A stretch of 34,956 nt of DNA from contig JACRAM010000107.1 of the NCBI GenBank assembly GCA_016213405.1, positions 1 to 34,956 on the forward strand, in the 5' to 3' direction. The translations under genes and the position numbers were made by a program. This document shows, in pieces, positions 1 to 34,956 of the stretch. Every line of letters begins with the position of its first letter. Positions within the stretch are counted from its first letter, which is position 1. The stretch is from Bacteroidota bacterium. Lineage in GTDB: Bacteria > Bacteroidota > Bacteroidia > Palsa-948. The notes beneath the pieces are model-generated. The model made no database searches and was not told the origin of the DNA. It worked only from the letters and a program-made list of their open reading frames with translations.

Positions 1-14
1 ACAGTATAAAAGTA

Positions 15-100
15 TGGTACAGATAACAGATATTTTCAGATTTACAGAGTTCGGATTGGCTGTTTATCAGAAAATCTGTGTGAATCTGTTATCTGTATCA
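15..100. repeat. 86-bp palindromic repeat, family A, copy 1
   Basis: The ends are near-complementary: the left end reads TGGTACAGATAACAGAT and the right end ATCTGTTATCTGTATCA, with degenerate CAGATT/AATCTG words between them. The reverse complement of this copy aligns over its full 86 bp with the copy at 508-593. The two copies bracket the small HTH gene at 197-451 in opposite orientation. The remaining DNA from 101 to 196 shows no gene. Confidence 0.85.
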
Positions 101-196
101 AGGCAGCTTTAATGTACAATCCTTAATCGGAATAAACTCTAGTAAACAAGAAACTGTAAACTATTCAACCACAAACCACAAACATCAATTTTAGAG

Positions 197-451
197 ATGC
201 CCCAAAGCAATACCTATAACTATGACCCCACCAAAACGCTCAATGACGAGCTGTTTTTAATACTCGTTTACTATGCAACCCACCTCAGCAAAGAGCAGAT
301 AGGCAACAAATTCGGCTTTAAAGAAAAATGGGCGGATGAACGCATCTGCATCATTTATAAACTGCTGAAAGTGCACACGCGGCAGGAGTGCGTTGACCAA
401 GCATGGCTGCTGGGAATTTTTACACTCGAAAACCGCAAGGTGAAATACTGA
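197..451 (+). CDS. Stand-alone LuxR/GerE-type HTH protein
   Basis: A protein of 84 residues. From about residue 15 to 76 it follows the LuxR/GerE C-terminal DNA-binding pattern: a helix with LILVYYATHLSKEQIG in the place of the usual 'G.snkeIA' segment, then a recognition-helix region, then IYKLLKVHTRQECVDQA and LLGIF, which match the family's 'I..KL.v.tR.eav..A...Gl' ending. There is no receiver domain or membrane segment, so if functional it is a cytoplasmic DNA-binding protein with no built-in sensor. It is flanked by inverted copies of the family A repeat (15-100 and 508-593). The last 16 codons recur, nearly identical, after the next gene at 1970-2018. Target genes are unknown. The domain call is by pattern; the helix-turn-helix is divergent. 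Confidence 0.7.
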   Translation: MPQSNTYNYDPTKTLNDELFLILVYYATHLSKEQIGNKFGFKEKWADERICIIYKLLKVHTRQECVDQAWLLGIFTLENRKVKY

Positions 452-480
452 TGAGCAGAAAAATCTGATTATACTATGCG

Positions 481-619
481 CGGGATAAATTGTGACATTT
501 TCATATATGGTACAGATAACAGATATACACAGATTTTCAGATAAACAGCCATCTGTAATCTGTAAATCTGTAAAAAATCTGTTATCTGTACCACTTGTAG
601 AATGTACTAATTTATCCCG
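481..619. repeat. Nested inverted repeats: family B arms around family A
   Basis: Outer arms at 481-499 and 601-619 are inverted copies (CGGGATAAATTGTGACATT against AATGTACTAATTTATCCCG, about 17 of 19 matching). Between them lies the second 86-bp family A palindrome. The arrangement looks like one repeat having landed in the loop of another. The stretch 452-664 between the HTH gene and the TPR gene contains nothing else except the promoter-like box at 629-636. Confidence 0.75.
508..593. repeat. 86-bp palindromic repeat, family A, copy 2
   Basis: Starts TGGTACAGATAACAGAT and ends ATCTGTTATCTGTACCA, so its ends are perfectly complementary over 17 bases. It is inverted relative to the copy at 15-100, with the same length and most internal bases conserved. 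Confidence 0.85.
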
Positions 620-628
620 TTTTATGTA

Positions 629-636
629 TACCTTTG
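629..636 (+). promoter_or_regulatory. Bacteroidota -7 box (TAnnTTTG) before TPR gene
   Basis: TACCTTTG, inside TATACCTTTGCG, matches the -7 consensus TAnnTTTG used by the Bacteroidota housekeeping sigma factor. The start codon at 665 is 28 bases downstream. No -33 TTG was found at the ideal distance; the nearest is near 595-597. Confidence 0.45.
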
Positions 637-664
637 CGCTGACATCAGTTACCGCACTGCCCCC

Positions 665-1963
665 ATGACCGACCGGATCAAATACGCCCTTGCAAAATTC
701 AAAACGAAAGACTATGAAGGCGCTCTTAATGATTTTAACATACTGCTCGAAACCAGCCCTTTTTCTTCACATCTCTATAAGGAAAGAGCGATGGTGAAAG
801 AAAAATTAAAAGACCTGCAAGGCGCCATGCATGATTGCAACAAAGCGGTGGAGTTAAGCCCCCGCTATGCCGATGCCCATCACCAGCGCGCGCGCATTAA
901 AGCTGAGCTGCATGATTATGAGGGCGCCATAAAGGATATAAATGAAGCGATATGGCTGAACACTTCTTCCTATGAGCATTATCATGAGCGGGGGCGCATA
1001 AAAGAAAAAGTGAAGGATTATCCGGGAGCCATAGAAGATTACACCTTTGCGCTGCAACTAAAGCCCGATGAATCCAATCTATATTTAAGCCGGGGCATTA
1101 CAAAGGATTTTTTGAATGATTATACGGGAGCCGTAGAAGATTTTAATCAAGCCATATTACTTTTTCCCGAAGGACACAAAGGGTATGCCGAGCGAGGGCA
1201 TTCAACAGCAAAGTTGAAAAATTACAAACAAGCTCTTGAGGATTTGGATATTTCCATCCGCATGGAATCAGAGCATAATCCCACTGCTTATCTTGACAGG
1301 GGATTTGTAAAACAAAGATTAAAGGATTATCTCGGAGCCATTGAGGATTTCAATAAAGCCATAGAACTAACTCCACAACTTTCAGAAGCCTACTCCAACC
1401 GCGCCAATGCAAAGCTGCGGCTCAATGATTATGAGGGAGCATTGCAGGATTACAACAAGGCGGCAGAACTTCATCCCACTTCTTCGGTGCTTTGCAGCAG
1501 AGGAACCATTCAGCTTAAAGTAAAAAATTACAACGCTGCCCTCAATGATTTTAATGCCGCCCTTGCTCTTAACCCCAATCTTATCAGAGCCTGGGCAAAA
1601 AGAAGCAAAGTAAAAATAAGAATGAAGGATTTTGCTGGCGCCTTAGATGATATTACCCGTGCCATTGAATTAAAACCCGATGATGACAGTTATTATTTGC
1701 AAAGGGGAATGACGCTATTCAAACTTGGTAATAGAGACGATGCCATTACCGATTTTAATAAAGCCATAGAGTTGGATCCCGAAAACGGAATTGTTTATTG
1801 CCGCAGAGCATCCACCCATCATGTACTCGGCAATAAAAATGCCGCCCTTTTTGATTTAATAAAAGCCGCTGAACTCGGATACAAACGCGCAAATGTTCTG
1901 TTCGATGAGTTATACAATGAGATACCTGTTTATATAATCAAGAGCAAAGCAGGGCTGCGTTAA
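665..1963 (+). CDS. Tetratricopeptide-repeat protein, 12 repeats
   Basis: A 432-residue protein built almost entirely of about 12 tandem 34-residue TPR units. Each follows the pattern 'K..L.DY.GAI.DFNKAIEL.P....AY..RG', for example DYLGAIEDFNKAIELTP in unit 7. There is no signal peptide, membrane segment or extra catalytic domain, so it should be a cytoplasmic solenoid scaffold that binds other proteins. Units such as DYEGAIKDI and DYEGALQDY are close enough to indicate internal duplication. The C-terminus ends in a degenerate unit (ELGYKRANVLFDELY). The partner is unknown. Seven bases after the stop lies a fragment copied from the upstream HTH gene. Confidence 0.9.
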   Translation: MTDRIKYALAKFKTKDYEGALNDFNILLETSPFSSHLYKERAMVKEKLKDLQGAMHDCNKAVELSPRYADAHHQRARIKAELHDYEGAIKDINEAIWLNTSSYEHYHERGRIKEKVKDYPGAIEDYTFALQLKPDESNLYLSRGITKDFLNDYTGAVEDFNQAILLFPEGHKGYAERGHSTAKLKNYKQALEDLDISIRMESEHNPTAYLDRGFVKQRLKDYLGAIEDFNKAIELTPQLSEAYSNRANAKLRLNDYEGALQDYNKAAELHPTSSVLCSRGTIQLKVKNYNAALNDFNAALALNPNLIRAWAKRSKVKIRMKDFAGALDDITRAIELKPDDDSYYLQRGMTLFKLGNRDDAITDFNKAIELDPENGIVYCRRASTHHVLGNKNAALFDLIKAAELGYKRANVLFDELYNEIPVYIIKSKAGLR

Positions 1964-1969
1964 TACAAT

Positions 1970-2029
1970 ATGGCTGCTAGGAATTTTTACACCCGAAAAC
2001 CGCAAGGTGAAATACTGATGAGAAAAATA
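1970..2029 (+). pseudogene. 3'-end fragment duplicated from the HTH gene
   Basis: The bases from 1970 match 403-465, the end of the HTH gene and its immediate 3' flank, with only a few substitutions and one three-base gap. In the original frame it still reads WLLGIFTPENRKVKY followed by TGA, against WLLGIFTLENRKVKY in the intact gene. The rest of the second copy is missing. It is either the remnant of a tandem paralogue or the scar of a rearrangement that moved or inserted the TPR gene. Confidence 0.8.
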
Positions 2030-2076
2030 TATACCTTTCGCAAACGTTAGCGCACATAAACCAAAACCCAACCGCC

Positions 2077-2412
2077 ATGAACACCCTGAAAAAAACAACG
2101 CTGCTGTTAAGCGCGCTCACCATTTTATCTTCCTGCATTACCACCTCCACCGCCCGCCTTCAGCCCTCAGCCGGCAGCAATGATATGGAAGTGTTTATGA
2201 CCACCCTGCCCGCCAAACCGTATGACGAAATCAGTTACATCGAAGCCAGCGGAAGCATCTTTCACACGCAAAAAGCATTGCTCCGGAAACTGAAACAAAG
2301 AGCAGCCAAAGAAGGAGCAGACGCTCTGATACAGGTAACGTTCAGCTACATTCCCTGGGCGCTGATGAGCATTCCAACAGTTGAAGGCGTTGCCATCAAA
2401 TACAAAAAATAA
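2077..2412 (+). CDS. Small putative lipoprotein
   Basis: 111 residues with a lipoprotein signal peptide: basic start (MNTLKK), hydrophobic run, and lipobox LSSC giving a lipidated Cys20. The mature part contains KPYDEISYIEASGSI and AAKEGADALIQVTF, a layout seen in small Bacteroidota and proteobacterial envelope proteins where a 'GADA(I/L)I.V' strand follows a helix. No catalytic motif is visible. A weak -7-like sequence (TATACCTTTCG) lies near 2030-2040. The stop is immediately followed by the ATG of the next gene with no gap, suggesting translational coupling. Function unknown. Confidence 0.75.
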   Translation: MNTLKKTTLLLSALTILSSCITTSTARLQPSAGSNDMEVFMTTLPAKPYDEISYIEASGSIFHTQKALLRKLKQRAAKEGADALIQVTFSYIPWALMSIPTVEGVAIKYKK

Positions 2413-2607
2413 ATGATTGACACAACTAAACTCAAACAACTTCTTGAAGAAAAGGATTTGACAACGCAACAACTGTGCGTGCTTTCTAAACTGAGCCTCT
2501 CAACCATCAGGCATATACTAAAGGGAAAAAGTAAAAACCCGGACAAAGACACGGTGAAAAAAATAGCCATTGCATTGCAGGTAACTATTGATGAAATAAC
2601 GAAATGA
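2413..2607 (+). CDS. Small XRE/Cro-type HTH regulator
   Basis: 64 residues that form one helix-turn-helix domain of the XRE type: LKQLLEEKDLTTQQLCVLSK, then LSLSTIRHILKGKSKNP, then DTVKKIAIALQVTIDEI. This is the standard five-helix pattern 'l..lre.kgltq..LA..sgvs..ti..i..g....p...tl.kia.aL.v...el'. There is no sensor or dimerisation extension. The ATG abuts the stop of the lipoprotein gene. It is probably a local transcription regulator, but its target is not evident. Confidence 0.85.
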   Translation: MIDTTKLKQLLEEKDLTTQQLCVLSKLSLSTIRHILKGKSKNPDKDTVKKIAIALQVTIDEITK

Positions 2608-2638
2608 CAGACAAAAACTTTGCATCTTTGCAATAGCA

Positions 2639-2860
2639 ATGAAACAGTTTTTTCTCCTTCTGTTTTTGTTTTCCGCGCTTTGCTGCCATGCCTCGGCAGG
2701 AAACGCAAACGATGAACTGTTTTTTATCCTTGCCCTGATTGCAGTAATGTTGTTCATCTTACTGCTTCTTTATGCCATTGATTTTTTCAGAAAGATAAGC
2801 AAGGAGCGTAAAGAGAAAAAATTGCTGCCTGCCAGTGAAACGAATAGTAACGATGAATAA
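2639..2860 (+). CDS. Small membrane protein
   Basis: 73 residues. An N-terminal signal-like segment (MKQFFLLLFLFSALCCHASA) is followed by a short polar stretch and a second hydrophobic helix at about residues 27-47, then a basic Lys/Arg-rich tail (KISKERKEKK). If the first segment is cleaved it becomes a single-pass protein with a cytoplasmic tail. No family recognised. The start follows AACTTTGCATCTTTGC, which resembles a -7 region. Its small size lowers certainty, but the composition is that of a real membrane protein. Confidence 0.55.
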   Translation: MKQFFLLLFLFSALCCHASAGNANDELFFILALIAVMLFILLLLYAIDFFRKISKERKEKKLLPASETNSNDE

Positions 2861-2913
2861 GGAACAAAGAGCCTTTTTGCACTTCTCTCTGCTTTCTACT
2901 CTTTGCCTGTATT

Positions 2914-3921
2914 TCAAGATGCCCTCATACAATTAACAATCTTCACCGCCTCTTTCGCTTCTTTCACATCATGCACTCTGAGAATGTTTGCTCCGTTCAT
3001 TAATGCAATGGTGTTGGCAGCGGTGGTTCCGTTAGCCCCCCTGCCCCCCGAAGGGGGGGGACTTGAGCGTGCATTCCTCTCCCCTTTGGGGAGAGAAGGA
3101 GAGGGGTCTGTTGCGTTACTTATCATTGATTTTCTTGAAAGCCCCGCAAGGATTGGCAAACCAAATTCTTTGAACTGGGCAAGATGTTTAAGCAGCGTGT
3201 AGTTATGCTCAAGAGTTTTTCCAAATCCAAATCCAACGTCAATTATTAATCTTCCATCCTTCCATCCTTCCAATATTCCAATCTTCTCTTTGAAGTATTC
3301 CTTCACTTCTTTCACCACATCTTTGTAGTGTGGATTCTTCTGCATCGTCTGCGGTGTTCCTTGTATGTGCATTAATACATACGGCACATTTAATTTAGCA
3401 ATTGTCTCAAACATTTTGGTTTCCGGTTTACGGTTTACCCCGTTGGAATTATTTCCTACGGGGTTTCCGGTCTCCGGTTGGTTGGCTGTTGAACCGTAGA
3501 CCGTAGACTGTAAACCGTAAAACATAAACCCGCTTCCTCCCGAAACGTCATTAATCATATCAGCTCCGGCATTCACGGCTTCTTCAGCAACTTTGCTTCT
3601 GAATGTGTCGGCAGAAATAATTACATCAGCAAATTTTTTTCGCACAAGTTGAATTGCCGGAATCAATCTTTTTAATTCTTCTTCTTCCGAAACTTCTTTG
3701 GCATTGGGTCGGGTAGAGCAGGCGCCAATGTCAACGATATCTGCCCCTTCAAAAACCATCTTTTCTACGTGAGAAAGTAAAGCCCCCTCCCCAGCCCTCC
3801 CCCCAAGGGAGAGGGAGAAATAATTTCCTCCATCGTAAAAAGAATCGGGAGTAACGTTGAGAATTCCCATTACGGCAGGAGAGGAGAGGTCGAGTATCTT
3901 GTTTTTAAATTGAAGATTCAT
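2914..3921 (-). CDS. folP: Dihydropteroate synthase with three in-frame repeat insertions
   Basis: Joins 6-hydroxymethyl-7,8-dihydropterin pyrophosphate to p-aminobenzoate in folate synthesis, in the cytoplasm. Family motifs appear in order: VMGILNVTPDSFYDGG near residue 18, ADIVDIGACSTRP, ISADTFRS, MINDVSGG, YVLMHIQGTPQTM, IDVGFGFGK, AGLSRKSMI and the C-terminal NILRVHDV. The length is 335 residues against about 270-280 usually. The surplus sits in three blocks that coincide with palindromic repeats: after the DGG loop (YFSLSLGGRAGEG), after MINDVSGG (about 38 residues including STANQPETGNPVGNN), and after SRKSMI (SPSLPKGERNARSSPPPSGG). All are in loops and the frame stays open, so the enzyme is probably active. 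It is divergent from the DUF1599 gene, a pairing I recall from other Bacteroidota. Confidence 0.95.
   Translation of the reverse strand: MNLQFKNKILDLSSPAVMGILNVTPDSFYDGGNYFSLSLGGRAGEGALLSHVEKMVFEGADIVDIGACSTRPNAKEVSEEEELKRLIPAIQLVRKKFADVIISADTFRSKVAEEAVNAGADMINDVSGGSGFMFYGLQSTVYGSTANQPETGNPVGNNSNGVNRKPETKMFETIAKLNVPYVLMHIQGTPQTMQKNPHYKDVVKEVKEYFKEKIGILEGWKDGRLIIDVGFGFGKTLEHNYTLLKHLAQFKEFGLPILAGLSRKSMISNATDPSPSLPKGERNARSSPPPSGGRGANGTTAANTIALMNGANILRVHDVKEAKEAVKIVNCMRAS
3034..3107 (-). repeat. Double-hairpin C element inside folP
   Basis: Read on the minus strand it has the same layout as the elements at 8381-8459 and 10445-10523. An outer stem (ACCCCT...AGGGGGGCT) encloses hairpin CTCTCCCCAAAGGGGAGAG, a linker with TGCACGCTCAAGTCC, and hairpin CCCCCCTTCGGGGGG. 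It falls between the SRKSMI motif and the NGTTAANTIALMNGANI segment of FolP, adding roughly 25 residues. Confidence 0.85.
3418..3522. repeat. TTTACGG-type composite element inside folP
   Basis: The left arm (3418-3471) carries GGTTTACGGTTT and an embedded CCCCGTTGGA...TCCTACGGGG palindrome at 3438-3463. The right arm (3493-3521) is nearly identical, 27 of 29 bases, to the sequence at 5135-5163 just after the four-helix-bundle gene. The left arm shares about 36 of 37 bases with 4677-4714. Only about 20 bases separate the arms here. It encodes the second in-frame insertion of FolP. Confidence 0.85.
3780..3825. repeat. Short CCCTCCC palindrome inside folP
   Basis: AAGCCCCCTCCCC followed by CCCTCCCCCCAAGGGAGAGGG and AGAAATAATTT. 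It matches the copy at 34469-34513, down to the trailing GGGA(G)AAATAAT. On the minus strand it encodes the first FolP insertion between the DGG loop and the helix before GADIVDIG. Confidence 0.8.
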
Positions 3922-3937
3922 GTTTTTAAAACTCTAA

Positions 3938-4060
3938 ACTCTAATTTCGAAATCCTAAACAAATTCTAAATTCAAATCTTTAAACTTTTAAACAATGTTT
4001 TTGATATTTGAATTTTAATATTGAGATTTGTTTAGAGTTTAGGATTTAGAATTTCGGATT
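3938..4060. repeat. AT-rich imperfect inverted repeat
   Basis: The folP/DUF1599 intergenic region (3922-4101) is mostly one large AT-rich imperfect palindrome. The left side contains CGAAATCCTAAACAAATTC and TAAATTCAAAT. The right side contains ATTTGAATTTTAAT and GTTTAGAGTTTAGGATTTAG, and ends in AATTTCGG. The words CTAAACTCTAAA/TTTAGAGTTTAG recur on both arms. It lies between two divergent genes and could affect either promoter. Confidence 0.65.
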
Positions 4061-4077
4061 TACTTTACTAAAAAGTT

Positions 4078-4085
4078 TAACTTTG
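4078..4085 (+). promoter_or_regulatory. -7 box before the DUF1599 gene
   Basis: TAACTTTG matches TAnnTTTG. The ATG at 4102 lies 16 bases downstream, implying a very short leader. A TTTCGG at about 4053 could serve as a weak -33 region, but the match is poor. Confidence 0.5.
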
Positions 4086-4101
4086 TGCAACTGAATTATC
4101 T

Positions 4102-4656
4102 ATGTCAAAAACCAGCCAGCAGTTTGATTCTGTCGTAAAGCAGTGCAAAGATATTTTCATTAAAAAGATGCTTGATTATGGTTCTGCATGGCGTGTGATG
4201 CGCACTCCGAGCATTGTTGACCAGATTTTTATCAAGACCCAGCGCATCCGCACCATTGATGATAAAGGTACTCAAAAAGTAAAAGAGGATATTGGCTCTG
4301 ATTACATCGGCATTGTCAATTATTCCATCATCGGTTTGATTCAGATTGAACTCATTAATGACACACAGCATGAAATCTCGGTAGAAGAAGCAGGCAAGAT
4401 GTTTGATAAATTCTCTAACCTGGCGAAAGCACTCATGGAAAATAAAAATCACGATTACGGAGAAGCGTGGCGCGATATGCGGATAAGTTCATTTGCGGAT
4501 TTGATATTGGTAAAACTACTTCGTATGCGTCAGATAGAAGATCATAACGGCAAAACATTAATCTCTGAAGGAATTGATGCGAATTATTTAGACACAATGA
4601 ACTACGCGATTTTTGCGTTGATAAAACTGGAAGAAAAGAAAAATCAAACTGCATAA
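4102..4656 (+). CDS. DUF1599 protein, two tandem domains
   Basis: 184 residues with two copies of the DUF1599 domain. The first, at about residues 11-90, contains KKMLDYGSAWRVMR, DQIFIKTQRIR and YIGIVNYSIIGLIQIE. The second, at about 104-180, contains NKNHDYGEAWRDMR, DLILVKLLRMR and YLDTMNYAIFALIKLE. The repeated 'K..DYG.AWR.MR' and 'R.I.D...G' words are the conserved signature. The family's activity is not established; it has been grouped with nucleotide-modification-associated domains, and in Bacteroidota it often sits between folP and a DoxX/tpiA cluster, as here. Cytoplasmic, no signal peptide. Preceded by a good -7 box. Confidence 0.9.
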   Translation: MSKTSQQFDSVVKQCKDIFIKKMLDYGSAWRVMRTPSIVDQIFIKTQRIRTIDDKGTQKVKEDIGSDYIGIVNYSIIGLIQIELINDTQHEISVEEAGKMFDKFSNLAKALMENKNHDYGEAWRDMRISSFADLILVKLLRMRQIEDHNGKTLISEGIDANYLDTMNYAIFALIKLEEKKNQTA

Positions 4657-4657
4657 T

Positions 4658-4719
4658 GGTTTACGGTCTACTGTTTACAGTTTACCCCGTTGGAATTATT
4701 TCCTACGGGGTTTACGGTT
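4658..4719. repeat. Left arm of element around the four-helix-bundle gene
   Basis: GGTTTACGGTCTACTGTTTA and GTTTACC followed by the palindrome CCCCGTTGGA...TCCTACGGGG (4685-4710) and TTTACGGTT. The 26-bp palindrome is identical to 3438-3463 in folP. The arm begins directly after the DUF1599 stop codon and ends 14 bases before the next ATG. Confidence 0.85.
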
Positions 4720-4733
4720 AAATACAAAAGACA

Positions 4734-5135
4734 ATGGCAACATTTAAAAGATTCGAAGACATAGAAGCTTGGCAACTTGCTCGAGAAATTTCTAAGGAAG
4801 TTTACCAACTTTCAAGGGTTGGAGATTTTACTAAGGATTTTGAATTAAGAGGACAAGCGCGTGCTTCTTCTGGTTCGATGATGGATAACATAGCAGAAGG
4901 TTTTGACAGAGGAAGTAAGAATGAGTTTGTTCAGTTTCTCACAATTGGGAAAGGTTCCGCAGGAGAATTAAAATCTCAATTATACAGGTCATTAGATAAT
5001 CAATATATTTCTCAAATTGAATTTGAAAACCTTTATAACAAAACTGATAAGTATAGTAAAATGGTTGCTGGATTAATTTCTTATTTGAATCAGTCCAATA
5101 TCAAAGGACAAAAATTTAAAGACAGAGTGAATTAA
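4734..5135 (+). CDS. Four-helix-bundle protein (23S rRNA intervening-sequence type)
   Basis: 133 residues. It matches the four-helix-bundle family first seen as ORFs in 23S rRNA intervening sequences (TIGR02436 type): FEDIEAWQLAREISKEVY at the N-terminus, LRGQARASSGSMMDNIAEGF with the diagnostic 'S...NIAEG' turn, then GSKNEFVQFLTIGKGSAGEL and the C-terminal helices. The family is structurally related to the Avd accessory protein of diversity-generating retroelements; no reverse transcriptase is present here. The gene is inserted between DUF1599 and the DoxX gene, bounded by inverted TTTACGG-type repeats, and is smaller and more AT-rich than neighbouring housekeeping genes. No rRNA gene is nearby. 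Function unknown; cargo of a repeat-bounded unit is my inference. Confidence 0.9.
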   Translation: MATFKRFEDIEAWQLAREISKEVYQLSRVGDFTKDFELRGQARASSGSMMDNIAEGFDRGSKNEFVQFLTIGKGSAGELKSQLYRSLDNQYISQIEFENLYNKTDKYSKMVAGLISYLNQSNIKGQKFKDRVN

Positions 5136-5166
5136 CCGTAGACCAAAGACTGTAAACCGTAAACCC
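5136..5166. repeat. Right arm of element around the four-helix-bundle gene
   Basis: CCGTAGACCAAAGACTGTAA followed by ACCGTAAACCC, running from the stop codon of the four-helix-bundle gene to the base before the ATG of the DoxX gene. Its reverse complement begins GGGTTTACGGTTTACAG, matching the start of the left arm. Nearly identical to 3493-3521 within folP. Confidence 0.85.
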
Positions 5167-5167
5167 T

Positions 5168-6283
5168 ATGAAGATCGTTATACAACTTTGCAGAATTCTG
5201 GTTGGAGTGCTGTTTATTTTTTCCGGACTCATCAAAGCAAACGACCCGCTGGGGTTTGCTTACAAACTAAATGAATACTGGGAAGTGTTTGGAACAGCGT
5301 GGATGACACCATTCTCGCTTTTTATTTCCATTTTCATGTGCGCCATTGAAGTTCTTCTCGGATTTATGCTTCTCATCGGCTCAAAAATTAAATTCACGCT
5401 CTGGCTTTTATTTCTCATGATTTTGTTTTTTGCCTTTCTGAATTTCTATTCAGGATATTTTGATGCTGTGCGCGAATGCGGATGTTTTGGCGATGCAATC
5501 AAAATGACTCCCTGGCAGGAATTTGTAAATAATTGCGTTATGCTTGTGATGACGGTATTTATGTTCATTGGGAAAGACCATATCCGACCTATTTTCTCCG
5601 GAAGAATTGAAAAAACAATGTTGATTATTTTCACTATCTCTTCATTCGGATTTCCGCTTTACACGTACAATTATCTTCCCATAAAAGATTTTCGCCCTTA
5701 TGCCATTGGAAAGAATATTCAGGAAGGAATGAAACTACCGCCAGGTGCGAAAACAGACAGCATTCAAATGGTTTTCATTTATGAAAAGGACGGCAAACAA
5801 ATTGAACTCACACCCGAACAAATTAAAACAATTGACTCCACTTACAAATATATTGACAGGAAAGATAAAGTGATTCGAGAAGGAGACAAACCCGCTATTC
5901 ATGATTTTAGCATAACATCGGCTGACGGAAGTGATTACACGGAACAGATTCTGAATTACGATGGATATTATTTCTTCCTCGTTTGTTATGATTTGGAAAA
6001 AACCAACAAAAATGTTTTCGGAAAAATAAATGACTTCGCCCGGCTTTGCAGGCAAGACAGCGTTCCGATTATTGTTCTCACTTCTTCAGCAGAGTTGATT
6101 GAATCATTTAAAAAAGAAACAAGAACTGATATTGATTTTTATTTTTCTGACGGAACAACTTTAAAAACAATGATACGTTCCAATCCCGGTCTCATGCTTC
6201 TGAAAAAAGGAACTGTTGCAGATATGTGGCATTATCATTCGTTTCCATCATTCTCTGATGTAAAAGAAAAATACTTAAAATGA
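5168..6283 (+). CDS. BT_3928-like DoxX/MauE-type membrane protein with C-terminal thioredoxin-like region
   Basis: 371 residues. The N-terminal 180 residues hold five or so membrane segments of the DoxX/MauE kind (CRILVGVLFIFSGLIKANDP, then several hydrophobic helices) with a conserved ECGCFGD motif whose two cysteines (104 and 106) face the membrane surface. The remaining part (about 190-371) is soluble and looks like a thioredoxin-fold domain without a CxxC (YYFFLVCYDLEKT, VPIIVLTSS, PGLMLLKKGTVADMWHYH). The family occurs next to tpiA and DUF1599 in Bacteroidota. A redox or electron-transfer role at the inner membrane is inferred from DoxX/MauE relatives and is unproven. Followed by the ABC permease 49 bases later. 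Confidence 0.85.
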   Translation: MKIVIQLCRILVGVLFIFSGLIKANDPLGFAYKLNEYWEVFGTAWMTPFSLFISIFMCAIEVLLGFMLLIGSKIKFTLWLLFLMILFFAFLNFYSGYFDAVRECGCFGDAIKMTPWQEFVNNCVMLVMTVFMFIGKDHIRPIFSGRIEKTMLIIFTISSFGFPLYTYNYLPIKDFRPYAIGKNIQEGMKLPPGAKTDSIQMVFIYEKDGKQIELTPEQIKTIDSTYKYIDRKDKVIREGDKPAIHDFSITSADGSDYTEQILNYDGYYFFLVCYDLEKTNKNVFGKINDFARLCRQDSVPIIVLTSSAELIESFKKETRTDIDFYFSDGTTLKTMIRSNPGLMLLKKGTVADMWHYHSFPSFSDVKEKYLK

Positions 6284-6332
6284 TTTATCGGTGTAATCAT
6301 GAATTTTAAATCTGTGTAATCAAATAAGATTT

Positions 6333-7646
6333 GTGGGAAGATTTATCACTAAAAGATTGTTCTATGGTTTCCTGGTAATGTGGGGAGTAATTTCAGTCGT
6401 ATTTTTTCTTTTCAACATTCTGCCTGGCGACCCCGCGCGCGTGATGGTTGGACAAAGCGCAACGAAAGAGCAGATAGATGCCATTCACAGGGATATTGGA
6501 AGCGACAAACCGGTATTGGTTCAGTACCTTCTTTACTTAAATGACATTTCTCCATTATCAATCCACGAAACAAAAAATACGGAAAGTTCTTTTTTCTTAA
6601 ATGAAAAAAAATACACTTCTGTCATAAAACTTTTTCCTGTTTCTTCTTCTAAAGTATTTGTCTTGAAGACTCCTTACCTCAGGCGTTCTTATATTTCCAG
6701 AAGACCTGTTTCAGATATTCTTGCCGATACACTGCCTGAAACCGCTGTGCTTGCTTTTGCGGCAATGCTCATTGCTTCCGTCATTGGAATTCTTTTAGGC
6801 ATTCTTGCAGCCGTGAGAAAAGGTACCTGGCTGGATACCGGTTCATTATTTTTTGCAGTGCTCGGAATGTCAGGACCCTCCTTCTATGTTGGATTAATAA
6901 TGGCGATGACATTTGGTTATCTCTGGTCAAAAGAATTTCCTTTTCCTGCTGTCATTTTGGTGTTGTTTTTTGGCGGAGGAATTATCGGTTCTGGAATTGG
7001 AATTTATAAGAAAAAGAAAAAGCAGTTGCAGGGAAAACTTCGTGATTACATCATCCATAAATTTCTTTTGTATGGATTCATCGGGTTTGTGCTCTGGATG
7101 GCAGGATATTTAATCAATCTTGCCTATCATGTGATTCCATTTATTGACAGCTACATAATTTTCCCCGGCACGGGATTGAACAACGAAGGAAGTTTGTACA
7201 TCATTGATGATTTTGGCGAAGAGCATCTTTCCATCAAAAATATTATTCTCCCTGCTATAACGCTCGGCATTCGCCCGCTTGCGATCATAGTTCAATTGAC
7301 AAGAAGTTCATTACTGGATGTGCTTTCGCAGGATTATATTCGCACCGCTACAGCAAAAGGATTGAGTTATTACACCATTATTTTCAAACATGCGCTTAAA
7401 AATTCTTTGAACCCTGTTGTTACAGCTATCTCCGGCTGGTTTGCAGGACTCATGGCGGGTGCTGTGTTCGTTGAATATGTTTTCGGGTGGCGCGGCATCG
7501 GCTCTGAAATTGTAAATGCGCTTGACAAACAGGATTTACCCATCATCATGGGTGGAGTTCTGGTAATAGGATTTATTTATGTGATAATTAATATCACTGT
7601 AGATGTAGTGTATGGAATTCTGGATCCGAGAATCAGATTACAATGA
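6333..7646 (+). CDS. ABC transporter permease, DppB/OppB type
   Basis: 437 residues, start codon GTG. The N-terminus (FITKRLFYGFLVMWGVISVV then FFLFNILPGDPARVMVG) is the hallmark of the dipeptide/oligopeptide permease DppB/OppB family. The C-terminal half carries the EAA-type cytoplasmic loop (YIRTATAKGLSYYTIIFKHA) that contacts the ATPase, followed by LVIGFIYVIINITVDVVYGI and LDPRIR. About seven hydrophobic segments are present. It is longer than E. coli DppB (about 340), mostly because of the extra region 75-125 and the segment around 200-260 with a KKKKK cluster. No binding protein, second permease or ATPase gene lies next to it, so the partners must be encoded elsewhere. Confidence 0.9.
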   Translation: MGRFITKRLFYGFLVMWGVISVVFFLFNILPGDPARVMVGQSATKEQIDAIHRDIGSDKPVLVQYLLYLNDISPLSIHETKNTESSFFLNEKKYTSVIKLFPVSSSKVFVLKTPYLRRSYISRRPVSDILADTLPETAVLAFAAMLIASVIGILLGILAAVRKGTWLDTGSLFFAVLGMSGPSFYVGLIMAMTFGYLWSKEFPFPAVILVLFFGGGIIGSGIGIYKKKKKQLQGKLRDYIIHKFLLYGFIGFVLWMAGYLINLAYHVIPFIDSYIIFPGTGLNNEGSLYIIDDFGEEHLSIKNIILPAITLGIRPLAIIVQLTRSSLLDVLSQDYIRTATAKGLSYYTIIFKHALKNSLNPVVTAISGWFAGLMAGAVFVEYVFGWRGIGSEIVNALDKQDLPIIMGGVLVIGFIYVIINITVDVVYGILDPRIRLQ

Positions 7647-7673
7647 TTGTATAAATTTACATCAATAGACAAT

Positions 7674-7860
7674 ATATCGAATAAGAATTGTATATTCTAA
7701 TTCATAAAAATCAGGGCTAAAGCCCGCACTGTATTTTGCATTATTAGCCACGACCTTAAGGTCGTGGCAACTGAAAAACGAAGAACAAACGGGCTTCAGC
7801 CCAACATAAACCCCGTAGGATATTGGATTTTATCCAACGGGGTAAACTCTTATTCGATAT
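7674..7860. repeat. Triple-nested palindromic repeat cluster
   Basis: This 222-base gap before tpiA (7647-7868) is almost wholly repeat. Outermost arms at 7674-7686 and 7848-7860 are a perfect 13-bp inverted pair (ATATCGAATAAGA / TCTTATTCGATAT). Inside, GGGCTAAAGCCCG (7714-7726) pairs with CGGGCTTCAGCCC (7790-7802). Inside that, 7747-7768 is a perfect 22-bp palindrome centred on CCTTAAGG. Beside these, 7811-7842 is a CCCCGTAGGA...TCCAACGGGG palindrome of the family also seen at 3438 and 4685 (reverse orientation). Nothing suggests a gene here. Confidence 0.85.
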
Positions 7861-7868
7861 AAACTCCA

Positions 7869-8735
7869 ATGAGAAAAAAAATAGTTGCAGGTAACTGGAA
7901 GATGAACAATACCCACAAGGAAGGGATGGAACTTCTTGTGGAATTGTTTGAATTATTGGAAAGAGAAGAATATCTTCTTGAAGGCACCGAAAAGAAACTT
8001 CCGGAAGTCGTTATCGCTCCCCCTTTTATTCTTCTTTCCGATGCTGCCGGATTAGTGCAGGCATGGGAAACAAAAATTGCAGCGCAGAATTGCTCATCAG
8101 AAAACAATGGAGCTTACACAGGAGAAGTTTCCGCTTCTATGCTCAAATCAATTAATATTGATTATGTAATCATCGGGCATTCCGAGCGAAGAAATTATTT
8201 TAATGAAACAAATCAAATTGCAGCCAAGAAGATTTCGCTCGCTCTTGAAAATAATATATCTGTGATTTGCTGTATTGGTGAAACTCTTTCTGAAAGAGAA
8301 TCGGGAAAGCAATTTCAAGTTATCACTCACCAGTTGGAAGAATGCTTGTTTCATTTGAGCAATGATCAAATGATAAAGAAAGCCCATCCCCAACCCTTCC
8401 CGAAGGGAAGGGAGCAAGAACAACAAGTCCTCCCCTTGGGGGAGGATTTAGATGGGGCCGCTGTTGTTATCGCCTATGAACCCGTGTGGGCAATTGGTAC
8501 AGGAAAAAATGCAACTCCCGAGCTGGCGCAGGAAATGCACCACTACATCAGGTCTGTTATGTCTGGTAAATTCGGAAAAGAAATTTCAGATAGCATTTCT
8601 ATTCTCTATGGCGGAAGCTGCAACCCGAAAAATGCGAAACTAATTTTTTCTCAACCCGATGTGGATGGTGGACTTATTGGAGGAGCTTCGCTCATCGCAA
8701 AAGATTTTGTGGAAGTGATTAAAGCTGCAATTTAA
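7869..8735 (+). CDS. tpiA: Triosephosphate isomerase with an in-frame repeat insertion
   Basis: Interconverts dihydroxyacetone phosphate and glyceraldehyde 3-phosphate in glycolysis. All active-site elements are present: GNWKMN with Lys11, IIGHSERRNYF with His104, AYEPVWAIGTGK with catalytic Glu204, YGGSCNPKNA and the phosphate-binding GGLIGGASL. The length is 288 residues against about 250. The spacing from the catalytic His to the Glu is 100 residues rather than about 70 in well-known enzymes. The extra residues (AHPQPFPKGREQEQQVLPLG and flanks, about residues 171-195) are encoded exactly by the palindromic element at 8381-8459, just before the strand leading to the catalytic Glu. The frame is intact, so the enzyme is probably tolerated as an extended loop. 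Ends with a 4-base convergent overlap with pruA. Confidence 0.95.
   Translation: MRKKIVAGNWKMNNTHKEGMELLVELFELLEREEYLLEGTEKKLPEVVIAPPFILLSDAAGLVQAWETKIAAQNCSSENNGAYTGEVSASMLKSINIDYVIIGHSERRNYFNETNQIAAKKISLALENNISVICCIGETLSERESGKQFQVITHQLEECLFHLSNDQMIKKAHPQPFPKGREQEQQVLPLGEDLDGAAVVIAYEPVWAIGTGKNATPELAQEMHHYIRSVMSGKFGKEISDSISILYGGSCNPKNAKLIFSQPDVDGGLIGGASLIAKDFVEVIKAAI
8381..8459 (+). repeat. 79-bp double-hairpin C element inside tpiA
   Basis: An outer stem (AGCCCATC / GATGGGGC) encloses CCCTTCCCGAAGGGAAGGG and TCCTCCCCTTGGGGGAGGA. It aligns gap-free over 79 bases with 10445-10523, about 60 identical by eye. Stem differences are largely paired (CCCTTCCC/GGGAAGGG here, CTCTCCCC/GGGGAGAG there), while most unpaired differences fall in the linker. 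Confidence 0.9.
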
Positions 8736-10429
8736 TTTTTCGCCAACTCTTTTTTCTTTACAGAAATATTCGGCTCAGTGGCATGCCCGTTTTGTTTCTT
8801 ATCAGGTTCCAAAAAAGGATAGCGGTAATCTGTTGGAGGAACAAAAAGTTCTTTAATAGTTCTTGGTGCAACCCAGCGCAAAAGATTAATCATGTGCCCT
8901 GCTTTATCGCAAGTGCCGGACGCTCTTGAACCACCGAATGGCTGCTGCCCGACCACTGCGCCTGTACATTTATCATTGATATAAAAATTTCCTGCCGCAT
9001 GAACTAATTTTTTTTCAGCGAGAGTTATGGCTAATCTATCTTGTGCAATGATTGCGCCAGTAAGAGCATAAGGAGAAGTATTGTTCACAAGGTCAAGAGT
9101 TTTCTCGAATTTATTTTCGTCATATACATGAATAGTGAGCACAGGACCAAAAATTTCTTCGCACATGGTTCTGTATGCAGGATTTTTTGCCTGAATTATT
9201 GTTGGTTCAATAAAATATCCTTTGCTCTTGTCATAATTTCCACCGATAATAACCTGCGCGTCTTTTCTGTCTTTCTTCGCTCGGTCAATGTAGGATGCGA
9301 TATTGTTGAAAGAAGTTTCATCTATCACCGCGTTAATGAAGTTTCCTAAATCTTCGGTCGGACCAACTTTCATAGATGCGATTTCATCGGTAAAAATCTT
9401 TTTGACTTCTTTCCAAAGATTAGAAGGGATGTATGCTCGTGAACAGGCAGAACATTTTTGCCCCTGAAATTCAAACGCGCCTCTCAATATTGCTGTTGCC
9501 AGAACCTTAGGGTCAGCAGATTTATGTCCGATGATAAAATCTTTTCCGCCTGTCTCCCCAACAATTCTTGGATAGGATTTATAGATGTGAATGTTCTCGC
9601 CAATTTTTTTCCAGATACTTCTGAAAACTTCTGTTGAACCGGTGAAATGAATTCCTCCGAAGTCAGGCGAGTTAAGAACCACATCGGCTGTTTCAGCGCC
9701 ACCGCAATGAATCCAGTTGATAACACCATCTGGCAGTCCTGCTTTTCGGAAAACTTCCATCACGTAATAAGCAGAGAAAATAGCCGTGTTGGATTGCTTC
9801 CACACAATGGTGTTGCCCATCATGGCGCAGGAAGAAGTTAAGTTCAATCCAATTGCGGTGAAGTTAAACGGAGTGAGCGCCCAGATGAACCCTTCGAGCG
9901 GACGCCATTCCAAACGATTCCACATAGCAGAAGTTGAATCAACCTGCTGTGCGTAAATTTCGGTCATGTACTTTACATTGAAGCGCAAAAAATCAATGCT
10001 TTCGCAAGCAGAATCAATTTCTGCCTGATAAACATTTTTAGATTGTCCAAGCATGGTTGCTGCTACAATTTTATATCGGTAGGGTCCGGCAAGCAATTCA
10101 GCGGCTTTGAGAAAAATGGCAGCACGGTGCTCCCACGACATTTCAGCCCATTTCTTTTTTGCTTTCATGGCTGCGGCAATTGCTTGCTTCACGTGTGTTT
10201 TATCTCCTTTGTGATAATATCCTAAAATATGTTTGTGATCGTGAGGGCAGGTGAGGGCTACTTTTTTTCCTGTGCGCACTTCTTTATCTCCAATATACAT
10301 GGGGATGTCAAGAACCTGCGAGCGCATTTCTTTAATAGTTTGTTTCAGTTTTTCTCTGTCAAGCGAACCCGGTTCAAACTGTTTAATGGGTTCGTTGACA
10401 GCGACTGGGATTTTGAATGTGCCGTTCAT
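8732..10429 (-). CDS. pruA: L-glutamate gamma-semialdehyde dehydrogenase (1-pyrroline-5-carboxylate dehydrogenase)
   Basis: 565 residues. An aldehyde dehydrogenase that oxidises glutamate semialdehyde to glutamate with NAD+, the second step of proline breakdown. Motifs: WALTPFNFTAIGLNL (cofactor region), GIHFTGSTEVF, IVGETGGKDFIIGH containing the general-base Glu, FQGQKCSACSRAYIP with catalytic Cys326, and EEIFGPVLTIHVYD. It resembles the eukaryotic-type single-domain P5CDH (TIGR01236-like) rather than bifunctional PutA; no proline dehydrogenase gene lies in this window. The C-terminus overlaps tpiA by 4 bases in convergent orientation. It is the last gene of a minus-strand row beginning at 15316, though a repeat element separates it from apaG. 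Confidence 0.95.
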   Translation of the reverse strand: MNGTFKIPVAVNEPIKQFEPGSLDREKLKQTIKEMRSQVLDIPMYIGDKEVRTGKKVALTCPHDHKHILGYYHKGDKTHVKQAIAAAMKAKKKWAEMSWEHRAAIFLKAAELLAGPYRYKIVAATMLGQSKNVYQAEIDSACESIDFLRFNVKYMTEIYAQQVDSTSAMWNRLEWRPLEGFIWALTPFNFTAIGLNLTSSCAMMGNTIVWKQSNTAIFSAYYVMEVFRKAGLPDGVINWIHCGGAETADVVLNSPDFGGIHFTGSTEVFRSIWKKIGENIHIYKSYPRIVGETGGKDFIIGHKSADPKVLATAILRGAFEFQGQKCSACSRAYIPSNLWKEVKKIFTDEIASMKVGPTEDLGNFINAVIDETSFNNIASYIDRAKKDRKDAQVIIGGNYDKSKGYFIEPTIIQAKNPAYRTMCEEIFGPVLTIHVYDENKFEKTLDLVNNTSPYALTGAIIAQDRLAITLAEKKLVHAAGNFYINDKCTGAVVGQQPFGGSRASGTCDKAGHMINLLRWVAPRTIKELFVPPTDYRYPFLEPDKKQNGHATEPNISVKKKELAKN

Positions 10430-10444
10430 GATATAAATATTAGA

Positions 10445-10523
10445 AGCCCCTCTCCAACTCTCCCCGAAGGGGAGAGAGTTGCGCGTGAAAGTCCTCCCCT
10501 TCGGGGAGGATTTAGGTGGGGCT
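10445..10523 (+). repeat. 79-bp double-hairpin C element, intergenic copy
   Basis: Fills most of the pruA-apaG gap (10430-10531). It carries outer stem AGCCCC / GGGGCT, hairpin CTCTCCCCGAAGGGGAGAG and hairpin TCCTCCCCTTCGGGGAGGA. It is the undisturbed reference for the copies inside tpiA and folP. It lies upstream of the pruA start and could form a hairpin in the transcript from apaG into pruA. Confidence 0.9.
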
Positions 10524-10531
10524 TGTGGTTT

Positions 10532-10918
10532 TTAGTTTAATCGTTGTGGTGCTATAAGTTTGAATTCAGGAATCTCTACATAAAATTTTTCTTTGTCAAT
10601 GATGCGCATCATCTGGTAAATACCTTTCATCTTTCCCATATCAGTTACAAGATTGCAGGCAGATTCATATTCAAAAATTTCGTTTGGAGTCAGAACGGGC
10701 TGTTGGCCAACTACACCATCACCTTCCACAACCCGATGCTCACCGTTCGAATCAAAAATATTCCACTGCCTGCGAAGCAGTTGTACGGAATATTCGCTTC
10801 TGTTCTCTATGAGGATTTTGTAAGTAAAAAGAAAGTGCCGCATCTCGGGGCGGGAATGCATCGGCTGAAACTGAGTTCGTACCGTTATCTTTACTCCTTT
10901 GGTGATTTGTGTTACCAT
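10532..10918 (-). CDS. apaG: ApaG domain protein
   Basis: 128 residues, the usual length for ApaG. The family pattern is clear: VKITVRTQFQP, FLFTYKILIENRSEYSVQLL, RRQWNIFDSNGEHRVVEGDG, VVGQQPVLTPNEIFEYES and MKGIYQMM. ApaG forms an immunoglobulin/fibronectin-like beta sandwich. It was named for a link to Co2+ resistance in enterobacteria, but its biochemical role is unsettled. Cytoplasmic. The gene lies 38 bases downstream of the T9SS cargo gene on the same strand, with no convincing terminator between. Confidence 0.95.
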   Translation of the reverse strand: MVTQITKGVKITVRTQFQPMHSRPEMRHFLFTYKILIENRSEYSVQLLRRQWNIFDSNGEHRVVEGDGVVGQQPVLTPNEIFEYESACNLVTDMGKMKGIYQMMRIIDKEKFYVEIPEFKLIAPQRLN

Positions 10919-10956
10919 GCTACTAAATTACGAATTGGTACGAATGTACTAATAAT

Positions 10957-12468
10957 CTATTTTATTACTTGTAGTTTTTTATTTAAAACATTCTTTCCGT
11001 CATTAGAATTTAAAAAATAAATTCCGCTTTTCACATCGCTTAAGTTCAAGATTCCTTGTGTATTGTACAAAGTTATAATAACTCTTCCTGTTATATCTGT
11101 AATTACTACATTCTTAATCTTAAAACTTGAACTTTGAAATTTGAACAAGCCGTCAGATGATGGGTTAGGATAAATATTTATTTCATTATTATTTTCCACA
11201 GAAAAATTTTCTGAAGAAGTAATAAGCGCACTCACATCGCAGATGTACGCATCCACGCTTGTGTCGCTTTGCATATTCAGCCGCCAGTTGCTGCCGAATA
11301 AAATTTTTGTTCCGGTTCTGTTTGCTGTTGCATGCGGTTCGGCAAAATAAACGCTATTGCCGGAATTGGGTGTTGTAGGAGAGAATCTTCGGCTGTGATG
11401 ATGAGCAAACCGTTGAACAGAACCCGAACCATCCATCTTCAGCGCGAACACTTCATCTTCAAACGGAAGCCATGAGGCGCTGTCATCTGTTAATCTTCCC
11501 ACATAATCAAACGTGCTCACATACACCCATCCGGGGCGCGACATGCTTCTGCAAGATTCATGTAAATCAAACTCCGGAGAAATACTGAGGAGGGAAATTT
11601 GATTTGTATCGGCAAGATTATATTTATTAATGTAAGTAAGATTTGAATCTCCATCGTATTTATCCATGATGAGCACCTCTATGCCATTGCTGTCCAATCC
11701 CAAATCGCTGTGACCGTAGCCGATAGGTTTCTGCCAGATAACATTAAACTGCTGGTCATACACTTCAACACCGTGAAAGGGACCCACTGTTTCATCTGCA
11801 TAATCTACCACCACAAAATTTCCGAGCGGAGAAATTGAAATCCAGTCGAACGAAGAAACTGTTGCGCTTACGTTTAGTGTGCTGATAACGGCATCGAGCA
11901 TAACATCATAAACAAAAAAATCTATAGGGTTCCAATTCACATCGTAACCGCACATCGCGATGTATCTTCCATTATTGCTCATGTTTCCTTCAGCACGCGT
12001 GGAGATGTAAGCGTAATTGGAAAATGTATGCAGCGTTGTAACATTCAGACTTTGCTCATCAATCACATTGAAGTAATTATCCATTGTGAAATTAATTAAC
12101 AGTGGGTTTGCCGGATGCCAGAAAATATCCTGCACTCCTGTCAGCGAAGATGGAAGTGTTTTTATGTATTGATAAGTTGTTCCATTATAGATGAGCACAT
12201 CGCCATTTCCTGAGCGGAGCATCATTAAGCTTTCATTTGAGTTCCATGCCTGCCGCTTGGAATAATCAGGGAAAGTTCCTTCAATATTATCTGCAAGCGC
12301 ATTGGAAATACGAACGACAGTTGAATTGAACATCGGGTCATTGTAAGGAACGTAGCGCTGCGGCTGTGAAAGGTTTGTTTGCGGAATTGCGTTGTGGTTG
12401 GTGATGGGTTGGGTAAAAGAATAATTGTAAAGAAGAAACACAAATAAGGAAAGAATAAAAAATTTCAT
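10957..12468 (-). CDS. Secreted protein with T9SS type A sorting domain
   Basis: 503 residues from the ATG at 12468. That start is chosen because it gives a clean signal peptide (MKFFILSLFVFLLYNYSFTQ) and its ATG shares one base with the TGA stop of the upstream gene; the frame stays open 42 codons further upstream but without a signal. The central region resembles a WD/TolB-like beta propeller (repeated short strands such as NESLMMLRSGNGDVLIYNG and SPLGNFVVVDYAD). The C-terminal 75 residues are a Por-type sorting domain: EINIYPNPSSDGLFKF, VVITDITGRVI, LNLSDVKSGIYFL and LNKKLQVIK. It should cross the outer membrane by T9SS. Substrate unknown. A CTTGAACTTTGAAATTTGAA tract at about 11122-11142 inside the sorting domain may be another repeat remnant. 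Confidence 0.88.
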   Translation of the reverse strand: MKFFILSLFVFLLYNYSFTQPITNHNAIPQTNLSQPQRYVPYNDPMFNSTVVRISNALADNIEGTFPDYSKRQAWNSNESLMMLRSGNGDVLIYNGTTYQYIKTLPSSLTGVQDIFWHPANPLLINFTMDNYFNVIDEQSLNVTTLHTFSNYAYISTRAEGNMSNNGRYIAMCGYDVNWNPIDFFVYDVMLDAVISTLNVSATVSSFDWISISPLGNFVVVDYADETVGPFHGVEVYDQQFNVIWQKPIGYGHSDLGLDSNGIEVLIMDKYDGDSNLTYINKYNLADTNQISLLSISPEFDLHESCRSMSRPGWVYVSTFDYVGRLTDDSASWLPFEDEVFALKMDGSGSVQRFAHHHSRRFSPTTPNSGNSVYFAEPHATANRTGTKILFGSNWRLNMQSDTSVDAYICDVSALITSSENFSVENNNEINIYPNPSSDGLFKFQSSSFKIKNVVITDITGRVIITLYNTQGILNLSDVKSGIYFLNSNDGKNVLNKKLQVIK

Positions 12469-13403
12469 CAGTTCTTTTTTTCTTCCTGTTTCGAAGGGCA
12501 TTTCACAGAGCCATAACTGCAAAAGACACAGCAATCGCCTTCTTTCGCAATTAAATCCGTTTTGCATTGCTCGCAGGTGTATTTGAGAAGACATGCATCG
12601 CTAGGCATAGTCTCCATTTTCTTATGTCCGCATTTAGGGCAGGTGATTTCTGATTGGAGTGTCATGGTGTTTTTTTTACAGCAGGATTTTTCTTTCACTA
12701 TTTTTTTCTGGTAATCAATAAAAAAATCTCTCACTTTTTCCGCGCGATCAATTCCTAAATACTTTACATAGATTTCATATCCTTTTTGTTTCCACTTCAT
12801 GTCAGTTTCCATGCTTGTAAGCTGTTTGTAGGTTCTTACTTTCACCAGTTCTGTTTTCATGTATTCTTCAATTTCCTTTCTGATGGAAGCGGCTTCCACA
12901 TCATTAATTAAACTTGCGTTCTTTGCAAAAAGGGTGGAAGAATCGGCAAGCGCGCCCGCTTCTTCTATGCTGAGCTGGTCAACTTCCATTCCTTTGTACC
13001 ATTTATCTTTTCCTTTTTGCGCAGGAGCCATGTTGGAGTAAAAACTTTCGGTGAGTTGGTTTTGTTTTTCTGAATTGGAAATATATTCCGCTTCAATTTC
13101 AAACTTCTCAAACAGGGGTTGAATTATTTTTTCTTTTTCTTCATCTGATAATCTTTCCTTCCACAAAATGGCAATAACCGTTCCCTGCCTGTTAATCCAT
13201 GATTCTTTTATCTCTTCCTGTTTTTCTGTTGCCATGAACAAAGGTTTTGCCCTGCTTCCGCAGGCGATTTCTTTATCACCCCCGCAAACGAGCGGAACTT
13301 GATAAAAGGAAATCGTTTCTGATTTGTTTGAATTGCATCCGGAGAACAAAAAGAAAATAGCAGCAGCAATAAAAACAAAGTGGGGTAGGATGTTTCTTTT
13401 CAT
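12468..13403 (-). CDS. Lipoprotein fused to a GDCCVxC zinc-ribbon-like domain
   Basis: 311 residues. The lipoprotein signal peptide ends at FLFSGC (Cys23). Residues 24-240 form an unrecognised domain starting with VCGGDKEIACGSRAKPLF and containing NRQGTVIAILWKE and many charged helices. From about 250 on, ITCPKCGHKKMETMPSDACL, YTCEQCK and GDCCVFCSYGSVKCP match the GDCCVxC family, small Cys-rich proteins some members of which are selenoproteins; here all positions are Cys. In the members I know this domain stands alone, so the fusion to a membrane-anchored domain is unusual. A metal-binding or redox role at the envelope is inferred. Its TGA overlaps the next ATG (TGATG). Confidence 0.8.
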   Translation of the reverse strand: MKRNILPHFVFIAAAIFFLFSGCNSNKSETISFYQVPLVCGGDKEIACGSRAKPLFMATEKQEEIKESWINRQGTVIAILWKERLSDEEKEKIIQPLFEKFEIEAEYISNSEKQNQLTESFYSNMAPAQKGKDKWYKGMEVDQLSIEEAGALADSSTLFAKNASLINDVEAASIRKEIEEYMKTELVKVRTYKQLTSMETDMKWKQKGYEIYVKYLGIDRAEKVRDFFIDYQKKIVKEKSCCKKNTMTLQSEITCPKCGHKKMETMPSDACLLKYTCEQCKTDLIAKEGDCCVFCSYGSVKCPSKQEEKKN

Positions 13404-13423
13404 GAAGTAAATATACTAAAAAA

Positions 13424-15316
13424 TTATTTTTTCAGAACAGGAAGCAAAATTGACGAAGCGTTGTTCGCATCATGATAGATTTTTATAGTTGACTTTATAA
13501 AATCTTTTTCATCACAGTGGTAAATGTCAAGAAACTGCTGTGGGTTGCGGTCTGCCAGGGGAAACCAGCTGCTTTGTATCTGCACCATGATGCGATGCCC
13601 TTTCTGAAAGGTGTGAGCCACATCGGGCAGTTCGTATTTTACTTCAGAGATTTTGTTGGGAACAAACGGTTCGGGCTTTTCAAAACTGTTTCTGAATTTT
13701 CCGCGCATGATTTCTCCGCGCACGAGCATCTGGTAACCACCCATTGGGTAAGGTTTGAGTTGATGAGTTGAAGAGTTGATGAGTGAAAGACTGTCGGAAT
13801 ATTTGAAGTCATTTGGAAAAACATCTATGAGCTTTACTACGAAATCTGCATCGGTGGTGGAAATACTCACAAAAAAATCTGCAATTACAGGACCCGTAAG
13901 AGTTACCTCTTCGGTGAGAATATCTGTTTTAAAAGTGAGAACATCCGTTCTTCGCGAAGCGAAACGCTGGTCGTCTGTCATATATTCTCGCGTGCGGTTT
14001 ATGTGAACATCCTCGGTGTAAGGAACAGGATGCGCAGGGTCGCTTACATATTCTTCAAAACTTTTTGTGGTGATTGGCTTTGTAAACCTCAGTGCGCTTT
14101 GTTCGTTCAGGTAGAGGGCTTTGCTTTCTACATTTTGTGGAGGCCATTCAGCAAATTGTTTCCATTTGTTTTCTCCTGTGAGAAAAACATTTACAGGAAT
14201 CAAATAAGGAACATCGCTTTGATTTTTTAAATAATAATCAAAAAAAGGCATTTCAATATTTTTATAATAGTAATCCGAAACACCTTTTCCGAATTGCACA
14301 TTTCCCAAATGGCTTCCGTCACCGCGCGCCCATCCTCCATGAAACCAAGGTCCGATTGCAAGCATGCACATTGTGTTCGGACTTTGCTTCTTGATTGTTT
14401 TGTATGTGTTCCATGTCCCCCAGCAATCTTCTGCGTCAAATAAACCTCCTGTGATGAGCAGGGCGGGTTTTACATTAAATAAAGAATACGTTACTGTGTG
14501 TGCTTTCCAGAAATCATCGTAGTTAGGATGGTTCATTTCTTCCTGCCAGAATTTCATGGTGTCGCCCATGTAATGCTTGGTGAGATTTTTCAGCGTTCCT
14601 TCTTTGAGAAAAAAATCATAGTTGTCGGCAGTAGGATAATTGAAATCCTTTCCATAATCTGTAACCGGCTTCGGGCGAGGAACTCCGAATGAATAATCAA
14701 AATCAAAACAATCCATCACGAAGAACGCACCTTTATGGTGCACATCATCGCCAAGAAACCAATCGGTAACAGGCGCCTGCGGGCTAACGGCTTTCAATGC
14801 GGGATGTCCTGACAAAGCAGCTATCGTGGAATAAAATCCCGGATAAGAAATTCCGCTTACGCCCACATTTCCGTTGTTAGATGGAATATTTTTTATCATC
14901 CAGTCAATCGCATCGTAGGTATCGCTCGCTTCGTCCACATCTTTATTTGTTTTCTTTTCCTTGATGAACGGGCGGATATCTTCATACACGCCTTCGCTCA
15001 TGTATCGCCCGCGCACATCCTGAATCACGACAATATATTTTTCCTTCAGATAAATTTTTGTGTTCCGCTCCCAGAAGGGTTTAAATTTAGTTGAACCGTA
15101 AGGCGCGCAGGAGTATGGCGTGCGCATCATCATAATGGGATGCTTTGAAGAAGAATCTTTGGGAATGTAAATTGAAGTGAAAAGTTTTATTCCATCGCGC
15201 ATGGGAATCATTTTCTCCATTTTGTAATAGTTATTTACCATCCAGACAGAATCCTGGTTCTGGGAGAAAGAGAATAAGGGGAAGAGTACAACTAAGAGTA
15301 GGAATTGTTGTTTCAT
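13424..15316 (-). CDS. CocE/NonD-family alpha/beta hydrolase (X-Pro dipeptidyl-peptidase/acylase type)
   Basis: 630 residues with a signal peptide (MKQQFLLLVVLFPLFSFSQ). The N-terminal hydrolase domain shows MIPMRDGIKLFTSIYIPKD, IVVIQDVRGRYMSEG, and the nucleophile motif VGVSGISYPGFYS (Ser at about residue 154). A catalytic Asp lies in GGLFDAEDCWG and a His in IGPWFHGGW. The C-terminal part (about 400-630) is the beta-sandwich of the PepX C-terminal kind. Relatives cleave acyl groups from amino-acid esters, cocaine, glutaryl-cephalosporins or peptides, so the substrate cannot be read from sequence. Probably periplasmic. An in-frame tract SLINSSTHQLKPYP in the C-terminal domain coincides with a GAGTTGATGAGTT repeat. 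Confidence 0.9.
   Translation of the reverse strand: MKQQFLLLVVLFPLFSFSQNQDSVWMVNNYYKMEKMIPMRDGIKLFTSIYIPKDSSSKHPIMMMRTPYSCAPYGSTKFKPFWERNTKIYLKEKYIVVIQDVRGRYMSEGVYEDIRPFIKEKKTNKDVDEASDTYDAIDWMIKNIPSNNGNVGVSGISYPGFYSTIAALSGHPALKAVSPQAPVTDWFLGDDVHHKGAFFVMDCFDFDYSFGVPRPKPVTDYGKDFNYPTADNYDFFLKEGTLKNLTKHYMGDTMKFWQEEMNHPNYDDFWKAHTVTYSLFNVKPALLITGGLFDAEDCWGTWNTYKTIKKQSPNTMCMLAIGPWFHGGWARGDGSHLGNVQFGKGVSDYYYKNIEMPFFDYYLKNQSDVPYLIPVNVFLTGENKWKQFAEWPPQNVESKALYLNEQSALRFTKPITTKSFEEYVSDPAHPVPYTEDVHINRTREYMTDDQRFASRRTDVLTFKTDILTEEVTLTGPVIADFFVSISTTDADFVVKLIDVFPNDFKYSDSLSLINSSTHQLKPYPMGGYQMLVRGEIMRGKFRNSFEKPEPFVPNKISEVKYELPDVAHTFQKGHRIMVQIQSSWFPLADRNPQQFLDIYHCDEKDFIKSTIKIYHDANNASSILLPVLKK
13753..13789. repeat. 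TTGATGAGTTGAAGAG repeat inside the CocE-like gene
   Basis: The tract TTGAGTTGATGAGTTGAAGA followed by GTTGATGAGTGAAAGAC is low-complexity and repeats GAGTTGATGAGT. It encodes SLSLINSSTHQL in the hydrolase. It looks like a short multicopy repeat captured in the coding frame, but with only this copy in the window the claim is tentative. Confidence 0.4.
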
Positions 15317-15392
15317 ATCAGGTGTAATTCTATCGATTTTTTTTGATAAAGAACAAAGTAAAAAAATATTTTAACAACACGCATGAATTTCC

Positions 15393-15400
15393 TACCTTTA
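15393..15400 (+). promoter_or_regulatory. -7-like box before siaC
   Basis: TACCTTTA differs from TAnnTTTG only at the last base and is 15 bases before the ATG at 15415. It lies in the 98-base divergent region shared with the CocE-like gene. Confidence 0.3.
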
Positions 15401-15414
15401 CTTATTGAATATAA

Positions 15415-15792
15415 ATGGAACCGCTTAAAATAAAACCAACGCCCACCTCGCTCGAAATTATTTTGGATGCAGAGGCAGGAAAACTTTCTTTCTCCGGTCG
15501 TTCTATTCCCGAACACGGCATGGATTTTTTTCAACCGGTGATTGACTGGTTGAATGCGTATGCCCAAAGCAGCGATACAAAAGAAACAGAGTGTGCTTTT
15601 AAATTTGAATATTTTAATTCAGCTTCGCGGAAATGCCTGATAGAAATTTTTAAAATACTTTTAGCCATCCATCGAAAGGGATGTCCGGTAAAAATAGTAT
15701 GGGAATATGAAGAGGATGATGCCGGCATGAAGGAAATGGGCGAGGAGTATGAAGCCTTATTCAATCTGAAATTTCGATTTGTCCCTTATTAA
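15415..15792 (+). CDS. SiaC-type regulatory phosphoprotein (DUF1987)
   Basis: 125 residues matching the DUF1987/SiaC family in length and pattern: IKPTPTSLEIILDAEAGKLS, FSGRSIPEHGMDFFQPVIDW, FKFEYFNSASRKCLIEIFKI and GCPVKIVWEYEEDDAGMKEMG. In Pseudomonas, SiaC is phosphorylated by SiaB and binds the diguanylate cyclase SiaD. The Ser/Ala/Ser stretch FNSASRKC is the usual place of the phosphorylated residue in the family. No SiaB-like kinase, SiaA-like phosphatase or GGDEF gene is in the window, so here it is an orphan. Convergent with lpxD, with 14 bases between stops. Confidence 0.85.
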   Translation: MEPLKIKPTPTSLEIILDAEAGKLSFSGRSIPEHGMDFFQPVIDWLNAYAQSSDTKETECAFKFEYFNSASRKCLIEIFKILLAIHRKGCPVKIVWEYEEDDAGMKEMGEEYEALFNLKFRFVPY

Positions 15793-15806
15793 AAACCTGT
15801 GAAGGA

Positions 15807-16832
15807 TTAATGCTGGTTTCCGGACTTTCTTTTCTCTAGTTTCTCAATCCGCTCAACAATATTTTCCAGGTTACGAAAATGAATATATGCTTTTCTGTAT
15901 TTATTTACTTCAAAGGCAGGGGAACCAAGATAAGCATTGCCTTTTTTAACGATGCTTTTTGAAATTCCCGCTTGTGCGGCAAGAATGGTATTGTCTGCAA
16001 TGGTCAGATGCCCAACCACTCCCACTTGTCCGCTGAGCATGCAGTTGCTTCCAATCTTGGTTGAACCCGCCACCACGCAATTTGCCGCTATGTAAGTGTT
16101 GGCGCCAATCTCCACATTGTGTGCGATGTGAATGAGGTTGTCGAACTTTACTCCTTTGCGCAGAATGGTGGAGCCGAGCGTAGCTCTGTCTATAGCACAG
16201 TTAGCGCCAATCTCCACATCATCTTCGATTACTACATTTCCTATCTGCGGAATTTTCTTTTGAGCTTCAAGCGCAAAGCGGAAGCCATCGCTGCCAATCA
16301 CGGTTCCTGAATGAATGATGCAGTTCTTTCCGATGATGTTGTCAGAATAAATTTTTACTCCAGCAAATAAAGTAGTGTTATCACCAATCACCGAATTATC
16401 GCCTACATAAACTTGCGGATAAATTTTTACATTGTTTCCGATATTCACATTTTCTCCTATTGCGGAAAATTCTCCCACATATGTATTGCTTCCGAGTTTG
16501 GCGGAATCAGAAATAAAAGAGTGCTTTGAGATTCCGGTTTTGTTCTGCTTGATTTTGTTGTACTGCTCCAAAAGTTTCGCAAAAGCATTTTCAGCGCTGT
16601 CAACCCGTATGAGTGTTGCGCTGATGGGGGAGGTGGGAACAAAATCTTTATTCACAATCACTACCGATGCTTTGGTGGAATAAATATACTGAGTGTATTT
16701 CGGATTGGCAAGAAATGAAACAGAACATGCTTCTCCTTCTTCAATCTTTGAAAGTTTGTTCACTTTCACATCCGGGTTGCCTTCTGTTTTTCCGTTCAGC
16801 AGTTCAGAAATTTGTTTTGCTGTGAATTCCAT
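15807..16832 (-). CDS. lpxD: UDP-3-O-(3-hydroxyacyl)glucosamine N-acyltransferase
   Basis: 341 residues, the usual LpxD length. It transfers a 3-hydroxyacyl chain from ACP to the 2-amino group of UDP-3-O-acyl-glucosamine in lipid A synthesis. The N-terminal uridine-binding domain (FTAKQISELLNGKTEGNPDV, CSVSFLANPKY) is followed by a left-handed beta helix of hexapeptide repeats (IGENVNIGNNVKIYPQVYVG and so on). It contains IGSDGFRF, the catalytic region FDNLIHIAHNVEIG (His near residue 237) and QVGVVGHLTI. It ends in a helix (FRNLENIVERIEKLEKR). It is encoded alone here; lpxC and fabZ, often linked in Bacteroidota, are not adjacent. Confidence 0.95.
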   Translation of the reverse strand: MEFTAKQISELLNGKTEGNPDVKVNKLSKIEEGEACSVSFLANPKYTQYIYSTKASVVIVNKDFVPTSPISATLIRVDSAENAFAKLLEQYNKIKQNKTGISKHSFISDSAKLGSNTYVGEFSAIGENVNIGNNVKIYPQVYVGDNSVIGDNTTLFAGVKIYSDNIIGKNCIIHSGTVIGSDGFRFALEAQKKIPQIGNVVIEDDVEIGANCAIDRATLGSTILRKGVKFDNLIHIAHNVEIGANTYIAANCVVAGSTKIGSNCMLSGQVGVVGHLTIADNTILAAQAGISKSIVKKGNAYLGSPAFEVNKYRKAYIHFRNLENIVERIEKLEKRKSGNQH

Positions 16833-16938
16833 TTTGATGGGATTATGAATATTGCTGCAAGATTAACAAAAAAGCCCGAAAGAATTTTTCCTTTCGACTT
16901 TTATCTTGCCCATCACATAGTGACTATGTGCTGGGGTA

Positions 16939-16977
16939 GTTATCCGTGATTACTATTTTATCTGTCGTAATTACCAT
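16939..16977 (-). pseudogene. Relic of a T9SS C-terminal sorting domain end
   Basis: On the minus strand these bases read MVITTDKIVITDN, very close to the last residues IITADKLVITDN of the T9SS cargo gene at 32104. At DNA level 16938-16975 matches 32106-32143 in about 29 of 38 positions. There is no upstream signal peptide or YPNP motif, so it looks like a cut-off tail of a former cargo gene in the lpxD-pseudouridine synthase divergent gap (16833-17043). The rest of that gap holds only an imperfect hairpin near 16871-16900 and a promoter box. Confidence 0.55.
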
Positions 16978-17029
16978 GTTTGATTCCAAAATAATCTGCC
17001 TGCATCCAAAAAGTTGTTTGCCTTTAGTA

Positions 17030-17037
17030 TATCTTTG
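17030..17037 (+). promoter_or_regulatory. -7 box before the pseudouridine synthase gene
   Basis: TATCTTTG matches TAnnTTTG and lies 6 bases before the ATG at 17044, implying a nearly leaderless transcript if used. This supports 17044 rather than the in-frame ATG at 17014 as the start. Confidence 0.5.
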
Positions 17038-17043
17038 CCCCTT

Positions 17044-18237
17044 ATGAAAAAACATTTCAATAAAAGAAAATTTGAATCCAGCCCGAAAAGAGAGGGCGAT
17101 CGAAGAAAAGAGTATAGCGATAAGCGTGCTCGCCCCACTGAACGAGGTCAGTCGTTCGGACGGGAATGGAAAAAAGGAATTCAGCACAGCGATAATAGCG
17201 AACAGCGTGGTGGCGGCTATGGAGAAAGAAGAAATGATAGAGATAAAGAAAAAAGATTTCCTGAAAAGCGTGAATGGAAGAAAGATAATGAACGTCACAA
17301 TGATAAAGAAAATCGAAAAACCGGATATGCAAACAGTAATACGAATGAGCGAAGCGATGGAAAAAAGCCATGGAAAAAGTCAGGCAGCTGGAGCGGGAAC
17401 AGGAACAAGTATGGCGGAAGAAAACCTTATGACAAAAAACGTGATGATAATATTAAAAAAGCATTTGAGAAAAGTGAAAGGAATTCTCCCAAAACTCCGA
17501 ACTCCGAACTCCGAACTCCGAGCTCCGAGCTCATCCGCCTCAATAAATATCTATCCAATGCCGGCATCTGCTCAAGAAGAGAAGCAGATAAATATATTTC
17601 TGCAGGCGTAGTCACCGTGAACGGAAAAATAATTACCGAACTCGGCTATAAAGTCTCTCCCAGCGATAAAGTTCAGTTTGGCGGAAATAAAGTGCATAAA
17701 GAAAAAACAGTTTACATTCTCCTCAACAAACCCAAGGGCTACATCACCACCTGCGATGATCCCCATGAGCGCGATACTGTGATGGATCTGATCAAAGAAG
17801 TTCAGGAACGCGTTTATCCTGTAGGAAGATTGGACAGGCACACATCAGGATTACTTCTTCTCACCAACGATGGCGAACTCGCCAAAGTGCTCATGCACCC
17901 CAAATATCAGGTGCCGAAAGTTTATCATGTTGAATTGGATAAACCACTCCGCGTTGACGACCTTGATAAAATCCGTATAGGTATTGAACTGGAAGACGGT
18001 TTTATCAAACCCGATGACATAGCGTATGTGGATGGTGCAGCAACAAAAAAGGAAATAGGCATCGAAATTCATTCCGGCAGAAACCGGATCGTGCGCAGAA
18101 TTTTTGAATCACTCGGCTATATAGTAATGAAACTTGACCGCGTGTTTTACGCTGGACTTACAAAGAAAACTCTTTCCCGAGGCAAATGGCGCTTCCTTGC
18201 GGATAACGAGGTGAGGATGCTGAAGCGCAACAAATAA
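17044..18237 (+). CDS. RsuA/RluB-family rRNA pseudouridine synthase with long basic N-terminal tail
   Basis: 397 residues from the ATG at 17044. Residues 1-155 are a disordered, very basic, Arg/Lys/Gly/Ser-rich region (ERGQSFGREWKKG, RNKYGGRKPYDKKRDD), common in Bacteroidota members of this family. Then an S4 RNA-binding domain (IRLNKYLSNAGICSRREADK) at about 161-205, and the catalytic domain with VYPVGRLDRHTSGLLLLTND, where Asp264 is the nucleophile, plus HPKYQVPKVYHVEL and GRNRIVRRIFESLGY. It isomerises a uridine in rRNA; RluB (23S) is more likely than RsuA, but the site cannot be fixed from sequence. The linker between tail and S4 domain contains a 7-bp tandem repeat. Confidence 0.92.
   Translation: MKKHFNKRKFESSPKREGDRRKEYSDKRARPTERGQSFGREWKKGIQHSDNSEQRGGGYGERRNDRDKEKRFPEKREWKKDNERHNDKENRKTGYANSNTNERSDGKKPWKKSGSWSGNRNKYGGRKPYDKKRDDNIKKAFEKSERNSPKTPNSELRTPSSELIRLNKYLSNAGICSRREADKYISAGVVTVNGKIITELGYKVSPSDKVQFGGNKVHKEKTVYILLNKPKGYITTCDDPHERDTVMDLIKEVQERVYPVGRLDRHTSGLLLLTNDGELAKVLMHPKYQVPKVYHVELDKPLRVDDLDKIRIGIELEDGFIKPDDIAYVDGAATKKEIGIEIHSGRNRIVRRIFESLGYIVMKLDRVFYAGLTKKTLSRGKWRFLADNEVRMLKRNK
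17494..17533 (+). repeat. Tandem 7-bp repeat (ACTCCGA) in coding sequence
   Basis: Four ACTCCGA units are followed by two GCTCCGA-like units. As 7 is not a multiple of 3, each unit is read in a different frame, giving TPNSELRTPSSEL. It sits in the flexible linker of the pseudouridine synthase, where length change is harmless, provided the total stays in frame. Confidence 0.85.
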
Positions 18238-18363
18238 TTCTGCCTGCATCAGTTGTTATCAGATTGAATAGGCTGTTCAAATATATTTTCTCACTTATCG
18301 TTGTGGAGAAATAAAAACCTTCATTCATAATTATCTTTTTCTTTTTCACAACTTTGCATCCCA

Positions 18364-20988
18364 ATGAAAACCCTCAAGCGCATATTTATTACACTGCTCG
18401 TTTTATTTTTTCTCATTGTCGGAACATTACTGGTAATAACCTTTGCCTATGAAAACGAAGTGAAAGACTACATGATTCAGCAACTGAACAAAAATCTGAA
18501 AACAAAAGTGATGGTTGATCCGAAAGACATTAAACTTTCTCTTCTGAAAAATTTCCCCTATGCATCTCTTGATTTTAAGAACGTAACAATGCTCGAGTCG
18601 CCTATAGGAAAATCAACATCTGGAAAAAGCGGCAAGCAGTCATTTATGAAGATTGATACTTTGTTCATTGCCGGAGATGTTTCTCTTCGTTTTAATGTAT
18701 GGGACATTATCACAAAAAAATACAATGTAAAAAAAGTCTCTGCGGAGAACGGAAAAATTAAACTCAGAAAAGGAATTGACGGTTCTGTGAACTGGGATAT
18801 CTGGAAAGGAAGCGCTGACACAACTTCCTCTTCAACAGACGAATCAGTTTTTAATCTTGAAAAGTTTCAAATAGATAATATTGTCTTTACGTATCGTGAT
18901 TACAAAAACAACTCTGATATTTCCTGCGTCATTCACAGCGGAATAGCGGGCGGAGAGTTTACGAGTAAGAACTATGATTTATCCATCAAAGGAGATTTGC
19001 TCGTTAATCACTTCAATCTTGACAGCGTGAATTATCTTGCTGACAAGCCGGTGAAAATGGACTTGAATCTTTCTGTGGACAATGAAAAAAATAGTTATCA
19101 GTTCAGCGATGCGCTGGTATATGTTTCTGATTTGAAAATTTCTGTCGAGGGAAAATATACTGACAGTAATCCATCGTATGTAGATGTTTTTCTGAAAGGA
19201 AAAGATATGGATGTTCAGTCCGTTCTGTCCCTGCTCCCTGAGAAATATCACAAACATATAAGCGATTATGACAGCGATGGAGAGTTTTACTGCAATGCAC
19301 ACATCAATGGAAAATGGGATGAATCAATTTCTCCCGAAATAAAAGCAGATTTTGGAATAACCCAGGCTGAAATTACGCAATTAAGTTCAGGCATTGTTTT
19401 GAAAGAGGTCCATATGCTTGGAAATTATTACGCATCATCAGCTAAAGATTTTCTTGAATTAAAAACTTTTTCTGCTTCATTGGTGAACGGAACGCTATCC
19501 GGGAATTTCCGTATGGATAATTTTGCTTCACCTTTTGTCAGCACAATGATAAAGGCAAATCTTCCTCTGGAAGATGTGAGGCATCTCCTGAAAACAGATA
19601 CACTTTGGAATTATCCTATTGAATCTCTATCAGGCATTATGAAAATTAATATGGAATATAAAGGGACGCTGAGTAATTCCGGAAAGTATAAGAAATCAGA
19701 TTTTGAAAAAATGAACCTAGCCGGTGACATGATGCTTGAAGATGCGGGAATGAAAATTAAAAACTCAACGCTCGCTTTTGACAGCATCAACGGTTCGTTT
19801 GTGCTGAACGACAATGATATTGAAGTAAATTCATTTTCAGGAAAAACCCCGAAGAGTGATTTCTATCTGAAAGGATTTCTGAAAAATATCCTTGCTTATA
19901 CGTTAGTTGATGATGCAGATATTAATGTAGATGCTGATTTTCAATCCGGCAATCTTGACCTCAACGAATTTCTGGTGAACCAGAGCGCAACCACCAAACG
20001 AGATACGGTGTACCGAATCCATTTTTCTCCAAACGTTAACTTCAATCTGAACAGCAATATCGGTCACTTATCTTTTCGAAAATTTGAAGCAGAAAACATT
20101 CGCGGAACATTTCAATTGAGAAATCAAAAGCTAATTGCCGATCCCATTTCTTTTTCCACAATGGATGGAACAATTACCGCCAGCGGAATGCTTGACGGAA
20201 GAATGGATAGCACAATTTTGGCTACTTGTGACGCGAATCTTAATAATCTTAATATCAGTAAGTTGTTTTATCAGTTTGAAGACTTTAATCAATCTACCAT
20301 GACACACCAGAATCTGCGCGGAGTTGGAACTGCCAGCGTTCAATTTGCTTCAGTGATGAATCCGGATTTAACAATTGATTTGAACCGGATTTATGTGCGA
20401 AGTAATATGACTATTGAACGCGGAGAGCTCATAAACTTTGAACCGATGAAAGCCCTTTCAAAATATATTTCTGTGAATGAACTGGAAGACATCAAATTTT
20501 CCACTCTGCAAAACCAGATCGAAATAAAAGATCAAAAAATATTTATTCCGAAGATGGATATTCACTCAAATGCGCTTGATGTTACCATGTTCGGTTCACA
20601 TACTTTTAATAACGAAATTGATTATCACTTCAAAGTCCTGATGTCGGACGTGCTTTTTAATAAGGCTAAGAAAGCGAAAAAGGAAAATGATGAATTTGGA
20701 GTGGTGGAAGATGACAAGGAGGAAAAAACCAGTTTGTTTCTTTCAATGACCGGAACGGTAGATAACCCCGTCATCAAATATGACAAGCAGGGTGCAAAGC
20801 AAAATCTTAAAGAGAATATAATTGAAGAGAAACACTCTCTTAAACAAATCCTCAGAGAAGAGTTTGGCTTGTTTAAGAAGGATACAACCCTTAATAAAAA
20901 AGACAAACCCAAAGACGATGGAAAATTTATCATTAAATGGGATGAGGATGAAAAAGAAAAGGATAAGAAAGAAGATGATGACTTTTAA
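18364..20988 (+). CDS. AsmA-family large envelope protein
   Basis: 874 residues. One N-terminal membrane helix (RIFITLLVLFFLIVGTLLVI) is followed by the AsmA start pattern YMIQQLNKNLKTKVMVDPKD and IKLSLLKNFPYASLDFKNVT. The long beta-rich middle is typical of AsmA/TamB-like bridge proteins that move lipids between the membranes. Near 600-800 comes the AsmA C-terminal region (NVNFNLNSNIGHLSFRKFEA, NLRGVGTASVQFAS, NRIYVRSNMTIERGELINFE). The end is a charged, probably disordered tail rich in Lys and Asp. It is anchored in the inner membrane with most of the chain in the periplasm. The next gene starts 30 bases downstream. The role in outer-membrane lipid balance is inferred from the family. Confidence 0.88.
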   Translation: MKTLKRIFITLLVLFFLIVGTLLVITFAYENEVKDYMIQQLNKNLKTKVMVDPKDIKLSLLKNFPYASLDFKNVTMLESPIGKSTSGKSGKQSFMKIDTLFIAGDVSLRFNVWDIITKKYNVKKVSAENGKIKLRKGIDGSVNWDIWKGSADTTSSSTDESVFNLEKFQIDNIVFTYRDYKNNSDISCVIHSGIAGGEFTSKNYDLSIKGDLLVNHFNLDSVNYLADKPVKMDLNLSVDNEKNSYQFSDALVYVSDLKISVEGKYTDSNPSYVDVFLKGKDMDVQSVLSLLPEKYHKHISDYDSDGEFYCNAHINGKWDESISPEIKADFGITQAEITQLSSGIVLKEVHMLGNYYASSAKDFLELKTFSASLVNGTLSGNFRMDNFASPFVSTMIKANLPLEDVRHLLKTDTLWNYPIESLSGIMKINMEYKGTLSNSGKYKKSDFEKMNLAGDMMLEDAGMKIKNSTLAFDSINGSFVLNDNDIEVNSFSGKTPKSDFYLKGFLKNILAYTLVDDADINVDADFQSGNLDLNEFLVNQSATTKRDTVYRIHFSPNVNFNLNSNIGHLSFRKFEAENIRGTFQLRNQKLIADPISFSTMDGTITASGMLDGRMDSTILATCDANLNNLNISKLFYQFEDFNQSTMTHQNLRGVGTASVQFASVMNPDLTIDLNRIYVRSNMTIERGELINFEPMKALSKYISVNELEDIKFSTLQNQIEIKDQKIFIPKMDIHSNALDVTMFGSHTFNNEIDYHFKVLMSDVLFNKAKKAKKENDEFGVVEDDKEEKTSLFLSMTGTVDNPVIKYDKQGAKQNLKENIIEEKHSLKQILREEFGLFKKDTTLNKKDKPKDDGKFIIKWDEDEKEKDKKEDDDF

Positions 20989-21018
20989 TTTTTATATTTG
21001 CGTATAAAAAAAATCAAC

Positions 21019-21420
21019 ATGAAAAAATCAATCTTCATTTCGTTTCTCATCTTTGCTTCTTCTGCATTTGTTTTTGCGCAAGAGCAAAAAATGATAGCGC
21101 CTCCTCAATTCACCAAAGCAGAACTACTTGCTTTCAGTGATTTGAAAGCCATTCTTTCAGCAATTAATAAAGGGCAGGATTATTCAAAGTTTATCGTTCG
21201 GAATTTTAATCTTACTACGACCATCACCAATGCCGATAAGACCACCACTAAACTTTCTGAGATGGGACCTAGCGGGGTGTGGAGTGAGAAACAAAAAACC
21301 ATGATTGAAAAGTATGCAAAGAAAGATGTAATCTTCACTCTCGAAAATATCATTATGATTGAAGGCGCTAAAAAAGGAATTATCAATCAGCCATCTGTTT
21401 CTTTCTCAATTAAAGAATAA
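21019..21420 (+). CDS. Small secreted protein of unknown function
   Basis: 133 residues from ATG 21019, chosen because it gives a typical signal peptide (MKKSIFISFLIFASSAFVFA) cut before QEQK; an upstream in-frame ATG at 20998 would add only seven residues. The mature protein has a helix (FTKAELLAFSDLKAILSAIN), a Thr-rich strand (FNLTTTITNADKTTTKLSE) and a C-terminal beta segment. The pattern 'SEMGPSGVWSEKQKTMIEKY' looks conserved but I do not recognise a family. It is placed between the AsmA-like gene and the histidine kinase on the same strand, so it may be an envelope or periplasmic factor. Confidence 0.75.
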   Translation: MKKSIFISFLIFASSAFVFAQEQKMIAPPQFTKAELLAFSDLKAILSAINKGQDYSKFIVRNFNLTTTITNADKTTTKLSEMGPSGVWSEKQKTMIEKYAKKDVIFTLENIIMIEGAKKGIINQPSVSFSIKE

Positions 21421-21482
21421 TTTTTCACTGATTTCTCTTTCTTTTCTATTCGTATATTCGTAGGGATTAGTTATTTGCACCC

Positions 21483-22985
21483 ATGAATATTTATTCCCGC
21501 AAACAACGTTGGAAACTATTTTTGCTTCTTGGAGCAGTGCTCATTGTCATTGCTTCGCTGTGGTATACGAATATTCTTGTAAAAAAAATTGCGGATGATG
21601 AACAAAAAAAAGTCCGCTTGTGGGCTGAAGCCATTCAGCGAAAAGCTAATCTTGTAAAATATACCAATGAACTTTTTCACAAGATCGAAAACGAAGAGAG
21701 GCAGAAAATTGAACTTTGGGCGGAAGCCAACCATCAGTTAACCCGTGACCTCAGCGATTACACGTTTGTTCTTGAAGTCATCAAGAATAATCAAACCATT
21801 CCTGTCATTATTGTAGATGAAAAAGGAAAACTTCTTCTTTCAAAAAATCTTGACTCTATTCTTGTTAAGGATACGATTTATATAAACGGACAGATTGACA
21901 CGATGCAAATTCAGCATAAGCCGATTGAAATAGAAATCCTCCCAGGAAAGAAAAACTTTCTCTACTATCGTGATTCTCATCTTTTTTCTGAATTAAAAAC
22001 TGTTTTTGACGGCTTGATTAAATCCTTTATTTCGGAAGTGGCGGTGAACTCCGCCTCTGTTCCTGTCATATACACAGATTCAACAACCAAGAATGTCATT
22101 GCCTTCGGTAAAATGGATTCTCTTAAAATGAAAGATTCTGTTTTTGTAGAGCAAACAATTGCCGAAATAGAATTTCAGAATCCTCCTATTGAAATTGATT
22201 TAGGAGACGGACAGAAAAATTATATTTTTTACAAAGAATCTTTTCTTCTCACGCAATTGCGATATTATCCCTATGTGCAATTCGGCATCATCGGAATTTT
22301 TCTTCTGATATCATACATTCTTTTCAGTACTGCAAGAAGAGCGGAGCAGGACCAGGTTTGGCTCGGAATGGCGAAAGAGACAGCGCATCAATTAGGAACT
22401 CCTCTTTCATCAATCATCGCCTGGCTGGAATATTTAAAGATGAAAGGGGTAGATGAAAAAACTTTATCCGAAGCAAGAGAAGATGTGAAACGGCTTGAAA
22501 CAATTACAGAACGGTTTTCGAAAATCGGTTCCATTCCTGTCCTTGAGAAAGCTGATATTATGGAAGTGCTTAATAAGTCGGTTGTTTATATGAAAACGCG
22601 CACTTCAAAGAGCGTGAACTTTTCTGTTCAGGCAATGGCATCTCATGCGATATATGTTAAAATAAATATTCCCCTGTTTGAATGGGTGATTGAAAATCTC
22701 TGCCGCAATTCGATTGATGCGATGGATGGCAATGGCGCTATTGATGTAGAAGTCACTGACCAGTTGCAATACGTTTACATTGATGTAACTGATACAGGAA
22801 AAGGAATTTCCCGCACCAAGTATAAAACCATTTTTCAACCGGGGTTTACTACGAAGCAGAGAGGATGGGGACTGGGACTTTCTCTTGTAAAACGTATTGT
22901 AGAAAATTATCACGGTGGGAAAATATTTGTTAAGCGGTCTGAAATCGGGAAAGGAACTACCATTCGCATTGTTCTCAATAAATAA
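21483..22985 (+). CDS. Membrane sensor histidine kinase with duplicated periplasmic module
   Basis: 500 residues. TM1 is at about 12-32 and TM2 at about 262-282. The periplasmic part contains two related units: TIPVIIVDEKGKLL...LDS...KD...KPIEIEILPGKKNFLYYRDS (about 104-165) and SVPVIYTDSTTK...MDS...KD...PPIEIDLGDGQKNYIFYKES (about 192-255). The kinase core follows: H-box AKETAHQLGTPLSSIIAWLE with His302, N-box NLCRNSIDAMDG (about 404), G1 DTGKGISR, and G2 GWGLGLSLVKRIVENYHGG. There is no receiver domain and no response regulator next door, so the partner is unknown. Its last base overlaps the hemW start (TAATG), suggesting coupled translation. Confidence 0.9.
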   Translation: MNIYSRKQRWKLFLLLGAVLIVIASLWYTNILVKKIADDEQKKVRLWAEAIQRKANLVKYTNELFHKIENEERQKIELWAEANHQLTRDLSDYTFVLEVIKNNQTIPVIIVDEKGKLLLSKNLDSILVKDTIYINGQIDTMQIQHKPIEIEILPGKKNFLYYRDSHLFSELKTVFDGLIKSFISEVAVNSASVPVIYTDSTTKNVIAFGKMDSLKMKDSVFVEQTIAEIEFQNPPIEIDLGDGQKNYIFYKESFLLTQLRYYPYVQFGIIGIFLLISYILFSTARRAEQDQVWLGMAKETAHQLGTPLSSIIAWLEYLKMKGVDEKTLSEAREDVKRLETITERFSKIGSIPVLEKADIMEVLNKSVVYMKTRTSKSVNFSVQAMASHAIYVKINIPLFEWVIENLCRNSIDAMDGNGAIDVEVTDQLQYVYIDVTDTGKGISRTKYKTIFQPGFTTKQRGWGLGLSLVKRIVENYHGGKIFVKRSEIGKGTTIRIVLNK

Positions 22986-24112
22986 TGGCTGGCATTTATA
23001 TTCACATTCCTTTCTGCCGGCAGGCATGTTATTACTGTGATTTTCATTTTTCCACTTCGCTGAAAAACAAAAAGGATTTTCTTGAAGCGCTTAAAAAAGA
23101 AATTTACTTGCAGAAAGATTATCTTGAAACAAAAAATATCAGCTCAGTTTATTTTGGTGGCGGAACGCCATCAGTTTTATCACATGAAGAAATTCTCGAT
23201 ATCTTTTCTGAACTTGCAGACTATTTTTCAATTGACCTGAATGCTGAAATTACTTTAGAAGCTAATCCTGATGACTTGTCGAAGGAAAAGCTGAAAGAAC
23301 TTTATCAAACTCCTATTAACCGGTTAAGTATTGGGATACAGAGTTTCTCAGATGAAGATTTACTGTTCCTGAACAGAATTCATGATTCAGAATGTGCAAT
23401 CACTTCTGTTAAAGAAGCCCAGAATGCAGGATTCAAAAACATAACTATTGATTTGATTTACGGAATTCAGACCCTTTCAAATGAGCAATGGAAAAAAAAT
23501 ATTAAACAGGCAATTGCTTTGGATGTTCAGCATCTTTCCTGCTATTCGCTTACGATAGAACCGAAAACTGCATTGGCAGCATTTATAAATAAAGGTAAAG
23601 CTCTCAATATAAATTCTGAAAAGAGCGCAGAGCAGTTTGAAGTATTGATGGATGAAATGGAGAAGAATGATTTTATTCACTATGAGATTTCAAATTTTTG
23701 TAAAGAAGGATTTTATTCCAGGCACAATTCCAGTTACTGGATGGGAGAAAAATATTTAGGACTTGGTCCTTCTGCGCACTCCTTTGATGGCGGGTCAAGG
23801 CAGTGGAATGTGAGCAGCAATTCCAACTATATTTCTTGTCTTCATAAAAACAACATCCCGTTTGAGAAAGAAATTCTTTCTGAGAATCAGAAATACAATG
23901 AGTATATTCTGACTTCCCTCAGAACCATATGGGGAGCAGATATTAAATTTGTGAAAAAGAATTTTTCCGAAGAAATATCATCTCATTTTTCAGCATCGTC
24001 TTTGCGTGCACAGCAAAGCAATCTTATAGAAAGAAAATCAGATAAATTGTTGCTTACTCGAAAAGGAAAACTCTTTGCCGATACAATAGCCCGCGAGTTA
24101 TTCGTGACTTAG
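22985..24112 (+). CDS. hemW: HemW-like radical SAM protein (heme chaperone)
   Basis: 375 residues. The radical SAM cluster motif CxxxCxxC is at Cys11, Cys15 and Cys18 (IHIPFCRQACYYCDFHF). Then come VYFGGGTPSVL, EANPDDLS, RLSIGIQSFSD, IDLIYGIQTLS and the HemW C-terminal pattern (YEISNFCKEGFYSRHNSSYW and LGLGPSAHSFDGG). The family was long annotated as oxygen-independent coproporphyrinogen oxidase, but HemW proteins bind heme and deliver it to haemoproteins. The stretch SASSLRAQQSNLIE near residue 340 seems to be a decayed multicopy repeat in the winged-helix region. It overlaps the upstream kinase stop by one base, and its stop overlaps the convergent downstream gene by four. Confidence 0.92.
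   Translation: MAGIYIHIPFCRQACYYCDFHFSTSLKNKKDFLEALKKEIYLQKDYLETKNISSVYFGGGTPSVLSHEEILDIFSELADYFSIDLNAEITLEANPDDLSKEKLKELYQTPINRLSIGIQSFSDEDLLFLNRIHDSECAITSVKEAQNAGFKNITIDLIYGIQTLSNEQWKKNIKQAIALDVQHLSCYSLTIEPKTALAAFINKGKALNINSEKSAEQFEVLMDEMEKNDFIHYEISNFCKEGFYSRHNSSYWMGEKYLGLGPSAHSFDGGSRQWNVSSNSNYISCLHKNNIPFEKEILSENQKYNEYILTSLRTIWGADIKFVKKNFSEEISSHFSASSLRAQQSNLIERKSDKLLLTRKGKLFADTIARELFVT
23992..24033. repeat. Probable decayed multicopy repeat in hemW
   Basis: GCATCGTCTTTGCGTGCACA followed by GCAAAGCAATC resembles the 'cgtcattgcgagcgaagcgaagcaatc' type of bacterial interspersed repeat, and contains the inverted words TTTGC and GCAAA. It encodes SSLRAQQSNL. There is no second copy in this window, so the call rests on memory of that repeat type. 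Confidence 0.4.
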
Positions 24113-27111
24113 GTCACATTCACCGTTATGCTTTTTGAATCGCTTCCGTAGGAGTTAGTTCCTGTAATAACAATAACATTGTTTGCACCCAATGGCATGG
24201 TAGCAGTGAATGAAACTGTTTTTGATTCTGCACTGTAAACAAAATTTTTGAACGGACTCCCGTTGAGTGTGATCTTAATGTCGTTTTGAGAATTAATATT
24301 CAGAACAGTAGCGGTAAATTGCACTGTGGAATTAGAAACTTGTGCAGGATTGCTTGCAGGAGTTGTTATGGTTACAACAGGTTTTAATTTATTTTTTATT
24401 CCTTCTCCTTTAATAGGATCCATCTCTACAATTCCTGTTTGCTTCACATATTTTATCGTTATGCTTTTGCTGTCGCTTCCCTGAGGAGTAGTTGCCTTAA
24501 TCGTGAAAAGAGTAGAAGGCATTAAGGTTGGAGAGAAACTCAGGAGTTTTGTATTTAAATCATAATTGAAGTTGGTAATTTGTGCGTTCCCCATCGTTGT
24601 GATAGTGATGTCATTCTTCGAAGAAACATTCATTACTGTGGCGGTAATGGTAAGGTTGGGACTGTTGGATGTGAATGGATTAGAAGCAGGGTACGTGATG
24701 GTCACTATTGGTTTCGGCAATTCAACGGGCTTATTGTAATTCACGGTAACGCTTTTGCTATCGTTCCCCGCAGCATTGCTTGCTGAAATGATGATTGTAT
24801 TTGAACCCGGATTGAGAGAAGAATTAAAGGTCAGTATTTTGCTGTCGGTGGAATAAATAAAATTCAGGAACGAAGAGTTATTCACTTTTACTGTAATATC
24901 ATTTTTAGAATTTATAGTAAGAACAGTAGCCGTTACATCCACATTATTTTTTTCTGTCTTAAAAGAATTTGAAGAAGGAGTATTAATAGTAACAACCGGT
25001 TTCAGCATTATTTCTTTTTTTGTATAAATAACAGCGAGTGATTTGCTGTCGCTTCCATGTTGATTCGTTGCGGTAATGACAAATGAATTATTGCCTTCGT
25101 TCAGGTTGCTTGTCAATGAAAGAGTTTTTGAAGAAATATCATAATTAAAATTAGTGAAGGGCTGGTTATTCACTTGCACAGAAATTTCCTGTTTTGAAAA
25201 CACATACACGACTGTGGCGTTGACTGAAACAGAATTGCTCTTTGTGTTATAAGGATTCGGGTTTGGGCTGGTAATCGTAACCACAGGTTTTTCCTGCGCT
25301 TGTTTATTCGCATAGACAACTGTAACAGATTTGCTGTCGCTTCCGTTTTGATTGGATGCGGTGATAGTGAAAATATTGTTGCCTATGTTCAGGTTGTTAT
25401 TCGCCACCATTAGGTTTTTTGTGTTCGCATCATAACTAAAGGGAGCAGGCGTTCCATTCACAACAACCGTAATCTCATTCTGCGAATTCACATTCTGAAC
25501 CGTAGCGTTTACAATCTGTGAAGCAACATTTGTATGATAAGGACTCGGACTCGGGCTTGAAATAATAACGATGGGTTTGGACGATGGTGGAGGTGGAGGC
25601 GGAGCAGCCTGATAAATTATTGTTTGCGATTTGCTGTCGCTGCCAAACGGATTTGTTGCGTTGAATTTGATGGAATTGGAACCAAGGTCTAATTTTGTTG
25701 TGAGAGCAAGTATTTTTGTATTCGCATCATAGGTGAAAGCTCCGTTAGGAGTTCCGTTCACATAAGCGGTGATGTCATTCCGTGAACTTACATTCATCAC
25801 AGTTCCCATCACGGTAACGCTGCTTTGGTTTGTTGAGAAAGGATTTTGCAGCGGATTGGTGATGGTGATGAGCGGCTTTTGCATTTGCGGAGGATTTCCG
25901 CCTTGCTCGTAAATTACATTAACATTTTTCCAGTCATTTCCGTATGGATTGACTGCAGATAAATAAAAAGCATTGTTGCCGGGATTCAGCGTGGTGGTAA
26001 GTGTCAAAACTTTTGTCATCATGTCATAAGCAAAGTTTTGCGAGGGAAACCCATTCACCTTAACAGAAATATCATTTCTCGAACCCACATTAAATACGCT
26101 CGCAGTCACGGTCATCATGCTGTTGTTTGTGGTGTACGGATTTATGTTCGGGTAATTGATGACAATCGCTGGCTTCTTATTTCCCGGAGGAGGAGGAGGG
26201 GGTGGGGGAGGATTCACCGTTGTATAAGTATAAGTTGGCGGTGGCGGAGGGGGTGGCGGATTGTTGCTGTAACCCGTTGGGTCAGTGGCATGATACGTTG
26301 TTGAACCACCGCCAATCATCCAGCGAACAAAAAATCCGGTATAGTCATACATATCATTATTGCCACCGAAAAATCCACCGCCACTTTGCGTAACACCATC
26401 CGTGTAATCATTCATGGTAAACGTTATGCGGTGTTCAAGACCTATGTAATGTCCGCGCTTTGTCTGCCATCCTAATCCGATTCCGGCTGATGGAACAAAA
26501 TGAACTTTCATCTTGCTGTTGCCGTCTGCGTTTGTTTCATACGAATCATCCAGCATGGCTTCAATGGCTGAACGGGAAGGAGAAGTGCCAAGCGAATCGT
26601 ACGCATATCTTTTTCCTTTCGGGTTCAGCTGGTTTGTTTTTGTCTGCCACCCGCTGATTCCCATTCCTCCGAATCCATACACGACCACTCTTGTTTTCTC
26701 TCTCAAACGATTTAATCCGAGCATCACTTCAAACGCGCCTTCATTAAATTTCATCTGGTAATTATTGTAAACATATCCGCCATGGTGGAAATAATCAGCC
26801 GCAGAATCCTGAATGCCGTTGAGCGCAGAATTGTTTTTCAGATCATTGTTGCGAAATCCATCCTGTCCCGATGTGGTGCCGTTGAGGTAGCGCAGTCTCC
26901 AGCCAACGTCAAACAGATTGGTTTCATTCTGCATGTAGTATTTTCCAAAGGTGAAGCCCCAGCCCGCGTGAGCGATATCCTTTACATCGCTTTGTTCGTA
27001 GGTGCCTCCTATGTTTAATCCGAAGAAGGGGCGGTTGTAGCGCTTCTTGATTTGCGCCTGTGAAGAAATGAAAATGAAAAAGGATAAGAAGAGAAGTAAC
27101 TGTTTTTTCAT
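24109..27111 (-). CDS. Outer-membrane beta-barrel protein with seven Ig-like repeats
   Basis: 1000 residues. A signal peptide (MKKQLLLFLSFFIFISSQAQ) is followed by a beta-barrel-like domain at about 21-280 with alternating strands and aromatic ends (FFGLNIGGTYEQSDVKDIA, GIGLGWQTKRGHYIGLEHRI, YDYTGFFVRWMIGGG). Then come two polyproline runs (about 285-308). From 312 on there are seven units of about 95 residues with the pattern 'KPVVTIT.P..NPF.T....V.ATV.NV.S.NDI.V.VNG....F.YD..TK.L......G.N...I.ATN..GSDSKS.TV.Y'. The chain ends in the last strand (SKSITVNVT) with no T9SS sorting domain and no OmpA peptidoglycan-binding domain. The barrel probably anchors the repeats at the outer membrane; whether they face outward or into the periplasm cannot be told. 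Confidence 0.82.
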   Translation of the reverse strand: MKKQLLLFLSFFIFISSQAQIKKRYNRPFFGLNIGGTYEQSDVKDIAHAGWGFTFGKYYMQNETNLFDVGWRLRYLNGTTSGQDGFRNNDLKNNSALNGIQDSAADYFHHGGYVYNNYQMKFNEGAFEVMLGLNRLREKTRVVVYGFGGMGISGWQTKTNQLNPKGKRYAYDSLGTSPSRSAIEAMLDDSYETNADGNSKMKVHFVPSAGIGLGWQTKRGHYIGLEHRITFTMNDYTDGVTQSGGGFFGGNNDMYDYTGFFVRWMIGGGSTTYHATDPTGYSNNPPPPPPPPTYTYTTVNPPPPPPPPPGNKKPAIVINYPNINPYTTNNSMMTVTASVFNVGSRNDISVKVNGFPSQNFAYDMMTKVLTLTTTLNPGNNAFYLSAVNPYGNDWKNVNVIYEQGGNPPQMQKPLITITNPLQNPFSTNQSSVTVMGTVMNVSSRNDITAYVNGTPNGAFTYDANTKILALTTKLDLGSNSIKFNATNPFGSDSKSQTIIYQAAPPPPPPSSKPIVIISSPSPSPYHTNVASQIVNATVQNVNSQNEITVVVNGTPAPFSYDANTKNLMVANNNLNIGNNIFTITASNQNGSDSKSVTVVYANKQAQEKPVVTITSPNPNPYNTKSNSVSVNATVVYVFSKQEISVQVNNQPFTNFNYDISSKTLSLTSNLNEGNNSFVITATNQHGSDSKSLAVIYTKKEIMLKPVVTINTPSSNSFKTEKNNVDVTATVLTINSKNDITVKVNNSSFLNFIYSTDSKILTFNSSLNPGSNTIIISASNAAGNDSKSVTVNYNKPVELPKPIVTITYPASNPFTSNSPNLTITATVMNVSSKNDITITTMGNAQITNFNYDLNTKLLSFSPTLMPSTLFTIKATTPQGSDSKSITIKYVKQTGIVEMDPIKGEGIKNKLKPVVTITTPASNPAQVSNSTVQFTATVLNINSQNDIKITLNGSPFKNFVYSAESKTVSFTATMPLGANNVIVITGTNSYGSDSKSITVNVT

Positions 27112-27156
27112 CCGTTGAGAATTTTAGTTGGATTATACATCAATCATGCCAGTTGC

Positions 27157-27164
27157 TACCTTTG
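27157..27164 (+). promoter_or_regulatory. -7 box before the DUF2279 gene
   Basis: TACCTTTG matches TAnnTTTG. It lies 34 bases before ATG 27198 and just inside an upstream in-frame ATG at 27153, which argues for the later start. Confidence 0.5.
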
Positions 27165-27197
27165 TATAAGCAGGTCAAATATAATTCATTTTCAGGG

Positions 27198-28202
27198 ATG
27201 AGGATTTTGTTGAAGTTTATTTTGATAATAAGTTTTTCAGGAAAACTTTTTTCACAGGACACGGTTCGGTTCTTTGCCCCTTCTCCCGAATTCAATAAAA
27301 AGAGATTTGCTTCTGCCGTATGCGTGCAGGGAACCGGCTATGGCGGCTCGCTTGCCCTGCTGAGCAGCGCCTGGTATAAAAATTACAATCAAACCTCGTT
27401 TCATTTTTTTGACGACAGCAAAGAGTGGCTTCAGATGGATAAGGCAGGGCATTTCGTTACCTCTTGGTATCTGGGCAGAATGGGAATTGACATGATGCAA
27501 TGGAGCGGAGCGAATAATAAAAAATCTATTCTGTATGGCTGCGCGGGAAGCTTTCTTTACCTGACAGGATTAGAAATGCTTGACGGTTTCTCGGATGGAT
27601 GGGGATTTTCATGGAGCGATTTTTCTGCCAACACGCTCGGCACCGGATTCATCATCACACAAAAGATGTTGCAAAGCAGCACGGTGGTTTCCCCATTGAA
27701 AAGGGGGGCAGGGGGGATTTCTCTCAAATATTCTTTTCATCAAACCGGTTTTCCACAATACCGCCCTTCGCTGCTCGGAAAAAGTTTAAGCGAACAGTTG
27801 GTGAAAGATTATAACGGGCAAACGTATTGGCTTTCATTGAATATTTCCTCTTTCGCCCCCGCCCTTTTTCCCTCCCCCGGAGGGGGAGGCACAGGCTTGC
27901 CCCAATCGGAGCATCGGGGGAAAGGGCACTTTCCTAAGTGGCTGAACATTGCTTTTGGCTATGGCGCTGAGGGCATGACAGGCGGCAGTTCCAACCCTTT
28001 GTTTGTGGATGATAAAGGAAACCAAATCACCTTTGAGAGATACCGCCAGTATTATCTTTCGCTGGATATTGATTTAACGCGCATCAAAACTAAATCACAT
28101 TTCATTAAGGCGCTTGCTGAAACCTTTTCTTTCATAAAAATTCCTGCGCCTGCGCTGGAGTGGAGTAAAAAGGGCATGACGTTTCACCCGCTGTATTATT
28201 GA
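27198..28202 (+). CDS. DUF2279 periplasmic protein with two in-frame repeat insertions
   Basis: 334 residues from ATG 27198, selected for its signal peptide (MRILLKFILIISFSGKLFSQ) and the promoter box upstream. The DUF2279 core reads GYGGSLALLSSAWYKNYNQT, WLQMDKAGHFVTSWYLGRMG, GSFLYLTGLEMLDGFSDGWG and FSWSDFSANTLGTGFIITQ. The family is described as predicted periplasmic lipoprotein; no function is known. Later come YRPSLLGKSLSEQLVKDYNG and WLNIAFGYGAEGMTGG. Two stretches break this pattern and match C-rich palindromes in the DNA: VVSPLKRGAGGIS (27690-27720) and APALFPSPGGGGTGLPQ plus about eight residues (27857-27931). Both keep the frame open. Confidence 0.85.
   Translation: MRILLKFILIISFSGKLFSQDTVRFFAPSPEFNKKRFASAVCVQGTGYGGSLALLSSAWYKNYNQTSFHFFDDSKEWLQMDKAGHFVTSWYLGRMGIDMMQWSGANNKKSILYGCAGSFLYLTGLEMLDGFSDGWGFSWSDFSANTLGTGFIITQKMLQSSTVVSPLKRGAGGISLKYSFHQTGFPQYRPSLLGKSLSEQLVKDYNGQTYWLSLNISSFAPALFPSPGGGGTGLPQSEHRGKGHFPKWLNIAFGYGAEGMTGGSSNPLFVDDKGNQITFERYRQYYLSLDIDLTRIKTKSHFIKALAETFSFIKIPAPALEWSKKGMTFHPLYY
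27690..27720. repeat. CCCC...GGGG repeat in the DUF2279 gene, site 1
   Basis: CCCCATTGAAAAGGGGGGCA followed by GGGGGGATT. This short repeat is of the same C/G-rich kind as the other coding insertions and encodes SPLKRGAGGI between two conserved segments of the protein. Confidence 0.65.
27857..27931. repeat. Palindromic element in the DUF2279 gene, site 2
   Basis: An outer stem GCCCTTTTTCC / GGGGAAAGGGC encloses a perfect hairpin CCTCCCCCGGAGGGGGAGG at 27871-27889 and a weaker CCCCAATCGGAGCATCGGGG. The two-hairpins-inside-a-stem layout is the same as in the elements of tpiA and folP, although the sequence family differs. Confidence 0.75.
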
Positions 28203-28390
28203 CTTTTTTGATTTATCAACAGCTTTTTTCTTTTTCAAAAATTAAAAGTTAATTTCTTTTTTCAATTTTTCATAGTAGCAACGCCCGTGCGGTGTATTTA
28301 TTCATTGAGTTGAAAAATTATTTTTCGGCACGCTTCGCCAAGAAACATGGCACCTGTTTTGTACTACCCTCCTCATAAAACAAAACACAA

Positions 28391-28480
28391 GCCCTAACCC
28401 TAAAGGGGATAAAGGCAAACAACAAATAGAAAACTAAAAAATAATAAAAACTAAATCCCTTCACCCTTTAGGGCAGGGGC
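28391..28480. repeat. Inverted repeat in the leader of the 28496 gene
   Basis: The left arm GCCCTAACCCTAAAGGGGAT (28391-28410, followed by AAAGG) and right arm CCCTTCACCCTTTAGGGCAG (28458-28477, followed by GGGC) are imperfect inverted copies separated by about 40 AT-rich bases. The right arm ends 15 bases before the ATG at 28496. The remainder of the 28203-28495 gap shows only AT-rich sequence. Confidence 0.7.
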
Positions 28481-28495
28481 AAAACCCAAAACAAC

Positions 28496-29473
28496 ATGTT
28501 ATACTTATTAATCATTCCGACCACACCCGAAAATCCGGGCATCCGCAAATTCTCATGCAGAATTGAAGAACTGCCCACACTCTCAAAGTTCCTGATTAAT
28601 TCTCTGGAACATGACCAGGCGGATTTCTCGGCTGACTACCCTGAAATGAACGCAGACTATCTCGCGGAATTCAGGAAAAAACGCGACCTTATTATGTCGC
28701 TCCTTCATCCGAAGAAAATCACTGCCGACTTAAAACGCATCACCAAACGCATATTGAAAAACATGCGTGGCATGCGCACCCATCTGAGAAAGCTGGAAGT
28801 ATCTGCCCGCCTTGCAGATAAAAAAGGCGAACTCACCATGAGTTATAAAGACATGGGCATAGGTCAGGTGCGCGAAGCCATTTCAAAAGCTGATGTGGAA
28901 GAATTTGATGGCGCCATGGGTTTGCTCAAACAAAACATTTCTGAGCAATATGCAGCCCTCACCAATCACGGTTACAGCAATGCCAAGCGCGATGCCCTTT
29001 ACAAGTTGTGGGATTTGGTGAACGATGACAACGCAAAACAAAACCTGCTTACTGACGAGCGCGATTCATTAGCGGAAGCCAACATAAATACGTTTAACGA
29101 ACTGTGGGATATTATGATTGATGTGTGCGTTGCCGGAAAAAGCATTTACGCTTTCTCCAGCCCAGCCCATACGGATGAATATACTATGGAGAGTTTGAAG
29201 AACCGCGTGCGCAATGAAGACAGGAAAGCCCGCTTCAGGAGATTCAATGTGCCTAAAGGCGGAAGCATTTCCATCCTGCGCGTGGCTGACCAATCAAAAG
29301 CCGAGAATACCGGAACCACCATTCTTGCCGTGCATGACAGTTTGAGTGATGAGCCCATTGCCTTGCAGCCGGGCGAACAACTTATTCTTAATAATCCCAG
29401 CGGAACGCTGGTGGTGGTGAACCGAAGCACTGCCACCGATGGCGAAATAAAAGTGAAGGTGTTTGCTCAGTAG
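28496..29473 (+). CDS. Uncharacterised Bacteroidota protein
   Basis: 325 residues, no signal peptide despite a hydrophobic first strand (MLYLLIIPTTPENPGIRKFS). Residues 40-230 are mainly helical and charged (RKKRDLIMSLLHPKK, LKRITKRILKNMRGM, DADVEEFDGAM-like segments). The last 80 residues are beta-rich (RRFNVPKGGSISILRVADQS, IALQPGEQLILNNPSGTLVV). I do not recognise the family. The helical-then-beta layout and a 'NTFNELWDIMIDVCVAGKSIY' segment loosely recall the partial protein at 34517-34956 (TLNDELVTLFKEANEILNK), but I cannot show homology. A strong terminator follows at 29497. Confidence 0.75.
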   Translation: MLYLLIIPTTPENPGIRKFSCRIEELPTLSKFLINSLEHDQADFSADYPEMNADYLAEFRKKRDLIMSLLHPKKITADLKRITKRILKNMRGMRTHLRKLEVSARLADKKGELTMSYKDMGIGQVREAISKADVEEFDGAMGLLKQNISEQYAALTNHGYSNAKRDALYKLWDLVNDDNAKQNLLTDERDSLAEANINTFNELWDIMIDVCVAGKSIYAFSSPAHTDEYTMESLKNRVRNEDRKARFRRFNVPKGGSISILRVADQSKAENTGTTILAVHDSLSDEPIALQPGEQLILNNPSGTLVVVNRSTATDGEIKVKVFAQ

Positions 29474-29496
29474 AGTGCGCGCATGTTTGTGAAATA

Positions 29497-29537
29497 AAAA
29501 GCCGCTTCATTAATTTTAAGCGGCTTTTATTTTTTTT
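29497..29537. terminator. Intrinsic terminator between the 28496 gene and fic
   Basis: The stem AAAAGCCGCTT / AAGCGGCTTTT (29497-29507 and 29518-29528) is a perfect 11-bp pair with a 10-base loop, followed by TATTTTTTTTAAT. A-runs on the left make it able to work on both strands, serving the converging fic gene as well. Confidence 0.9.
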
Positions 29538-30324
29538 AATCTTTATAACTGATAGCTTCCGGAAGCATGAATAAAAACGGAAGCGCTTTGGAGTAATCAA
29601 GCGTTTCATACTCCATGCCTAAAGACCTGATGTTATTGTAATATGTTTTATGTTTTTTGTAATAATATTTTTCTGATTGCACGAACCATGCTTTTGCTCC
29701 CAGCTTTTTAGCCATAAACCATTTTTCCAGCAGGCGGGCGGTACGCCCGTTGCCATCTTCAAACGGATGAATTTTTACAAACATCAAATGAATCATTGAA
29801 GCAAAATACAATACTTCATTAAAAGTTAACTCAGTGCTGAGTAATTGCTTTATATCAGCGTATAGTTTATTTAATTCTTTCGGCACATGAAAAGGAAGCG
29901 CTGCCACATATTCTATTTTTCCATCGCGCGTAACCACAAACATATTTCCTTTTCGGGCTGTACCCTGCTTTGTTTTTTGCAAAATATGTTTAGTGAGCAA
30001 AGCATGCGCCATGTTGATATTGGCGGGTGTGAGTTTTTTTTTCTGAGCCAGCAGGTAGCTGTTATACAAATCATCAATCTTGCGCGTATAATCGGATTTT
30101 AATTTTACTCCCTGTCTTTTATAGTTAATAAAGGAATCCAGTTCAATATTTTCTCCTTCTATTTTTGAGGAATAAACGGCAGATACGGAAGTATAAAAGC
30201 TAAAAGTTTTAATTGATAACTCGCTGTCGTGCAGTTTTTCAAATGCGGTGCGCTTGGTTTTTTTCACACGCCCGCAATAGCGCCTAAGTAAATCAACAGG
30301 AATTATTTCAAGATTCAATTTCAT
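29536..30324 (-). CDS. Fic-family protein (AMP-transferase type)
   Basis: 262 residues. The Fic core motif HPFEDGNGRTARLLEKWFM is complete, with catalytic His186 and the anion-binding GNGR. The family usually moves AMP from ATP to a protein hydroxyl. An inhibitory helix motif lies at the N-terminus (SSKIEGE, residues 52-58, fitting S/T-x-x-x-E-G with Glu56). This is a class II arrangement that blocks ATP until displaced. Preceding segments (TFSFYTSVSAVYSSKIEGEN and LLTKHILQKTKQGTARKGNM) fit the Fic N-terminal region. No antitoxin gene is needed because inhibition is in cis. There is no C-terminal winged helix, so it is shorter than many class II proteins. Target unknown. Convergent with the 28496 gene. 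Confidence 0.92.
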   Translation of the reverse strand: MKLNLEIIPVDLLRRYCGRVKKTKRTAFEKLHDSELSIKTFSFYTSVSAVYSSKIEGENIELDSFINYKRQGVKLKSDYTRKIDDLYNSYLLAQKKKLTPANINMAHALLTKHILQKTKQGTARKGNMFVVTRDGKIEYVAALPFHVPKELNKLYADIKQLLSTELTFNEVLYFASMIHLMFVKIHPFEDGNGRTARLLEKWFMAKKLGAKAWFVQSEKYYYKKHKTYYNNIRSLGMEYETLDYSKALPFLFMLPEAISYKD

Positions 30325-30424
30325 ATATGTATTCCATGCTGCAAAGTTACGTGATTTTTTTCTTTCTGCCTTTTGCGTGTGCCGGCAATTGGCTCGGTGG
30401 CAGAGCAGAGCAGTGCTGTGAAAT

Positions 30425-30461
30425 AAAAAAGCCGCTATTTGAAATATTCAGTGGTTTTTTT
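30425..30461 (+). terminator. Degenerate terminator-like hairpin
   Basis: AAAAAAGCCGCT and AGTGGTTTTTTT can pair using two G-T pairs, followed by a T-run. The left half (GTGAAATAAAAAAGCCGCT) is nearly the same as at 29489-29507, so the two terminators may share origin. It lies upstream of the 30492 gene, and nothing coding is evident between 30325 and 30491. Confidence 0.5.
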
Positions 30462-30491
30462 CGTTTCAACTATAACTTAATCTGTCGAAAA

Positions 30492-30824
30492 ATGAAAAAC
30501 AAAAAAGAAGCAATTTGCGCCACCGCGGTGGTGCATTTTAAGAAAAGAACAGTTTGGTTTTGTTTTGAAACCATGCTGGGTCACATGCCCTCTGCTGCTC
30601 CCGGCAGTTTTATGCTGGAACATAAACTTAAACAATGGTTTGTAAAATACAGTTACGTAAAGCCGATAAAACCTTTTCGCAGTGTTGTCGATGGTAAAAC
30701 CATAAAATACCTCTCTACGCCTACAGGTTGGACAAAAAGATTCCGTTCGGTGGATAAGGCAGCCGAATATGTTTACCATTATTTTGTAAAACGGTTTGGC
30801 GCTCCTGCTAAAAAGAAAAAATAA
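30492..30824 (+). CDS. Small uncharacterised basic protein
   Basis: 110 residues from ATG 30492. The frame is open from 30327, but the extra N-terminus would be encoded across a terminator-like hairpin, so the later start is preferred. Basic and aromatic-rich: FKKRTVWFCFETMLGHMPSA, FMLEHKLKQWFVKYSYVKP, LSTPTGWTKRFRSVDKAAEY and a C-terminal AKKKKK tail. The basic, aromatic composition would suit a nucleic-acid-binding role, but no family is recognised. Divergent from fic and convergent with the 30858 gene. Confidence 0.6.
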   Translation: MKNKKEAICATAVVHFKKRTVWFCFETMLGHMPSAAPGSFMLEHKLKQWFVKYSYVKPIKPFRSVVDGKTIKYLSTPTGWTKRFRSVDKAAEYVYHYFVKRFGAPAKKKK

Positions 30825-30857
30825 ATGCACTAAGCAGAACCTGGCGCATACGGAGGT

Positions 30858-31406
30858 TTACTTTAATTTAATGCGCGTCCACGCTGCCGCATCAATTCCT
30901 ATTTCCATGCACGTGCGCCATACAAACAAGCCATAAGCAAGCATTTCTTTTGAATGGCGCTGCCGGAGCAGCGGAAAATATTTTTTCAGTTTTTGTTCAA
31001 TCAACTTGTCACAATCCAGCAAAAAGTTAAGCCATCTTTTTTTCTTTCCTGCTATTTTGCCGAACCGGAGCACGAGCCTGCCAAACAACAGAAACTTTAC
31101 GGTTTTAACGCGGTATGTTTCATAAAGTGCATCTTTTTTCTTTTTGTCTTTTTCTTTATGCATGCGCTTCAACAGTAAATATGCTTTTTCAGTTTCAATG
31201 GCAATATCAATAACATGGCAGTTTGTTCTGAACATAAAGGCAACCAATTCTAACTTGTGTTTGTTATGCGGAGGAAAATACTTGTCAATTATTTTTATTA
31301 TTGAGTTGCAAACCGCCTCGAAAAATTCGTCTGTTTGAGCAGAGCATTTGCCAAGCGCTTTACTTTTATTTTTTAATAAAGCAACGGAGGTTATCTTCTT
31401 TTTCAT
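30858..31406 (-). CDS. Uncharacterised helical protein with an internal duplication
   Basis: 182 residues, basic and almost all helical. Two halves resemble each other: AVCNSIIKIIDKYFPPHNKH then KLELVAFMFRTNCHVIDIAI (about residues 31-70) and LDCDKLIEQKLKKYFPLLRQ then SKEMLAYGLFVWRTCMEIGI (about 130-172). Shared positions include KYFP, a His seven to nine residues on, the 'E.(L/V)A...F..R(T).C..I.I' helix and the closing acidic residue. No signal peptide or known motif. Function unknown; the duplicated helical unit may bind a ligand or pair with itself. Confidence 0.65.
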   Translation of the reverse strand: MKKKITSVALLKNKSKALGKCSAQTDEFFEAVCNSIIKIIDKYFPPHNKHKLELVAFMFRTNCHVIDIAIETEKAYLLLKRMHKEKDKKKKDALYETYRVKTVKFLLFGRLVLRFGKIAGKKKRWLNFLLDCDKLIEQKLKKYFPLLRQRHSKEMLAYGLFVWRTCMEIGIDAAAWTRIKLK

Positions 31407-31480
31407 TTGTTATTTTTGAGTTAACGAAAAGCAGAAGAAGATATTTTACTAATTGCGGATTTCAAGTTCGCTTATTCATT

Positions 31481-31525
31481 GGTCGGGATTATGCCGAAGG
31501 CATCCCTTCGGGACAAATTCCGACC
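31481..31525. repeat. Compound palindrome (GGTCGG...CCGACC)
   Basis: An outer stem GGTCGGGATT / AATTCCGACC encloses two perfect small hairpins, ATGCCGAAGGCAT and TCCCTTCGGGA. It is again the three-way-junction layout seen in the folP, tpiA and DUF2279 elements. It lies just downstream (on the minus strand) of the 31538 gene. A truncated relative, ATCCCGACCAGCG, is at 32005-32017 on the other side of that gene. Confidence 0.8.
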
Positions 31526-31537
31526 AGCGGGGAAGTG

Positions 31538-31972
31538 TTAAATCTTTTTTTCTTTAGTTTTTTCCCACTGCTCAAATGATATAGATGTTAAATGCCATCC
31601 ACCGCATTTTTCACATTCATACGCTCTTACAGGTTTTTTATTTTCTTGTTCTAAATTTTGTATTCTTCTTATTTCGTGTTTGGCATCTTTTTCGGATGAA
31701 AAAAATATTTTATTTGAATCCTTACATACTAACTGAACAAACCTTCCTGTTATTTTGTACGCCATTTCAAGAGGAGGAGAAATTATTTTCCCCTCTTGCC
31801 GTGCTTTTATTTTTTCTACGTTGTTTTCAATATATTCAAATAATTCTTTATCTGCCTTTTTATTGTTTGGATTGTACTGTTTATGAAATCCTAATAGATA
31901 ATCTGCGGGAACTCTGCAAAGTTTTATGAATTTATATTTACCAGAAGTTAATATTGTTTCGTCCGTATACAT
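31538..31972 (-). CDS. DUF3820-like small protein with C-terminal Cys/His motif
   Basis: 144 residues. The N-terminal half (TSGKYKFIKLCRVPADYLLG, then FHKQYN and LFEYIENNVEKIKARQEGK) resembles the DUF3820 'GKykG..l.dlP..YL.W' domain. The C-terminal half has a short strand-helix unit (FVQLVCKDSNKIFFSSEKDA) and ends with YECEKCGGWHLTS, a compact CxxC...H motif that may bind zinc. No signal peptide. The codon and base composition are more AT-rich than the neighbours, and broken repeat halves flank the gene on both sides, so it may be horizontally acquired. Function unknown. Confidence 0.65.
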   Translation of the reverse strand: MYTDETILTSGKYKFIKLCRVPADYLLGFHKQYNPNNKKADKELFEYIENNVEKIKARQEGKIISPPLEMAYKITGRFVQLVCKDSNKIFFSSEKDAKHEIRRIQNLEQENKKPVRAYECEKCGGWHLTSISFEQWEKTKEKKI

Positions 31973-32004
31973 ACTATTGTTTTTATTCTTTGCACAGGAT
32001 TTTA

Positions 32005-32017
32005 AATCCCGACCAGC
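32005..32017. repeat. Half copy of the GACCAGCG-type repeat
   Basis: ATCCCGACCAGCG, preceded by AGGATTTTAA, matches the right end of the element at 31481-31530 (ATTCCGACCAGCG). The rest is absent. The 31973-32103 gap otherwise shows no feature. Confidence 0.5.
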
Positions 32018-32103
32018 GTGGTTTTTTAATCAGCTGTAGCCGCTAAGTTTTACTTACACCTGATGGCAACGCGCTGTTAGTAGCAGGGCATTATTCAGTC
32101 GTG

Positions 32104-33678
32104 TCAGTTGTCTGTGATTACTAATTTGTCTGCCGTGATTATTTTATTGTCTTGTGTTATGCGAATAAAATACAGTCCGCTTCGTAAATTGTCTCGGTGA
32201 AAAATAATTGTCTGTCCCGCGAGATTGTCTATTTGTTTAACTGTCTGCCCGTACAAATTGTAAACTGTCAAGGTGGCGTTTTTGAAAAACTTGTCTGTCT
32301 GCAAAGTTGTCTGTGTGGAAAAAGGATTTGGATAAATGCTGATTATATTCTTTTGTTCAATTTCATTTACTCCATTCGCAAAACAAAGCGTAGTTACTGC
32401 TCCTCCCGTTCCTGTTTGGGTTGGAGGATTTTTAGCAATTCCCCCTGACGAAACCTGTGTGGCAGGATTTGTAACTGTTGTTGTCGTAGCCTTTGTAATC
32501 GTATTTGTATTACCCTCATTACAGCCACTGTTTCCATTGGAATCGCATTTGATTAAATAAATATCAAAGAAAGGATCGAAACTCCAAGTACTTCCTGAAA
32601 TAACATATCCTCCATCGCTGGTTTGCTGAATCTGAGAACTCCAGTCAGAGCCTGTTCCACCAAAGGATTTGCCCCACAAGGAATTTCCATTTCCATCTGT
32701 CTTGATTAAATATACATCATTACTGCCCGCGCTAAAACTAGAAGTACTTCCTGCAATAACGAATCCTCCATCGCTGGTTTGCTGAACCGCAGAACCTACG
32801 TCACTACTTATTCCACCAAGGGTTTTTGTCCATAAGGTATCTCCATTTCCATCGGTCTTAATTAAATAAACATCTTCACCGCCTGCACCAAAACTATAAG
32901 TGCCTCCTGCAATGATATATCCTCCATCGGTAGTTTGTTGAACAGAATATCCAAAGTCCATACCTGACCCGCCAAAGGTCTTTGTCCACAAGGAGTTTCC
33001 ACTTGCATCGCTTCTGATTAAATAGACATCATAGGAACCTGCACCGAAACTTTGAGTATTTCCTACAATTATATATCCTCCATCTGTTGTTTGTTGAACT
33101 GAAGAAGCCACGTCACCATTTATCCCTCCAAAGGATTTTCCCCATACGATATTTGCATTTCCGTCTGTCTTGATTAAATAAACATCCTCCCAACCTGCAC
33201 TAAAATTCATAGTGCTTCCTGCAATAATAAATCCTCCATCGGAAGTTTGTAGAATCGAGGAGCCTACATCATCAGCTACTCCACCAAGGATTTTTGTCCA
33301 TAATGTATCACCAATGGAATTGGTTTTTATTAAATAAATATCTTCACCATTACCCGGACTGAAACTCATTGTAGTTCCTGCAATAATATATCCACCATCT
33401 GTGGTTTGTAGAACAGAAGATCCATCATCATTTCCTACTCCACCAAAGGTCTTTGTCCACAAAGTATCTCCATTGGTTGTGGTCTTGATTAAATATACAT
33501 CTCCAGTAAAGTTGGAATTTTGAAAACGCCCTACCATAATATAACCTCCATCGGAAGTTTGCTGAACGGAATATCCTTGGTCGTTTTTTGCTCCTCCATA
33601 AGTTTTCTGAAAAGTTGTCTGTCCGTACACAGTTGTCAATATGAGAAAAGCTGTCAGGCAGAGTAGGAGTTGTCTCAT
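32104..33678 (-). CDS. T9SS-secreted protein with seven beta-propeller-like repeats
   Basis: 524 residues from ATG 33678, chosen for the signal peptide MRQLLLCLTAFLILTTVYGQ; an upstream open stretch lacks one and overlaps a repeat. Seven units of about 52 residues follow the pattern 'TFGG...D.G.SVQQT.DGGYIIAG.T.SF..G..DVYLIKTD.NGD.LWTK', at about residues 21-390. Seven copies with this strand layout fit a seven-bladed propeller. After a Thr-rich linker comes the type A sorting domain: ISIYPNPFSTQTTLQTDKFF, TLTVYNLYGQTVKQID, LRSGLYFIRI and the final KLVITDN. The protein is expected to be exported by T9SS and then attached or released. Ligand unknown; similar proteins often act as adhesive or recognition surfaces. 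Confidence 0.92.
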   Translation of the reverse strand: MRQLLLCLTAFLILTTVYGQTTFQKTYGGAKNDQGYSVQQTSDGGYIMVGRFQNSNFTGDVYLIKTTTNGDTLWTKTFGGVGNDDGSSVLQTTDGGYIIAGTTMSFSPGNGEDIYLIKTNSIGDTLWTKILGGVADDVGSSILQTSDGGFIIAGSTMNFSAGWEDVYLIKTDGNANIVWGKSFGGINGDVASSVQQTTDGGYIIVGNTQSFGAGSYDVYLIRSDASGNSLWTKTFGGSGMDFGYSVQQTTDGGYIIAGGTYSFGAGGEDVYLIKTDGNGDTLWTKTLGGISSDVGSAVQQTSDGGFVIAGSTSSFSAGSNDVYLIKTDGNGNSLWGKSFGGTGSDWSSQIQQTSDGGYVISGSTWSFDPFFDIYLIKCDSNGNSGCNEGNTNTITKATTTTVTNPATQVSSGGIAKNPPTQTGTGGAVTTLCFANGVNEIEQKNIISIYPNPFSTQTTLQTDKFFKNATLTVYNLYGQTVKQIDNLAGQTIIFHRDNLRSGLYFIRITQDNKIITADKLVITDN

Positions 33679-33717
33679 TGTCTTTTTTGTATTTTTTGCC
33701 TTGCTACTAATGTTCCT

Positions 33718-33825
33718 CCGCTTGCCGCAGTGGCGGATTAAAAGCGAGAAACTGTCTGCCACCACAAAGATAATTAAATACACAAAACATTTTTCCCGAA
33801 CGAAAACCGCCATTGAGGCAAGCGG
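33718..33825. repeat. Inverted repeat pair upstream of the propeller gene
   Basis: CCGCTTGCCGCAGTGGCGG (33718-33736) and CCGCCATTGAGGCAAGCGG (33807-33825) are inverted copies with two mismatches and about 70 bases between them. They lie in the 5' region of the minus-strand propeller gene. From 33826 to about 34080 I see no gene. Confidence 0.75.
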
Positions 33826-34084
33826 ATGTTACCACCTGTGCTGTTTTGTCGTCTGTGTCGTGAAGTAATTGTCCATTGTCCGCTATGTTGTTTTTTTGTT
33901 TTTGTTTTGGTGTCGGGCATTTTTGAAAATTTATTTCTGTCGGGGTGCAGGAAGGGCACGCTCTTTTGCATTTTGCCTATTCGCGTAAAAATAAAAAGAG
34001 GCAAAGTGCAAATGTGCGTGCCAGTTTGGAAGATGGTGTTTTTTATTTGCTGTCCGATGATGAGAATATTTTAGGAAAGAACCG

Positions 34085-34464
34085 CTGTCAGCCGAAAGAT
34101 GCCGTTAAAAGTTGTCAGGGTATGCGAGATGGTCGGGATAAGAAACGCTGTCCCCCGAAAGTTGCTGTTAATGTTACTGTCCAGATGCGAAGTTGTCGGG
34201 AAAAGATTGTCTATGCTTGAGCCGAACCTGACAATGCTTCGGTCAAACCTGTCAATGCTTCCGACCAGATGCGCTATGCTTGAGTCAAGATGCGCTATGT
34301 TTTACTCAAGATGGTCTATGCTAAGGTCAGACCCCGCAATGCTTAGGTCAAGATATGACATGCTGTCAACGAGATATGCTATGCTGTCAACGAACCTGTC
34401 AATGCTTCGGGCAAGATATGACATGCTGTCAACGGGAAGGGCTATGCTTGGGTTTTTTCGTCAA
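34085..34464 (-). repeat. 21-bp-period array encoding degenerate heptads (probable coiled-coil pseudogene)
   Basis: From 34213 on, an ATGCT (once ATGTT) recurs exactly every 21 bases at 34213, 34234, 34255 and so on to 34444, twelve times. The other 16 bases of each unit vary. More diverged units with the same period continue down to about 34085. On the minus strand each unit is a heptad with Ser-Ile (or Met) then Leu or Phe three residues later: SIDRFVD, SIAYLVD, SMSYLDL, SIDHLE-stop, NIAHLDS, SIAHLVG, SIDRFDR, SIDNLFP, TTSHLDS, NINSNFR. Ile and Leu spaced 3 then 4 is the a/d pattern of a coiled coil. One unit carries TAA, and no start codon was found, so the reading frame is probably decayed. 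Confidence 0.8.
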
Positions 34465-34468
34465 AAAC

Positions 34469-34513
34469 AAGCCCCCTCCCTTTATCCCTCCCCCAAAGGG
34501 AGAGGGAAATAAT
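34469..34513. repeat. Short CCCTCCC palindrome, intergenic copy
   Basis: AAGCCCCCTCCCTTTATCCC followed by TCCCCCAAAGGGAGAGGGA and AATAAT. It is the partner of the copy inside folP at 3780-3825. It lies between the 21-bp array and the end of the partial gene at 34517, where the hairpin could also serve as its terminator. Confidence 0.8.
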
Positions 34514-34516
34514 ACA

Positions 34517-34956
34517 TCAGGTGTTGGCTGTGGGCTGGAGGATGAAGTTTTTTATGATGGTTTCGCCTTTTTTCACGGCAAAGGGTTGTGTGGTTTGGGA
34601 ATCAATTCCATCGCCCGAAATTGTCATGGTAACTGTTGCTGGGGCTTCGGGTTCGTGAACGAATAAGCCGTCTACATCGGTTTTGACTTCTACATTCTGC
34701 TCATTTATTTTTACTGTTTTGTTGAAGGCGGGTTCTCCATCGGCAGAAAGCATTGTGATTTTTCCTTTGATGCGTGTAGTTCCTTTTCCGAGGTCAATTA
34801 TTTCTCTTGCCTTTCGGTAGTCGCTTAAATAATGTTTGTTGCCGTTTGTTTTGAAAGATACGGAAATGGGGTCTAAAGTTTTGTTGAGGATTTCATTTGC
34901 TTCTTTAAAAAGTGTAACGAGTTCATCGTTTAGTGTTGCACGGTGGGTGATTGCGA
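34517..34956 (-). CDS. Partial carboxypeptidase-regulatory-like domain protein
   Basis: Incomplete: the frame is open to the window edge, giving at least 145 residues of the C-terminal part. The first visible half is helical (ATLNDELVTLFKEANEILNK, then TLDPISVSFKTNG and HYLSDYRKAREIIDLGKG). From about residue 65 a beta-sandwich follows: TRIKGKITMLSADGEPAFNK, TVKINEQNVEVKTDVDGLFV, PATVTMTISGDGI and IIKNFILQP. The 'V.G.V.....G.p...v.v.....t.TD.dG.F' layout is that of the carboxypeptidase regulatory-like fold. An internal ATG at 34753 is not the start, because the coding pattern continues upstream. Function unknown. Confidence 0.75.
   Translation of the reverse strand, partial: AITHRATLNDELVTLFKEANEILNKTLDPISVSFKTNGNKHYLSDYRKAREIIDLGKGTTRIKGKITMLSADGEPAFNKTVKINEQNVEVKTDVDGLFVHEPEAPATVTMTISGDGIDSQTTQPFAVKKGETIIKNFILQPTANT

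Follow-up and report, generated by a model that had tools for sequence, protein, structure and literature searches.

Within the window, i.e. the whole stretch of 34,956 nucleotides analysed here, folP (2914-3921, minus strand) encodes a dihydropteroate synthase of 335 amino acids. An earlier note on this DNA claimed that FolP is ~60 residues too long and that all of the extra length lies in three blocks, each coinciding with a DNA palindrome. The locus raises the question of how these residues entered the protein and whether the enzyme withstands them. We aligned FolP with syntenic orthologues from six other species of the genus, which are ~70% identical in FolP and in which folP still lies beside the DUF1599-like and BT_3928 genes. 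The alignment confirmed the claim: about 60 residues are missing in the congeners, and the gaps fall exactly on block 1 (3780-3825, about residues 33-47), block 2 (3418-3534, about residues 130-166) and block 3 (3034-3117, about residues 269-296), with a net gain of ~8, ~35 and ~17 amino acids, respectively. In one congener, G003, all three blocks are absent. The blocks, as well as the palindromes and repeat arms described below, are given without strand.

In a profile search FolP scored 283 bits against TIGR01496 (cut-off 162.6), with the match split in two around block 2, and the catalytic-type residues N22, D105, N124, D228, K264, R315 and H317 are invariant across 25 Bacteroidota FolPs. 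By both the equivalog cut-off and the catalytic residues the protein is a dihydropteroate synthase, and its motifs are intact, as the earlier note had held. An AF2 model built from the window FolP and 24 Bacteroidota FolPs has a complete barrel in which pLDDT drops below 50 only at residues 30-32, 38-40, 129-163 and 270-296, i.e. at the three blocks. The model matches DHPS 3tyz with a TMt of 0.91, and the closest solved structures are all DHPS. The barrel is predicted to be intact and the inserts to be disordered surface loops, which agrees with the loop positions suggested before. In 80 other Bacteroidota FolPs the matched span is about 780-828 bp, and distant orthologues with the same extra residues were not seen. 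No second folP that could do the work was found in the genome (draft, 127 contigs, 95% complete), and the long FolP is probably made and active.

Repeat families inside folP and other genes

Exploring the DNA of the blocks, we found three repeat families, as expected, but not one per block: blocks 1 and 3 share a CT-rich hairpin family, and block 2, previously described as one palindrome, is a repeat insert composed of a heptad-repeat hairpin of the GTTTAC family that carries no gene and of a second palindrome, R1, nested in it. The left heptad arm of block 2 (3418-3437, GGTTTCC GGTTTAC GGTTTA, repeat D15) is followed directly by R1 (3438-3463, CCCCGTTGGAATTATTTCCTACGGGG), the flanks of which are imperfect here (TTTA/TTTC), and the right arm (3492-3522, ACCGTAGACCGTAGACTGTAAACCGTAAA) contains the complement of TTTACGG-TTTACAG-TCTACGG-TCTACGG. 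Each block coincides with a repeat that has relatives elsewhere: positions 3418-3471 are 91% identical to 4665-4718 and the right arm is 93% identical to 5134-5163; R1 occurs 40 times genome-wide (control 0); and the CT-rich hairpin core CCTCCCCNNNGGGGAGG (up to 2 mismatches) has 272 copies compared with 4 in the control. When folded as RNA, block 2 gives a hairpin of high stability (-48 kcal/mol; z -6.0 relative to shuffled sequence) and block 3, made of two CT-rich hairpins, also folds better than shuffled sequence (z -2.6). Block 1 is a copy of the CT family, but a partial one, and its fold does not surpass that of shuffled sequence (z +0.5). Directly upstream of the folP start (3923-4074) lies another gene-less hairpin of the heptad type (AAACTCT AAACTCT AATTTCG AAATCCT ...). 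Complete or partial CT-rich double-hairpin elements are also present between genes at 10434-10534 and 34453-34507.

Comparable in-frame inserts were found in PabB, TpiA, RsmA, an MsbA-like transporter, pyruvate carboxylase, UbiA and UvrA. The triose-phosphate isomerase gene tpiA (7869-8735, plus strand) carries a CT-family insert of 28 residues (about 8370-8455) that is clean in the alignment and absent in all six congeners. Pyruvate carboxylase has ~40 extra CT-family residues (the profile advances from 279 to 287 while the protein advances from 281 to 331), and PabB has two more CT blocks, one of them at a loop where G003 has a CT insert of its own. In RsmA an R1 copy with repeat arms lies just before the NFPY motif, and the MsbA-like transporter and UvrA carry R1 or heptad inserts, those of UvrA being heptads. 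In-frame inserts are therefore tolerated genome-wide, which bears out the tolerance, though not the recruitment, of repeat insertion into coding DNA that the earlier note suggested.

R1 (consensus CCCCGTWGGAANNNNTTCCWACGGGG, 26 bp) also has a variant form, with concerted changes of the inner pairs (GGAA/TTCC to GGAT/ATCC). None of the six congeners carries it, and any one of 18 further relatives has two copies at most. Identical 4 bp flank both sides of R1 in 21 of the 40 copies, whereas 10,000 shuffles gave 4.9 such copies on average and 12 at most. The identity never extends to five bases; some copies share longer flanks and hence are not independent. In pabB, the site is empty and reads GA(A/G)ATAAATCC in the DNA of two congeners, and it reads GAAATAAA-CCCCGTAGGAAATAATTCCAACGGGG-TAAATCC in the window genome. 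The insertion adds exactly ten residues (NPVGNNSNGV) and duplicates TAAA; none of the six congeners has these residues. Comparison shows a target duplication by R1 of 4 bp, of the form TNNR. Copies with TTTG flanks (L321, L322, L323 and L312 of G000) share the longer flank TTTGCGCGARGGATTG and form a larger composite repeat.

Long ORFs contain more than half of the R1 copies (21/40); these share one reading frame, 19 of the 21 are on the strand encoding ...SNG, and they read as xPVGxxSNG-like peptides. In most copies the opposite strand could be read through in any of its three frames. Given that 26 bp of palindrome and 4 bp of target copy make 30 bp, i.e. ten codons, an R1 insertion cannot shift the frame, and the encoded peptide is a soluble turn (xPVGNxSNG). 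This frame neutrality, together with the coding-strand bias, accounts for the survival of R1 without an adaptive use. Translation of the inserts in FolP or PabB would yield peptides such as NPVGNNSNGVNR. Several further R1 copies lie in C-terminal regions that, judged by eye, resemble type IX secretion sorting domains.

Heptad-repeat arms and S23p genes

The copy of block 2 located 1.2 kb from it belongs to a full element (4657-5167, plus strand) that fills the gap between the DUF1599-like and BT_3928 genes and whose arms are 91-93% identical to those of block 2. Its left heptad arm (4659-4684) reads GTTTACG GTCTACT GTTTACA GTTTA and has an R1 copy (4685-4710) nested in it, between two direct repeats of TTTA (4 bp); the right arm occupies 5134-5163. 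Between the arms, a gene (4734-5135, plus strand) encodes a four-helix-bundle protein of 133 aa that belongs to the S23p/IVP family (TIGR02436, 97 bits, cut-off 24) and matches PDB 2gsc (E 1.6e-8) and 2rld. The S23p family is not known to have an enzyme activity. Folded as RNA, the full element pairs its two arms (z -5.9), like the IVSs of 23S rRNA; at Rfam thresholds no known RNA family was found in the window.

Comparing the same junction between species revealed its possible history. The DUF1599-like and BT_3928 genes overlap in G006 and are separated by 3 bp in G005 and by 6 bp in G001; gene-less repeat arms of 129 and 114 bp occupy the junction in G004 and G002, respectively, a short remnant of 41 bp is present in G003, and the window genome carries the whole element. 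This pattern fits an insertion that would have been followed by gene loss, the alternative being separate insertions. The FolP loop that holds block 2 has changed as well: G003 has no repeat there, G002 has a different heptad hairpin, and G001, G004, G005 and G006 have GTCAYYCCGAGC- or GTCATTGTGAGC-type palindromes, which look like candidate CGTC-type REPs. A single loop of an essential enzyme has thus acquired repeats of different kinds in six of the seven species, i.e. five of the six congeners and the window genome. Comparison shows that the inserts are later arrivals, as the earlier note had inferred: with all blocks missing in G003 and R1 absent from the six congeners, insertion took place after species divergence, with R1 target duplication and with the reading frame left open.

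Arms of this kind recur at other four-helix-bundle genes. The genome has 23 such genes (TIGR02436), and their flanks showed inverted repeats whose degenerate units, 7 or 8 nt long, differ in nearly every element. In the window genome and relatives of its class (Bacteroidia), a significant flanking inverted repeat was found at 86 of 108 four-helix genes, compared with 1 of 100 control ORFs, and no arms were detectable at the remaining 22. The period was clear in 83 cases, being 7 in 57 and 8 in 20; the median outer length of the element is 466 bp and the median arm has 4.4 units. Between genomes, arm similarity rises with protein identity (r 0.39, compared with 0.06 +/- 0.03 in within-genome permutations; reached in 0 of 500), and in one cross-family pair the proteins are 86% identical and have the same TCGGTAA arms in unrelated flanks. 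The same layout was seen in plasmids of both Riemerella and cyanobacteria (GGGAAAA, AACAGGG and GTGTAGG units) and in 13 of 18 viral contigs. The association supports the conclusion that the heptad arms and the four-helix gene are one unit. A hairpin census of part of the genome, covering about 786 kb of long contigs and repeat neighbourhoods, found a period of 7 or 8 in 32 of 45 inverted repeats with internal periodicity (control 0), most of them without a gene. Period 7 versus 8 was rejected as a strict clade property: same-period pairs exceeded chance only above 50% identity (0.83 versus 0.64) and not below it. Four-helix elements are clustered within a few kb, in an array-like manner, at L208, L268 and L237 (G015 contig C2, 45-49 kb) and on G034 contig C1. 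In a CRISPR-cas locus of a Pseudanabaena plasmid (L309), a four-helix gene between cas6 and cas4 has long, near-perfect heptad arrays (AAAGCTA/AAAGCCA) on both sides, in direct orientation.

Origin of the inserts and relation to known repeats

The interpretation given in the earlier note is supported, and we consider it very probable that small mobile palindromic elements have entered folP at least three times, were kept in frame and are translated as loops, the heptad/S23p model being part of this reading. Blocks 1 and 3 would be copies of a CT-rich double-hairpin element. Block 2 would derive from a heptad-repeat element but lack the gene, which in the full form encodes an S23p-type protein, and R1 would have entered the arm of block 2 later; every R1 insertion would add the palindrome and one target copy, exactly 30 bp. 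The heptad element would consist of an S23p gene between inverted arms of ~4-5 units, a unit measuring 7 or 8 nt, and would spread between bacteria, arms and protein evolving together. The S23p pentamer may bind the units in the arms of its own element, with perhaps one unit for each subunit, the protein would be needed for movement or RNA processing, and gene-less hairpins would arise by internal deletion. Insertions would be widespread, with selection keeping those in loops or between genes. On balance, we also lean towards the broader view that S23p genes are the coding part of widespread small mobile elements that have protein-specific arrays of 7 or 8 nt as ends, that 23S rRNA IVSs, the heptamers of cyanobacteria and Xanthomonas and many in-frame inserts of Bacteroidota are whole or gene-less copies of them, and that the pentamer reads about one unit per subunit.

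Ordinary expansion of loops in this lineage, with the palindromes as a by-product of codon choice, is favoured by the variable loop lengths of this enzyme family and by the fold of block 1, which is no better than that of shuffled sequence. It is highly improbable, given that the same DNA is present in dozens to hundreds of dispersed copies in and outside genes and absent from the orthologues, and given the exactness of both the 4-bp duplications and the empty site of pabB; for block 2 the repeat copies and the congeners already refute it. We give equally little credence to excision of the inserts from the mRNA, as in 23S rRNA IVSs, with rejoining that would yield an enzyme of normal length. 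Block 2 is a very stable RNA hairpin by energy and z score, and IVS hairpins are RNase III substrates, but the inserts are all in frame and open, which would be needless if they were removed, and known IVS removal leaves the RNA fragmented rather than rejoined (PMC4990558). Since the arms lie at the 5' and 3' sides of the gene and would pair in the mRNA, and since many solo hairpins are intergenic, the arms could instead be regulatory hairpins of the four-helix genes (terminators, attenuators or autoregulatory sites) and the solo hairpins unrelated regulatory hairpins that were copied. This we find unlikely: the arms travel with the gene across bacterial families into unrelated flanks, the site is empty in three congeners, and solo hairpins of the same sequence type lie in coding genes (folP, uvrA).

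All palindromes, R1 included, might also be REP-type repeats moved by Y1 (RAYT) transposases. The genome has eight Y1 genes, several with flanking palindromes of their own, but those read carry other palindromes, with no R1, heptad or complete CT element directly flanking them; none of the three families was linked to a transposase, and among the Y1 genes examined no autonomous partner with ends matching R1 was seen. Y1-type movement is not expected to generate 4-bp duplications such as those of R1, in which, moreover, GTAG is internal and not terminal. Although intragenic REPs are known (PMC3733652), we regard such an origin as rather doubtful, and Y1 transposases are unlikely movers of R1, the flanks of those read carrying other palindromes. 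Three of the Y1 genes (L080, L079 and L081; G000 contigs C29, C125 and C50) have their own palindromes, CCACGACCTnnAGGTCGTGG, CGTCCCATAGGGACG and ACTCCG..., which differ from gene to gene and resemble REP/RAYT pairs. Movement driven by a reverse transcriptase, by analogy with Avd of diversity-generating retroelements, was rejected as well, there being no RVT_1 match in the genome.

Insertion of mobile palindromes, our preferred reading, has known counterparts. Rickettsia palindromic elements (RPEs) are short palindromic DNAs that lie in frame in many conserved genes and are translated, and RPE-1-bearing proteins are expressed in R. conorii (PMC3733652). The likeness drawn in the earlier note holds for behaviour, in-frame insertion in many conserved genes being found here too, but need not extend to descent. 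The phylum here is another one, R1 has a 4-bp duplication and a fixed footprint of 30 bp, and one family is tied to a coding element. Intragenic REPs, known from several groups, are palindromes of 20-40 bp in high copy number that occur in frame in uvrA and further genes, and different repeats occupy about the same recB site in related Xanthomonas (PMC3733652). The repeats described here are alike in palindrome length, copy number, in-frame uvrA copies and changing repeats at one site; unlike REPs, which have a GTAG or CGTC tag at one end of the palindrome, R1 ends in CCCC/GGGG with GTAG inside, and no transposase of the REP type was found beside it. Like MITEs, R1 is short, palindromic and target-duplicating, but it has only 26 bp and no autonomous partner was identified.

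The 23S rRNA IVS of Coxiella measures 428 nt; its stem has 28 bp, and its S23p ORF is preceded by tandem heptamers (GACAGAT). The origin of this IVS was called unclear, and the S23p protein of Xanthomonas is a homopentamer (PMC4990558). The heptad elements share the size (~430-470 bp), a terminal inverted-repeat stem (28 bp = 4 x 7 in Coxiella), one S23p ORF and heptamers, but they are free-standing between or inside protein genes, number many per genome and have diverse arms and gene-less forms; the window element has its S23p ORF within terminal inverted repeats and lies between two protein genes, not inside a 23S rRNA gene. Heptameric repeats of Xanthomonas, Nostoc and Calothrix, for which no source was given, prefer about four units and form many inverted pairs in Xanthomonas (PMC4692102). 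Those repeats were reported as G-rich and tandem and were not linked to S23p genes, whereas the arms described here are often AT-rich and degenerate. Heptamers were reportedly noted in RNase P RNA by Vioque in 1997. A search of the open-licence literature gave neither an account of S23p elements that stand free and have heptad arms nor a paper joining these systems. The in-frame palindromes are thus a new case of known behaviour, and their link to heptad/S23p elements seems new. R1 illustrates how a mobile repeat can be safe in genes, by whole codons and a soluble turn. The elements offer a testable origin for 23S rRNA IVSs and bacterial heptameric repeats, both tied to the S23p family of unknown function, and the matched sets of proteins and arms provide a ready test of recognition specificity.

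Further repeats are present in the window. Two hairpins with ACAGATA-type units (15-100 and 508-593) are inverted relative to each other, and a single ORF contains six to seven direct repeats of ~156 nt (32531-33505) that are 69-81% alike in their conserved part.

Follow-up and report, generated by a model that had tools for sequence, protein, structure and literature searches.

The small bacterial gene family S23/IVP was first known from inserts in 23S rRNA. A member of it in the window, a 34,956-nt stretch of a Bacteroidota genome (contig JACRAM010000107.1), lies between two inverted arms, in each of which a degenerate unit of 7 or 8 nt is repeated some four to five times. Gene and arms are probably inherited and spread as a unit, forming a minimal mobile, and probably selfish, element. 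The repeats differ from element to element, the repeat length follows the phylogeny of the protein, the insertion sites are polymorphic among congeners, the IVP genes lie in sense with their neighbours, and gene-less arrays of the same kind match the IVP arms of their own genome.

Table 1 Features of the window around the IVP gene and the folP element
Feature	Position	Strand	Evidence or remarks
folP, host of a gene-less element	2914..3921	-	ORF and domain search, congener comparison
Gene-less heptamer palindrome, same family as window arms	3410..3531	.	in frame within folP; nested 26-nt palindrome 3438-3463
Second gene-less inverted heptamer array, other family	3925..4062	.	AAACTCTAAACTCT / GTTTAGAGTTTAGG (AAACTCT units), between folP and DUF1599
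DUF1599 flanking gene	4102..4656	+	stop codon adjoins 5′ arm
5′ arm, first part	4658..4684	+	tandem degenerate heptamers GGTTTACGGTCTACTGTTTACAGTTTA; lag 7 or 8 identity 17/21
26-nt palindrome in 5′ arm	4685..4710	+	flanked by TTTA; a repeat of its own with 22 copies
Remainder of 5′ arm	4711..4720	+	TTTACGGTTA
IVP/S23 four-helix-bundle gene, 133 aa	4734..5135	+	PF05635, TIGR02436, model
3′ arm, inverted heptamers	5134..5168	+	AACCGTAGACCAAAGACTGTAAACCGTAAACCCTA
MauE/DoxX flanking gene	5168..6283	+	start codon at 3′ arm end

The window element is located between the DUF1599 and MauE/DoxX genes and not in a 23S rRNA helix (Table 1). Its whole 5′ arm spans 4658-4720, the IVP start lies ~14 nt past this left arm, and the right arm adjoins the IVP stop codon. 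Both arms consist of tandem heptamers of the type GTTTACG/GTCTACG, inverted between the two sides, and the identity of the 5′ arm at lag 7 or 8 was equalled in none of 500 shuffles. The complementary ends can pair as a stem, and RNA folding was better than that of shuffles for the window element (z -4.3) as well as for the element inside folP (z -4.9). A preliminary description of this DNA had claimed that the two elements share their arms. A repeat search confirmed this: 3418-3471 matches 4665-4718 (54 nt, 91% identity), 3492-3526 matches 5134-5168 (35 nt, 89% identity), and 3438-3463 and 4685-4710 hold the same 26-mer, CCCCGTTGGAATTATTTCCTACGGGG, letter for letter. The same description read the two as an autonomous/MITE pair or as a captured cassette. 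This stood in form, as the IVP gene behaves together with its arms as a unit that can be inserted, and the genome also contains gene-less arrays of these repeats; it did not stand in letters. The folP and window elements may be a direct autonomous/MITE pair or two members of one heptamer family. The arm letters and the 26-nt palindrome do not surround the other IVP genes, and every IVP gene has its own repeat sequence; members of the family without such arms, named beforehand as a refutation, exist as far as the letters are concerned, whereas the arm architecture is retained.

The ORF at 4734-5135 matched PF05635 (23S_rRNA_IVP; E 1.1e-29, 103 bits) and TIGR02436 (97 bits). These were the only matches, and no known recombinase, nuclease, transposase or RT domain was found in the protein, which is a point against a mobile element. 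The AlphaFold model (pLDDT 92) was most like two structures of the S23 family, 2GSC (Z 18.8) and 2RLD (Z 17.0). It also resembled the Avd proteins of DGRs, 8ub7_D (Z 13.8; 1.8 A over 107 residues) and 4dwl_D (Z 13.4), at scores to be read against the 13.2 of an unrelated helical bundle.

Inverted arrays of ~4-5 degenerate, element-specific 7/8-mers bracket nearly all of the examined IVP genes, across Bacteroidota and several other phyla. The window's own genome (G000; 3.65 Mb, 95% complete) contains 23 IVP genes including that of the window. Tandem ~7-nt repeats begin at once on both sides of these genes and are mirrored, with letters differing per locus; the units are GCAGTAG at L027, ATTAAGG at L044, AAGTCCC at L041 and the 8-mer GATGTGCG at L036. 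The idea of common arm letters for all IVP genes was rejected after the flanks of the other copies in this genome had been read. For 22 of the 23 genes, no more than 1 of 200 shuffles gave an inverted match as good as that between the flanks. At least one arm was significant alone for 7/8 periodicity in 20 of them; neither arm was in the other three, which speaks against the mobile-element reading. Among 82 IVP genes drawn from the own genome, its relatives and the phylum, a best lag of 7 or 8 was seen upstream in 61 and downstream in 56, versus 42 of 164 for other ORFs at the same loci. The mean score of the inverted arm match was 30.2 for the two arms of one element, compared with 15.6 for cross-element pairs and 17.4 for the direct orientation. 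The same architecture was detected at loci of Planctomycetes, Chloroflexi, Acidobacteria, Deltaproteobacteria, WOR-1, Victivallales, Hydrogenedentota and CPR, in a set that also contains many near-identical Flavobacterium loci.

Plasmid-borne IVP genes with arms were found in Nostoc, Calothrix, Anabaena, Geminocystis, Riemerella and Azospirillum. No arms were found at the IVP locus of Calothrix PCC 7716, and the arms on the Pseudanabaena and Gemmatirosa plasmids appear direct, not inverted, which again weighs against the mobile-element reading. On plasmids of Pseudanabaena and Anabaena the IVP gene is inserted between cas6 and cas4, and in Picosynechococcus between cas10/cmr2 and cmr3 (L343, L348, L354). 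A figure legend on associations with CRISPR adaptation names PF05635 (PMC10910872), and insertions of IVP genes into cas/cmr operons may explain this published association of the family.

The median number of units per arm was ~4.4 for both 7-nt and 8-nt repeats, which indicates that the unit count is conserved and not the length. In the 5′ arm, AG was present in 75 of 98 units and CT in 13 of 98. The repeats do not appear to serve as stop codons in three frames, an idea that was rejected because 1.76 frames were stopped versus 1.72 in shuffled units. Mismatches between the two arms were G.U in 100 cases and A.C in 122. As G.U is not the commoner of the two, there is no evident selection for RNA pairing, and selection on an RNA stem was rejected for the same reason.

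Gene-less arrays of G000 match the IVP arms of this genome better than those of other genomes. In 400 kb of G000, 33 strict arrays were detected at lag 7 and 5 at lag 8, while strict arrays were almost never found at lags 4-6 and 9-13, and lag 14 echoes lag 7. When 51 gene-less arrays, taken at a slightly looser threshold, were compared with equal-size arm sets, the mean score was 0.654 with the IVP arms of their own genome versus 0.585 with those of other genomes (sd 0.007, max 0.602). A score of at least 0.7 was reached by 15 arrays with own arms versus 1.5 with other-genome arms. Paired inverted arrays at most 1.5 kb apart in 435 kb were either gene-less, with spacers of 9-67 nt, or IVP-bearing. 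All three gene-bearing pairs that belong to one element enclose IVP genes; one further pair joins the two window elements. No strict array was present in 320 kb of six IVP-free genomes. Strict arrays correlated moderately with IVP density (rho 0.42, p 0.04) in 24 single- or few-contig Bacteroidota genomes, a thinly sampled relation uncorrected for phylogeny. That the correlation is no stronger is a point against the mobile-element reading, as are some IVP-rich genomes with zero strict arrays in 60 kb. Other short-period repeats in the window are a near-perfect (AACTCCG)5.7 array in the N-terminal part of a pseudouridine-synthase-like ORF (17493-17532), octamer arrays within genes at 13756-13790 (TGAGTTGA) and, in folP, at 3248-3286 (CTTCCATC), and a region of degenerate 21-nt (3 x 7) repeats with ATGCT units (34213-34434).

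The insert in folP of G000 is missing from folP of six congeners, and in G002 the position is taken by another heptamer array. When the window was shuffled 100 times with dinucleotides preserved, no 34-nt match arose to the 26-nt palindrome of the folP and window elements with its flanks (at most 3 mismatches). CCCCGTTGGAATTATTTCCTACGGGG occurs at 22 places in the G000 genome (L001-L022; at most 3 mismatches), most of them away from IVP genes, and among the IVP genes whose flanks were read it is present only at the window copy. Many of the palindromes elsewhere lie inside heptamer arrays of other families, often flanked by TTTA. The closest paralogue of the window gene (L030; contig C110, unlinked, 80% identical protein) shares the heptamer arms but not the palindrome, which indicates that the palindrome is nested in the left arm of the window element. 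It was thus rejected as a part of the element and is regarded as a separate repeat. This palindrome family may itself be a very small mobile hairpin, with the TTTA as a duplication of 4 nt.

When the repeat length was placed on a tree of 98 IVP proteins less than 70% identical to each other, 13 changes between 7 and 8 nt were required, compared with a mean of 23.8 after shuffling, and none of 500 shuffles gave so low a number. One 8-mer clade unites Flavobacteria with Planctomycete, Hydrogenedentota and Balneolaceae records. The arm letters follow protein similarity weakly (Mantel rho 0.126, 2/1000); tight coupling of letters to protein sequence was rejected on this ground, and the weakness of the relation counts against the mobile-element reading. 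Paralogue pairs at unlinked loci (proteins 80% and 85% identical) have a common arm family, and their homology stops at the arms. The dN/dS ratio was 0.04-0.12 in the four computable pairs, and the window pair was saturated; these ratios indicate that the IVP proteins are under purifying selection. The arms of the L043/L044 pair are still alike at dS ~1, which suggests that the arms are maintained too. The close paralogue pairs are old (dS ~1 or saturated) and a very recent jump is not among them, a further point against mobility.

Comparison of congeners revealed that the insertion sites are polymorphic. Empty sites at the DUF1599-DoxX junction, proposed earlier as a check, do exist: the two genes overlap in G006 and are separated by 6 nt in G005 and 9 nt in G001. 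At the same junction, G000 has the IVP gene and G003 a remnant of one side only, while G002 (117 nt) and G004 (132 nt) have gene-less heptamer palindromes. The nuoI-nuoJ junction is empty in G001, G006 and G002, contains an IVP gene in G000 and, in G003, a gene-less palindrome whose heptamer is related, and carries another type of intergenic repeat, CTCCCC...GGGGAGG, in G004 (L291) and G005 (L287). Between nuoC and nuoD, a 445-nt insert with matching ends was found in G000 (IVP) and G004, none in G006 and another short insert in G005; fadB-fadA is empty (7 nt) in G006. The data for these last two junctions are partial, as the stretch covered does not include the upstream partner in some congeners. 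A clean target duplication was not seen at the compared junctions, which weighs against the mobile-element reading, but their flanks have diverged. The IVP gene was in sense in 124 of 125 loci at which both neighbours, called as long open frames, are co-oriented. Reliance on transcription by the host may underlie this bias, or else antisense copies may be selected against. In 47 of 63 loci, no more than 15 nt lay between the upstream stop codon and the start of the array.

In the reading that we prefer, the element sits between genes of a host operon just past a stop codon and in sense, apparently using host transcription. The IVP protein, pentamer-forming and Avd-like, would most likely recognise the repeats of its own arms, perhaps with one repeat bound per subunit of the ring, and mobility would be driven by this protein of the element itself. 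Gene-less palindromes such as that of folP would be non-autonomous derivatives, produced by loss of the gene or by movement in trans, and the 23S rRNA intervening sequences would be elements of the same kind located in rRNA.

Alternatively, the heptamer palindromes could arise independently, by slippage or through another agent, and IVP genes could home into their loops, so that the arms belong to the target. The great excess of gene-less palindromes over IVP genes in G000, the gene-less palindrome of G003 at the nuoI-nuoJ site of an IVP gene in G000, and the fast change of arm letters relative to the IVP protein are all in line with this. We consider it unlikely, since repeat length tracks protein phylogeny across phyla, paralogues at unlinked loci retain a common arm family, fully empty sites exist, and strict arrays are absent from the sampled IVP-free genomes. 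Slippage or chance without any link to the IVP gene would fit the abundance of heptamer arrays in G000. It is hardly credible in view of the controls (flank lag, pair score, own-arm match and array pairs in 435 kb) and of the same architecture in many phyla.

An IVP ring could also act on RNA, in the manner of the RNA regulator TRAP: it would bind single-stranded repeats in mRNA and control its own operon and, in trans, genes beside gene-less arrays, with mobility being incidental or lost. The structure of XCC0516 is pentameric (PMC4990558), and the ~4-5 repeats per arm at either repeat length, the prevalence of AG in 5′-arm units and the sense bias agree with such a role. This analogy is improbable, since the mismatch counts give no sign of selection for RNA pairing and the sites are polymorphic and functionally unrelated. 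Finally, the elements might be moved in trans by an RT, in a retrohoming of the Avd/DGR type, or by a Y1/IS200 transposase, with IVP as an accessory. The protein has the Avd fold and the counts of IVP and Y1 genes correlate (rho 0.44, p 0.005). RVT_1 had no match in G000 or in 14 of 20 IVP-rich relatives, however, and its counts were hardly related to those of IVP (rho 0.14), so that dependence on an RT was rejected. Dependence on Y1 was rejected as well, although the counts correlate: heptamer arms are absent from all seven Y1 loci examined in G000, and G015 is without a Y1 match despite its 12 IVP genes. Mobilisation by another enzyme is thus very unlikely. Several of these Y1 genes (L303-L309) are flanked on either side by short hairpins distinct from the heptamer arms, resembling REP/RAYT. 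Carriage of IVP genes by phages was rejected after no match was found in a phage collection and none among PHROGs.

The preferred reading of a mobile IVP element can be extended to a proposal that is possible and in our opinion doubtful: a new class of mobile elements whose sole protein is a non-enzymatic-looking pentameric ring that counts repeats, one 7/8-nt unit per subunit on a single-stranded arm, while the letters of any one element are free to drift. The heptamers of Bacteroidota, Cyanobacteria and Xanthomonas would then descend from such elements. Apart from this extension, the bracketing of IVP genes by heptamer arms would tie together two puzzles and make both testable: that of the S23/IVP genes, which dates from the description of 23S rRNA intervening sequences, and that of tandem heptamers of no accepted origin in several bacterial genomes. 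The prediction is that each IVP protein binds the repeats of its own arms. A mobile element would also be defined without a recognised recombination enzyme, and the IVP genes in CRISPR operons would be explained as passengers.

IVP elements have terminal inverted repeats common to gene-bearing and gene-less copies and empty sites in relatives, as transposon/MITE systems do. They resemble REP/RAYT and MITE/transposon pairs in having inverted repeats around a gene and many gene-less copies, and differ from them in that IVP is not a Y1 or other known transposase and the ends consist of degenerate arrays, different in each element. With Avd of DGRs, the IVP protein shares the four-helix fold (8ub7, 4dwl), whereas an RT is present in DGRs and RVT_1 is without a match in G000. 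STRR sequences of cyanobacteria are heptamer tandem repeats of unknown origin. The homology of PF05635 to Avd has been noted previously (PMC10053308). Other heptamers of this kind have been described as GGGAATC in Xanthomonas and GGGGA(C/T)T in Nostoc, with 70 cases of inverted pairs in one Xanthomonas (PMC4692102), and as TAACTGA in Beggiatoaceae (PMC4679880). Like the IVP arms, these are 7-nt tandem arrays, mostly intergenic, some in inverted pairs. A text search found no mention of S23/IVP genes in either paper, and a link of these heptamers to IVP is a prediction that may hold. Neither S23/IVP genes joined in general to inverted heptamer arms nor a general rule of element-specific 7/8-mer arms with gene-less derivatives was found in a literature search that covered few subscription papers and no preprints. 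The only published case found with a similar look is the intervening sequence of Coxiella, which has a 28-bp terminal stem and 2-3 GACAGAT heptamers upstream of the S23 ORF, in a number that varies among strains (PMC4990558). The 23S rRNA intervening sequences of Coxiella and Leptospira, like the window element, carry an S23/IVP-family ORF between complementary ends; they reside in rRNA, whereas the window element lies between protein genes. The present elements may thus be a variant of the intervening-sequence kind, of which the mobile-element mechanism itself may be new.
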